Of a stretch of 53,710 nt of DNA, positions 1 through 53,710 are shown piece after piece. A model generated the notes under the pieces. It did no database searches. It was not told the origin of the DNA and was given only the letters and a program-made list of their open reading frames with translations. Numbering within the stretch: the stretch's first letter is position 1; each line of letters begins with the position of its first letter. Source of the DNA: Gemmatimonadota bacterium (lineage in GTDB: Bacteria; Gemmatimonadota; Gemmatimonadetes; Gemmatimonadales; Gemmatimonadaceae); the NCBI GenBank assembly GCA_027622655.1, contig JAQBYI010000021.1, positions 1 through 53,710 on the forward strand. Reading direction: 5' to 3'. The position numbers and the translations under genes were made by a program.

Positions 1-2
1 CT

Positions 3-530
3 GCCGCAGCCGACCCCGCTGCGGGCCGCGGCGGCGGTCGTGGTGGACGGGGCGGCGGGGCGGGAGGCCGCGGAGCGGGAGGACGCGGAGCGGGAGGACG
101 CGGAGCGGGAGGACGCGGGGCCGCTGAGCCGAATCCGAACGGGCCCTCCGGCGCTGATACGGTGTTTCACCTGGAGCGACGGTTTACGAACAACCGTGGG
201 GCGCTCGGCTTGGATTTTATTCAGGCGCAGCGTCATCGTCTCCGGGTAATTCACGAGATGGCAGCGGTGATGAAGGACTTTGACCTGTATGTGAGTGGTC
301 AGGGGGACGTTGGCCTTCTCAACCAAACGGGACATCCGGCCGCCGTTTTCCCGTACGCGTTTGGAAAACGCGCAGGACGCGGCGGAGCGCCGGCTGCGGC
401 CGACACGAAGGATCAGCCGCTGTGCGTAACGCTCGTTGGGCAGTTATTTGCCGACGACACGATTCTTTCGGTGGCGCACGCGTTCCAGAAGGCGACCGAC
501 TTCCACCTTCGCAAGCCCACTATCACCTGA
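3..530 (+). CDS. Amidase signature family protein, C-terminal part (5' end outside window)
   Basis: The frame is open from the window edge to TGA at 528-530, so only the last 175 residues are present. Residues from about 55 onward resemble the C-terminal end of amidase signature enzymes (GatA-like): an ALGLDFIQAQRHR helix, a VMKDFDLYVS segment, LLNQTGHPAAVFPYAF, then QPLCVTLVGQLFADDTIL and a final AHAFQKATDFH helix. The catalytic Ser-cisSer-Lys region would lie upstream and cannot be checked. The first ~40 residues are an odd Gly/Arg-rich low-complexity stretch (RGAGGRGAGG type) encoded by 15-bp tandem repeats, apparently an insert ahead of the conserved C-terminal part. Substrate unknown. 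pabA follows after 27 nt. Confidence 0.75.
   Translation, partial: AAADPAAGRGGGRGGRGGGAGGRGAGGRGAGGRGAGGRGAAEPNPNGPSGADTVFHLERRFTNNRGALGLDFIQAQRHRLRVIHEMAAVMKDFDLYVSGQGDVGLLNQTGHPAAVFPYAFGKRAGRGGAPAAADTKDQPLCVTLVGQLFADDTILSVAHAFQKATDFHLRKPTIT
60..119 (+). repeat. 15-bp tandem repeat, four copies, encoding Gly/Arg-rich linker
   Basis: Four consecutive 15-bp units of the form GCGGGAGGACGCGGA lie at 60-74, 75-89, 90-104 and 105-119. The two middle copies are identical and the outer two differ by one base each. Because the unit is a multiple of three, each copy adds five residues (Ala-Gly-Gly-Arg-Gly) and changes in copy number would keep the amidase frame. The flanking sequence is also Gly/Arg rich, which suggests expansion by slippage. 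Confidence 0.9.
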
Positions 531-557
531 CAGGTACGCCTCATACCTGCTGTCGCA

Positions 558-1157
558 ATGATTCTGGTTGTCGATAACTACGACTCGTTCACGTACAACC
601 TCGTCCAGTATCTCGGTGAACTGGGCGAGAAAGTGCGCGTGGCGCGCAATGACGCAGTGTCGGTGGACGATGTGCGCGCCATGCGTCCGGACGCCGTCGT
701 GCTTTCTCCGGGTCCCTGTACTCCCGCCGAGGCAGGTATTTGCGTCCCGATAGTGCGCGAACTCGGCCCGCTCATACCGATACTCGGCGTATGTCTCGGA
801 CATCAGGCGATTGGCGCCGCGTACGGCGGTCGAGTAGTGCGAGCACCGCGGGGGGTGATGCACGGAAAGACCTCTCCGATCCGTCACTCGGAAACGGGCC
901 TGTTTGACGGCCTGCCGAACCCATTGACGGTGATGCGCTATCACTCGCTGATAGTAGACGCGAATGGATTTCCCGATGAGCTTGCCATCGATGCCACGGC
1001 CGTCGACGACGATTCGGAGATCCACGCCCTGCATCACCGGGAGCACCCGATCTGGGGGGTTCAGTTCCACCCGGAATCGATTCTCACCGACAGTGGCCTG
1101 GCTCTCGTCGCGAACTTCTTGCGAATGGCCCGCAGTCGAGTGGCTCTGCCGGCGTAG
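558..1157 (+). CDS. pabA: Aminodeoxychorismate/anthranilate synthase glutamine amidotransferase component II
   Basis: A class I glutamine amidotransferase of 199 residues, the usual length for PabA/TrpG. It releases ammonia from glutamine for a chorismate-using partner, leading to para-aminobenzoate (folate) or anthranilate (tryptophan). The N-terminus MILVVDNYDSFTYN is diagnostic, as are SPGPCTPAEAG (50-60), the nucleophile elbow GVCLGHQ with Cys79, and FHPES with His171 and Glu173 completing the triad. The start ATG gives the family-standard N-terminus. The partner component I is not in the window, so PabA and TrpG cannot be separated. A terminator-like hairpin follows, isolating it from kdsB. 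Confidence 0.93.
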   Translation: MILVVDNYDSFTYNLVQYLGELGEKVRVARNDAVSVDDVRAMRPDAVVLSPGPCTPAEAGICVPIVRELGPLIPILGVCLGHQAIGAAYGGRVVRAPRGVMHGKTSPIRHSETGLFDGLPNPLTVMRYHSLIVDANGFPDELAIDATAVDDDSEIHALHHREHPIWGVQFHPESILTDSGLALVANFLRMARSRVALPA

Positions 1158-1203
1158 CGAACAGGCGATACCCGCCTAGCCCACACGCGCCGCAGGCGTA
1201 GCC

Positions 1204-1231
1204 AAGCCCTTTGTTTGCAAGGCTTTGTTTT
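1204..1231 (+). terminator. Probable intrinsic terminator after pabA
   Basis: Imperfect inverted repeat: AAGCC-(C)-TT at 1204-1211 pairs with AAGGCTT at 1219-1225 around a 7-nt loop, with one bulged C. It is followed by TG and a TTTT run at 1228-1231. It lies 47 nt after the pabA stop. The stem is short and the T-run modest, so the call is tentative; its distal part overlaps the -35 element proposed for kdsB. Confidence 0.45.
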
Positions 1232-1253
1232 CGCCGACGCTACCTCCTATATT
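1225..1253 (+). promoter_or_regulatory. Candidate housekeeping-sigma promoter for the kdsB-dapF unit
   Basis: TTGTTT at 1225-1230 and TATATT at 1248-1253 are separated by exactly 17 bp. The -10 matches TATAAT at 5 of 6 positions; the -35 keeps only the TTG. This is the one clear gap (144 nt) before a run of about 14 closely packed genes. Transcription would start near 1260, downstream of the longest possible kdsB ORF start (1215), which argues for a later kdsB start. Confidence 0.5.
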
Positions 1254-1301
1254 GCGTGGCGTGGATTTTGCATGCGCACCCTCGATCGTTGCGGTGCTCC
1301 G

Positions 1302-3787
<2,486 letters not shown>

Positions 3788-3790
3788 CCG

Positions 3791-4630
3791 GTGGCAAAAT
3801 CGCTGTTTCCGGACGATCGGCTGTTCGTAATCGCCGGGCCGTGCGTTGTGGAGTCGGACCGCGTGAATCTCAGGGTGGCCGATACGTTGGCCAAACTCGC
3901 AGAGCGCGTCCCCGGAGGCATTGTATTCAAGGCAAGTTTTGACAAGGCCAATCGGTCGAACGCGGGTGCGCACCGTGGTCCGGGCCTCGACGCCGGTCTG
4001 GAAGCACTCGCGCGTATCGGCGAACGCACGGGATTACCGTTGCTGACCGATGTGCATGACGCCGAGCAGTGCTCCAAGGCTGCCGCCGTGGTCGACGTTC
4101 TTCAGATCCCGGCTTTTCTCTGCCGCCAGACTGACCTGCTCTTGGCCGCAGGCGCGACGTCCTGCGCGGTAAACGTGAAGAAGGGGCAGTGGCTTCACCC
4201 CGAGGGTATGCGCGGCGCCGTCGACAAGGTTCGTGGCGCCCAGGGGCGGCCACGCCGAGAAGTTGCTGTCACCGAACGCGGGTCGTTTTTCGGCTACGGA
4301 GATCTGGTCGTGGATATGCGATCGATTTCCCGAATGGCAACGGCGACCGGCTGTCCGGTGATTTTTGACGGCACTCATTCCGTTCAACAGCCGGGCAAGG
4401 GAAAGGGCGGCGCGAGCGGCGGAGTTCGGGAGATGATCCGCCCGCTGACACTCGCCGCCGTCGCAGCCGGAGCGAACGGGTTGTTCCTCGAGACGCATCC
4501 AGATCCGGATCACGCGCTGAGCGATGGCCCGAACATGGTTCGCCTGCGAGACCTGGGAGATTTGCTTGATCGCGCTGTTGACGTATGGGCTGCTGTGCGT
4601 GGCCGCGGCGGACGGAAGAGAGCACGGTGA
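3791..4630 (+). CDS. kdsA: 3-deoxy-8-phosphooctulonate (Kdo-8-phosphate) synthase
   Basis: Condenses phosphoenolpyruvate with arabinose-5-phosphate. GTG start; 279 residues, as usual for the family. Motifs seen: IAGPCVVES (15-22), FKASFDKANRSN (47-58), IFDGTHSVQQPGKGKGG (191-207), FLETHPDPDHALSDG (232-246). Cys18, His196, Glu234 and Asp245 match the four metal ligands of the metal-dependent KdsA class (the metal-independent class has Asn instead of the first Cys), so a metal-dependent enzyme is inferred. Its stop overlaps the GTG start of kdsD, which makes its substrate. Confidence 0.96.
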   Translation: MAKSLFPDDRLFVIAGPCVVESDRVNLRVADTLAKLAERVPGGIVFKASFDKANRSNAGAHRGPGLDAGLEALARIGERTGLPLLTDVHDAEQCSKAAAVVDVLQIPAFLCRQTDLLLAAGATSCAVNVKKGQWLHPEGMRGAVDKVRGAQGRPRREVAVTERGSFFGYGDLVVDMRSISRMATATGCPVIFDGTHSVQQPGKGKGGASGGVREMIRPLTLAAVAAGANGLFLETHPDPDHALSDGPNMVRLRDLGDLLDRAVDVWAAVRGRGGRKRAR

Positions 4631-5589
4631 CCGACGACTTGATCGTAGAGCGAGGCAGGCGGGTGCTCCGTCTTGAACATGAGGCGCTGGCGGAAACTGA
4701 GCGGCGTCTCGGAGCGCCGTTCGCGGCCGCCGTACGTCTGATCGCCGCGAGCGCTGGCCGCGTGATCGTCGCCGGCGTTGGCAAATCGGGCCTGATCGGT
4801 CGGAAGATCGCTGCGACGCTTACCTCGACCGGCACTCCGGCAACGTTCCTTCACCCCGTTGAAGGGGTGCACGGCGACTTGGGCATAGTGTCGAGCAACG
4901 ATGTCGCGATTTTGATTTCAAAGAGCGGCAATACCGAGGAGCTCCTCCCGCTGCTGGAACAGCTTAAACGGCTGGGGGTACGGACCGTGGCGATAACGGG
5001 CGATGCGAGCTCGACGCTTGCCCGCCATTCGGAGGTGTCGCTCGACGCATCGGTCCGGGAAGAAGCGTGTCCCCACGACTTGGCACCGACGACCAGTACG
5101 ACGGTGGCACTCGCACTTGGCGACGCGCTCGCCGTTGCGCTTCTTCAGGAAAAGGGATTCAAGCGTGAAGATTTCGCTCTGCTCCATCCAGGCGGTGCGC
5201 TTGGACGTCGGCTACTGACACGCGTATCCGACGTGATGCAGAGTGACGACCTTCCGCTGCTCGAATCCTCCGCGACGATGCGTGAGGCAGTCGTGCATCT
5301 CGCCAAGCGTCGGGGCATCGCGATCGTGACCGAGGGCGGCCATCTGGCTGGCGTCGTTACCACTGGCGACCTCACGCGCCTAATGGAGAGAACCATGGAT
5401 ATCTGGACCGTCCCGGTAGCGGACGTAATGACACGTGCACCGAAGGCAACAACGCCGGACGAACTTGGCAGCGCCGTCGTGTACCAGATGGAGCAGTCAG
5501 GCATAATGGCGATGCCGGTCGTTGATTCTACCGGAACCGTGGCCGGTGTAGTGCACCTGCACGACCTTATGCGATCGGGGACGGCTTGA
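4627..5589 (+). CDS. kdsD: D-arabinose-5-phosphate isomerase (KpsF/GutQ family)
   Basis: Interconverts ribulose-5-phosphate and arabinose-5-phosphate, the first committed step of Kdo synthesis. From GTG 4627 (overlapping the kdsA stop) the protein is 320 residues, the family norm. The SIS sugar isomerase domain covers roughly 30-180, with GVGKSGLIGRK (51-60), HPVEGVHGDLG and ISKSGNTEE (98-105). LLHPGGALGRRL (185-196) links to two CBS domains (about 200-255 and 262-318), the second starting VADVMTRAP. An earlier in-frame ATG at 4585 would put 42 nt inside kdsA and add non-family sequence, so I reject it. Confidence 0.95.
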   Translation: MTDDLIVERGRRVLRLEHEALAETERRLGAPFAAAVRLIAASAGRVIVAGVGKSGLIGRKIAATLTSTGTPATFLHPVEGVHGDLGIVSSNDVAILISKSGNTEELLPLLEQLKRLGVRTVAITGDASSTLARHSEVSLDASVREEACPHDLAPTTSTTVALALGDALAVALLQEKGFKREDFALLHPGGALGRRLLTRVSDVMQSDDLPLLESSATMREAVVHLAKRRGIAIVTEGGHLAGVVTTGDLTRLMERTMDIWTVPVADVMTRAPKATTPDELGSAVVYQMEQSGIMAMPVVDSTGTVAGVVHLHDLMRSGTA

Positions 5590-6137
5590 TCCGAACCGCC
5601 GGCGTGCTGGCCCTTGGCGGCCTCTTTTTGGCCGCGGCGTGCACGAAAGTGGAGAGTCCTCCGCTCGGCGGCGGTCGCGACGTGCTCGCGGATTCCGCCG
5701 ATCAGGTCATGTTTGCGGCGAAATTCGCGATCACCGACAAAGGGCTGCGGCGCGCTGACATTCAGAGCGATACGGCCTACTTCTTCAATCAGAACACTCG
5801 GATAGTCCTGCGGCCGCTGGAGGGCACGTTCTTCAGTTCGAACGGTGCCAAGGATGGCATCATTCAGGCGCGCGAGGGCACCTACGACACTCGGTCAGGC
5901 GTACTCGAAGCGCACGGCGACGTGCTCATCATCACGCTGGACGGCAAGCGACTCGAAACTGTATACGCGAAGTTCGACCAGCGCCTGAACGTGATCATGA
6001 GCGACAGCGCGTTTTTCATGTCGCAGCCCGACAAGGAAATTCGCGGGATTGGGTTCACCTCCGACCCAGACCTGACCACGTTTCGTGTGGCGAAGTTGCT
6101 GAGCGCCAAGGCCGGCATCGTTTCGCTTCCACAATGA
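5586..6137 (+). CDS. lptC: LptC-like LPS export lipoprotein
   Basis: A 183-residue protein starting with TTG at 5586, whose TTGA overlaps the kdsD stop. The N-terminus has a hydrophobic signal ending in LFLAAAC, a lipobox that would lipidate Cys19; E. coli LptC instead keeps a membrane anchor. The mature part (VMFAAKFAITDKGLRRADIQSDTAYF, then REGTYDTRSGVLEAHGDVLIITLDGKRLET) has the beta-rich repeat pattern of the LptC/OstA jelly-roll: each segment describes what is removed or added along the strand ladder. It probably passes LPS from the LptB2FG transporter to LptA. It overlaps the next lptA-like gene by 4 nt. Confidence 0.85.
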   Translation: MIRTAGVLALGGLFLAAACTKVESPPLGGGRDVLADSADQVMFAAKFAITDKGLRRADIQSDTAYFFNQNTRIVLRPLEGTFFSSNGAKDGIIQAREGTYDTRSGVLEAHGDVLIITLDGKRLETVYAKFDQRLNVIMSDSAFFMSQPDKEIRGIGFTSDPDLTTFRVAKLLSAKAGIVSLPQ

Positions 6138-7564
6138 CCCGTCGATTCGCTCGTGTGCCTTTGCTTGTGACGATCGCCGGCCTCGCGGGCGCTGCGATCG
6201 CCGGCGGTTCGGTGCCCGACACGAATGGTCGCGCCGCCGCCACGTTGCGCGAGCAGCAGGGCGGCCGCGATTGCGCGCTCGAGTTCAGGGCGGTGATCAC
6301 GAACGGCGTGGCAACGACGCGATTTCAGTCGATCCCGGCCTCTCCCACTCGATCCAACTATTTCGCCGGCGGGGGAGTCGACGCGTTCTGCACGAATAGC
6401 GACCAACGACTGCTTTCCGACAGTGCGGAGCAGTACGGCGATCGGCGGCTCCTGTATCTGATCGGGAACGTGCACTACAGCGAGAATCGCGTCGAGCTAA
6501 CCGCAGATCTGATCACCTATTACATGGCTGAGGAGCGTCTGGTTGCCGAGGGCAACGTCGTTGGGCGCACGAGCACCGGGACACGCTTTCGTGGGCCGCG
6601 TGCCGTGTACCTGAGGGCGAAACCGGGACTGCGCGACCGTTCAAGACTCGACGCCGGCGGCCGACCTGATACCTGGATCAGCGGCGCCGACGCAGGCACC
6701 GACGGCGTTGAGCAGGACTCAACCCATGTGCTGGCCGATTCGATCATCAGCGACAACGATTCGCTCATCTATGCCAGAGGAAATGTGGAGATCCTCCGGC
6801 CGGACCTGTCAGCGACCGCTGATTCCGCGATGCTCGATCAGGGTAATGAAATCGCGGCGCTACGGCGTTCGCCGCGCGTAGTTGGTCGTGGCGAGCGCAA
6901 GTTTACGCTCGAAGGCACTGAGATCGACATCTTCTCCCGCAATAGACAGGCGGAACGTGTGCGCAGCGCCGGATCGGCCAAGGCCACGAGCGACGAGGTT
7001 CTACTCGCTGCAGACACGATTGACCTCCGAATCACTGAGCAGCAGTTATCGCGCGCGATTGCGTGGGGCACGGGTGGAGCACGGGCCACGCAGGACGCGC
7101 GCGATATTACGGCCGATTCGATCGACGTGAACATGCCGGGGCAGGTCCTGCATAGCATGCACGCCGTTCGCCGCGCCCGCGCCGAATCGCTCGCGGATTC
7201 GACCACGATCCGTTCAAATGAACACGACTGGTTTGCCGGCGACACGATCGTGGCAACTTTCGATACGCTGGCGCCGGGCGACAGCGGAGCCGCAGGCATC
7301 CGGAGGCTCGAAGCGCTGGGATCGGCGCAGTCCTGGCAGCAGGCCGCGCGTGACGGCGCTACTGTACCGGATTCGATGCCGGCGATCAACTACATGGCAG
7401 GTCAGTCGATCGCCGTTGAGTTCGGGTCGGACCGAACACTGAGCTTAGTGCGAGTGGTGGGCAAGGTTTCTGGCGTGCTCATGCAGCCGACCACTGACAC
7501 ATTGAAGCAGGCGCTTCCAGCGGCGGTCAAACGCCCACCCGTTCCGCCTGGGAGTAATCGATGA
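6134..7564 (+). CDS. lptA: Large OstA/LptA-like periplasmic protein
   Basis: 476 residues, far longer than E. coli LptA (about 185). An N-terminal signal ([15 protein letters not shown]) is followed by several OstA-type repeats: [71 protein letters not shown] with [10 protein letters not shown], then [22 protein letters not shown] and [19 protein letters not shown]. These read as stacked LptA-fold units. The role inferred from the fold and from the lptC and lptB neighbours is the periplasmic bridge for LPS. It could replace several LptA copies, or resemble the N-terminal part of LptD; the LptD barrel is absent. It overlaps lptB by 4 nt. Gene symbol by similarity of role. Confidence 0.75.
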
Positions 7565-8796
7565 CAGGGCTTCCACCGCTCGGTGAATCGGCGGAGCGCG
7601 CCGGCAACCCTTGGGAGGAGTACGTCAACCAGCATACCGGAGGCGACCGGTCGGCCGTGTTGGCACTCCATTCAATCGTGGAGGTTGCCGACGAGCAGGG
7701 CCAGGCGACGCTGCACGATATCGCAATAGCGAACTGGACCGCATATGTAGCTTCGATCCGCGCCGACGGCCGGGCCGCTGAAGCAGACGCCAATCGAGTA
7801 TCGCTCGACGAGATTCGTCAGCACCTCGCGACGGTTGCGCTCCCAAGGCTCGTCGCAAGCGGAGCACTGGAGTTGGTACCCGAGCCTGGCGGCGGGACAG
7901 CCGATTCGTGGCGCGTGGCTTCCGCTGCATGGCCCGCGGTGTTGGCAGATCGCGACGGGTTGCTCGCTGCTCTTCGCGCCGCGAGCGAGCACGGGGTGAC
8001 GCGCCGAGCGAGCGTCGAGCGCGTCGCAGGGTCGAGCGTGCTGCGGGCCGAAGGGCTCGTGAAGACATACAGCCGTCGTAACGTCGTCGACGATGTCGCG
8101 TTGGAAGTCCGGCAAGGCGAAATCGTAGGGCTGCTCGGCCCGAATGGAGCCGGCAAAACGACCACGTTCTACATGATCGTTGGCCTGGTGCCACCCAACC
8201 AAGGTCGCATTTTCTTCGACGGTGACGACATAACGCGAACGCCGATGTATAAGCGCGCGCGCCGTGGCATCGGCTATCTCTCACAGGAGCCGTCGATCTT
8301 CCGGAAGCTCACGGTCGAGGAGAATATCCTCGCCATTCTGGAAATGCTGGACCTGAGCGACGCCGACCGGGACGCGCGCCTAGAATCGCTCCTCGACGAG
8401 CTCGGCATCAAACGTTTGCGCAAAACCAAGGCATATGCGCTCTCCGGCGGCGAGCGCCGGCGTCTGGAGATCACGCGTGCGCTCGTGACGTCGCCGAAGT
8501 TCATGCTGCTCGACGAGCCGTTCGCCGGCGTGGATCCCATCGCTGTGCATGACATTCAGCAGATCGTGGCGGGCCTCAAGGATCGAGGCATCGGAGTCCT
8601 GATCACCGACCACAACGTCGAACAGACGTTGGACATCGTCGACCGTGCCTACATCGTATTCGACGGACGCGTCAAGGCGTCGGGGACGGTTCGTGAGTTG
8701 GTGTTCGATGACACGGTCGCGGACATCTATCTCGGGCCAACGTTGACCGCGCGATTGCGGGCGAGGTTCCTGGCCGAGCACGGGGCGTCCGGATGA
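7561..8796 (+). CDS. lptB: LPS export ABC transporter ATPase LptB with ~158-residue N-terminal extension
   Basis: Residues from about 160 form a complete Lpt[20 protein letters not shown], Walker [10 protein letters not shown] (193-201), Q-loop [19 protein letters not shown], signature [10 protein letters not shown] (294-303), Walker B FMLLDEP (314-320) with FAGVDP, and the switch histidine in ITDHNVEQT (His351). LptB is normally ~240 residues; here 411 residues are open from an ATG that overlaps lptA by 4 nt. The N-terminal ~158 residues are unrecognised, helix rich, and include [27 protein letters not shown], which could be a winged-helix-like helix plus beta wing (inference). In-frame GTG 8038 could start a normal-length LptB. 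Confidence 0.93.
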
Positions 8797-10400
8797 AGAC
8801 CGGTCTCAGCCAGTCCGTACGGCTAGGGCAGGAGCTGAAGATCAATCCGCGCCTGTATCAGGCGATGGACATGCTGTACATGCCGTTGCTCGACCTCCAG
8901 CAACACCTCAAGCAAGAGTTGCTCGTCAATCCATTTCTTGAACTCTCGGACGACGACGACCAGGAGGATGGGAGCGAAGACACGGGCGACGATTCGGATG
9001 GCACGGCCGAAGAGGACGCCAGCGCAGATGATGAGGCAGATGATGACGCTGCGCAGCAAAGCGAGGCAGATGGCGATCAGGCGGGCGATTCAGAAGACGA
9101 GATCGAAACGACAGACATTGTGGATCGGGTGGCGTCCACTGACGATTCTGTTTCGGACTCTGGCGACGATTCCGACAAGTGGGATCAGATTCTCAGTGAC
9201 GGATTCGAGCCGGAAGGGGGAACGCACGCGCAGCGCGACGATCGCGAGTACTTCGAGCCGGTCTCGGTAGCCACGCGGGATCTTTCTGATCACTTGCGCG
9301 ACCAGATTCAAATGCTCGAACTCACACCTCGCCGACTTCTTCTCGCGGACGAAGTCATCGGCAATATCGGTGACGACGGCTACCTGATCGGAGCGCTTGA
9401 GGAGATTCGCGACGGCATCAACGAAGTGGTCACGAAGGCTGCGGAGCACGAGGGCCGAGAAGCCGAGACGCTGCCGCTCTTCACCGACGCAGAAGTCCTG
9501 GCCATGTTGGAAACCGTTCAAGGGCTTGATCCGCCCGGCGTCGGTGCTCGCGACCTTCGTGAGTGCCTGCTGATTCAGCTTCGCGATGCTGGTCAAGCCG
9601 GGTCGCTTCCGGAACGCCTGGTTCGCGATCACTTCGACGAGCTCATCGCACACCGTTGGAACGACATCGCCCGGCAGATCGGCGGAACGCCACAGGACGT
9701 GCAGGCGGCGGCTGACGAGGTCGCGAAGCTCAGCCCGAAACCGGGTCTCGCCAATGCAGACCGGCCGGACAACTATGTCATGCCCGACTTGATCGTCGAA
9801 AAGGTTGACGGCGAGTATCTGGTGTTCACCAACGACGGAAACCTTCCGCGCCTGCGGTTGAGCAGATCGTATGTAGAGCTCGCGCGCAACCGCCGTTCGC
9901 TCGATGCCGAACAGAAGGAGTTCATCGCAAGCAAGCTCAATGCCGCCCAGTGGCTTGTGCAGGCAATTGAACAGCGTCGCCAGACGATGCTCAAGGTGAT
10001 GCACTTCATCGTGAATCGGCAGCGAGAGTTCTTCGACAAGGGCATTCAGTATCTCAAGCCGCTCACGTTGCGCGAGGTTGCCGACGCGATCGACATGCAT
10101 GAGAGCACCATCAGCCGCGTCACCAACGACAAGTACGCGCAGACCCCACGGGGAGTGCTCCCGCTCAAGTTCTTCTTCTCGAGTGGGCTCGCCACTATTG
10201 ACGGAGAAGACGTGTCGGCCCGTGGCATCAAGGCAACCATCGAGTCGCTGGTCAAGGACGAAGATCCACAGCGACCGCTGACGGATCAGGCGATCGTCGA
10301 TGTGTTGGAGGCGCAGGGTGTGCAAATTGCACGTCGCACGGTCGCCAAGTATCGGGAGCAACTCGGCGTCCTGTCCGCCCGGATGAGAAAGCGCGTATGA
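8793..10400 (+). CDS. rpoN: RNA polymerase sigma-54 factor
   Basis: Directs RNA polymerase to -24/-12 promoters, needing an AAA+ activator. Region I is at the N-terminus ([38 protein letters not shown]). Region II is a very acidic, low-complexity stretch over about residues 53-148, rich in Asp, Glu and Ser. Then come the core-binding domain ([17 protein letters not shown]-type segment), the helix-turn-helix ([23 protein letters not shown]) and the RpoN box [10 protein letters not shown] (513-522). 535 residues, longer than the E. coli protein, mainly because of region II. The lptB-rpoN order is also seen in Proteobacteria, but the usual hpf and ptsN genes are replaced here by glycosyltransferases. 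4-nt overlaps on both sides. Confidence 0.97.
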
Positions 10401-11374
10401 CCACCCGTTCACCCGAAACGACCCCCGCCGTGGAAGCCACCAAAACCAGTGTCGATGTGTCCGTCCTCGTGCCTGCCCGCGACGAGGCCGAAAACCTTCC
10501 GGTATTTCTCGACCTCTGTGCCGAGGCGTTTCGTGATCGCCGGGAGCGCTACGAAGTCATCGTTATCGACGACGGTTCTCGCGACGACACACCGCGTGTG
10601 CTGACGCAGGCGGAGGCGCGGCACCCGTTCGTGCGGGTCGTGCGGCACCGGAGCAGTCGCGGAATCGCGGACGCGCTGCGGTCCGGCTACCTCGCCGCCC
10701 GGGCAGATGTGCTCGTGTTTTACCCAGCCGACTTGCAGTTCAAACCGGAGGACATCCCGCGCCTCGTCGCACCTGTGCTGGCTGGAGACGCGGACATCGT
10801 CACCGGTCGCAAGGAAGGGAAGTACGAAAAGGCATTCATTTCGGGCGTCTACAACTGGCTGTCGCGGGTCCTGTTCCAGGTGCCAGTCAGGGACTTGAAC
10901 AACGTGAAGGCCTACCGGCGCGAGATCATGGACGCACAGCCGGTGCGCCCAGACTGGCATCGATACATGATCGTGCTCGCGGCTGCTCAAGGCTTCACCA
11001 TACGTGAAGTTCCGATCCCGCTTTATCCCCGGGCCGCAGGAAAGTCCAAATTTGGACTATCGAGGATTCCTATAGGCGTGCTCGACATGCTGGCCGTCTG
11101 GTTCGAACTCCGCTTCAGTCGGAAGCCGCTGCTCGCGTTTGGAATTCTGGGAGCATCGATGTTCGCAGTTGCGGCGATCGGTGGAGTGCTCGTGCTCACG
11201 ATTGGATTGGGGACGCGACCTCTTTGGGCCGTCATCCAGACGTGCCTCACGCTCGGCTCGGTCTTCTTCGCTACCGGGATTCTCGGTGAACAGGTGGCCG
11301 CGCTCCGGTCGGAGCAGCGTGAGTTGCGGCGTCGGCTCGATGAGACGGTGAGCGCGTCACGCCGCGAGCAGTAG
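10397..11374 (+). CDS. Membrane-anchored GT2 glycosyltransferase, CsbB/GtrB-like
   Basis: 325 residues: an N-terminal GT-A domain (VSVLVPARDEAENLPVFL near 21-38, VIVIDDGSRDDT, RSGYLAARADVLVFYPADLQFKPEDI with the Asp pair for metal/UDP-sugar, then VRDLNNVKAYRR) followed by two transmembrane helices (PLLAFGILGASMFAVAAIGG and WAVIQTCLTLGSVFFATGIL) and a charged coiled tail. This length and layout match the CsbB/GtrB type, which load a sugar onto undecaprenyl phosphate in the cytoplasmic leaflet. Sugar identity unknown. Coupled to rpoN by a 4-nt overlap and followed after 12 nt by a GT4. Confidence 0.85.
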   Translation: MTTRSPETTPAVEATKTSVDVSVLVPARDEAENLPVFLDLCAEAFRDRRERYEVIVIDDGSRDDTPRVLTQAEARHPFVRVVRHRSSRGIADALRSGYLAARADVLVFYPADLQFKPEDIPRLVAPVLAGDADIVTGRKEGKYEKAFISGVYNWLSRVLFQVPVRDLNNVKAYRREIMDAQPVRPDWHRYMIVLAAAQGFTIREVPIPLYPRAAGKSKFGLSRIPIGVLDMLAVWFELRFSRKPLLAFGILGASMFAVAAIGGVLVLTIGLGTRPLWAVIQTCLTLGSVFFATGILGEQVAALRSEQRELRRRLDETVSASRREQ

Positions 11375-11386
11375 GCAATACCCACA

Positions 11387-12535
11387 ATGCGGGCGCTTTT
11401 CGTCACGCACTCGTTTCCAAGGTTTGCCGGCGACGTAGCCGGGAACTTTGTGCTGCGCCTCGCGGTCGCGCTCCGCGGAGTCGGTGTTGACGTCACAGTC
11501 TTGGCACCCTCTGGCCCGGGACTTGGTGCCCGCGACGAGATTGCGGGAATCCCGATCGAGCGTTTCCGATACGCACCGACGTCCCTTGAAACGCTGGCGT
11601 ACACCGGAACGATGGCGGAGCAGGTCGCCGGCTCGCTGCGAGGCAAGATCGCGCTCGCCGGAATGCTTGCCGGAGGCGCACGCGCGGTTTCTCGTGCGGT
11701 GGCGCGCCTCCGACCCGATGTAGTTCATGCGCACTGGTGGTTTCCGGCCGGGTTGATCACGGCCTTCGCTTCATCGGCGCGCCCGCTCGTGGCAACGTTT
11801 CACGGAAGTGACATTCGCTTGGCGAAAACTTCGGGCCTCGTGCCATCGGTTTTTCGCGCGGTGATGCGGCGTGTGTCAGCGACCACCGCCGTCAGCCAGT
11901 GGTTGGCCGACGGCGCGCGGGGGTTTGCCCCGGACTTGCGCGTTGACGTGGCACCTATGCCGGTCGACACGGATGTTTTTCCAGTCGCGGCAGATCCGCC
12001 TTCGTCGCGCGTGATGTTCGTCGGCAGACTGAATGCGCAGAAAGGCGTTAGCGATCTACTGACGGCCGTCGGGATGATGGGCGGCACAGCTGGTGTCGAT
12101 ATTGTCGGCGATGGCCCCGACCGCGGCATGCTCGAACAACTTGCGAACGCCGAGGGACTGGCAGCGCGGATATCCTGGCATGGTCAACTGCCCCAAACCG
12201 AGATCGCGCCGCTCTACCGTGCGGCATCGGCCGTCGCGATTCCGTCGCGCGACGAAGGGCTGGGCCTGGTCGCCGTGGAAGCGCTTCTGAGCGGCGCGGC
12301 CGTGGTAGCGTACCGCTCCGGTGGAGTGGCTGAGTTGGTGGACCACGGGACCACGGGCTTGCTGGTGGAGCCCGGAGATGTTCGGGCCTTCGCCGATGCG
12401 CTAGACGCTCTCGTCAAGGATCCGTCGCGGGCGCGCCGCATGGGCGCTGCCGGACGAACGCGAATGCTGTCCAGATTCTCGGCCAGTACCGCCGCTCGGG
12501 CGTATGCGGACATCTATGCGTCGGTCGTTCAATGA
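11387..12535 (+). CDS. GT4-family glycosyltransferase
   Basis: 382 residues with GT-B fold. The N-terminal half begins MRALFVTHSFPRFAGDVAGNFVLRLA and contains VHAHWWFPAGLITAF and TFHGSDIRLAKTSGL. The C-terminal half has VMFVGRLNAQKGVSDLL, ISWHGQLPQTEIAPLYRAA and the retaining-enzyme motif RDEGLGLVAVEALLSGAAVVAYRSGGVAEL, where the two Glu residues lie in an EX7E arrangement. It probably transfers a nucleotide sugar to a lipid or glycan acceptor at the inner face of the cytoplasmic membrane. Donor and acceptor are unknown. It overlaps the next gene, a flippase-like protein, by 4 nt. Confidence 0.88.
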   Translation: MRALFVTHSFPRFAGDVAGNFVLRLAVALRGVGVDVTVLAPSGPGLGARDEIAGIPIERFRYAPTSLETLAYTGTMAEQVAGSLRGKIALAGMLAGGARAVSRAVARLRPDVVHAHWWFPAGLITAFASSARPLVATFHGSDIRLAKTSGLVPSVFRAVMRRVSATTAVSQWLADGARGFAPDLRVDVAPMPVDTDVFPVAADPPSSRVMFVGRLNAQKGVSDLLTAVGMMGGTAGVDIVGDGPDRGMLEQLANAEGLAARISWHGQLPQTEIAPLYRAASAVAIPSRDEGLGLVAVEALLSGAAVVAYRSGGVAELVDHGTTGLLVEPGDVRAFADALDALVKDPSRARRMGAAGRTRMLSRFSASTAARAYADIYASVVQ

Positions 12536-13467
12536 CACGTCGTCAGCTCTGGCGCGGTGTCCAGGTCATGGCCGTGTTCGCGGTGCTCTTCTACGTTGGG
12601 CGCCGGATTGCCTCGCAATGGGGAGAGCTCGCGGCCCTGCCGGCTACGATCAGCGTGGACTGGCCGGCCGTGCTGGGCTCGGCAGCAGTTGTGCTGGCGA
12701 GCTACGTCGTGCTGATCTGGACCTGGCAACGTACGGTGCAGGCGTGGGGCGAACGTCTCTCGTTTCGCGACGCCAGTCGCATCTGGTTTGTGTCGAATCT
12801 CGGCCGGTACGTGCCTGGGAAGGTCTGGCAGATCGGCGCCATGGGGGTGCTGGCGCAGCGAGTTGGCGTATCACCAGTAGCGGCCGTTGGATCTTCACTC
12901 GTGATATCGGTGGTAAACGTGCTCGCCGGCGTTGCGGTCGTTGCAGCATGCGGGGCAGGGGCCATGGGCGAACCGGCGTGGACCATTCCCATCGTCGTCG
13001 TCCTGACGCTCGGCGTCGTCGCCACGCCGTGGCTCACGCCGTACGTCGGGCGTGCCGCGTCCATGGTGCTTCGCCGAGACATCCGCATACCTGCGCTTCC
13101 GCATTCATCGATCTGGACAGCCGCAGCGGGGTGTACTGTGGCCTGGCTACTCTACGGCCTCGCGTTTCGCCTCCTTCATATCTCATTGCTTGGATATCCG
13201 ACTGGCGACCTCGCGCGCTCGACGGCAGCTTTCGCCGGCTCGTACATAGCCGGTTTCTTGGCCCTCTTTACCCCCGGCGGCCTCGGTGTACGTGAGGACA
13301 TATTGCAGCGCCTACTCCCGCAGTTGGAGATCGCCAGCGGAGCTGAGGCGTGGCTCGTCGTACTGGCTTCTCGAGCGTGGCTTACCATCCTCGAGGTCAT
13401 TCCGGGCCTATTGTACCTGATGTTCGCTCGGCGGTCCGCCAATCCGTCTTCCGCCACTACAGAATGA
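12532..13467 (+). CDS. Flippase-like integral membrane protein (LPG synthase TM domain family)
   Basis: 311 residues with about eight hydrophobic helices (first at 10-25, then VLGSAAVVLASYVVLIW and others). Conserved features of the lysylphosphatidylglycerol synthase TM/AglD/YbhN family are visible: FVSNLGRYVPGKVWQIGAMGVLAQRVG in the middle and FLALFTPGGLGVREDILQRLL near the end. Family members are implicated in flipping lipids or lipid-linked sugars, or in lipid modification; no aminoacyltransferase domain is attached here. Its place between a GT4 and a YfhO-type protein suggests translocation of a lipid-linked sugar (inference). 4-nt overlaps on both sides. Confidence 0.8.
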   Translation: MTRRQLWRGVQVMAVFAVLFYVGRRIASQWGELAALPATISVDWPAVLGSAAVVLASYVVLIWTWQRTVQAWGERLSFRDASRIWFVSNLGRYVPGKVWQIGAMGVLAQRVGVSPVAAVGSSLVISVVNVLAGVAVVAACGAGAMGEPAWTIPIVVVLTLGVVATPWLTPYVGRAASMVLRRDIRIPALPHSSIWTAAAGCTVAWLLYGLAFRLLHISLLGYPTGDLARSTAAFAGSYIAGFLALFTPGGLGVREDILQRLLPQLEIASGAEAWLVVLASRAWLTILEVIPGLLYLMFARRSANPSSATTE

Positions 13468-15899
13468 ACAAAGAGCAGGCTACCCCGTTCGTTCACTTCA
13501 CGCCGCGCTTCGCCTCAGCTTGGGCGGCGGTGACGTATCTCGCGTGCACACTGTCGCTGGCCTGGCCGGCGTTGTTCGGGCGATTCCTCGTGAATGCCAA
13601 CAGCGATCAGTTCATCGCAGGGTATGCGTTCCGGGAGTTCGCGGCCAGTTTCGAACGCGCCAACGCGGCGTTCCCGCTGTGGAATCCCTATTTGCAAGGT
13701 GGGATGCCATTCGTCGCGGCGATGCATGGAGACACGTTCTACCCGACATTTTTGCTACGCCTCATCATGCCGGTTGATGCGGCGATGTCGTGGGGAATGG
13801 TCGCGCACTTCTTTCTCTGCGGCATGGCGGCCTACTGGTTCTTGAGGATCGCGGCCCGCATGTCGTTCTTCGGGGCGCTCGTCGGCGGCCTGGCATACAT
13901 GATGACCGGCTTTGTCTCGTCGCTGCTTTCGGCCGGCCACGACGGCAAGCTTTTCGTCAACGCACTCTTTCCTGTGTTGCTGATCGTGTTGACGTGGGCC
14001 ATCAGGGACGGCAGACGCTGGGCATTCGGCGCCACCGCGATCGTGGTCGGCCTCACGCTGCTCACGCCGCACCCGCAGCTGTTCGAACAGGTCATGCTGG
14101 TGGCGGCAGCCTGGTCGCTGTATCTGGCTTTTGACGGGCCTAATCCATTGCCTCGATCAGTCGTGATCCCACGATTGGCGTTCGCGCTCGCGGCGGTCGC
14201 TGTCGGCGTGGCAATGGGTGCGATTCAGTACTTGCCGGTGGTTGAATACACGGCGTGGTCACCACGAGCGGACGCGTTTACCTACGAAATAGCGACGTCG
14301 TACTCGTTCCCCCTCGAAGAGTTGTTCAATCTGTACCTCCCGCAGTTTTCGGGGATCCTCGACAATTACTGGGGCCGTAACGGCATCCACTTTCACAGCG
14401 AGTATGCCGGCGCTGCTGTGCTGGTGCTGGCCGGACTCGGATTCGGAGCCGCGACTACGGCGGCGCGGCGCGGATTCATGCGCTTTTGGCTCGGCACGGG
14501 AATAGTCGCGTTGCTCTGGGCACTCGGCGGAGCGACGCCATTCTACCGACTTGTCTACGCCCTGGTTCCGATGGTGAAGCACATGCGGGCGCCAAGCACG
14601 ATTTTTTACATCACGGCTTTTGCGATCGCGATTTTCGCAGCCGCTGGCACTGAGCGGGTTCTTGAACGGCGTGCAGGTCGGCGATACCTGATTGCGTGCG
14701 GGGCAGCAGCGCTACTCGTGACGCTGCTTGCGCTGTCCGGCGGGCTGACCAGCCTGGCCCATTCGCTCGTGGTCATTCCACAGTTTGCCGATCGGGTGGA
14801 TGCAGGCGCACTAGAGCTCCAGATCGGGGCTGTGCGATCTCTTGTGTTCACCCTGCTCACGCTCGGTACCATCGCGGTCGCAACCAGTGGCCGGCTCAAC
14901 GGTCGGGTTGTCGGCGCGGTACTCGCGATTGTAGTCGCGGCCGATTTGTGGACCGTGGAACGGAAATACTGGGGATCAGTACCGTCGGCCGCCACCGCGT
15001 TCGAAACCGACTCGACCATTGAATACCTCAAAGCGGCAGCTGGAGCAGACACTTCGCTGACGCCGCACCGGACGTTCTCGTTCCTCGACCGTTCGCAGCC
15101 GACCGCACCAACGGAGCCTTATCTCGTCGGCGACGGACTGATGGTGCATCGAGTCCGCCAAACATTTGGGTACCACGGGAACCAGATCGGCCGGTACAAG
15201 GTATTTGAGACTGACGAGATGATGTTCAATCCGACCACCTGGGCACTCACGAACACGAAGTACTTGCTCATTAACAACGATTCTGTCGAAATCCCGGGTG
15301 GCAGGCGAGTCGTCGGGCCGGTTTTGAATGCGGCAGGCACTCGCGTGAACCTGTACGAACTTCCCAATGACAATACGTTTGCGTGGGTGACTCCCGCGAT
15401 CGTGAAGTATTCGGCGGACCAGGTGTTGGGAGCGATTCGGCTACCCAACTTCCCGGTACGTAGCGTGGCCCTCGTCGAACCGGAAGCGGAAGTAGATGGC
15501 GTGAATCTCACCGCAATTCCGGCCGAGCTCCCAATCACAGTCACGACCACAGCGTATTCACCCGGTCGAATCAGTCTTTCCCTCAGCTCGGCCGCGCCAG
15601 AAGGGTCTGCATTGGTCGTCTCGGAGAATTACTATCCTGGATGGTTGGCGACTGTCGACGGAGTTTCAGTAAAACCTGAGCGCATGGATTATGTGCTGAT
15701 CGGCGTCCCTCTTCCTGCCGGAGCGAGAAGGGTGGAGCTCACCTTTACCAGTCCAGCGTACGCGACCGGCAAGGCGATCACACTCGCCGCGCTAATAGCG
15801 TCTGTGCTTGCGCTGGTTGCGGGGTTGTTCCCGTTTGGCCGAGGCAGTCGCCACGGCGACGTCGCGCAGGGGACTGTCTCTGAGGCACGCGTGGCCTGA
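13464..15899 (+). CDS. YfhO-family polytopic membrane protein (GT-C-like)
   Basis: From ATG 13464 (ATGA overlap with the upstream stop) the product is 811 residues. The first ~540 residues hold about a dozen transmembrane helices. Early extracytoplasmic residues are typical of YfhO/GT-C proteins: FLVNANSDQFIAGYAFREF and PLWNPYLQGGMPFVAAMHGDTFYP. The last ~270 residues are a soluble beta-rich domain with VSENYYPGWLATVDGV, then a final helix (ITLAALIASVLALVAGLF). In Firmicutes, YfhO acts with CsbB-type GT2 enzymes to move sugars from undecaprenyl phosphate onto extracellular polymers. The acceptor here is unknown. A longer frame from 13350 lies inside the flippase gene and is rejected. Confidence 0.85.
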   Translation: MNKEQATPFVHFTPRFASAWAAVTYLACTLSLAWPALFGRFLVNANSDQFIAGYAFREFAASFERANAAFPLWNPYLQGGMPFVAAMHGDTFYPTFLLRLIMPVDAAMSWGMVAHFFLCGMAAYWFLRIAARMSFFGALVGGLAYMMTGFVSSLLSAGHDGKLFVNALFPVLLIVLTWAIRDGRRWAFGATAIVVGLTLLTPHPQLFEQVMLVAAAWSLYLAFDGPNPLPRSVVIPRLAFALAAVAVGVAMGAIQYLPVVEYTAWSPRADAFTYEIATSYSFPLEELFNLYLPQFSGILDNYWGRNGIHFHSEYAGAAVLVLAGLGFGAATTAARRGFMRFWLGTGIVALLWALGGATPFYRLVYALVPMVKHMRAPSTIFYITAFAIAIFAAAGTERVLERRAGRRYLIACGAAALLVTLLALSGGLTSLAHSLVVIPQFADRVDAGALELQIGAVRSLVFTLLTLGTIAVATSGRLNGRVVGAVLAIVVAADLWTVERKYWGSVPSAATAFETDSTIEYLKAAAGADTSLTPHRTFSFLDRSQPTAPTEPYLVGDGLMVHRVRQTFGYHGNQIGRYKVFETDEMMFNPTTWALTNTKYLLINNDSVEIPGGRRVVGPVLNAAGTRVNLYELPNDNTFAWVTPAIVKYSADQVLGAIRLPNFPVRSVALVEPEAEVDGVNLTAIPAELPITVTTTAYSPGRISLSLSSAAPEGSALVVSENYYPGWLATVDGVSVKPERMDYVLIGVPLPAGARRVELTFTSPAYATGKAITLAALIASVLALVAGLFPFGRGSRHGDVAQGTVSEARVA

Positions 15900-16621
15900 T
15901 GTCGGAGAAAGTGCTTGTCATCGTTCCGACGTACAACGAGACGGAGAATATCCGGGAGATAATTTCGGTTACGCTGGCATCCACCGTCCGGACTGAGATC
16001 CTGGTCGTCGACGACAACTCCCCTGACGGTACGGGTTCGATCGTCGAGGCAATCGCTGCAACCGACGAACGCGTTCATCTGCTTCGACGGGCGGCAAAGA
16101 TGGGCCTCGGCACGGCTTATCGGGATGGGTTTCGGTGGGCCCTGGAGCGCGACTATGAGTACATCATGGAGATGGACGCTGACTTCAGTCACGATCCGAA
16201 CGAGATTCCCAATTTCATTGAGGCGGCGCAATCGGCCGACTTCGTGCTTGGATCCCGGTACCTCGACGGAAACGTCACGGTGGTCGACTGGCCCATGGCG
16301 CGGCTGATGCTCAGCTACTTCGCGAACGTCTACGCTCGGATCGTTACGGGCATGAAGCTCTGGGACGCGACCGGAGGCTACAAATGCTTCCATCGGCGTG
16401 TACTCGAGGCCATTGACCTGAACGATGTGAGCTCGAACGGGTATGGCTTTCAGATCGAGATGAGTTTCCGCGCGTTCCGGAAGGGGTTCAAGGCGAAGGA
16501 AATCCCCATTGTATTCACCGATCGCACGTACGGCACGAGCAAGATGCACGGCGGAATCGTTCGTGAGGCGGTATTCATGGTCTGGCGCCTCCGCTGGTGG
16601 GCAATGGTCGGTCGTTTGTGA
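15899..16621 (+). CDS. Polyprenol monophosphomannose synthase-like GT2
   Basis: 240 residues, a compact GT-A enzyme of the dolichol-phosphate mannose synthase (DPM1) type. It begins VLVIVPTYNETENIREII, then ILVVDDNSPDGT, KMGLGTAYRDGFRWALE, the metal site MDADFSHDPNEIP, VLGSRYLDGN, and ATGGYKCFHRRVLEAIDL with GYGFQIEMSFRAFRKGF. The C-terminus has no transmembrane helices, unlike the GT2 at 10397. It would make a polyprenyl-phosphate sugar, often mannose, as donor for a GT-C enzyme; the YfhO-like neighbour upstream (TGATG overlap) is a candidate user. Sugar specificity is inferred from the family only. Confidence 0.85.
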   Translation: MSEKVLVIVPTYNETENIREIISVTLASTVRTEILVVDDNSPDGTGSIVEAIAATDERVHLLRRAAKMGLGTAYRDGFRWALERDYEYIMEMDADFSHDPNEIPNFIEAAQSADFVLGSRYLDGNVTVVDWPMARLMLSYFANVYARIVTGMKLWDATGGYKCFHRRVLEAIDLNDVSSNGYGFQIEMSFRAFRKGFKAKEIPIVFTDRTYGTSKMHGGIVREAVFMVWRLRWWAMVGRL

Positions 16622-16661
16622 GATCGGTTGTGTCTGGGGCAGGGACCGAGTTGGTGCGCCT

Positions 16662-17492
16662 ATGGCGCCGGCTCCCGTGACGGCGGGCGTACGGTTCTGG
16701 AAAATGACCGGTTCGGGCAACGACTTCGTGTTTATCGACGAAAGCACCCAGGCCACCACTGGGCTCGACACCCCGGACTCCATTCGCCGTATTTGCTCTC
16801 GAACCGACGGCGTCGGCGCAGACGGAGTCGTCTTTCTGCGACACGGAGGATCCGACGGAACCGCTATCCGCTACTACAACTGTGATGGAAGCCGCGGCGA
16901 ACTCTGCGGAAACGCATCGCTGTGCACCGCGAACCTGTCGGTGCAGCTCGGCTTGGGCGGGGCGGGCGGTTTCACGTTTGGAACCGACGTCGGCCAAATG
17001 CAGGCCCGGATCGTCAACGGGAGTCCTGAGATAGATCTTCAGCCGGTCAGCGACGTGGCAGCCAACGCCGGAATCAGTCTGGAACGGGGCGAGCTTCGGA
17101 TCGGATACGCCAATACCGGGGTGCCGCACCTCGTGGTCCTGGTAAGCGACGCCGAAGCCGTGAACCTGGCCGCACGCGGAGCGCCATTGCGACACCATCC
17201 GACGCTGTCAGCAGGGGCGAACGTCAACTTCGTGGCAAAGACAGCCGCTGGATGGCGGATGCGGACCTACGAACGTGGTGTCGAGGGTGAGACGCTTGCT
17301 TGCGGCACTGGCGCGGTAGCCTGTGCGATCATGCTCGCCAGCTGGGGCTTGGCTGAGGACGGCTCGGTGGACCTGCTCACAAGTTCCGGCCGAACCCTAA
17401 CAGTGTCTTTAGGGCGGCGTCCGGACGGTTACAGCCCCTCATTGCGGGGCGAGGGCAGGATCGTGTTCACCGGCCACTTAGTCGATCTGTGA
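16662..17492 (+). CDS. dapF: Diaminopimelate epimerase
   Basis: Converts LL- to meso-diaminopimelate for lysine and peptidoglycan. 276 residues from ATG 16662. The N-terminal KMTGSGNDFVFIDE (14-27) is diagnostic. The two catalytic cysteines are Cys82 in GELCGNASLC and Cys214 in ETLACGTGAVAC, placed symmetrically in the two half-barrels. The motif around the first is unusual (usually AxMCGNGxRC-like). Alternatives are ATG 16704, which would remove the first strand, and upstream in-frame codons reaching back into the preceding GT2, which add non-family sequence. It is the last + strand gene before the strand switch. Confidence 0.93.
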   Translation: MAPAPVTAGVRFWKMTGSGNDFVFIDESTQATTGLDTPDSIRRICSRTDGVGADGVVFLRHGGSDGTAIRYYNCDGSRGELCGNASLCTANLSVQLGLGGAGGFTFGTDVGQMQARIVNGSPEIDLQPVSDVAANAGISLERGELRIGYANTGVPHLVVLVSDAEAVNLAARGAPLRHHPTLSAGANVNFVAKTAAGWRMRTYERGVEGETLACGTGAVACAIMLASWGLAEDGSVDLLTSSGRTLTVSLGRRPDGYSPSLRGEGRIVFTGHLVDL

Positions 17493-17497
17493 CCGCC

Positions 17498-17506
17498 TTA
17501 TCCACA
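17498..17506 (+). other. Perfect DnaA-box sequence next to dif
   Basis: TTATCCACA matches the strongest E. coli DnaA box exactly and lies 15 bp from the dif core, within 6 nt of the dapF stop. I see no further good boxes nearby (CTATCCCCA at 17592 is degenerate), so this is not evidence of an origin. Function unknown; chance is possible. Confidence 0.4.
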
Positions 17507-17521
17507 GGGTTGTTGCTAAGT

Positions 17522-17549
17522 ACTTTACATAATACATATTATACGTACT
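17522..17549 (-). other. dif: dif-like XerC/XerD chromosome dimer resolution site
   Basis: Read on the minus strand, 17549-17539 is AGTACGTATAA (XerC-type arm), 17538-17533 is TATGTA (central hexamer) and 17532-17522 is TTATGTAAAGT (XerD-type arm). By my alignment from memory, 21 of 28 positions match E. coli dif and 22 of 28 match B. subtilis dif; the XerD arm begins with the near-invariant TTATGTAAA. The site lies between convergent dapF and the TPR gene, at the only strand switch in the window, in an AT-rich patch of a GC-rich region. All this fits the terminus site where XerCD, activated by FtsK, resolves chromosome dimers. XerC, XerD and FtsK are not in the window. Confidence 0.85.
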
Positions 17550-17622
17550 ACTCCTACTTAACGACCTGCACGATGTGAGTGCTGTAACTTGCTATCCCCA
17601 GACGGTTTACATCAGTGAGGTG

Positions 17623-18285
17623 CTACGGCGTGGCGGCTTTGGCGTCCATCTCGCCAAGACGGACGCGGGCCTCCGTCATGACCGGTGAGTCCGTAATGGA
17701 TGCCAGTTCAGCCCAAATCACTCGAGCATCAGCCGGCCTGCCGGCGATCGTAAGCATTCTGGCGGCATCGGCCCGGTATAGCTGCCGTTCGGTCGGAAAC
17801 TGAGCTTTGTCGGCAGCCATCATCAGGTGCTCAGCGGCTTCTGCCGGGCGCCCAGAATCCGCGTATCCGGCTGCCATCAGTTCTTCCACAACCGCGGCGA
17901 ACTGGACTGGGGCTCCGCCCTGAATCTCGCTCAGCTGGCTGATTCCCTCGTCGTACTTGGCCTCGCCGTACAGCAACTGAGCAAGGAGCATTCCCGCCTG
18001 CGTCGCCCCGGTGGTGCCAGGATACCGGGTCACCAGCTTCTCGAGGTCCGATTTGGCTAGAGCCGCATTCCCCGAGTAGTAGGCGCCTTGGGCAGCGACC
18101 ATGGCTGCGTCGGCCCGGTCATTCTTGAGGCGGATCGACTGCTGCCAGAAAGCGAATGCTGAGCCGCCAACCACAACCGCGCTGACGGTGATCAGCAGAG
18201 GGCGGCTGCGAGCGACGACCCAGTCTTTTATGCGTTCGGCGTCCCAGTCGTTATCTGGCTTCGACACCGGTGATGACGTGCCCAT
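17623..18285 (-). CDS. Single-pass membrane TPR protein, YfgM-like
   Basis: 220 residues. A charged N-terminus with DWDAERIKDWVVARSR is followed by one transmembrane helix (PLLITVSAVVVGGSAFAFW, about 29-47) and then an extracytoplasmic helical repeat domain: DAAMVAAQGAYYSGNAALAKSDLEKLV, QAGMLLAQLLYGEAKYDEGISQL, EELMAAGYADSGRPAEAAEHLMMAA and ADAARMLTIAGRPADARVIWAEL. This is the layout of YfgM-type ancillary translocon proteins and related TPR_21 proteins; I cannot assign a partner. It is the minus strand gene closest to dif and lies downstream of tRNA-Arg, with a GGAG-type ribosome site before its ATG. Confidence 0.8.
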   Translation of the reverse strand: MGTSSPVSKPDNDWDAERIKDWVVARSRPLLITVSAVVVGGSAFAFWQQSIRLKNDRADAAMVAAQGAYYSGNAALAKSDLEKLVTRYPGTTGATQAGMLLAQLLYGEAKYDEGISQLSEIQGGAPVQFAAVVEELMAAGYADSGRPAEAAEHLMMAADKAQFPTERQLYRADAARMLTIAGRPADARVIWAELASITDSPVMTEARVRLGEMDAKAATP

Positions 18286-18357
18286 TCTGTGTGTTCTCCG
18301 GAAATCTTGAAAGTAGTGGCGCGACGGCTCCGACGGGAGCGTTTGTGGGTCAATAAA

Positions 18358-18431
<74 letters not shown>

Positions 18432-18473
18432 GTTCGTGAAGGCTACAAGTTCCGGCGCGCGGAAGGTAGCCCG

Positions 18474-19031
18474 TCAGTAGGTCAGCAGCGCGTGGACGTC
18501 CCGTCCGGCAAGCCTCGCGCGGCCGCCGAGCTCGGTGAGTTCAAGCAGAAAGACGCAGCCGGCGACGCGAGCCCCCGCACTCTCGACCAAGCGGCACGCG
18601 GCCAACGCCGTACCTCCGGTGGCGAGCACGTCATCGACGATGAGCACGCGAGCCCCGGCCGTCAACGCATCAGCATGAATCTCGAGCGCGTCGGAGCCGT
18701 ATTCGAGCGCGTACTCTTCGCGGATCGTCTTGGCCGGAAGCTTGCCAGGCTTTCGTGCGGGAATGAACGGCACGCGTAGCGCCTGAGCTATCGGAGCGCC
18801 AAATATGAATCCGCGACTTTCAATTCCCAGCGCGTGCGTGAGGCCGGCATCCGCATGGAACGCTCCCATGGCCGCAGTCACCGCAACAAATAACCGTTCA
18901 TTTCCAAGCAGTGGCGTAATGTCGCGAAACAATATCCCAGGTTTGGGAAAATCGGCAACATCTCGGATGGCCGCTCTGGCCTCCACGCGAAGCGCCGCGA
19001 GGCGCCGCTCCACTTCGCTCACTCGGCCCAT
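18474..19031 (-). CDS. apt: Adenine phosphoribosyltransferase
   Basis: Salvages adenine to AMP with PRPP. 185 residues. Motifs: ADFPKPGILFRDITPLLGN (26-44), GIESRGFIFGAPIA (69-82), FIPARKPGKLPAKTI (89-103), EYALEYGSDALEIH and the PRPP loop VLIVDDVLATGGTA (129-142). The start is uncertain by three residues: ATG 19031 gives MGR, GTG 19022 gives a slightly shorter protein. The ATG overlaps the 3' end of pcm by 13 nt. The tRNA-Arg gene lies 42 nt downstream. Confidence 0.96.
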   Translation of the reverse strand: MGRVSEVERRLAALRVEARAAIRDVADFPKPGILFRDITPLLGNERLFVAVTAAMGAFHADAGLTHALGIESRGFIFGAPIAQALRVPFIPARKPGKLPAKTIREEYALEYGSDALEIHADALTAGARVLIVDDVLATGGTALAACRLVESAGARVAGCVFLLELTELGGRARLAGRDVHALLTY

Positions 19032-19687
19032 CCATGGTCGCCAACGAGTGGAACGAACCGTACCGGATCGTACGCCTGCTCCAACACCCGAGTTCCCTTT
19101 CGCTCAACGAGGACGAGGCGCTGTACGTCTCGATCGCCAACTGGCACGAGCAGGCGCCCGCCGTCCGCAAGCTGGTCCACGAGTGGCTGCGGAATCTCCG
19201 GTGAGCCGGCTCCCACTACGATCGCGTCAAACGGCGCGTGTTCCCTCCAGCCGGCAGTGCCGTCGGCAACGGCGAGATACACGTTCGACACATTGGCAAC
19301 CCGCAATGCCTCCTCGGCCTGCCTGAGCAGCGCTTCCACCCGCTCGACGCTATAGATCACCAGAGCGAGCTTGCTGAGGAGGGCGGTCTGATACCCGGAG
19401 CCGGTGCCCACCTCGAGTACGCGCTCACTTCCGGTGAGCCTCAGCAGTTCGAGTGATCGGGCGTGCACAAACGGCTGGCTGATCGTCTGCCCGCTCCCGA
19501 TCGGAAGCGCCCCGTCTTCATATGCCCGATGACGCACTCCCGACGGAACGAATGCGTGCCGCGGAGTCAGTTCGATGGCACGCAACACGGCTGGGTCGAC
19601 GATTCCCTTTCCCTTCAACTCCTCGACCAGGCGTCGCCGCGCGCCCGACAGCGGAGCAACGGCCGAGGCTATGGGTCGATCCACCAT
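19019..19687 (-). CDS. pcm: Protein-L-isoaspartate O-methyltransferase
   Basis: Methylates isoaspartyl residues in aged proteins with SAM, starting their repair. From ATG 19687 the protein is 222 residues, the usual size. It has TPRHAFVPSGVRHRAYEDGALPIGSGQTISQP (41-72), the SAM motif I VLEVGTGSGYQTALL (90-104), then YSVERVEALLRQAEEAL and FDAIVVGAGSPEIPQPLVDQL. The frame extends upstream to 19840, but that part is Arg-rich antisense to nothing conserved and lies inside surE, so ATG 19687 (19-nt overlap with surE) is chosen. surE-pcm adjacency is common in bacteria. Confidence 0.95.
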   Translation of the reverse strand: MVDRPIASAVAPLSGARRRLVEELKGKGIVDPAVLRAIELTPRHAFVPSGVRHRAYEDGALPIGSGQTISQPFVHARSLELLRLTGSERVLEVGTGSGYQTALLSKLALVIYSVERVEALLRQAEEALRVANVSNVYLAVADGTAGWREHAPFDAIVVGAGSPEIPQPLVDQLADGGRLLVPVGDRDVQRLVLVERKGTRVLEQAYDPVRFVPLVGDHGWAE

Positions 19688-20430
19688 TTCGCTGCGTCCT
19701 CGAGTCGAGCCTGATGGGTGATATCCAGGTGCAACGGAGTGACAGACACATATCCGCCGCGCACTGCGTCGATGTCGGTCCCTGCGCCTTCTGTCCAAGT
19801 CACAGATCCGCCACCGATCCAGAAAATCGGTTTTCCCCACGGATCCGTCATTCGGGCAATTGAGTCTGAAAACACGCGACGGCCAAGGCGAGTCAGCTTA
19901 ATGCCTCGGATTTCCTGCGCCGGCACTGGCGGAATATTCACGTTCAGCAACGTGTCCGGCGGAAACGCTGGCAGCGACGTGAGATGGCGCAACAACGCAC
20001 ACAGCGGCTCGACGTGCTGGTCGAGATCCATCGCACTTCCCGCACCCTGACGACCGGCAAAGCTCACAGCGATCGACGGCACGCCGAGCGCTAGTCCTTC
20101 CATCGCCGCAGCCACGGTTCCCGAATAGAGGACATCTTCGCCCATGTTCGGTCCGTGGTTGATGCCACTCAGGACAAAATCAGGCCGGTCCGGCATAAGC
20201 GCTTCAATCGCAAGCATCACGCAGTCGGTAGGCGTTCCATCCACCTGCCACCGTCGTGGTCCGAGCTGAACAGGACGCAAAGGATGATGCAGCGTCAGCG
20301 AATGGCTCGTGGCGCTCTGTTCCCTGTCGGGCGCGACCACGAACACTTCGCCGAGCGGCGAGGCGGCCCGTTCAAGACACGCGAGGCCGGTGGCAAGCAC
20401 TCCGTCGTCGTTGCTGCACAGCAATCGCAT
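19669..20430 (-). CDS. surE: 5'/3'-nucleotidase SurE
   Basis: Metal-dependent nucleotidase acting on nucleoside monophosphates and short polyphosphates. 253 residues. The metal site NDDG is at 7-10 near the N-terminus (MRLLCSNDDGV), followed by VVAPDREQSATSHSLTLHHPLR, GTPTDCVMLAIEAL, the active-site stretch SGINHGPNMGEDVLYSGTVAAAMEG, and NVNIPPVPAQEIRGIKLTRLG. The family-typical GGYVSVTPLHLDIT is near the C-terminus. The ATG overlaps the MerR gene stop by 1 nt (TGATG). Confidence 0.96.
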   Translation of the reverse strand: MRLLCSNDDGVLATGLACLERAASPLGEVFVVAPDREQSATSHSLTLHHPLRPVQLGPRRWQVDGTPTDCVMLAIEALMPDRPDFVLSGINHGPNMGEDVLYSGTVAAAMEGLALGVPSIAVSFAGRQGAGSAMDLDQHVEPLCALLRHLTSLPAFPPDTLLNVNIPPVPAQEIRGIKLTRLGRRVFSDSIARMTDPWGKPIFWIGGGSVTWTEGAGTDIDAVRGGYVSVTPLHLDITHQARLEDAAKWWIDP

Positions 20431-20804
20431 CAGTCGGCGTCTCCGTTAAGGACCGCCGCGATGTCGCGCAGCTCGCGCTCGATCAACCTGATGGACTCAA
20501 CGTCGAGTCCGGTTCGTGCCGCCGGCTTCAACCCGCCCGCTCGTCGGTCTTCGTCGAGTTTCTGGCGTGCACCTTCAATCGTGTATTTCTCATCGTATAG
20601 CAGGTGCTTGACCAGCAACACGAGTTCGATTTCTCTCCGCTGATAAACTCGGTTCCCCGATCGGTTCTTTGCCGGGTTCAGGAACCGAAACTGCGATTCC
20701 CAATAGCGCAGCACGTGCGGTTTCAGGTCAGTGAGCTCGCACACTTCGCCAATGGAGAAGAACTCCTGGACGGGCTCGGGTTTCTCGTGCGCGCGTGTCG
20801 CCAT
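20430..20804 (-). CDS. MerR-family transcriptional regulator
   Basis: 124 residues from ATG 20804, preceded by a strong Shine-Dalgarno (GAGGAGG, 5 nt upstream) and overlapping the gpsA stop by 1 nt. The N-terminal winged helix-turn-helix is clear: FFSIGEVCELTDLKPHVLRYWESQFRFLNPAKNRSGNRVYQRREIELV, then a helix, LVKHLLYDEKYTIEGARQKLDED. The C-terminal ~35 residues are short and lack Cys clusters or a ligand-binding domain, so no effector can be named. Similar short MerR proteins are common next to housekeeping genes. Target unknown. Confidence 0.88.
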   Translation of the reverse strand: MATRAHEKPEPVQEFFSIGEVCELTDLKPHVLRYWESQFRFLNPAKNRSGNRVYQRREIELVLLVKHLLYDEKYTIEGARQKLDEDRRAGGLKPAARTGLDVESIRLIERELRDIAAVLNGDAD

Positions 20805-21796
20805 CAGTCCTCCTCGCCACGCAAGTCGCGCGTCATCAGTTCGACGAGCGCCCACCTGGCCGGCTGTCGCTCGAAAAGCACTCTATGCACGGCTGCCACG
20901 ATAGGCATCTCCACGGATTCGCGGGCCGCCAGCGCGAAAGCGCTTTCGGTTGTCGTGACGCCCTCGGCGACGGTTTGGCGGCCGGCGAGCACGTCGGCAA
21001 GAGTTTGGCCGCGACCGATCTCGAGCCCAACGGCGCGATTCCGCGAAAGGGCTCCGGTGCACGTAAGCACCAGATCGCCGACCCCGGCGAGTCCTGCGAA
21101 TGTCACCGCACGAGCACCAAGGCGCGTCCCAAGGCGCGTCATCTCCGCCAAACCTCTCGTGATCAGCGCTGCGCGGGCGTTGAAGCCAAGTTCCAGGCCG
21201 TCGGAGATCCCAGTCGCGACCGCTATCACGTTCTTCAACGCGCCGCCCAGTTCGACGCCTATGACATCGTCGTGTGTATAGACACGGAAACTCTGCGAAC
21301 TGAACAGTTCCTGTGCATGTGACGCGGCGCGGGCGTCCGTCGAGGCGACAACAATCGCGGTGGGTTGGCGTGCCGCGACCTCGGCCGCGAAACTGGGTCC
21401 GGAAAGCGCAACGACGGGACGACCCGGCAGCTCCTGCTCAGCGACTTCCGTCATCAAAGCCAGAGTCCCGCGTTCGATCCCCTTGGTTGCTACAACCACC
21501 GCAGCGTCGGCGCGTGTGACGCCAGCGCAGTCCTTGAGCACCTCGCGCAATACGTGACTCGGGGACGCCAGCACTACCAGCTCGGCGCCGTCCAGAACTT
21601 CAGCCTTGTCCGTTGCCGCGCGCAATCCTGGGAGAAGCGCCACACCCGGAAGAAAGCGTCGATTCTCGTGGGTCGCAGAAATCGATTCCGCTACGTCCAA
21701 CTCCAGCGCCCAAATGGCCGTGTCGTGGCCGTTCTCGGTCAGAACGTTCGCGAGCGCTGTGCCCCACGCACCCGCGCCTATCACGGCGCACTTCAC
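20804..21796 (-). CDS. gpsA: Glycerol-3-phosphate dehydrogenase (NAD(P)+)
   Basis: Reduces dihydroxyacetone phosphate to sn-glycerol-3-phosphate for phospholipid synthesis. GTG start, 330 residues. The Rossmann motif VIGAGAWGTALANVL (5-19) is followed by ATHENRRFLPGVALLPGLRAATD, VVLASPSHVLREVL, ATKGIERGTLALM, ALSGPSFAAEVAARQPTAIVVAS, and the catalytic region VELGGALKNVIAVATGISDGLELGFNARAALITRGLAEM. The GTGA overlaps the plsY stop, and PlsY uses its product, so the two steps are co-translated. Confidence 0.97.
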   Translation of the reverse strand: MKCAVIGAGAWGTALANVLTENGHDTAIWALELDVAESISATHENRRFLPGVALLPGLRAATDKAEVLDGAELVVLASPSHVLREVLKDCAGVTRADAAVVVATKGIERGTLALMTEVAEQELPGRPVVALSGPSFAAEVAARQPTAIVVASTDARAASHAQELFSSQSFRVYTHDDVIGVELGGALKNVIAVATGISDGLELGFNARAALITRGLAEMTRLGTRLGARAVTFAGLAGVGDLVLTCTGALSRNRAVGLEIGRGQTLADVLAGRQTVAEGVTTTESAFALAARESVEMPIVAAVHRVLFERQPARWALVELMTRDLRGEED

Positions 21797-22425
21797 GCAG
21801 CCTCCTTAGGCCGGCGGCTGAAGCGAGGTTCGATGCCGGCGAGGAGACGCTTGATATTGCCGCGATGCGCCCAGATGACGAACACCGCGACGACGCCGCT
21901 CGCCGTGATCGCAGCGACGTCGCCTGCCATACCCCATTGGAGGAACGGCAGCGCCGCGGCCGCAACGATGGAAGCGAGCGAGATGAATCGCGTCGTGGCC
22001 GCAACTGCGACGAAAACCAAGAGGCAAATCGCCATTGGCATCGGCGTCAACGCAAAGAATACGCCCGCCGCGGTCGCTACTCCCTTCCCTCCTCCCTTCC
22101 ACAAAAGGAAGACCGGCTTGGCATGACCCGCGATAGCCGCTCCACCAAACGCGAGTGCCCACCAGTTCAACGATTCCGCGGAAACGCCATCCACAATGAA
22201 ACGCGGAATAAACAACGCCGGAACCGCACCCTTGATCATGTCCACCACAAGCACCGCGATAGCCGGGCCAGTGCCGAGTTCCCTGTACACGTTGGTCGCG
22301 CCGAGGTTGCCGGAGCCGACCGTCCGCAAATCGACACCCTTCGTCCAGCGACCGGCGAGATACGCGCTGGGCAAAGAGCCGCAAACGTATGCAACCGCGA
22401 GCCCGACGACGACGGCCGCAGTCAC
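21793..22425 (-). CDS. plsY: Glycerol-3-phosphate acyltransferase PlsY
   Basis: Integral membrane enzyme that acylates glycerol-3-phosphate from acyl-phosphate. From GTG 22425 (GTGA overlap with the der stop) it is 210 residues, the family norm, with about six hydrophobic helices. The three PlsY motifs are present: GSLPSAYLAGRW with GSGNLGATNVYR, GHAKPVFLLWKGGGKGVAT, and the C-terminal HRGNIKRLLAGIEPRF. The frame runs 17 codons further upstream into der, but that peptide has no family resemblance. Confidence 0.96.
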   Translation of the reverse strand: MTAAVVVGLAVAYVCGSLPSAYLAGRWTKGVDLRTVGSGNLGATNVYRELGTGPAIAVLVVDMIKGAVPALFIPRFIVDGVSAESLNWWALAFGGAAIAGHAKPVFLLWKGGGKGVATAAGVFFALTPMPMAICLLVFVAVAATTRFISLASIVAAAALPFLQWGMAGDVAAITASGVVAVFVIWAHRGNIKRLLAGIEPRFSRRPKEAA

Positions 22426-23732
22426 GCGGATTTCCGTCGCAGAAGAATGCGCAACGGATTGCCGCGAAAGCCCCACTGCTCCCGGAACCCGTTGTGCAGA
22501 TACCGCACGTAGTGCTCAGCGACCAGATCCGGGTGATTGCAGAAAATGGCTATCGAGGGCGGAATGGCGTCGACCTGCGTAGCGTACGTGAGTTTGATCT
22601 CATTGCCCGCGGCCTGCGGCGGCTGAAGTCTCGCCACGAGCGCACGGAGCGCATCGTTGACTTCGGACGTCGAAATGTGCCTGTGCCGTTGCGCATCGAC
22701 CTCGAGAACGATTTCGAGGATCTTCGTCACGCGCATTCCGGTGAGCGCGCTCGTGAACACAAACGGCACGAAGCGCAGGAACGGCGCCTTATCGCCGCAC
22801 TCCTTCTCGAAATGCGGGGCTGTCTTGTCGTCCTTTTCCTTCGCATCCCATTTGTTGACGACGACAATCAAGGCGCGTCCAGCTTCCCACGCCAGAGCAG
22901 CGATCTTGAGGTCCTGATTGTGCAGTCCCAGCGTTGCATCAATTACGAGCAGGCAGATATCGGCCCGGTCAATGGCGCGCCGGCTCCTCAGCGATGAGTA
23001 GAACTCCACGCCGTCATCAACCCTCGACTGCCGTCGCAAGCCTGCCGTATCAACGAAGATGAGCGGCCGGGAATGGTACGTGTACGGCGAATCGATCGCG
23101 TCGCGCGTCGTGCCTGCGTCCGCCGCCACGACGTGACGTTCTTCGCCCAGAAGCCGATTGATCAGCGATGACTTGCCCACGTTGGGCCGGCCCACGACCG
23201 CGATGCGGAGCGAGGACGCGTCTTCGCCGGCATGCGTGTCGGGGAGTCGCCGTACAAGCTCATCCAGAAGATCTCCGGAGTTCTTGCCGTTCTGGGCCGA
23301 TACGGGGATTGGATCGCCCGCCCCCAGGTTGTAGAACTCGTAGAAATCTGTACTCCGCGGATCATCGACCTTGTTGGCGACGACGATCCAAGGCTTCCCT
23401 GATTCACGGAGTAGTGCCACGATGTGCGCGTCGCTTGGATGGAGCCCAACCTTCGCGTCCATCACCAGCAAGAGTAGATCAGCTTCGGCGATAGCTACGG
23501 ACACCTGACGGCGGATCTCTGCGTCCATGGGGATGTCGTTGCCTTCTCGAAGCCCGCCGGTGTCGACGAGCCAAAACGATCGTCCATTCCATTCGGCGGC
23601 AGCAAAATGGCGATCTCGCGTCGTGCCGGCTTCATCGCTCACGATAGCCGAGTCATCACCGATGATGCGGTTGAACAGCGACGACTTGCCGACGTTCGGC
23701 CGTCCTATGATTGCAACAACTGGACGGCTCAC
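22422..23732 (-). CDS. der: Ribosome biogenesis GTPase Der (EngA)
   Basis: Tandem GTPase needed for 50S subunit maturation. GTG start, 436 residues. The first G domain starts PVVAIIGRPNVGKSSLFNRIIG (G1 10-17), then TTRDRHF, WLVDTGG and NKVD. The second has RIAVVGRPNVGKSSLINRLLGE, AGTTRDAID, FVDTAGLRRQ and NKWD. The C-terminal KH-like domain ends FREQWGFRGNPLRILLRRK. It overlaps the DUF512 gene upstream and plsY downstream by 4 nt each; DUF512-der-plsY-gpsA is a conserved order in several phyla. Confidence 0.97.
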   Translation of the reverse strand: MSRPVVAIIGRPNVGKSSLFNRIIGDDSAIVSDEAGTTRDRHFAAAEWNGRSFWLVDTGGLREGNDIPMDAEIRRQVSVAIAEADLLLLVMDAKVGLHPSDAHIVALLRESGKPWIVVANKVDDPRSTDFYEFYNLGAGDPIPVSAQNGKNSGDLLDELVRRLPDTHAGEDASSLRIAVVGRPNVGKSSLINRLLGEERHVVAADAGTTRDAIDSPYTYHSRPLIFVDTAGLRRQSRVDDGVEFYSSLRSRRAIDRADICLLVIDATLGLHNQDLKIAALAWEAGRALIVVVNKWDAKEKDDKTAPHFEKECGDKAPFLRFVPFVFTSALTGMRVTKILEIVLEVDAQRHRHISTSEVNDALRALVARLQPPQAAGNEIKLTYATQVDAIPPSIAIFCNHPDLVAEHYVRYLHNGFREQWGFRGNPLRILLRRKSA

Positions 23733-25027
23733 ATGGACTCCACTACTTCAGGAAAGGATTCGGCCGCGCCCATAACGTCGACGAAGTCGTATGATGGCTC
23801 GATCGGAACAGACACGGACGCTCTTACGGCATCGAGAGTGCTGTCGTCGAGGAATAGCCCGGCTTCGTTGATCGTCTCGGCCGGAATGAGTGCCAGGTCG
23901 AGGTCGGTACGACCCGCCAATGCTCGCGTGATATCAGCGCCAACCAGGAGGCCGGCGGCTGTCGTCGTTGGTCCGAACAGTGAGTTCGAAGTTTCGATGA
24001 TCTCAAAAGTTGCACCGGTCGCGGCGACCAGTTGCGCGATGAGCGGCGGCATGAGCGGCGCCATGGACGCGCCGGTTACCACACCGATCCGCTTCCCGTC
24101 GAGTCGGCCGAGTCGTCCGAGCCCATCCAGCAATCGCGCCCGTAGCGAAGCTACCGCCCCGATGCCGTTCTCCACTTGCTCGAAGTCGCCATAAAACTCT
24201 GCCGCTGGCAAATCGCGTCCGGCGAGGAGGTACAGTTCGTCTGATCCGAAGACCCAAGTCGCACCACGTTCAGCGCGAGCTTTCGCGCCCCACTCTTCGG
24301 CTGTCGTCAGCAGCGCCAACGCCATGTCGGAGTCCATCGACTTGCCCGTGTACAGGTGCGAAAACTGCGTGAGTCCCACGGGGACGATCGCCACCGAACG
24401 CACCGCTTCGTTCAGGGCCCAGAGGTCGCGGAGCGACTCGGCGAGTACCTGACCGTCGTTGAGCCCCGGGACGACCACCATCTGGCAATGGAACTGGATC
24501 CCTCCGGCGGAGAGCATCCGGAGCTGTTCAATCACGTTTGGCACACGTGGATTGTTCAGCAGGATCTTGCGCGCTTCCCATGGCGTGGCGTGGACCGATA
24601 CATAGAGCGGCGACAGACGGTACTCGAGAATCCGATCGATGTCGCGCTGCTTGAGATTCGACAGCGTGGCAAAGTTTCCGTACGCAAACGAAAGGCGATA
24701 GTCGTCGTCGCGGATGTACAGCGGCTTTCGGAGGCCCTTAGGCAGTCCTTCGACGAAACAAAACTCGCACCGATTTGCGCATCGCCGAACCGTAGGTGGC
24801 TCGAGTTCGACACCGAGTGAATCGCCGTCCGAACGCTCAATGTCGTAAACCACGGACTCGCCCGACGGGAGCGTCGCAGCCACCTCGAACGCGTCGTCCG
24901 CAGTGAGAAACTCCCAATCGAGAAAGTCGTCAATGGCGCGGCCGGATACCGAATGGAGTTCGGTGCCCGGCGTGATCTTCAACTCGTCTGCGATGCTTCC
25001 AGCGGCAACCCGGGCGACCCGTACCAT
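23729..25027 (-). CDS. DUF512 protein with PDZ and radical-SAM-like Fe-S domains
   Basis: 432 residues. The N-terminal PDZ-like segment (VRVARVAAGSIADELKITPGTEL to about 78) leads to a cysteine cluster, RRCANRCEFCF (Cys83, Cys87, Cys90; CX3CX2C as in radical SAM enzymes), then GLPKGLRKPLYIRDDDYRLSFAYGNFATLSNL. The middle looks barrel-like (PLYVSVHATPWEARKILLNN, QFHCQMVVVPGLNDG). The C-terminal DUF512 domain includes VTGASMAPLMPPLIAQL and NSLFGPTTTAAGLLVG. The reaction is not known to me. The AT-rich 55-nt gap upstream (25028-25082) may hold a weak promoter, but I see no convincing -35/-10 pair. Confidence 0.9.
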   Translation of the reverse strand: MVRVARVAAGSIADELKITPGTELHSVSGRAIDDFLDWEFLTADDAFEVAATLPSGESVVYDIERSDGDSLGVELEPPTVRRCANRCEFCFVEGLPKGLRKPLYIRDDDYRLSFAYGNFATLSNLKQRDIDRILEYRLSPLYVSVHATPWEARKILLNNPRVPNVIEQLRMLSAGGIQFHCQMVVVPGLNDGQVLAESLRDLWALNEAVRSVAIVPVGLTQFSHLYTGKSMDSDMALALLTTAEEWGAKARAERGATWVFGSDELYLLAGRDLPAAEFYGDFEQVENGIGAVASLRARLLDGLGRLGRLDGKRIGVVTGASMAPLMPPLIAQLVAATGATFEIIETSNSLFGPTTTAAGLLVGADITRALAGRTDLDLALIPAETINEAGLFLDDSTLDAVRASVSVPIEPSYDFVDVMGAAESFPEVVESM

Positions 25028-25082
25028 TGATGTAAAATGTCATGCGAGCAGGCCAAAAGCAATCAGAAATAACGACTTGCGC

Positions 25083-26255
25083 TCACTCAGCCCCTGCCGC
25101 TTTGGTCGCCTCAATCCGGATCACGTCAGGAGATTTTCCCGTTGCAGCGGCCACCTTCGCGACGTCCTCGAACTCGGGTTTTGCCCTCGTAGACCCATCG
25201 GGCAACGATACGACCTTGAGATCGATGGCGTGCCCGAAGACCGTCACGGTGCGACTGATTCGAACCAGCGCTGTGCGCTCAGCCCGGGTGCGGCGCACGC
25301 CAATCGTGGTCGTATTCAGGAACAACGCCGCCTCGACGCGCTCAACCCCCTCCGGGGCGCACAGAACCTCTATTCGCGTGCCAGGGCGTCCCTTCTTCAT
25401 CGCCACCTGCATGAGCGTTACATCGAGCGCACCAGCGTCACGCAGCGACGTCGCCGCAGCCGCGAGGTACTCGCCAGTCATGTCGTCGACGTCGCACGCC
25501 AACAGCACAACGGACTGGGAAGTTTCGTTCCCGACGGCGATGTCAGCGAGCATGATGCGCAGCGCATTCGCCCGCCCCTTGAAATCCTTCGTGCCGGCCC
25601 CATAGCCTGAACGCACTGGACGGTACGAATCCGGCACGCCACGCACCGCCAGCGTCCGAATCAGAGCGGCACCCGTGGGAGTAGTGAGCTCTCCGCTCGC
25701 AGGGGGACCAGGACGGACATCAAAGCCTTCGAGTAGCCTCGCCACGGCCGGGGCCGGTACTGCCATGCGACCGTGCGCGGCGTCCACGAACCCGTCTCCG
25801 AGCGCGACCGTTCCGCAGAAGAGCGACTCAGCACCAATGATTTCGAGCCCCCAAATGGAGCCCACCACGTCAAGGATCGCATCCACGGCTCCGACCTCGT
25901 GCAGGTGCACCTTCTCAACCGTCGTGCCGTGCACCGCAGCTTCGGCCGTCGTCAGCAACTCGAACGCGTGGTTCGCCCGCTCCTTCACGGACGCTGGCGC
26001 TCCGCAGGCATCCACGATCGCACGGATGTGCTTGAGGTGGCGTCCGTGCGGCTGCGGCGGAATGGCAAAATCGACTTTTCGGCATGCAATATCGGCGCGC
26101 ACGACGCGGGAAGTCCGCACCGAAACGCCGTCGAGCGCAAGCTCGCCCGGTAGCGCCTGCAGCCAGGCCTCATCGAGGCCGAGGTCGAGGAGCGCGCCGA
26201 GGAACATGTCGCCAGCAATGCCGGACGACGGTTCGATGATCGCTGCGCGGGTCAT
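25083..26255 (-). CDS. larC: Nickel-pincer cofactor biosynthesis protein LarC
   Basis: LarC inserts nickel into the pincer cofactor used by lactate racemase-type enzymes. From ATG 26255 the product is 390 residues. It begins AAIIEPSSGIAGDMFLGALLDLGL, with PHGRHLKHIRAI, GTTVEKVHLHEVGAVDAILDVVGS and VPAPAVARLLEGFDVRPG in the N-terminal half. The C-terminal half has LACDVDDMTGEYLAAA and VTLMQVAMKKGRPGTRIEVLC. In Lactobacillus full LarC needs a ribosomal frameshift; here it is one uninterrupted frame. larA, larB and larE are absent from the window. The frame runs open upstream to 26609 but overlaps the next gene without conservation. Confidence 0.92.
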   Translation of the reverse strand: MTRAAIIEPSSGIAGDMFLGALLDLGLDEAWLQALPGELALDGVSVRTSRVVRADIACRKVDFAIPPQPHGRHLKHIRAIVDACGAPASVKERANHAFELLTTAEAAVHGTTVEKVHLHEVGAVDAILDVVGSIWGLEIIGAESLFCGTVALGDGFVDAAHGRMAVPAPAVARLLEGFDVRPGPPASGELTTPTGAALIRTLAVRGVPDSYRPVRSGYGAGTKDFKGRANALRIMLADIAVGNETSQSVVLLACDVDDMTGEYLAAAATSLRDAGALDVTLMQVAMKKGRPGTRIEVLCAPEGVERVEAALFLNTTTIGVRRTRAERTALVRISRTVTVFGHAIDLKVVSLPDGSTRAKPEFEDVAKVAAATGKSPDVIRIEATKAAGAE

Positions 26256-26271
26256 GGCAGAATGATATCCG

Positions 26272-27420
26272 TTACCAGCGATACGACGCGCCAGACCCGG
26301 TGTTGAACACCACCACTCGGGCATCCGGGTCAACGAGTCCGGCCGACGCGAGCATGCCTGCCACAGCAAGTGCGCAGCCGCCCTCGGGCGCAGCGTCGAT
26401 CCCGCAAGTAGACGCGAGACGAAGCGTATCTGCGCGCATCGTATCCTCGTCCACGGCGAACGCACCGCCATTGCTGTCCTTGAGCGTCCGGAGCACGAGT
26501 CGGTCACCAAATGGACCGGGCACGCGTAGCCCGCTCGCGTGGGTGGCGGGATTCTCCCACGGTGTCGCATGGTCGGCACCGGCAGTGAACGCCCGCACGA
26601 GCGGTGCACATCCGGATGCCTGCGCTACGATCATCTTCGGAAGTCGCACGTCCGCGGCGAGCCAACCCCACTCAATCATTTCCTGGAACGCCTTCCAGAT
26701 TCCAATCGTTCCCTCTCCGCCGCCCGTCGGATACACGAGCGCGTCCGGCAAGTCGCGCCAGCCGAATGCTTCGGCGATCTCGTAGCCCATCGTCTTCATC
26801 CCTTCAACGCGGTACGGCTCGCGCACGGTCGCCACGTTGAAGTATCCGCTCTCCGTGGCAAACGCTTTGGTTGCCTTGCCCGCGTCGCCAATGTGGCCAT
26901 CAACGAGGACCAGCTCGGCACCATACGCCCGAATGCTTCCGAGAATCGGCGGTGGCGTCGTTTGTGGCGCATAAATGCGCGCCGGCATTCGCGCGGCGGC
27001 GGCGTACGCGGCGAGCGCAATTCCGGCGTTCCCGGCTGTCGGAACACACAACCCCTTCAGTCCAAGCGCCTTGGCCCGCGTCACTGCCATGCACAGCCCA
27101 CGCGCCTTGAAACTGGCCGTCGGGTTCGATCCCTCGTCCTTGATCCAGACGCGCCCGACACCCGCATGCGCCGCGAACTCCGGCACCTCGATCAGTGGTG
27201 TCATTCCCTCGCCAAGCGATACCCGCACCTCACCATCGCGTATCGGCATAGTGTCTGAATACCGCCACATGGTCGGCTCGGTCGTCACGGAAGCCATCGC
27301 GGCAGGCCGATGCTTTACCATCAGCGGCAGCCCGCAGTCAGGGCAGACCGACGCCAGGCCGTCGCCCGAAGCCGTGTACGAACAGGCCGAGCAGTGGAGT
27401 GTCCATATCGCTTCCGTCAT
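26272..27420 (-). CDS. thrC: Threonine synthase-like PLP enzyme (fold type II)
   Basis: 382 residues. An N-terminal zinc-ribbon-like segment has Cys10, Cys13, Cys26 and Cys29. The catalytic domain follows: LGEGMTPLIEVPEF (69-82), WIKDEGSNPTASFKARG with the PLP lysine at Lys105, PTAGNAGIALAAYAAAARMPA (phosphate loop/substrate site), ALVYPTGGGEGTIGIWKAF (PLP phosphate cup) and a final VVFNTGSGASYRW. This fits threonine synthase (O-phosphohomoserine to threonine), but the usual GSFKDRG is ASFKARG here, so a related substrate is possible. It overlaps the uvrC stop by 4 nt. No thrA or thrB is nearby. Confidence 0.82.
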   Translation of the reverse strand: MTEAIWTLHCSACSYTASGDGLASVCPDCGLPLMVKHRPAAMASVTTEPTMWRYSDTMPIRDGEVRVSLGEGMTPLIEVPEFAAHAGVGRVWIKDEGSNPTASFKARGLCMAVTRAKALGLKGLCVPTAGNAGIALAAYAAAARMPARIYAPQTTPPPILGSIRAYGAELVLVDGHIGDAGKATKAFATESGYFNVATVREPYRVEGMKTMGYEIAEAFGWRDLPDALVYPTGGGEGTIGIWKAFQEMIEWGWLAADVRLPKMIVAQASGCAPLVRAFTAGADHATPWENPATHASGLRVPGPFGDRLVLRTLKDSNGGAFAVDEDTMRADTLRLASTCGIDAAPEGGCALAVAGMLASAGLVDPDARVVVFNTGSGASYRW

Positions 27421-29300
27421 GACGCTGGTTCCGTGTCAGATGAGTGGGATTCAGTGGCAGGCGCTGGCGTACCGCTGGCTACGGGATCGCTCGACCGCAA
27501 CGTTTGAAGAATCTTGTCGGCGGTCTTGCGGGAAAAACCTGGTACTGCGGCGATCGCATCCGGCGACGCTTCACGCACACCCTGGAGCGACCCAAACACA
27601 CCGAGCAGTGCCCGCCGACGGCTGGGGCCCACGCCTGGTATGCGCAGCAACTCGGACGTAACAGTGCGAATCGTCCGTCGCTTTCGATTGTATGTCACGG
27701 CCGCTCGGTGCGCTTCGTCGCGTGCGCGTTGCAGCAGACGGAGCGCGGCCGAGCGGCGCGCCAGCCGCAGGGGCTCGGTCCGTCCGCGCATGAACACCTC
27801 TTCTTCTCGCTTTGCGAGCGCGATCACCGGGAGGTGCGCCAACTCCAGCGCGTCGAGGGCGTCGGAGGCAGCACTAAGTTGACCCTTTCCTCCATCGACG
27901 ATGACGAGATCGGGCAGAGTCTTGGCCTCGTCCAAGCGCCGTCGGAAGTACCGGGAAACGACTTCGCGCATCGAGGTGAAGTCGTCGGGACCGCCGTCTT
28001 CCGTGAGGGACCTGATTCGCATCGTTCGATACTCGGCTCTCCGCGGCCGGCCATTCTCGAACCAGATCATCGCACCGACATTGTCCTTGCCCTGCGACGT
28101 TGAGTTGTCAAAGCAGACTATTGACCGCGGGATCTTCTGCAACCCCAGTTCTCGGCCTAGCGCATACACCGGATCTGCAGCGCGCTCGTCGGCCTCCATT
28201 CCCTCCAGTTTGAACTCTTCCAGGAGGTGGCGCGCGTTCTGGTCGGCGACATCGAGCAGTTCCCGTTTCTGGCCCCGCTGCGGGACACGAATCACCCCGC
28301 GGGGAGCGACTTGCTGCAGCAGCGCCTGATCGGAGAATTCGAACGGCACGAAGATCTCGGACGCCCGATCCTCACGAGCGAGAAACCCGGATGCCATGAA
28401 CGCTCCAAGCACAGCTGCGTCGGAGGCATCTTCGACGTGCTCGAGAAGTCGATGCTCGCGCGCCAGCAACTTTCCATCCCGGACCACCAGGATTGCGACA
28501 CACGCGTCGTCGCCGTCGCGCGCGTACCCGATCACATCGCGGTCCCCTCCGCCGACGTCTACCATCGCCGATGGTTCTTCGATTTGGGCGAGATGCCCAA
28601 CCGCGTCGCGAAGTTCCGCAGCGCGCTCATAGTCCATGCGCTCGGATGCTTGCGCCATGCGCTCGCGGATACGCCGCATGACATCGTCTGTTCGACCGGC
28701 CAGGAACGCCACCACTTCGTCGATCATCTCGCGATAGTCACGCGCGGACTGCGCTCCGACGCACGGCCCCTTGCAGCGTTTGATGTAAAAGTCGAGGCAC
28801 GCGCGCTCTGGCATGTCCGTTGGCATGTCGTAGCGGCACGACCGCACCGTGAAGATCCGCTTTACGACATTGAGCGCGCGCCACATCGCACCAACGTCGG
28901 TATATGGCCCAAAGTACCGGGCGCCATCGTCAATCAGCCGTCGAGTCACGAACACCCGAGGATACGGTTCCTGAACGGTGACTTTCACGAGCGGATATGA
29001 CTTGTCGTCGCGAAGCAGGATGTTGAACCGCGGACGGTGCTCTTTGATGAGGTTGGACTCGAGCATCAGCGCGCTCTGTTCATCGGGCACTACGATCGTC
29101 TCGATCGCGGTGGCAATATCCATGAGGGCGCGCGTCTTTGGCTGCGAGAGGTCGTCGCCCGTGACATAGCTGCGCACCCTTGCCCGTAGGCGCTTCGCCT
29201 TACCAACGTAGATCACCGTTCCGTCCGCGGCCTTCCACAGGTATACACCCGGTGTGTCAGGCAGGTTGAGCGTCGCGTTTGCGACCTGTTCGGATATCAT
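27417..29300 (-). CDS. uvrC: Excinuclease ABC subunit C
   Basis: Makes both incisions in nucleotide excision repair. From ATG 29300 (ATGA overlap with the murJ stop) it is 627 residues, typical. The GIY-YIG nuclease domain is at the N-terminus (LPDTPGVYLWKAADGTVIYVGKAKRLRARV). A cysteine-containing segment (ACLDFYIKRCKGPCVG) follows, then the UVR motif (RMAQASERMDYERAAELRDAV), the RNase H-like C-terminal nuclease (VCFDNSTSQGKDNVGAMIWF, LVIVDGGKGQLSAA) and two helix-hairpin-helix motifs (RIPGVGPSRRRALL and VPGFSRKTADKIL). The frame extends 62 codons upstream, but those residues are not family-like. Confidence 0.97.
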   Translation of the reverse strand: MISEQVANATLNLPDTPGVYLWKAADGTVIYVGKAKRLRARVRSYVTGDDLSQPKTRALMDIATAIETIVVPDEQSALMLESNLIKEHRPRFNILLRDDKSYPLVKVTVQEPYPRVFVTRRLIDDGARYFGPYTDVGAMWRALNVVKRIFTVRSCRYDMPTDMPERACLDFYIKRCKGPCVGAQSARDYREMIDEVVAFLAGRTDDVMRRIRERMAQASERMDYERAAELRDAVGHLAQIEEPSAMVDVGGGDRDVIGYARDGDDACVAILVVRDGKLLAREHRLLEHVEDASDAAVLGAFMASGFLAREDRASEIFVPFEFSDQALLQQVAPRGVIRVPQRGQKRELLDVADQNARHLLEEFKLEGMEADERAADPVYALGRELGLQKIPRSIVCFDNSTSQGKDNVGAMIWFENGRPRRAEYRTMRIRSLTEDGGPDDFTSMREVVSRYFRRRLDEAKTLPDLVIVDGGKGQLSAASDALDALELAHLPVIALAKREEEVFMRGRTEPLRLARRSAALRLLQRARDEAHRAAVTYNRKRRTIRTVTSELLRIPGVGPSRRRALLGVFGSLQGVREASPDAIAAVPGFSRKTADKILQTLRSSDPVASGTPAPATESHSSDTEPAS

Positions 29301-30895
29301 GGACCGGATCGGCGAGGACGCGAAATACGAGCAACTATTCGCGCCACTGTGGCGGCTGACTCCGGAACGGCGAGCGCGTGCGTCATCGCAAAGTATGCCA
29401 CGCCGACTATCCCGAGGACGATGGCTCCGCTGGCCACCGGATTGAGGTTGACCGCTGCCACTTTCACGGCGAAACCGATCGCGCACGCGGCAACCGCCGA
29501 GCCCCAGAGTCGAGCCAGAAAGCCTGAGGGAAGTCCGGTGGGTCCGATGCGGGCATTGAGCTTCCGACGGAGCAAGGCGTACTCAATCCACGCCGCTGCA
29601 CCGGCGCTCGCCGTCAACCCGGCCAGGCCCCACCGTGGCTCGATGTGCAGCCATCCGGGAACCAGGAGTGCGGCGACCGATCCAAGCGACGCGGCGATCG
29701 CGATCCTGATCATTGCGATGCGCACCGGAGTCGCGGTGTCGTGCAACGCGTACCAGGCCGAGTTGTACAGCCGTCCCATGGTACCCGCGAGCAAGCCAAT
29801 CGAGGATCCGGCAAGCACGGCCCAGACCCATTCCGTGTCGCTCCGCTGGAATCGCCCCGTCTGGAGCACCGCGCCGGCCACCACATCCCCGAGGATAAGA
29901 AATGTCGCAGACGAAGGCACAACGAAAAACGCGATGCTGCGCAGCGACACATTCAATCGTCTACGGATCGCCTGTTCAATGTCCGCCGGTTTCTGCTCAG
30001 ACATCTCCGTGAGCTCGCTTGCGGAAACCGACATGCCAAACACCGATACAGGGAGCATGTAGATGTTCTGCGCGTAGAGCAGGACGGCAGCCGCGCCGGG
30101 CGTCACCAGAGAGGCGATGAGTGTATCGATCCAGCCGCTCAGCTGCACGACGCCCCGGCCGAGCACTACCGGCACAAAGTTGGCGACGACGCGCCGGAAC
30201 TCCGGCCGCGGCCGTGTTCCCGGCGAACGAAGCCGTGGCAGCTCGCGCGCAATCCAGGGAAGCTGAACAGCAAACTGCAACACACTGCCAAGCACCGCAC
30301 CAATCGCTACGAGTTCCGCCGCGCCGTCCACGTCGCCAACGGATCCGCGCAGGAGCAGCGTCGCGATAATCGCCACGTTCCATACCACCGGAGCAGCGTA
30401 ACTCACAAAGAACCGGCGATGCGCGTTCAGCACTCCCAGACACCACGCCGACAGTACCAGCAGGGCCATTCCGGGAAACAGGATCCGAACAAGGCGAACG
30501 GTGAATTCCTGCTTATCCGGGCCAAATCCAGCACCGATTATCGCCACGAGTGCCGGGGCCGCAGCGAAGCCAATCAGCACGACGCCGGCGCACACGAGCG
30601 ACAGCGCGCCAAACACCGTTTTTGCAAGCCGTGCGGCGTCCTCGTCTCGTCCTTCCGCTCGCAGTCTGGCGTACACCGGCACGAACGACGCTGAGAGGAC
30701 GCCTTCGCCGAGAAGGTTCTGCAACACGTTCGGAATCTTGAGCGCCACGCTCAATACGTCCGCCGCGTCCCCCACCCCGAGGTAGTGACCGAGTACACGC
30801 TGGCGGACGAGTCCAAAGACCCGACTGAGCATGATCCCCGCTGCGACGGCAATCGCGCCGCCGCGAGGCCGTGTCGCAGCGGGTGCGTCCGTCAC
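29297..30895 (-). CDS. murJ: Lipid II flippase MurJ
   Basis: Moves the peptidoglycan precursor lipid II across the cytoplasmic membrane. GTG start, 532 residues, about 14 hydrophobic helices as in the MOP exporter superfamily. Characteristic segments: GIMLSRVFGLVRQRVLGHYLG at the N-terminus, DVLSVALKIPNVLQNLLGEGVLSASFVPVYARL, then LVRILFPGMALLVLSAWCLGVLNAHRRFFVSYAAPVVWNVAII and SGWIDTLIASLVTPGAAAVLLYAQNIYMLPVSVFGMSVSASELTEM. 4-nt overlaps with bshC upstream and uvrC downstream. Confidence 0.95.
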   Translation of the reverse strand: MTDAPAATRPRGGAIAVAAGIMLSRVFGLVRQRVLGHYLGVGDAADVLSVALKIPNVLQNLLGEGVLSASFVPVYARLRAEGRDEDAARLAKTVFGALSLVCAGVVLIGFAAAPALVAIIGAGFGPDKQEFTVRLVRILFPGMALLVLSAWCLGVLNAHRRFFVSYAAPVVWNVAIIATLLLRGSVGDVDGAAELVAIGAVLGSVLQFAVQLPWIARELPRLRSPGTRPRPEFRRVVANFVPVVLGRGVVQLSGWIDTLIASLVTPGAAAVLLYAQNIYMLPVSVFGMSVSASELTEMSEQKPADIEQAIRRRLNVSLRSIAFFVVPSSATFLILGDVVAGAVLQTGRFQRSDTEWVWAVLAGSSIGLLAGTMGRLYNSAWYALHDTATPVRIAMIRIAIAASLGSVAALLVPGWLHIEPRWGLAGLTASAGAAAWIEYALLRRKLNARIGPTGLPSGFLARLWGSAVAACAIGFAVKVAAVNLNPVASGAIVLGIVGVAYFAMTHALAVPESAATVARIVARISRPRRSGP

Positions 30896-32433
30896 CGGAT
30901 GCCGATCAGACCGGCTGCGTGCACGGCGGCGCCTTCCTGGAGCCGTGCGATCAATGGCGCGCCATACCGCGCGAAAAACGGGATGTAGTTCAGCCTGCGT
31001 TCCTGCCGATCACCTTCCGGCTGGAGCGACGCGCGAATCGCCGCCAGATCACGAATCGCCTCCTCCTCACCCTTCGTCGCCGCCGCACGCAAGCGCCGTT
31101 CGAGACGTTCCACGCGGTGCAGCAGCTGTTTCCGCGCTCCCTCTACCACCTCGGGTGTCGACAATCGGGCCGCCTTCGCAGCGGTCGCAATGACGTTGAG
31201 GTGCTCGTCAACAGCCGACTGGAGCGCGGCGAGTGCGTCGCGCACGGCGGGAGCCATCGCACGGTCTCCGACCCGCCTCTCCGCCCGGTGCGGCACGCGG
31301 ACGTCATCAATCATCATGCCGAGTCTGCCGAGCATCCGATCCACGGCTGGCTCGACGATCGTGGCCGACCAGCGCGGCACGGCGAGTGGCATGGGCGCAC
31401 CCATGGCCTCTGCGACTGCCCCAACTTGCGCGAAGTACGCGAACTCCCCCGGTCCGGCGACGTAAGCGATGGTCGGAACGATTCGTCGCTCCACGATCGG
31501 GCGAAGGAGGACGTTCGCGGACAACACCACGTCATCTCGCCGTGCGGCATCACCAGCCTGCGAAAGCGGGACTCGTTCTTTTAGGCCGGTTGAGCTTCGG
31601 AAAACCAAAGACAGTCGCGGGACGCGAGCCACCTGCGCCCGGTACCCGGCCCGCTCAATAGAAACGCTTCGCATGCTGACGGCTTCATCGATCACCGCCG
31701 CGCGCCCGAGCGCCTCGATCAGGACCGGACGCGCTGCTCCGCGAACTGCCGGGTGCCACGCGTCGAGCACTGGCATCCCGAGGGGCTCCAGAACATGACG
31801 CAACAAGGCGACGTACGCACTCCCGACGGTCGCGTCGCCGCTATACGAAGCCCGAACCGCATCTACAAGCTGTTTGTCGGGAGCAGACCTGGTGGCTTCG
31901 GCAAACGAATCCAGTGCGTCTTGAATGCTGCCGAGCGGCATTTGCGACATGACAAGCCCGTCGTCGCCCGCCCGCTCAATGGCGATGCGGCGGCACTCCG
32001 CACCGATGGCCACGGTCGTAAAGCTCGCTTCGGCAAAGTCGGCATCGTCTGTCGCCGCCCAAAAGAGCGGCAGCGCGGGAATGCCGGTGACGTTCTCGAA
32101 GCGGGCCGCGAGCGCGATAGCCGTCATTGCCTTCAACCATGTGTAGCCCGGACCTCCAAACAGGCCAGGCTGCTGGCCGGTGGTTACCACCACACCGTGG
32201 CCAGCCGCGACCCGTTCCAGGCGCTCCCGCGCAGCACCCGTCGCGCCAATGGCCGGGCGCAGCGTTTCAAGCCATCGGGCGCCCGGAAAGCTCGAGCGAA
32301 CGGTTTCTGCGTGACTGCGCCACTCCTCGGCACCGCGGGGCCGTGCCAAATACCAATCCTTGGGGACGGCCCCTTCCATCGCTGCGCGCGTCAGCGCCCC
32401 ACCGCCGTACGGCTCGACGAGTATTCGTGCCAT
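30892..32433 (-). CDS. bshC: Bacillithiol biosynthesis cysteine-adding enzyme BshC
   Basis: BshC joins cysteine to glucosaminyl-malate in the last step of bacillithiol synthesis. From ATG 32433 it is 513 residues, near the family length. It has VVVTTGQQPGLFGGPGYTWLKAM (81-103) followed by a Rossmann-like core with LPLFWAATDDADFAEAS (family WxxxxDHDxxE region), HVLEPLGMPVLDAWHP, TIAYVAGPGEFAYFAQVG, and a C-terminal coiled coil (LHRVERLERRLRAAATKGEEEAIRDL). An in-frame GTG at 32448 would add five residues. bshA and bshB are not in the window. The family's in vivo role as a cysteine ligase is established genetically. Confidence 0.92.
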   Translation of the reverse strand: MARILVEPYGGGALTRAAMEGAVPKDWYLARPRGAEEWRSHAETVRSSFPGARWLETLRPAIGATGAARERLERVAAGHGVVVTTGQQPGLFGGPGYTWLKAMTAIALAARFENVTGIPALPLFWAATDDADFAEASFTTVAIGAECRRIAIERAGDDGLVMSQMPLGSIQDALDSFAEATRSAPDKQLVDAVRASYSGDATVGSAYVALLRHVLEPLGMPVLDAWHPAVRGAARPVLIEALGRAAVIDEAVSMRSVSIERAGYRAQVARVPRLSLVFRSSTGLKERVPLSQAGDAARRDDVVLSANVLLRPIVERRIVPTIAYVAGPGEFAYFAQVGAVAEAMGAPMPLAVPRWSATIVEPAVDRMLGRLGMMIDDVRVPHRAERRVGDRAMAPAVRDALAALQSAVDEHLNVIATAAKAARLSTPEVVEGARKQLLHRVERLERRLRAAATKGEEEAIRDLAAIRASLQPEGDRQERRLNYIPFFARYGAPLIARLQEGAAVHAAGLIGIR

Positions 32434-32466
32434 CGCGGCCCCGCTCACGTTGCGCTCACTTTGCGC

Positions 32467-32931
32467 TCATTTGTGGTACGGTTCGCCACGAATAATTGTA
32501 CCCGCACGATAGAGCTGTTCGGCCAGTACCAACCTCGCCAACTCGTGCGACAGCGTCCATGGAGCGAGCGAGATTCGAGTTCTCGACGCGGCACGGACTG
32601 CCGCCGAGAGGCCGTGAGCGCCCCCTATCACGAAGCTCACATCGCGACCATCCTCGCGTTCGCGCTGCAGCCACATCGCGAACCGCTCCGACGTCATGAC
32701 GGTGCCGCCCGGGTCGCACGCCACAACGTGTGCCCGAGTTCCAGCGACAGCGATAAGGCGTGCGCCTTCCTTGTCGCGGACCTGATCCGGCGACGCTCCG
32801 CGCCCGGATTCTTCGCGCACTTCGTGAATCTCCAACGGCCAGTAGTGTGCCGCCCGCCCTTCGTAGTCGCGTGCGGCCGGTCCTACAGATGGATGCCGCG
32901 CCTTTCCGACCACCGCCACGATGATTTTCAC
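32467..32931 (-). CDS. rlmH: 23S rRNA pseudouridine-1915 N3-methyltransferase RlmH
   Basis: SPOUT methyltransferase acting on the helix 69 pseudouridine of 23S rRNA. 154 residues, exactly the usual size, starting at GTG 32931: MKIIVAVVGKARHPSV. The trefoil-knot SAM region is FVIGGAHGL with LSLAPWTLSHELARLVLAEQLYRA-type sequence, and the protein ends in the family-defining EPYHK. The GTG sits in the 3' arm of an inverted repeat (32928-32963) and no clear Shine-Dalgarno is seen. Confidence 0.97.
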   Translation of the reverse strand: MKIIVAVVGKARHPSVGPAARDYEGRAAHYWPLEIHEVREESGRGASPDQVRDKEGARLIAVAGTRAHVVACDPGGTVMTSERFAMWLQREREDGRDVSFVIGGAHGLSAAVRAASRTRISLAPWTLSHELARLVLAEQLYRAGTIIRGEPYHK

Positions 32932-32963
32932 GCCGCGTCACCCGGCCGTCCCCAACGGCGTGA
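32928..32963 (-). promoter_or_regulatory. Inverted repeat covering the rlmH start codon
   Basis: Perfect 8-bp arms TCACGCCG (32928-32935 on +) and CGGCGTGA (32956-32963) enclose 20 nt in the 35-nt gap between gdhA and rlmH. In the minus-strand RNA the distal arm contains the rlmH GTG, so the hairpin could hide the start. It could also be a weak terminator after gdhA, but no T-run follows. Confidence 0.4.
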
Positions 32964-32966
32964 CCG

Positions 32967-34274
32967 TCAGGCGTAGACGCCGCGAAGTCGGTGCACCGTC
33001 GCCACCCGGCTGATCGCCAACATGTACGCGGCCGTCCGCATGTTCACCTTGTGCTGCGTAGAAAGATCCAACACTGCGTCAAAGCTGCGCTCCATAATCG
33101 TGGTGAGCGATTTGTTCACGTTGTCTTCTGCCCAAAAATAGCCCTGGCGGTCTTGTACCCACTCGAAGTATGAGACGGTCGCACCACCCGCATTCGCGAG
33201 AATGTCCGGAACGACAAAGACTCCTTTCTCGTCCAGAATGGCATCGGCGGCTGCCGTGGTCGGACCGTTGGCGCCCTCACAGATGACTTTCGCCTTGATG
33301 TGCTTTGCGTTCTTCGTCGTGATGACGTTTTCGAGAGCCGCCGGAAGCAACACGTCAGTTTCACAGGTCAGCATCTCGCTATTCGAGACCGCGTCGCCCT
33401 TTGTGAAACCGGCAAGCGTCCGATTCTGCGCGACGTACGCGATCGCGCTCTCAACATCGATGCCCTTCGGATTCACGATTCCGGTTGTTCGATCGCTGAT
33501 TCCAATGATCTTGCACCCTTCGCGTTCCAGCAGCTGTGCGGCAACGGATCCGACATTGCCGAACCCCTGGACAATCACGCTCGCTCCCTTGATCGGCATT
33601 CCGAGGTGTTCGAGCGCCCGCTTCGTCACAATCATGCAGCCACGACCAGTCGCCTCGCGGCGTCCCCGTGAACCGCCCATTTCCACCGGTTTGCCGGTGA
33701 CGACAGCGGTCACTGTGTGGCCAACATGCATTGAGTAGGTGTCCATGATCCACGCCATGACACGTTCATTCGTGTTTACATCAGGCGCCGGCACATCAGA
33801 GTCGGGGCCGAGCGTCTGGATGATCGACGAGGTGTAGCGTCGGGTCAGCCGCTCCAGTTCGCCGACACTCATCTGGAGTGGGTCGCACACCACCCCGCCC
33901 TTTGATCCACCGAACGGAATGTCCACCACAGCGCACTTCCAGGTCATCCACGCCGCAAGAGCGGTGACTTCGTCGAGTGTGACGTTCAGGTCGAAGCGGA
34001 TTCCACCCTTTGCCGGGCCGCGGGATGTGTTGTAGAGCACGCGAATGCCCGTGTACACCTCAACGTCACCGCTATCCAGCATCACCGGAATGGACGTGAT
34101 AATCTGTTTTTCGGGATTGCGCAGCACCTTGTAGATGCCTGGCTCGAGATCGAGAAGCACCGCCGCGCGGTCAAACCGCGACATCATCGCTTCAAACGGA
34201 TTCTCTTCCTGCAGAAAGCGATCTTTGTCAGGCCGGACGATCGGCGGCGTCGGCAACAGCAGGTCGGGGCTCAT
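32967..34274 (-). CDS. gdhA: Glu/Leu/Phe/Val-type dehydrogenase, probable glutamate dehydrogenase
   Basis: 435 residues of the hexameric glutamate dehydrogenase family, interconverting 2-oxoglutarate plus ammonia and glutamate. Seen are [59 protein letters not shown] (with the catalytic and substrate lysines), [21 protein letters not shown], and the NAD(P) fold [21 protein letters not shown], then [16 protein letters not shown] and [18 protein letters not shown]. Coenzyme preference cannot be read with confidence. It is separated by 38 nt from lpxK and by 35 nt from rlmH, so it may have its own transcript. Confidence 0.93.
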
Positions 34275-34312
34275 GCGATCGGTCCTCTGCCGGGCCAGCC
34301 GGCAATCGGTTG

Positions 34313-35323
34313 TCAGTTGTTTGCGGGCAGAGCAAGACGGCGGGCCAAACTCTCAAGAGATTCTCCGCCAACCTCTATGTGCACGCGCTGCGAAAGATAC
34401 CATAAGGGCGGTGCCGAGGGGGGCCAGAGCGGCCCAAGTTTCACTGCGTCCTTCAGCGTACAAACCGTGTATGTGGCGCCCGCCGCGTCGTGTGCCAATT
34501 GGGCGACTTCCCGGGACGAATACTCGTGGTGGTCGCCGAACGCCCGCGATACAACGCGCGCGCTCGACGCACGCAACTGTGATTCGAATGATCGGTGGTC
34601 GCCAATTCCCGAAACGGCCAGCACAGCCATACCCGCCATGGAGTCCACCGGCGCCCGTTCCGAGCTTCCCCAGCGGACGAGCGCTTCGGGGGCGAGGTTA
34701 ACAATGCTCAATTCGGCAGCCGGGGCTACCAGCCCGGCGTGCCCGAGAACCTCTCGCGCGTGAACGGGTGTCGCTCGCTTCCGCGTCACCACCACGTGCG
34801 TGGCTCGGCTCAGCGATTCAAACGGTTCACGCCATGGTCCGGCGGGCAGGAGCCGAATCTCGCGGTGGCGGTCTGCAGATATCAGGACGACGTCGGCATC
34901 GCGGCGAACGCGGCGATGCTGGAACCCATCGTCGAGCACAACGGCGGTCGCACCCGCAGCCCGCGCCCGTTGAGCCGACGCGACCCGATCGGCGCCCGGT
35001 TCAACAATGGCGTGTGGCGTCAAAAGGCGGTGAACCAGGATCTCGTCTCGACCGTAACCTCGAAGCAGGATCGCCGGGCTGCCGCCGTGTGCGGATATTC
35101 GCTCGGCTAGCCACGAAGCCACGGGCGTCTTCCCTGTTCCGCCAACCGTCAGATTTCCGACCGACACGGTTGGAACGCCGAGCGAGTGGGTCCGGAAAAG
35201 TCCCGAGTCGTACGCGCGGTTCCTCAGCGCCATCACCCCGCCATATGCCCAACTCGCCGGCTTCAGCGCGGCACGCAATGTCCGCGCTCCGACGGACGTT
35301 GACTCCCATCTGCGCTCGACCAT
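34313..35323 (-). CDS. lpxK: Tetraacyldisaccharide 4'-kinase
   Basis: Phosphorylates the lipid A disaccharide at the 4' position at the inner membrane. From ATG 35323 it is 336 residues. It starts with an amphipathic membrane-binding helix ([24 protein letters not shown]), then [24 protein letters not shown] (Walker A 56-67), [53 protein letters not shown], and [17 protein letters not shown] 35335 is an alternative start overlapping the upstream gene by 8 nt. It follows the acyltransferase gene by 4 nt. Confidence 0.95.
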
Positions 35324-35327
35324 GCGC

Positions 35328-36002
35328 TCACTCACCGACTTGCTCCTCCCGCGCGCGAAGGAGGGCTTCAAAGCGTGGTGCTTCCAGGGCTGCGCCTGCG
35401 GGCGTATCGGCCTCGACATACGTCGGAGCACTGAAATCCACGATGATTCGAGCGAACGGCTTGGGGATGATGAAACTGTCCCAACTGCGCAGTTGCCACG
35501 ACCGGCTGACCGTGGCGTGCATGGTGACGATGGGCACTGACGCACGCTGCGCCGCGACCAGCGCTCCGGGGGAGAACTTCCGCGCTGGGCCTCGCGGGCC
35601 ATCCGGGGTGATCGCGACCGTAGCGCCTTCTTTGAGTTCCCGCACCATCTGGATCAACGCCCTCGCACCGCCGCGCGTGCTCGACCCGCGAATCATGCTG
35701 AATCCCAGGCGAATCAGGAGGCGGGCGATAATTTCGCCGTCCCGGTGTTCACTCACGAGAACGCGCATCGGGAACTTGCGCACGGCGAACGCGAGTGGCA
35801 GCAACTGGCCGTGCCATAGCGCCAACACGTTTCCGGCGCGCGCGGCGTTCATGCCCCGCCACGCTGCGTCAAAGCGATACTCGACGCGCCAGGTGAACCC
35901 GAGCAACCTCAGGAGCGCCCATCCGAGTGGGACGCCGAGCGTGACCCTCCAGCTCGTTGCCGGAGCGGCCGTGCGCGCAGTGCCAGTGGGTGGTGCAGTC
36001 AT
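35328..36002 (-). CDS. DUF374-type lysophospholipid acyltransferase family protein
   Basis: 224 residues with an N-terminal hydrophobic helix (LGVPLGWALLRLLGF). Acyltransferase-like motifs follow: NVLALWHGQLLPLAFAVRKFPMRVLVSEHRDGEIIARLLIRLGFSMIRGSSTRGGARALIQM, then TVAITPDGPRGPARKFSPGALVAAQ. It belongs with the short LpxL-related DUF374 proteins often found beside lpxK or waaA. Lying between lpxB and lpxK, it may add a secondary acyl chain to lipid A; that is inferred from context. The ATG overlaps the lpxB stop (ATGA). Confidence 0.87.
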   Translation of the reverse strand: MTAPPTGTARTAAPATSWRVTLGVPLGWALLRLLGFTWRVEYRFDAAWRGMNAARAGNVLALWHGQLLPLAFAVRKFPMRVLVSEHRDGEIIARLLIRLGFSMIRGSSTRGGARALIQMVRELKEGATVAITPDGPRGPARKFSPGALVAAQRASVPIVTMHATVSRSWQLRSWDSFIIPKPFARIIVDFSAPTYVEADTPAGAALEAPRFEALLRAREEQVGE

Positions 36003-37105
36003 CGCAACATCGCGGCCGCCATACTCGCCACGCGAGCGGACGCCCCCGGGTCTCCGAGCTTTTCCGCTACCTCGGCCAGCCCGGACTCCATGGCAATCCG
36101 TTCCGGCGACCCGCGTTCGAAGAGTGGATCCAACGCGTCTGCCACGCGCAGCGGCACGAAGTCGTCCTGAACAAACTCTGGTGCGATACTACGACCCGCG
36201 ACAATATTCACCAAGCCGATATGCCTGACGTGCACCATTCGTTTGAGAATCGAATAGGTCAACGGATTGATGCGGTACACGACGGCGCACGGACACCCCG
36301 CAATCGCCGCCTCCAGAGTCGTCGTGCCACTCTTGCAAAGTGCCACGTCGGCCGCTCGAAGCACATCAAACGAAGCCTCTCGAGCCAATTGGAATGGGAC
36401 CGACGCCTGCTCAATCGAGACGGTGGGAGCGACGTTCATGACGACCTTGAGTCCCGGTCGGCGCCGTTCGAGTTCACTCGCCACAGCCTTGAAGTCGTCA
36501 AGATGGCGTGCGATTTCCTGGGCGCGACTTCCTGGAAACAAGGCAAGGACCTCATCGCTTTCACTTAGCCCGAGACGACGGCGCGCTTCCGCTCTCGATG
36601 GCAGACCCGCTGCGCGATCGAGCAACGGGTGACCGACAAACGTCGCGTCAACTCCGTTGTCGCGAAGCAACCGCTCCTCAAAAGGAAAAATGACTGCGGC
36701 CTTCGTGATGACGCGGGCCATCGTCTTCAGTCGACCGGCCCGAGATGCCCAAACCTGTGGCGTGATGTAGTACAGAACCGGCACGCCCGCCGCGTGCGCA
36801 GCGGCAGCGGCCCTGAGATTGAACCCCCCGTAATCGATCAGGATGGCCAAAGCTACGTCTCCCTGTCGCAGCCGCTCACGGACCTTGGAAAGCAACCGCA
36901 GTTGCGCCGGCAAGTGACGCAGGACTTCCACGAACCCAACTATCCCGGTGGTCCGTGCGAAGAGTTGAACGCCTGCGGCTTCCATGCGCGCACCGCCCAC
37001 GCCAGTGAGCTCATGCCCGGGCGCGGATACCCTCAACTGTTCGGCGAGTGCCGCGCCGTGCATGTCGCCGGAAACTTCGCCGGCGACGATCAGGATCTCA
37101 CGCAC
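35999..37105 (-). CDS. lpxB: Lipid-A-disaccharide synthase
   Basis: Condenses UDP-diacylglucosamine with lipid X, a GT-B glycosyltransferase. From GTG 37105 (8-nt overlap with the oxidoreductase gene) it is 368 residues, the family norm. Motifs: ILIVAGEVSGDMHGAALAEQL, LTGVGGARMEAAGVQLF, VGFVEVLRHLP, LIDYGGFNLRAAAAAHAAGVPVLYYITPQVWASRAGRLK, FPFEERLLRDNGVDATFVGHPLLD, ALFPGSRAQEIARHL and CKSGTTTLEAAIAGCPCAVVYRIN. The frame extends upstream to 37207, but this part lies inside the preceding gene and lacks conservation. Confidence 0.96.
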   Translation of the reverse strand: MREILIVAGEVSGDMHGAALAEQLRVSAPGHELTGVGGARMEAAGVQLFARTTGIVGFVEVLRHLPAQLRLLSKVRERLRQGDVALAILIDYGGFNLRAAAAAHAAGVPVLYYITPQVWASRAGRLKTMARVITKAAVIFPFEERLLRDNGVDATFVGHPLLDRAAGLPSRAEARRRLGLSESDEVLALFPGSRAQEIARHLDDFKAVASELERRRPGLKVVMNVAPTVSIEQASVPFQLAREASFDVLRAADVALCKSGTTTLEAAIAGCPCAVVYRINPLTYSILKRMVHVRHIGLVNIVAGRSIAPEFVQDDFVPLRVADALDPLFERGSPERIAMESGLAEVAEKLGDPGASARVASMAAAMLR

Positions 37106-38108
37106 TGGGACCGGAACCGCGCCGCAGCGCGGCAATCGCCGGGAGACTGCGCTCGATATCCGCAATGATGCGAAGCGCAACGGCGAGCGCATCGCGCCCT
37201 TCTTCACCGGTCACTGCAACTGACTCGGTTCCCCTCAACGCGGCGGTGAAGTTCTCGAGTTCCAGCCGAAGCGGTTCACCCTCCGGCGCCTCGAGTGGAA
37301 TCCGTTCAACAAACGCTTCGAGAGACTGCGCCTCACGAGCAAGCGCCGCGAGGTCCAGATCGCCCTTCATCCGGTACATCTCGCCTGTACCGGCGGCGAG
37401 GTCGAGCGACAGGTACCCGTTCCGCTGAAAGATGCGCAGCTTGCGCATGCGTTCACGCGACACGCGACTCGCCGTGATCGTCGCGACGGCACCGTTCTCG
37501 AACGATATGCGCGCGTTGGCGATGTCGACAGACGGCGTCAACACCGGTATCCCAGCGGCCGCCACGTCGGCCACCTTGGCTCCTACCAGCGACAGGAGAA
37601 GGTCGATGTCGTGGATCATCAGGTCGAGAACGACCGCAACGTCGGCCCCCCGCGGGTTGAACGGCGCCAACCGATCGCTGTCGAGGAACAACGGGTGATC
37701 AACGTACGGTAGCGCGGCGCGAATGGCGCGGTTGAAGCGCTCAATGTGACCGATCTGAACGATGGCACCGGTTTTGGCGGCAAGCGCGAGCAACTCGTCG
37801 GCCTGCTCCACCGTCGTAGTTATCGGCTTTTCAATCAGGACGTGCTTCCCCGTCGCGAGAGCCGTGCGAGCGACCTCAAAATGCGCTGGTGTCGGCACGA
37901 CCACCGAAACGGCATCTACCTCGCCCAGCAACGCCTCAATCGATTCGTACGCTTTGATTCCGAGTTCCGCCGAGACGACCGCCGCACGATCTGGATTCGC
38001 TTCGAAAAACCCGACGAACCGCGTCTCAGGGAGATCGCGCAGAATCCGGGCATGGTGAAAGCCGAGACTCCCCGTTCCAATCACACCGAGTCGAGGCGCG
38101 GAGCTCAT
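37098..38108 (-). CDS. Gfo/Idh/MocA-family oxidoreductase in the lipid A cluster (possibly GnnA-like)
   Basis: 336 residues. The Rossmann fold begins RLGVIGTGSLGFHHARILRDLP; VPTPAHFEVARTALATGKHVLIEKPITTTVEQADELLALA carries the family EKP motif, and GHIERFNRAIRAALP plus DLMIHDIDLLLSLVGA form the substrate side with the conserved DxxxHD-like pattern. It sits between lpxA and lpxB with overlaps at both ends, so a UDP-sugar role is likely. GnnA, which oxidises C3 of UDP-GlcNAc so that GnnB can aminate it for amide-linked lipid A, belongs to this family and is known near lpxA elsewhere; no gnnB aminotransferase is seen here. Confidence 0.85.
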   Translation of the reverse strand: MSSAPRLGVIGTGSLGFHHARILRDLPETRFVGFFEANPDRAAVVSAELGIKAYESIEALLGEVDAVSVVVPTPAHFEVARTALATGKHVLIEKPITTTVEQADELLALAAKTGAIVQIGHIERFNRAIRAALPYVDHPLFLDSDRLAPFNPRGADVAVVLDLMIHDIDLLLSLVGAKVADVAAAGIPVLTPSVDIANARISFENGAVATITASRVSRERMRKLRIFQRNGYLSLDLAAGTGEMYRMKGDLDLAALAREAQSLEAFVERIPLEAPEGEPLRLELENFTAALRGTESVAVTGEEGRDALAVALRIIADIERSLPAIAALRRGSGPSA

Positions 38109-38877
38109 AGCGTCGTCCCACGTTCGCTGGCCTCGAGAAACGCAATGAGAGCCTGGACCTCCGGGAGCGGCTTGAGATCGGTCTTCGCCTGCTCAATAGC
38201 TTGCGTGACGTTCAACTCAGATCGAAAGAACAGACGGTACGCTTTCTTGAGTTCCGCGATTGTCGCGGCAGTGAAACCGCGACGCTGCAGACCCACACTG
38301 TTGAGTCCATAGAGCTTGGTCGGGTTACCCACCGCTCTGACGAACGGGGGAACGTCTTTGACCACTCGCGAGAGGCCTCCGAGGTACGCGTGCTGTCCGA
38401 TTCGCGCAAACTGGTGTACCGCGGATAACCCGGAAATTCCAACGTGGTCTTCAACTGTGACATGTCCCGCGAGCTGCGTCCCATTCGAGATGATGACATT
38501 GTTTCCAATGTGACAGTCGTGGGCGAGATGCACGTACGCCATCAGAAATGAATTGGTTCCGACGGTCGTTTTGAAAGATTCGGACGTGCCGCGGTTGACC
38601 GTCACATACTCGCGGATAGTGGTGCCATCACCGATCTCCACCCACGTCTCTTCGCCCTCGAACTTCAGATCCTGCGGCAGGCCGCCCAGCACGGAGCCGA
38701 TTCCAACGCTGACATTGGCGCCAAGCCGAACGTGCGACTCGAGCACGCTCCGCATAGCCAGAACTGACCCGGCCCCAACGGTGCAATTCGGGCCGACAAA
38801 TGCCCACGGCCCGATTGTGACGTCGGCGGCGATCTCGGCGGACGAGTCAACCAGAGCAGTCGGGTGGATCAGCGGAG

Positions 38878-38881
<4 letters not shown>
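38105..38881 (-). CDS. lpxA: Acyl-[ACP]-UDP-N-acetylglucosamine O-acyltransferase
   Basis: First step of lipid A synthesis. 258 residues of left-handed parallel beta helix, with hexapeptide rungs from the N-terminus ([26 protein letters not shown]). The signature [12 protein letters not shown] is near 63-74, NRGT near 96, and the catalytic base region [13 protein letters not shown] has His121 equivalent to E. coli His125. The C-terminal helical part starts [17 protein letters not shown]. Substrate may be UDP-GlcNAc or a 3-amino variant if the neighbouring oxidoreductase is GnnA-like. ATGA overlaps with the genes on both sides. Confidence 0.96.
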
Positions 38882-40145
<1,264 letters not shown>

Positions 40146-40149
<4 letters not shown>

Positions 40150-41183
40150 TCGGGCTCCCGCGAAAGCATCCGCTCAATTCGTTTCAGGAGCGCTGGAAGG
40201 CGGAACGATGCGGCCTGTGCACGCAGCGCGTCCCGATGCGGGCGCGCCGGGTATCCGGACCAGGTCTCGCCCGCCGGGATGTCACCGAACACGCCAGCCT
40301 GCGCGGCGAGCGTGGCGCCCTTGCCGATGGTGAGATGGCCGGACACTCCAACCTGCCCCGCGAGGATCGCTCCGTCTTCGATCCGAACGCTCCCTGCCAC
40401 ACCGACCTGCGCCATGAGCAGACACAGTCGCCCGATTCGGACGTTGTGCGCGATGTGCACGAGATTGTCGATCTTCGTCCCGTCGCCAATCACCGTGTCG
40501 TCGATGCTACCGCGGTCAATGGCCGAGTTCGCGCCGATCTCGACATCGTTCCCGATGACACACCGACCCACGTGCTGGATCTTGCGGTGCGCGCCATCCC
40601 GGTATGCATAGCCAAAGCCATCACTTCCGATTCGAACGCCCGCATGGAGAATCGTCCGTTCGCCGACTGCGGCGCCGGCGTACAGCACGACATGCGAGAA
40701 GAGACGCGTGTCTGCACCGACAGTTGCGCCGTCGTTCACCACAGAATGCGCTCCGATCCACGCACGATCTCCGATCGATGCGCCCTCGCCAACTATCGCA
40801 TATGCGTCGATTCTGGCGTCGCGTCCGACCGTGGCACTTGGGGCGACGATCGCCGTCGAATGTACGCCGGGCACGAACGGTGCTGGAGCGTAAAACCTGG
40901 GCAGGAGGGCAACGAGCGCATCGTACGGTTTCGCTACAACGACGCGTGCCGCGGCCTTGCCGGGCGCCTCAGCGAGCTCAGCCGTTACGAGGACGACGCC
41001 TGCGTCTGAGGCCGCGAACGCGTCGGCGTACTTTGAATGCGCGAGAAAACTCAGGTCTTCAGTCGACGCTCTATCGAGCGGCGCCACGGAAGACACGCGC
41101 GCAGACGGATCCCCCGAAACGACCCCATCGACGGCGGCGGCAATCTCCGCAGCAGTCAGCGAGAGCGTAGCGGACGCGGCCAT
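40146..41183 (-). CDS. lpxD: UDP-3-O-(3-hydroxyacyl)glucosamine N-acyltransferase
   Basis: Adds the N-linked hydroxyacyl chain to the lipid A precursor. 345 residues: an N-terminal uridine-binding domain ([40 protein letters not shown]), a left-handed beta helix of hexapeptide rungs ([27 protein letters not shown] onward), the active site [12 protein letters not shown] with His243 and His246, and a C-terminal helix ([21 protein letters not shown]). [10 protein letters not shown] is also conserved. The start ATG is preceded not by a ribosome site but by ACGA and a run of ten C. Confidence 0.96.
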
Positions 41184-41187
41184 TCGT

Positions 41188-41197
41188 GGGGGGGGGG
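41188..41197 (-). repeat. C10 homopolymer in the lpxD leader
   Basis: Ten consecutive G on + (C on the coding strand) lie 4 nt before the lpxD ATG, within the 41-nt gap after skp, exactly where a Shine-Dalgarno would be expected. It is the longest homopolymer I noticed in the window. It may affect translation or vary in length; a sequencing or assembly artefact is also possible. Confidence 0.85.
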
Positions 41198-41224
41198 AGC
41201 GAGGCCGGACCAGAAACCGAAAGC

Positions 41225-41953
41225 TTATCGAATCGCGAGCGGTGGCTTGGTTGCCGTCGTATCGACCTTCTTCCGGGCGATAGAATCAGCCTTGGCAGTC
41301 GAGTCCTGGCGTTTGGCCGGCGGTGGAGTGACGCTCCCTGGTGCACGAACGCCCGCCGGTGCTGACATCGGCGCGCTTGGCGGCGAACTCGCCTTGGCGG
41401 GCGCACCTGCCGGAGCAGCGATAGTCGGCGCCGGCATGGTGCGGAGCTTCGCGATGACCCGATCGGAGATATTCAGGTTCTTGTCGGCCGCGACGATTGC
41501 AGTGCCCTGGCTTACGTCGAAAATCATCGTGTAGCCGCCCTCTTGGCGCACTTCTTCGAGCACGAGCTTTATCTGGTCGAGGATAGGTTGCATCAACTCG
41601 GCCTCTCGATCCTGAGCCTGTTGCCGCAGAGCCTCAAAGCGCTCCTGATACTCGGCCTGTCGATCGGTAATCGCCTTGAGCCGAGCGTCACGCGTCGCGC
41701 CGACCAGAGTGGCCTGTTGCTTGTTGAAAGCGTCGGTGAGCACGTCAAGCGAGTCACTCATGCGCTTGACCTGCGCGTCCATCGCAGTCACGTCGCGCTG
41801 GAGGGTCGATTGAGCTCCCGCGGTACCCGGAGCGCGGCTCACAATGTCGCCGGTGTTTACGTACGCGATCTTGACGGCCGCACCTTGCGCCGGAATGATT
41901 GCGAGCGGCGCCAACAGAAGCAGTACGCCACCGACGCGAGCGAACGAGAGCAT
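41225..41953 (-). CDS. skp: OmpH/Skp-family periplasmic chaperone with low-complexity tail
   Basis: Holds unfolded outer-membrane proteins on their way to BamA. From ATG 41953, preceded by AGGAG, it is 242 residues. A signal peptide ([20 protein letters not shown], to about 25) precedes [25 protein letters not shown], and two long helices (about 50-135) form the coiled-coil tentacle. The core closes with [36 protein letters not shown], as in the family. The last ~65 residues are Ala/Pro/Ser/Thr/Lys rich and absent from E. coli Skp (about 160 residues). It is placed directly after bamA, as in many Gram-negatives. Confidence 0.93.
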
Positions 41954-41966
41954 TGTATCTCCTGAT

Positions 41967-44393
41967 TTAGTAGAAGAACTGACCAAGTCTGAAATGCACC
42001 TGCCACTTCGGCGCCGGGTTGCCAAAGTCATTCACCCGGTCAAAACCGTACGCCCAGTCAAGACCGAGCGGCCCTAGCGGTGTCACGGCAGATGCGCCGA
42101 TTCCTGCTCCGCGAAACAACCGCGTTGGATTGAACTGACGAGGGCGCGCCCAGATATTGCCGGCCTCGACAAATGCGTTGACGTAGAACTGGGAGCTGAT
42201 CCGGAAACCAATTTCGGCGTTGGTCGTGAAGAACGCGTTGCCAAAGGACTGGCGTACCGCGTTGTTCGTACCTGTGCTGGAGTTGAATCCGTCAGGTGTG
42301 ATCGAGAACTCGGGATAGCCGCGCAGCGCCTCGCCGTACTGCACTCCGCCCAACGCAAACGACTGCGAACTGAAGAATGGCCCCGGATCGCCGAACACAA
42401 AACCGGATTTCTGGGACACCCCCGCCACCAACACGGCGCGCTCACCCGACTGCCCGTCGCCAAACGCAGCCAGAGTGGTGTACGCACGGAACTCCGACGT
42501 ATAGCGCTGGAACGATGCTGATCCGCCAAGCGGGCCACCGTTGAACTGGCCGCTGACGGTTTGCAGTACCCCGTCGATCGGGAATGGCACGCCGATTCGC
42601 GTGTCGCGCGTGATGTCCGTGCCCAACGTCGAGCGGTAGCATCCGGCGCATTGGTCCGTCGTGACCGTGCCCAGCAGGCCGAAGTTGCCGTGGCGGACAG
42701 ACTCCGCGCCGTACGACGCGAACACGCGGGTGAAACGCGAATTCATGAACGGGAATCCGACGCGAACGTTCGCGCCGATGCGGGTAGTCTGCCCGAGATC
42801 GGCAATCGTGAACCGCGACTGCGAACGATAGGCCAGCACCGTCCCGGAGAACCGGGACAACTTGATCGAAGGATCCGTGTACGACAGTTGGAAGTCGTTG
42901 ATGTAGCGGCCAAACTGCCAGTTGAGCGACCCCTTCTTGCACTTGCCGAGGAGGTTTGGCTGGTCGAGCCCGATGAATCCGCCGATTCCCGTACCCTGCC
43001 CCATTGAGGCGCCAAAGCTGACATTACCAGTCCGCTTTTCCTTGACCCGGAATACGATGTCAATGTCGCCCTGCTCGTTGGCCTGGCGTGTCTCGGGCGG
43101 AAGGATCGGAGCCTCGAAGAATCCAAGGTTGCCGATGCTCTGCCAGCTGCGCACAAGGCGGTCGCGACTGAACACGTCTCCGGGAATGATGACCAGCTGA
43201 TCGCGGATGCAGCTTTCGGACGTGTAGTCGTTTCCGAGGATCTCGATACGATTGATGATCGCCGGCTGCCCTTCCACGATGTCCCAACGCAAATTGACCA
43301 CCGGCTGCGAGTCTGGGCCGACGGCCCGGTCCACAATCGGTCGAACCTGCGAGTAGATGAAGCCGTCGTTCGCGTAGGCATTGCGAAGTTTTTCGGTCCC
43401 TTCATCCCAGACGCTCTGGTTGAAGAAGCCGGTCCGGATCGACTGCCGTCTCAGCGTCGCGCTCAAACGGCGCGTGAGCGACACCGAGCTGTCGCCGAAC
43501 GGGTAGTAACGCGCTAGATCAGCAGTCGCATAGCGTCGATTTCCCGTGACCTCGAAGGTCCCGAGCCGGTACTCCTTCCCTTCACGAACAGACAGGTCGA
43601 TCAGTGCTTTTCCGTGTTCGCGATCAACGAGCATCGTATCGCGCTCCACCTGGAAGTCAATGAATCCACGATCGGCATAGAGCTTAGGCAGTCGCTCGCC
43701 GAGGTCCTGTGCGTATTTCTCGGCGTCGAACTCACCGCGGCGCCACCAGAAAAACCCTTCCGGACGAATTTTCAACGCCCCCACCACCTCGTCTGGCGCA
43801 AGCGCGGAAGCGCCGTTGACGCGAATCCCCGAAATTGCAAGCTTACGTCCCTCGTCAACACGGAACACGATGGCAACATGGTTCGCCGCTGTCACAGTCG
43901 TCTCGGGCTGTACGCGGACGTTCCAGTATCCGCGCGACTGATAGAGCGAGTCAATGCGCCCGATGTCGGTCGCCACATTGGCCGGGTTCACTGCCCTTCC
44001 GATCAGCAGATCGACGCGATCGCGAACACTGGAAAGCGAGATATTGGATGGACCCACAACGTCCACATTGTCGAGAATGGGGCGCTCGACAACGCGAATG
44101 ACGTGCACGGTCCGCAGTGGCGGGCCCTCAACGAGTTCGCAGTCGATCCGGACATCATCGAACTGTCCGGTCTCGAACAGGGCTCTGATCGCGCGTTGAA
44201 TAGTCGTGTAGTTGGCCGCCGCGCCAGGGACAAGATTCGCATCCGTGATCACAGTCGCGGCGTCGATACGCGAGTTCCCAACCACGCGAATGGAGTCAGA
44301 TACCACGCAACGGCCGCCGACGTCCTGGGCAGCCGCCGGCGACGCAGCCGCTAGGCCGAGTACGATGGTTGCGAGCCGGACGTTTTTGCGCAT
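41967..44393 (-). CDS. bamA: Outer membrane protein assembly factor BamA
   Basis: Omp85 insertase for outer-membrane beta barrels. 808 residues. A signal peptide (LATIVLGLAAASPAAA) is followed by about five POTRA domains: SIRVVGNSRIDAATVITDANL, VHVIRVVERPILDNVDVVG, ISGIRVNGASALAPDEVVGAL, YRLGTFEVTGNRRYATADLARYYPFG and INRIEILGNDYTSESCIRDQL. Then comes the barrel, with the L6 motif as LRGYPEFSITPDG and the end RLGQFFY, whose final aromatic residue is typical of BamA substrates and Omp85 proteins. A GFDRVND/GLDWAYG segment precedes the last strand. It starts 19 nt after a hairpin that follows clpC. Confidence 0.96.
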   Translation of the reverse strand: MRKNVRLATIVLGLAAASPAAAQDVGGRCVVSDSIRVVGNSRIDAATVITDANLVPGAAANYTTIQRAIRALFETGQFDDVRIDCELVEGPPLRTVHVIRVVERPILDNVDVVGPSNISLSSVRDRVDLLIGRAVNPANVATDIGRIDSLYQSRGYWNVRVQPETTVTAANHVAIVFRVDEGRKLAISGIRVNGASALAPDEVVGALKIRPEGFFWWRRGEFDAEKYAQDLGERLPKLYADRGFIDFQVERDTMLVDREHGKALIDLSVREGKEYRLGTFEVTGNRRYATADLARYYPFGDSSVSLTRRLSATLRRQSIRTGFFNQSVWDEGTEKLRNAYANDGFIYSQVRPIVDRAVGPDSQPVVNLRWDIVEGQPAIINRIEILGNDYTSESCIRDQLVIIPGDVFSRDRLVRSWQSIGNLGFFEAPILPPETRQANEQGDIDIVFRVKEKRTGNVSFGASMGQGTGIGGFIGLDQPNLLGKCKKGSLNWQFGRYINDFQLSYTDPSIKLSRFSGTVLAYRSQSRFTIADLGQTTRIGANVRVGFPFMNSRFTRVFASYGAESVRHGNFGLLGTVTTDQCAGCYRSTLGTDITRDTRIGVPFPIDGVLQTVSGQFNGGPLGGSASFQRYTSEFRAYTTLAAFGDGQSGERAVLVAGVSQKSGFVFGDPGPFFSSQSFALGGVQYGEALRGYPEFSITPDGFNSSTGTNNAVRQSFGNAFFTTNAEIGFRISSQFYVNAFVEAGNIWARPRQFNPTRLFRGAGIGASAVTPLGPLGLDWAYGFDRVNDFGNPAPKWQVHFRLGQFFY

Positions 44394-44412
44394 AGCTGTT
44401 AATAATAACGTA

Positions 44413-44451
44413 GAAGGGGCTGAAAAGGGTGTAACCCCTTCCAGCCCCTTC
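44413..44451 (-). terminator. Hairpin terminator between clpC and bamA
   Basis: Perfect 9-bp arms GAAGGGGCT (44413-44421) and AGCCCCTTC (44443-44451), with a further AAGGG/CCCTT pairing inside, form a strong stem-loop 41 nt after the clpC stop. The following minus-strand sequence (TACGTTATTATTAAC) is A/T rich but lacks a clean T-run, so termination may be partial and bamA may be reached by read-through. Confidence 0.6.
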
Positions 44452-44492
44452 AGTTCCGGATTTTGGTAGCGTATGGGCTCTCTGGCCCTGAG

Positions 44493-46997
44493 CTATGCCT
44501 TTGGTGTGCTGGCTGCGAGCGCCCGAAACTCGAGTTTGTCGCCACCAGCGGCCAAGTCGACGTCGATCTCGTCACCTTTGGCGAATTCGGCCATTAAGAT
44601 CTTTTCCGACAACGGATCCTCGATATATCGCTGAATCGCCCGCTTGAGCGGACGCGCCCCGTAGCTCGGATCGAAGCCCTGCGTGACGAGAAAATCCGTC
44701 GCCGCGGCGGACAGCTTGATCGTGAGCTCTTCGTCAGCCAGCCGCTTGGATACGTCCCGCAAAAGGATCGAAACGATTAACGCGATATGCTCGCGCTCGA
44801 GCGGATGGAATACGATTGTGTCGTCGAGGCGGTTAAGGAACTCTGGATTGAAAACGTGCTGCAGCTCTTCCTTGATCTTCTCGGACATCCTAGCGAACGA
44901 GGTCGTGCCGTCTTGCGTTCCGAAGCCCATCGTGCGGTTCTTGGTGATGTCCTTGGCGCCGACGTTCGACGTCATGATCACGACCGTGTTCTTGAAGTCG
45001 ATGATCCGGCCGTGATTGTCAGTGAGATGCCCTTCGTCGAGCACCTGTAGCAGGATGTTGAACACGTCCGGGTGCGCCTTCTCGATTTCATCTAGAAGCA
45101 CGACACTGTAGGGTTTGCGGCGAACGGCCTTCGTGAGCGCCCCCGAGTCCTCATATCCCACGTAACCCGGCGGCGCACCGATCAGGCGCGACACCGAGAA
45201 TTTTTCCATGTACTCGCTCATGTCTACACGAATGAGCGCGTGCGCATCAGCGAACAGGAAACGAGCCAGCGCGCGAGCGAGTTCGGTTTTCCCAACGCCC
45301 GTCGGGCCGCAGAAAATGAACGAACCTATCGGACGCTTGGGATCCTTCAACCCTGCACGACCGCGGCGAATCGAGCGCGAGATTGCACGGATCGCCTCGT
45401 CCTGCGCCACCACCGACTCGTGCAACTCCTCTTCCATGCGCATAAGCCGTGCGGTCTCGGCTTCCTGCAAGCGAGTCACTGGAATCCCGGTCCACCGGCT
45501 GACGATGAAGGCGATTTCATCTTCGCCGAGTACCGGTCGGTGCGACTGGCGGTGCTTGTCCCATTCTTCTTGTCGGGACCGAATATCTCCCTGTAGATCG
45601 CGCTCTGTGTCACGAAGCGCGGCGGCGCGTTCGAAGTTCTGATCGCGGACCGCAGCGTCCTTTTCGGCATTCACCACTTCGAGCTTCGCCTTGAGCTCAG
45701 CAACCTCGGGGGGCGGAGCCTGTGCGGCAAGCCGCGCTCGAGCCCCGGCCTCGTCGATAACGTCGATCGCCTTGTCCGGCAGAAACCGGTCTGTGATGTA
45801 CCGCTCAGAAAGCTTCGCAGCGATTGCCAGCGTTTCGTCGGGGATCGTCACCCGATGATGGTCCTCATACCGCTGGCGCAGGCCATGAAGAATTTCAACG
45901 GTCTCCTCAACCGTCGGCGGATCGACGACTACGGTCTGGAATCGACGTTCGAGAGCGCCGTCCTTTTCGATGTACTTGCGGTACTCGTTGAGAGTCGACG
46001 CGCCAACGCACTGCAACTCGCCGCGCGCAAGCGCAGGTTTCAACATGTTGCTCGCGTCAATCGCCCCTTCGGCCGCTCCGGCACCCACCAACGTGTGCAG
46101 CTCGTCAATGAAAAGGACAACGCTCTTGTTCTGAGCGATCTCGTTCATCACGGCCTTCAACCGCTCTTCGAACTGTCCTCGGTACTTCGTCCCGGCGATC
46201 ACCGCCGCCATGTCGAGCGAAAGCACGCGATTGTCGCGAAGCGAATCGGGGCAATCACCGTTGGCTATCAGTTGGGCCAATCCCTCGACGATCGCCGTCT
46301 TGCCCACTCCGGGCTCGCCGATAAGGACCGGATTGTTCTTCTTGCGGCGCGTCAATACTTCCATCACGCGCTCGATCTCCTTGGCCCGCCCGATCGTCGG
46401 ATCGAGCTGCCCTTCGGCGGCCAACTGCGTGAGGTCCCGGCAGAAGTGGTCGAGCGCAGGCGTTTTGGACTTCTTTTCGCCTCCCTTCACCTGAGCCTGA
46501 GGAGGAGCCGTCGTGCCGCTGGCTTGACCGGGGCCACCCCCGCCAGGGCTCACGTCATTGCCTAGCAGTCGCAGCGTCTCACTCCGCGCAGCCTCGAGAC
46601 TCACGGAAGCGTCAGTGAGCACCTGAGCGGCGATACCCTTTTCTTCGCGCAGCAAACCGAGCAGCAGGTGTTCCGTGCCCACGTAGCTATGGTTGAGCTC
46701 GCGCGCCTCGCCCATGGCGAGCTCAAGCACCTTCTTGGCACGGGACGTGTACGGCAAATCGGGACCCGTCGCCTGAGCCGCCTTTCCCTTCTTCACCGTC
46801 TCTTCGATTCTCTGCTGGATGTCGTCGAGGTCAACGCTCAGGTTCTGGAGCACGGCCGCGGCCACGCCCTCGCCTTCCCGAATGAGGCCCAGGAGAATGT
46901 GCTCCGTCCCCACGTATTCGTGGTGGAGGCGCGCGGCTTCTTCTCGCGCCATCGCCAGGACCTTTCGGACGCGCTCAGTGAAGTTGTATCCGTTCAT
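44493..46997 (-). CDS. clpC: ATP-dependent Clp protease ATP-binding subunit ClpC
   Basis: Hsp100 unfoldase that feeds ClpP and, in Firmicutes, recognises arginine-phosphorylated proteins. 834 residues, preceded by GAGGA 5 nt before the ATG. The double Clp N-domain is at 1-~145 ([34 protein letters not shown], then the second repeat with [15 protein letters not shown]). Next come a Gly/Pro linker, AAA-1 with GEPGVGKT (227-234), a short ClpC-type middle domain containing a UVR-like stretch ([24 protein letters not shown]), and AAA-2 with [15 protein letters not shown]. ClpC rather than ClpB, because the middle domain is short. It is the last gene of the mcsA-mcsB-clpC set; no ctsR precedes it. 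Confidence 0.96.
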
Positions 46998-47043
46998 TCC
47001 GTCCTCGCATGTAGAGAGGGCGCTGCGCTCCCCTCACCCCGTA

Positions 47044-48129
47044 CTACCCGTCCGAGCTTACCTCGTTCGCGAGCACACCTCGAACGTATCGTGCCCGTGC
47101 CACGTTGGCTTCGCCTTCCGTGAGCAATCGCCCCGCGTGGTGCGATAGATGGGCCGACTGCCCGAACACAAGGAGCTTGTTGAGCGTGTAGATGCTCAAA
47201 CCGCCGATCATTTGCAGGCCCACAGCAAGGCGCACACCGCTCAGCAGATTCATGGCCTCGTCAGCCGCCAGACTGCGCGCGTGCCGCAACGTGCCGTACG
47301 CGCGCCACAACTTGTCCTCAATAATATAGCCAGCGTCTCTGGCCAGAACACGTCGGGCGGCATACTCCTGTTCGACGAGTCTCTTGACGACCCGCTGCAG
47401 ATGCTCCGCAAGCTCGTCTTCAGATCGGCCCAGTGTTGTCTGGTTCGAGATCTGGAAAAAACTCCCCACGACGTCGCTTCCTTCGCCGTACAAACCGCGG
47501 TGCGTTAGTCCCATCTGCTGCAACCCTTGAAGGACTTTCGTGATCTCCTGGGTCAATACGAGACCGGGAAGGTGCACGAGCACCGACGCACGCAGTCCGG
47601 TTCCTGTATTGGTCGGGCACGACGTGAGGAACCCAAAGTCCCGATGAAAGGCGTATGGGACTTGCTCGCCCAATTGTCGATCCACACGCACCGCCGCCTG
47701 CAGCGCGCCAGGCACGTCGAATCCAGACCGGAAGACCTGCAGCCGCAGGTGGTCTTCCTCGTTGACCATCACGCCGGCGTGTTCCGAAACGAGCACAGCC
47801 GACGCCGGACGCATTTCTGTTGCGCCATCCGCTCCAACGAGCTCGCGGCTCACCAAGTGCCGTTCGCGCAGCACCTGGCGGTCGACCGGTGACAACTCGT
47901 CCATCCGCAACACCATGGCGCTGGCTAGCGCCGGAATGCGGGGGAGCGCGTCGCGCAGCTGGGCGAGGATCCGCAGCCGTTCCCCGTCACGCTCGCGGGC
48001 CGAAAAGTTGAATCCGGCGATGTTGCGGGCCAGGCGGATACGCGACGACAACACGATATCGGAGTGTTCACCGCTTGCCGCGAGCCACGGCACACCACCA
48101 TCGGGAAGCAGCGACAGATCGAGTGTCAT
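47044..48129 (-). CDS. mcsB: Protein arginine kinase McsB
   Basis: Phosphorylates arginine residues, marking proteins for ClpC in Firmicutes. 361 residues of the ATP:guanido phosphotransferase fold. ATP-binding SSRIRLARN is at 28-36, the catalytic acid loop NEEDHLRLQ at 123-131, and the conserved TSCPTNTGTGLRASVLVHLPGL at 169-190, with Cys171 in the usual place. VRDAGYIIEDKLWRAYGTL-type sequence and a C-terminal RARYVRG follow, close to the RDxxRA pArg pocket. Creatine or arginine kinases would carry an N-terminal guanidino-specificity domain that is missing here, so McsB is favoured, also by mcsA (ATGA overlap) and clpC. Confidence 0.95.
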   Translation of the reverse strand: MTLDLSLLPDGGVPWLAASGEHSDIVLSSRIRLARNIAGFNFSARERDGERLRILAQLRDALPRIPALASAMVLRMDELSPVDRQVLRERHLVSRELVGADGATEMRPASAVLVSEHAGVMVNEEDHLRLQVFRSGFDVPGALQAAVRVDRQLGEQVPYAFHRDFGFLTSCPTNTGTGLRASVLVHLPGLVLTQEITKVLQGLQQMGLTHRGLYGEGSDVVGSFFQISNQTTLGRSEDELAEHLQRVVKRLVEQEYAARRVLARDAGYIIEDKLWRAYGTLRHARSLAADEAMNLLSGVRLAVGLQMIGGLSIYTLNKLLVFGQSAHLSHHAGRLLTEGEANVARARYVRGVLANEVSSDG

Positions 48130-48611
48130 TCGAGCGTCCGAATCTGGTCGCGCAACGTGGCCGCTACCTCGAATTCCTCGCCGCGCACGGCGTCCGCGAG
48201 ACGACCCCGCAGTTCGGAAAGAGTCGCATCACGTTCCAATGCCGGCTCGTCAGCGCAAACGTAGCTCCTCCCGACGTGCGTCGAACTGCCGTGTACGCGT
48301 CGCAGCAGATCCTTCAAGCTTTGCTCAAACGCCCCGTAGCAGCGGGCACATCCAAGCCGACCGCTGGCGCGAAAGTCCCGAAGCGATGTCCCGCAGTACG
48401 AACAACGTGCCGCGTCCCCCGGCATCTGAGCAGCCTGTTGTTGAACGGCCTGCAGGAAATCGCCGAGCGGATGCGACGGAACCGACGAGCTGGTTTCGAT
48501 TCCCCGCTCGGCCGCGCACTTTTCGCACAGATGCACCTGAGTGACCGCGTTCTCCACGATCTGCGTCAGATGCACGACGGCATCCCGTTCCTGGCACTGG
48601 CTGCAGACCAT
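48126..48611 (-). CDS. mcsA: McsA, zinc-binding activator of McsB
   Basis: 161 residues. Four CxxC pairs, Cys3/6, Cys29/32, Cys70/73 and Cys88/91, form two zinc-finger-like units (MVCSQCQERDAVVHLTQIV, HLCEKCA, ARCSYCGTSLRDF, LGCARCYGAF). A C-terminal UVR motif (LSELRGRLADAVRGEEFEVAATLRDQIRTLE) ends the protein. This is the layout of McsA, which binds and activates McsB. It overlaps the lolD stop by 1 nt and mcsB by 4 nt, so kinase and activator are translated together. Linkage to lolCD is unusual compared with the Firmicutes ctsR operon. Confidence 0.94.
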   Translation of the reverse strand: MVCSQCQERDAVVHLTQIVENAVTQVHLCEKCAAERGIETSSSVPSHPLGDFLQAVQQQAAQMPGDAARCSYCGTSLRDFRASGRLGCARCYGAFEQSLKDLLRRVHGSSTHVGRSYVCADEPALERDATLSELRGRLADAVRGEEFEVAATLRDQIRTLE

Positions 48612-49339
48612 CAGACCGCCCCCTCCTTTCCCGTAGTATCGGCGAGTCGACCGTCCGCCAACAAGAGTATCCGGTCGGCCCGTGCGGCCAGAGAGCGGTT
48701 ATGCGTAACAACGACGGCCGCCACGCCGACCTCGCGAACGACCCGGACGAGTAGGTCGTGCAGCGACTCTGCAGTCATGTGATCAAGATTCCCGGACGGT
48801 TCGTCCGCCAGGAGAACGGAGGGCTCCATCGCAAGCGCCCGTGCCACGGCAGTCCGCTGCTGCTCGCCACCGGACATCTCAGCCGGCCGATGGGAAGCGC
48901 GGCTCGTGAGTCCAACCAGATCAAGCAGCAACTGCGCCCGCTCACGGGCCGCGCGCCCCTCGCGACCAGCGATGCGCAGCGGCATCATGACGTTCTCAAG
49001 CGCGGAGAACTCCTTGAGCAAGTGGTGAAACTGGAAGACGAATCCCACACGCTCATTGCGGAGCGCGGCCAGCGCCTCATCATCCATCGTACTCACGTCG
49101 CGACCCGCCACGGCAATCGTCCCGTTGGTCGGGCGCTCCAAGGCACCGAGCACATGCAGGAGCGTGCTCTTCCCCGACCCGCTCGCTCCGACCACGGCCA
49201 CCATTTCGCCTCGAGCGATCGACAAGTCGACGCCCTGAAGGACACGAACCTCGGACCCGTCTCCGCCGCGGTATTGCTTGACGACGCCGCGTGCGCAGAG
49301 AAGTTCCTCAGTCGCAGAGTTGGTATCGGTTGCCGTCAT
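48611..49339 (-). CDS. lolD: Lipoprotein-releasing system ATP-binding protein LolD
   Basis: ATPase that powers release of outer-membrane lipoproteins from the inner membrane to LolA. 242 residues. Walker A GASGSGKSTLLHVLGALERPTNG, the MacB/LolD-type segment NERVGFVFQFHHLLKEFSALENVMMPL, signature MSGGEQQRTAVARALAMEPSVLLADEPSGNLD (with Walker B), and VVTHNRSLAARADRILLL with the switch His. FQFHHLLKEFSALENV is typical of LolD within the MacB/LolD/FtsE group. It overlaps the permease gene by 4 nt. Confidence 0.93.
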   Translation of the reverse strand: MTATDTNSATEELLCARGVVKQYRGGDGSEVRVLQGVDLSIARGEMVAVVGASGSGKSTLLHVLGALERPTNGTIAVAGRDVSTMDDEALAALRNERVGFVFQFHHLLKEFSALENVMMPLRIAGREGRAARERAQLLLDLVGLTSRASHRPAEMSGGEQQRTAVARALAMEPSVLLADEPSGNLDHMTAESLHDLLVRVVREVGVAAVVVTHNRSLAARADRILLLADGRLADTTGKEGAV

Positions 49340-50592
49340 TCGCTGCGAATGGCCTCAACCGGGTAAAGACGGGACGCATGCACCGCCGGATGCAGTGTGG
49401 CAAGGATCGCGACCGCCACACTTGCGATGGCGATTGCCATGATGTCGAGCATCTCCATACGAACCGGCAGATGATCGATGAAGTAGATCGCCGGGTCGAG
49501 TGGAATGAGCCGCCAACGGCCGAGCGCTAATCCGATTCCCAGTCCAAGCGCCAGCCCAATGGTCGTCCCAACACTCCCAATCACCGCTCCCTGCAGCATG
49601 AACACGCGGCGCACCGACGCCGACTTGAACCCCATCGCCTTCAGAATCCCGATCTCGCGCTGCTTGTCGCGAACGACCATGGTGAGCGTGCCAACGATGT
49701 TGAACGCGGCGACCAGTGTGATGAGACCGAGAATGACAGCCATGCCCAGTTTTTCGAGCTTCAATGCCCGGAAAAGGGCGAGGTTCTGCTGTTGCCAGTC
49801 GATGGTTCGGTACGGATACCCCAGCGAATCGGCGATCGCCAACGCAAGCGCGGGTGCCACCCATCGATCCGTCGCACGTACCTCGATCCCCGTCACTGCC
49901 GAACCGAGATGCGCAGCGCGCTGCCCGGCGCCCAGATCGACGAACACGTATTGATTGTCGTATTCGTACATCCCTGTTTCGAACACCCCGGTGACCTCGA
50001 ACTCGATCGCGTGCGGCATCATCAGGCCCGTGATCGGGTCCATGGTGACGGAGGTCGGTGTGATGATGCTGAGCGTAGCCCCGGGGTACGCGCTGAATCG
50101 ATCGGCAAGCAGCGCACCGATCACGATTCCCATGCTCTTGCCGTCGGCCGACTCAAACCGGAAATCGCCCATAGTGGCCTTTGTCCGAATCGATGTGACC
50201 TCGGGGCCCGGCGCTCCCACCGGGTCGATCCCCACGATCGAAACACCGCCGGAATACGATTTCCCAACGACGTTCGCGAGTCCCTCGGTCAACACGAACG
50301 GGGCCGCGGCAACCACGCCGGGCATCGCACGCACGCGATCGACGGTGGCACGCCAGTCATTGATCCGGAGCTCGTCGCCAAAGTTCAGGATTCTGATATC
50401 GGGACTTCCTACGAGAATCTTTTCGCGCAGATCTGTCTGCAGGCCGTTCATCACCCCCATGATCACGATCAGGGCGCTCACACCCACGATGACGCCCCCC
50501 ATCGCGATGACCGTGATGAATGACAGAAGCCGCGAGCCGCGCCGACTTCGCAGGTACCGCCAGGCGATCGACAGCTCGAGTCGCGAGATCAT
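49336..50592 (-). CDS. lolC: Lipoprotein-releasing ABC transporter permease (LolC/LolE/LolF-like)
   Basis: 418 residues with one N-terminal transmembrane helix (LLSFITVIAMGGVIVGVSALIVIMGVMNGLQ, about 22-52), a large periplasmic domain and three C-terminal helices of FtsX type (MAVILGLITLVAAFNIVGTLTMVVRDKQREIGILKAMGFKSASVRRVFMLQGAVIGSVGT, then LDIMAIAIASVAVAILATLHPAVHASRLYPVEAIRSE). RSRRGSRLLSFITVIAM at the start is LolC/E-like. Only one permease gene is present, so a homodimer (LolF-like) is likely unless a second copy lies elsewhere. lysS upstream overlaps by 4 nt. Confidence 0.92.
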   Translation of the reverse strand: MISRLELSIAWRYLRSRRGSRLLSFITVIAMGGVIVGVSALIVIMGVMNGLQTDLREKILVGSPDIRILNFGDELRINDWRATVDRVRAMPGVVAAAPFVLTEGLANVVGKSYSGGVSIVGIDPVGAPGPEVTSIRTKATMGDFRFESADGKSMGIVIGALLADRFSAYPGATLSIITPTSVTMDPITGLMMPHAIEFEVTGVFETGMYEYDNQYVFVDLGAGQRAAHLGSAVTGIEVRATDRWVAPALALAIADSLGYPYRTIDWQQQNLALFRALKLEKLGMAVILGLITLVAAFNIVGTLTMVVRDKQREIGILKAMGFKSASVRRVFMLQGAVIGSVGTTIGLALGLGIGLALGRWRLIPLDPAIYFIDHLPVRMEMLDIMAIAIASVAVAILATLHPAVHASRLYPVEAIRSE

Positions 50593-52127
50593 TCCGGGCG
50601 CATTGTCGGAAAGAGAATCGCGTCGCGAATGTGTTGCGTACCGGTCAGGTACATGAAGAGCCGATCAAGCCCGATCCCAACGCCGCCGGTCGGTGGCATA
50701 CCGTACTCCATGGCCCGCAAATAGTCCTCATCGACCATCGTCGCCTCCTCGTCGCCATCCGCCTTGAGCCGTGCCTGAGCTTCGAACCGCCTGCGCTGAT
50801 CGATCGGATCGTTCAACTCACTGAAGGCGTTCGCCAACTCCTTCCCGCGGGCAAAGAGTTCAAAGCGTTCCGTCAACGCTGGGTTGCCGCGTTTGGGCTT
50901 CGCGAGCGGAGAAAGTTCGAGAGGATAGTCCACAACAAAAGTCGGTACGTCGATGGCCGATTCGATATGAGCTTGAAACAGCTCGTCGAGCAGCTTCGGA
51001 CGTGACATGGTGGCGACGCCTTGTACGTTCGCTCGCGTGGCCTGGCTCCGAAGTGCCCCGTCATCGAGCGCGAGGACGTCAACAACCCCGACGGCCGCGC
51101 TGAGCGCAGGAAGCCACTCGATGCGGGGAAAACCTCCCGCTTCGAGCGACACGTCAAACGCCGCCGCATCGGGCCGGTCGGCGGCCGAGCCAAGAGCGGA
51201 CCGAACCGCGACGGCCGCGGCGCCGACCAGTGACTCGACGACGACCATCATTTCTACGTAATCCGCGTACGCCTGGTAAAACTCGAGCATCGTGAATTCC
51301 GGGTTGTGGGTCCGGTCGATGCCCTCGTTTCTAAAGTCGTGGCCGATCTCGTACACACGCTCAAAACCGCCAACAATGAGCCGTTTCAGATAGAGCTCAT
51401 CGGCAATCCGGAGGTAGAGCGGCATGTCCAGCGTGTTGTGATGGGTCACAAACGGCTTGGCCAGTGCACCACCGTACAGAGGCTGCAGCACCGGAGTCTC
51501 TACTTCGAGAAACCCACGCCCGTCGAGAAAGGTCCGAATCGCCCGCGTCATCGCCGACCGCGACGCGAAGAGTGCACGCACTTCGGGATGCACGGCGAGA
51601 TCGGCGTACCGCTGGCGCGAACGCTGCTCACCGTCGGAGAACGCCGAGTGCCGAACCGTCTTTCCGTCTACAACTTCTTCCTTGCCGAACGGGAGCGGGC
51701 GCAGCGACTTGGCCAGCAATTCGACCTCGGTCACCCGAACCGTCACCTCCCCGCTGCGCGTCCGAAACAGCGGTCCGGTCACACCGATCACGTCGCCGAG
51801 ATCGAAGTACTCAACCGTGTCGTACACGTCACCAAGCACGTCTCGCCTGAAATAGAGCTGGAGACGCCCCGACGGGTCACCGAGGTGAGCGAACGTCGTC
51901 TTGCCGTGTGCACGCCAGGCGACGACACGCCCAGCTAATCTCACCACCGGCCCCTCTTCAGCATCGCCAAGGAGTTCGGCGCAATCGGACGCCAGATGAG
52001 AGCGCTGAAAGGAGTAACCGAATCCCGGCACGCCCTTTGCAGCAAGCGCGTCAAGTTTCTCCCGGCGCGCACGCATCACGAAGTTCAGGTCTTCGCTACC
52101 ATCAGGGAGTTCGGGCTTCTCGCTCAC
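50589..52127 (-). CDS. lysS: Lysyl-tRNA synthetase, class II
   Basis: Charges tRNA-Lys. GTG start, 512 residues. The N-terminal OB-fold anticodon-binding domain includes VRLAGRVVAWRAHGKTTFAHLGDPSGRLQLYFRRD. The class II core follows: VHPEVRALFASRSAMTRAIRTFLDGRGFLEVETPVLQPLYGGALAKPF (motif 1 region), ELYLKRLIVGGFERVYEIGHDFRNEGIDRTHNPEFTMLEFYQAYADY (motif 2) and GMPPTGGVGIGLDRLFMYLTG (motif 3). The insert around 330-370 is longer than in E. coli. It begins 4 nt after the prfB stop, and lolC overlaps its end. Confidence 0.97.
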   Translation of the reverse strand: MSEKPELPDGSEDLNFVMRARREKLDALAAKGVPGFGYSFQRSHLASDCAELLGDAEEGPVVRLAGRVVAWRAHGKTTFAHLGDPSGRLQLYFRRDVLGDVYDTVEYFDLGDVIGVTGPLFRTRSGEVTVRVTEVELLAKSLRPLPFGKEEVVDGKTVRHSAFSDGEQRSRQRYADLAVHPEVRALFASRSAMTRAIRTFLDGRGFLEVETPVLQPLYGGALAKPFVTHHNTLDMPLYLRIADELYLKRLIVGGFERVYEIGHDFRNEGIDRTHNPEFTMLEFYQAYADYVEMMVVVESLVGAAAVAVRSALGSAADRPDAAAFDVSLEAGGFPRIEWLPALSAAVGVVDVLALDDGALRSQATRANVQGVATMSRPKLLDELFQAHIESAIDVPTFVVDYPLELSPLAKPKRGNPALTERFELFARGKELANAFSELNDPIDQRRRFEAQARLKADGDEEATMVDEDYLRAMEYGMPPTGGVGIGLDRLFMYLTGTQHIRDAILFPTMRPE

Positions 52128-52131
52128 GGAG

Positions 52132-53248
52132 TCATGCGCCGGCCTTCGCCGCGCCCTGCAGCTTGAGGAATGCTTCGATGAACGGGTCGATCGCCCCGTC
52201 CATCACCTTCTGAACATCAGTGATCTTCAATTCCGTTCGATGATCGTTGACCATCGTATAGGGCTGGAAGACGTAGCTTCGAATTTGGCTGCCGAACGAC
52301 ACGTCCTGCTTGCCGGCGTCCATCTTGGCCTTAGCCGCCGCCTGTTTTTCGACCTCGAGCTGATACAGCCGGTTCTTGAGCTGCTTCATGGCGGTCGCCT
52401 TGTTCTTCCCCTGGCTTCGCTCCTGCTGGCACGTCACGACGATTCCCGACGGGATGTGAGTGATACGCACGGCGGAACTCGTCTTGTTCACATGCTGACC
52501 GCCAGCCCCTGAGGCGCGGAAAACGTCGAGGCGAATATCATCCTCCCGTATTTCGATGTTGATATCGGTGTCGACCACCGGATAGATGAACACGGACGCA
52601 AAGCTGGTGTGGCGTCGCGCCTGGGAGTCGAACGGAGAGATTCGCACGAGACGATGCACCCCCGTTTCCGCCCGCAGGAACCCGTACGCATACACGCCTT
52701 TTATTTCCAGGACTGCGCCCTTGATTCCCGCTTCCTCGCCTTCGCTCATATCGAGGATTTCAACACCGTAGCCGCGCCGCTCCGCCCAGCGCGTGTACAA
52801 GCGCATTAGCATCTGGGCCCAGTCCTGCGCTTCGGTGCCGCCTGCCCCGGCCGAGATCTCAACCTGCGCATCGCGAAAATCGTCCGCGCCCTGAAGCAGC
52901 GACTTCAGCTTGAACGACTCAATCTCTTCGCGGATAGCAGCCGTCTCGCGGTCAACCTCGGCGATCATCTCCGGATCCGGATCGGCCTCGAGGAGTTCGT
53001 CCATCTCGATGGCACTCAGCGTACGCGACCAGAGCCTGTCGAACGCGTCCAGCCACACCTTGAGCGCCTTGACCTGCTGCACGACTTCTCGTGCCCGCTC
53101 CTGGTTTCCCCAGAAGCCCGGATCCGTCATCTCTGCATCGAGAGACGCTAGAGCCGTGCGTTTTCCGTCGAGGTCAAAGGTACCTCCGAAGTTCTGCGAG
53201 ACGTGCTTCGTCCTGCTTCAGCGATCGTGCGCGCTCGGTTTCGGCCAT
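52132..53248 (-). CDS. prfB: Peptide chain release factor 2, with programmed +1 frameshift
   Basis: Reads UAA and UGA and releases the finished chain. The gene is split over two frames. ATG 53248 opens 24 codons (MAETERARSLKQDEARLAEL, then RRYL) ending at TGA 53176-53174; skipping T53176 continues as GAC CTC GAC (DLDGKRTALASLDAEMTDPGFW) to the stop at 52132. The joined protein is 371 residues. In joined numbering SPF (stop-codon recognition) falls at 204-206 and GGQ (peptidyl hydrolysis) at 249-251, one residue from E. coli RF2, which supports this reconstruction. A conventional caller would start at the internal ATG 53130 and lose 39 residues. Confidence 0.96.
53173..53187 (-). promoter_or_regulatory. 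prfB autoregulatory +1 frameshift signal
   Basis: On the coding strand GGAGG (53187-53183) lies just upstream of CTT TGA C (53179-53173): an internal Shine-Dalgarno-like element, a slippery CUU codon and an in-frame UGA followed by C, the canonical RF2 layout. When RF2 is scarce, the ribosome pauses at UGA and slips to UUU, so RF2 controls its own synthesis. Confidence 0.95.
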
Positions 53249-53262
53249 CGGAGCCCCATAGG

Positions 53263-53298
53263 AAAAGAGCCGCCCTCCGCGTGTGGGGAGGACGGCTC
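53263..53298 (-). terminator. Intrinsic terminator upstream of prfB
   Basis: Minus-strand GAGCCG-T-CCTCC (53298-53287) pairs with GGAGG-G-CGGCTC (53278-53267), one mismatch in a 12-bp stem around an 8-nt loop, followed by TTTT (53266-53263). It closes the transcript of the gene at the window edge, 56 nt after its stop, so prfB probably has its own promoter or depends on read-through. Confidence 0.75.
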
Positions 53299-53354
53299 AC
53301 GGAATGACTCAAAGATAGCCGCCGGTCCGAGTGTATTGCAGTGCGCGTCGCGCC

Positions 53355-53710
53355 TCAGAACATCTTTTTCCCGTCGGCAAGAATCTCGTTGAGCGCATCC
53401 TGAAAATGCGTAGTTCCGTCGGCCATCTCTTTGCCAATCTGATCGACGTACTCCTCGTAGCTCTTCTTGATCTCCTCACGAAAAAGCGACTTCAGCGTGC
53501 CATCCTTGAGCCCTTCCTCCCGCTTCTGCGGCAAGTAGGCAATCATGTCGCTGACGAGAGCGCGCGCGAGTCGCTTGGCTTTCAAGCCCGGATCCGAAGA
53601 CAGAAACGGATTCAACGGCTTCCGTGCTGGCGGCGGCGTTTCGCCTGCGATCGGGGTCGGCTTCGACGGCGCGGTCGCTGCGGGCGGTGCGGGCGGTGCG
53701 GGCGGCGCCG
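53355..53710 (-). CDS. Pro/Ala-rich protein, conserved C-terminal domain (5' end outside window)
   Basis: The frame is open from the right window edge to TGA at 53357-53355, giving the last ~117 residues. The first ~35 are a Pro/Ala linker (APPAPPAPPAATAPSKPT and PPPARKP). The rest is a compact, charged helical domain: NPFLSSDPGLKAKRLARALVSDMIAYLPQKREEGLKDGTLKSLFREEIKKSYEEYVDQIG and HFQDALNEILADGKKMF. I recall similar C-terminal domains on proteins with an N-terminal zinc-ribbon, but that part is not visible, so no function is assigned. The TTG at 53615 is in frame but is probably internal. Confidence 0.75.
   Translation of the reverse strand, partial: APPAPPAPPAATAPSKPTPIAGETPPPARKPLNPFLSSDPGLKAKRLARALVSDMIAYLPQKREEGLKDGTLKSLFREEIKKSYEEYVDQIGKEMADGTTHFQDALNEILADGKKMF
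53680..53706 (-). repeat. 9-bp tandem repeat encoding a Pro/Ala linker
   Basis: Three 9-bp units of GCGGGCGGT type (53680-53688, 53689-53697, 53698-53706, the last with one change) encode repeated Ala-Pro-Pro on the minus strand. The unit is a multiple of three, so copy changes would alter only linker length. The array may continue beyond the window. Confidence 0.85.

Follow-up and report, generated by a model that had tools for sequence, protein, structure and literature searches.

Introduction

The locus described here raises the question of whether a 28-bp sequence lying between two convergent genes of a Gemmatimonadota bacterium is the chromosomal dif, and whether dif stands there alone or together with a further conserved element. 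Chromosomal dif is described as measuring 28 bp and being under the control of FtsK (PMC5357621). In the Gemmatimonadota, Tomasch et al. (2024; PMC11237797) inferred ter from skew and gene strand in a text without Xer, DnaA or dapF, to which the present work adds the precise dif and the accessory box reported below. An earlier note on the window, i.e., the whole stretch of 53,710 nucleotides that was analyzed, had placed a dif on its minus strand at 17522-17549 and had remarked that few dif sites are described in this phylum. The remark holds, but Kono et al. (2011; PMC3025954) predicted a dif for one Gemmatimonadetes genome; their main text is silent on sequences that flank dif or assist it. 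Because of this earlier prediction, the dif part of our finding is ordinary.

Identification of the dif site

The minus strand at 17522-17549 reads AGTACGTATAATATGTATTATGTAAAGT, which has the format of dif, i.e., 28 bp with two 11-bp arms flanking a 6-bp center (Table 1). The order of XerC arm, center and XerD arm was as the earlier note had proposed, and its estimate of 21-22 shared positions proved accurate, with an identity of 21/28 to the E. coli dif and 22/28 to the B. subtilis dif. The best match to either reference in 200 shuffled windows was 19/28. When the window was searched with a dif-like pattern allowing up to three mismatches, this site was the one match, and 100 dinucleotide shuffles yielded zero. 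No second dif within three mismatches of the core pattern was found in the draft genome (3.145 Mb in 115 contigs, 99.7% complete). A TTTACAT at 17606, previously read as a partial XerD arm, is uninformative and attributable to chance, since the heptamer occurs six times on the two strands of the window, once within dif itself.

Table 1. Features of the dif locus, in coordinates of the window
Feature	Position	Strand	Remarks
dapF, diaminopimelate epimerase	16662..17492 (start approximate)	+	TIGR00652, 176.7 bits
Accessory box TTATCCACA (TGTGGATAA on dif strand)	17498..17506	+	DnaA-box-like, pointing at dif
15-bp spacer, box to XerD arm	17507..17521	.	Second tandem box here in many relatives, absent in window
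dif, 28 bp	17522..17549	-	XerC arm AGTACGTATAA, center TATGTA, XerD arm TTATGTAAAGT
Putative XerD-binding arm TTATGTAAAGT	17522..17532	-	28-mer columns 18-23 invariant or nearly so
Central region TATGTA	17533..17538	-	Differs among genera
Putative XerC-binding arm AGTACGTATAA	17539..17549	-	Placed by analogy with E. coli dif
TPR_21-domain protein	17623..18285	-	PF09976; convergent with dapF

The genome also encodes the expected proteins. XerD was recognized by TIGR02225 at 361 bits (cut-off, 329.6), a XerC candidate scored 331.6 bits against TIGR02224, about 3.5 bits below the equivalog cut-off of 335.2, and FtsK is a protein of 845 aa with alpha, motor and gamma domains. A search for xerC and xerD, which the earlier note had recommended, thus found both genes, and FtsK-gamma as well. 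The note had also called for an FtsK-orienting motif whose polarity switches at dif. The KOPS-type GGGNAGGG was polarized towards dif in eleven terminus regions, with 71 copies on the leading and 11 on the lagging strand when 454 kb around eleven dif sites were pooled; KOPS would be expected to behave in this way, and leading-strand codon bias contributes to skews of this kind. The system resembles those of E. coli and B. subtilis, in which dif is acted on by XerCD (CodV/RipX) and FtsK/SpoIIIE, in its 28-bp two-arm site at the skew switch and in its XerC and XerD, FtsK-gamma and polarized GGGNAGGG; many Gemmatimonadota differ from both in having, at a set distance from dif, an accessory box.

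Position relative to the replication terminus

Cumulated over the window, the GC skew peaked at 17465, so the inflection that had been predicted falls within 57 bp of dif. No other 50 bp of the window are as AT-rich as those of the dif site (28% GC at 17510-17513), in agreement with the AT-rich patch noted earlier, and the site does lie between convergent genes, with dapF on the plus strand and the TPR gene on the minus strand. The claim that this is the only strand switch was essentially right, in that ORFs are on the plus strand before dif and on the minus strand after it; it did not stand for two ORFs, at 444-1070 (minus) and 26539-27258 (plus), that matched nothing in Pfam, and ORF calling was noisy over dapF. 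The window fits the published description of a region of high strand bias around ter in Gemmatimonadota, in which the strands switch where the skew peaks (Tomasch et al., 2024; PMC11237797).

When 40 kb around dif were analyzed in ten relatives, the skew maximum was within ~140 bp of dif in six (G106, G108, G151, G158, G105, and G104) and not at dif in the other four (G033, G079, G030, and G021). In five of six long assemblies, dif was 42-49% of the contig away from dnaA (G158, 49; G151, 48; G033, 48; G108, 45; G106, 42), and in the sixth the distance was 26% (G079). Dif and the point of replication termination need not coincide (PMC3025954); dif is at most a candidate for the exact meeting point of the forks.

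Conservation of the site and its gene neighborhood

A 24-bp core pattern with up to three mismatches matched in 239 of 300 Gemmatimonadota genomes, almost always in single copy, and the same pattern written backwards matched in 2/300. The 28-bp core, for which the earlier note had expected conservation among close relatives, is thus kept across the phylum. In an alignment of dif loci, columns 5 and 8-11 of the 28-mer, in the XerC arm, were near-invariant, and information was lower in columns 12, 14, 15, and 17, in the center. Public records with the same core were mostly named Gemmatimonadota, and also included Bartonella, lactobacilli, Acinetobacter and others. The Bartonella records matched the 24-bp core exactly and carried an extra ACGTAT just before the XerC arm (L033, L034, L041, L044, L045, L047, L058, and L076).

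The dapF-TPR intergenic region had been proposed for comparison among relatives, and both dif and gene order were found to be kept. Dif was downstream of dapF and in the same orientation at every locus where dapF was found (113/113), and it preceded the TPR gene at all 100 of the 100 loci where that gene was found. GT2, apt, pcm, surE and others occurred in the same order around dif in many relatives. Dif and its gene neighbors have stayed together across an order.

Two observations concern the assemblies. Several contigs of metagenome-assembled genomes end exactly at dif or within ~100 bp of it (G006:C282, G086:C5, and G245:C13, with their ends at dif, and also G011:C63/C119 and G142:C117/C184), as if the assembly graph branches there through strain variation or elements integrated at dif. 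Four assemblies (G070, G075, G038, and G121) had two dif copies, possibly from a mixture of strains in the bin; in G070 and G075 each of the two copies had its own box and the spacers differed.

None of the observations that might have spoken against a chromosomal dif, i.e., a better match elsewhere, a skew without inflection, or an unconserved core, came up, and we found no evidence against this identity. The placement of dif at 17522-17549 on the minus strand was borne out by its uniqueness in the genome, its position near the skew maximum and its phylum-wide conservation. It is very probably the chromosomal dif of this bacterium and, in this lineage, an extended site with a box that would be bound by another protein, one acting at dif or together with it.

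An accessory box beside dif

The earlier note missed this accessory box. We aligned 134 distinct dif loci and scored the box as 7 or 8 of 8 matches to TGTGG(A/G)nAA. The DNA flanking dif was unconserved except for the box; the only informative stretch of the flanks lay downstream of the XerD arm and the other flank columns were low in information, on which ground chance or shared ancestry of the flanking DNA was rejected as the origin of the box. The 9-bp box was present in 115 of the 134 loci, starting 15 bp (75 loci), 16 bp (39 loci) or 17 bp (one locus) after the 28-mer; further out, the background of such matches was 2.4e-4 per position. Its consensus is TGTGGAnAA, or TTnTCCACA when read towards dif, and G2, G4, and A8 were invariant in the 115 loci. 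A second, looser box often followed in tandem 10 bp nearer dif; no such nearer copy was found in the window. Further out on the XerD side, an inverted TCTCCAC was weakly enriched (17 at offsets 25-60 vs. 3 at 84-119).

An exact XerD-arm-plus-box pattern matched in 117/300 genomes and its backwards version in none; these genomes are related, so such counts are not independent (exact-box genera, 43/118). Dif-linked exact matches came from families f1, f2, f6, and f7, with zero in f5, f8, and f10, and exact matches away from dif amounted to one each in G014 and G007, plus a match in G305. Family f5 included 12 genomes in which the box lay on the XerC side, separated from dif by ~9-11 bp and likewise directed towards it, and no locus had a box on both sides. 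Since dif lacked a box in most f5 genomes inspected and in f9 and f10, the box is not universal. The box was likewise not found at the XerD-arm spacing in 12 viral contigs with the dif core, nor at dif-core loci in a small outgroup sample of non-Gemmatimonadota (Bartonella, lactobacilli, Acinetobacter and others).

Candidate proteins for the box

We give about an even chance to a protein different from DnaA, an accessory factor that would recognize the box by its sequence, have an architectural, segregation or fork-arrest role, and be common to dif and the parAB locus. The R-box consensus of E. coli is TTWTNCACA (PMC4585315), and only 9/115 dif-side boxes fit it, most being TTCTCCACA, TTGTCCACA or TTTCCCACA; position 3 of the exact dif-side boxes is mostly C or G. 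Among ~150 relatives, tandem boxes occur mainly at dif and at the parAB/Nif3 locus, and in eight genomes those with the 10-bp register seen at dif lie 3' of parB or bactofilin and precede a gene for a BMP-type lipoprotein or Nif3 (tandem TTnTCCACA at L331, L332, L334, L335, L343, L349, L353, and L357). Both the departure from the R-box and this distribution point to another protein. Against it, no candidate protein has emerged, and the sequences overlap those of known DnaA boxes, the window copy TTATCCACA being a perfect one.

Because the box resembles a DnaA box in sequence, DnaA is the leading named candidate, and a tentative one. The window box TTATCCACA fits TTWTNCACA exactly, and the tandem copies 10 bp apart are a further likeness to DnaA boxes; the dif-side boxes differ from these in being at the terminus rather than the origin and in having mostly other sequences. 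In the genomes inspected, the dnaA promoter has a box of its own, TT[A/T/G]TCCACA, directly after TTGAC. This box and the similarly built tandem boxes at the parAB/Nif3 locus hint at DnaA. The combined TTGACTT[A/T/G]TCCACA, with the box right after a -35-like TTGAC, was conserved at L216-L231, e.g., at L229 (G000:C106), which suggests autoregulation. At box position 4, 24/115 dif-side boxes have C, where the dnaA promoter boxes seen have T. The pattern TTnTCCACA is not enriched in the genome (24 occurrences vs. 21 for the backwards pattern), and around dnaA only single strong boxes were found, with no box cluster of the kind that marks oriC.

The tandem boxes downstream of parB were considered as an origin, which was unsupported, as the GC-skew minimum was not there in the regions read. 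Separately, tandem TTTTCCACA occurred within an AT-rich patch in G151 (G151:C1:1143892; L358, L399-L400) and G152 (L359); in G151 the GC skew turns from negative to positive there, which is origin-like, far from dnaA. Frames of ~590-810 aa that match the DnaA AAA+ region twice were seen at G106:C1:1693232-1694875 and, in similar form, in G108, G158, G151, G005, G164, G079, and G055; these apparently encode a duplicated DnaA-like AAA+ protein.

Given the misfit to the R-box, the lack of an oriC cluster, the skew at the parAB locus and the lack of TTnTCCACA enrichment, we regard DnaA as possible and an unnamed accessory protein as the likelier binder. On the doubtful premise of DnaA, the initiator may bind beside dif in most Gemmatimonadales at a fixed distance from XerD, linking it to the terminus and dimer resolution. 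There it could conceivably, if with no great probability, act as an activator, as a brake, or as a terminus sink for DnaA timed by the completion of replication. Titles and abstracts on DnaA boxes with dif or XerD described no such arrangement, in a search that covered few subscription journals.

Other explanations of the box and of the site

The box might instead be a KOPS-like motif on which FtsK loads or orients itself next to dif, as its constant polarity to dif and the gamma domain of FtsK would allow. This is improbable and was rejected on strand distribution, as TGTGGAnAA was found 3 times on the leading and 8 times on the lagging strand, dif-side copies included, vs. 71 and 11 for GGGNAGGG in the same 454 kb around eleven dif sites.

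Also improbable is a plain dif beside which conserved gene order has kept an element that regulates, or belongs to the end of, dapF or the TPR gene. The constant orientation of both genes to dif agrees with such an element. It is strongly disfavored by the spacing, since the dapF stop can be anywhere between 24 and 903 nt away from dif whereas the box keeps to 15-16 bp, so that the box belongs to dif and not to the gene, and also by the change of side in f5. An intrinsic terminator at the box was rejected, as no terminator-like stem was found. That the 28-mer is part of an integrated, Xer-dependent mobile element, a reading to which the exact breaks of some relatives' contigs at dif might lend support, has a negligible probability, as the site is single-copy, at the skew maximum and within a GT2-dapF-dif-TPR-apt order conserved across an order, and no integrase was found among the five neighboring proteins scanned.

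Proposed mechanism

The dif with its box would operate as follows. By analogy with E. coli, XerC and XerD would bind the two arms of dif, and FtsK, steered by the KOPS-like GGGNAGGG on both replichores, would reach dif at the septum and activate XerD, after which two strand exchanges would resolve chromosome dimers. A further protein would bind the box, which lies some one and a half turns of the helix away from the XerD arm; this protein could touch XerD or FtsK, give the synapse its shape or serve as a label for the terminus. The 10-bp register of the tandem boxes and their constant spacing favor a protein that always faces the same way with respect to XerD along the helix, and the switch of side in f5 speaks for proximity to dif as more important than any specific contact with XerD.

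A comparable architecture is known from plasmids. The Xer site cer has ~180 bp of accessory sequences for ArgR and PepA (PMC5357621). Like cer, the Gemmatimonadota site would combine a recombination core with adjacent, here putative, accessory protein sites; it differs in that its boxes, single or paired, are 9 bp long and lie mostly on the side of XerD.

Biological significance

These results place dif to the base in a phylum in which skew and strand bias had been the main guides to the terminus. The conserved box is the more interesting part of the finding. Since XerCD and FtsK are, by existing descriptions, all that a chromosomal dif requires, the constant presence of a second protein site suggests that dimer resolution is under additional control in these bacteria. 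If the protein at the box were DnaA, initiation and termination would be coupled.
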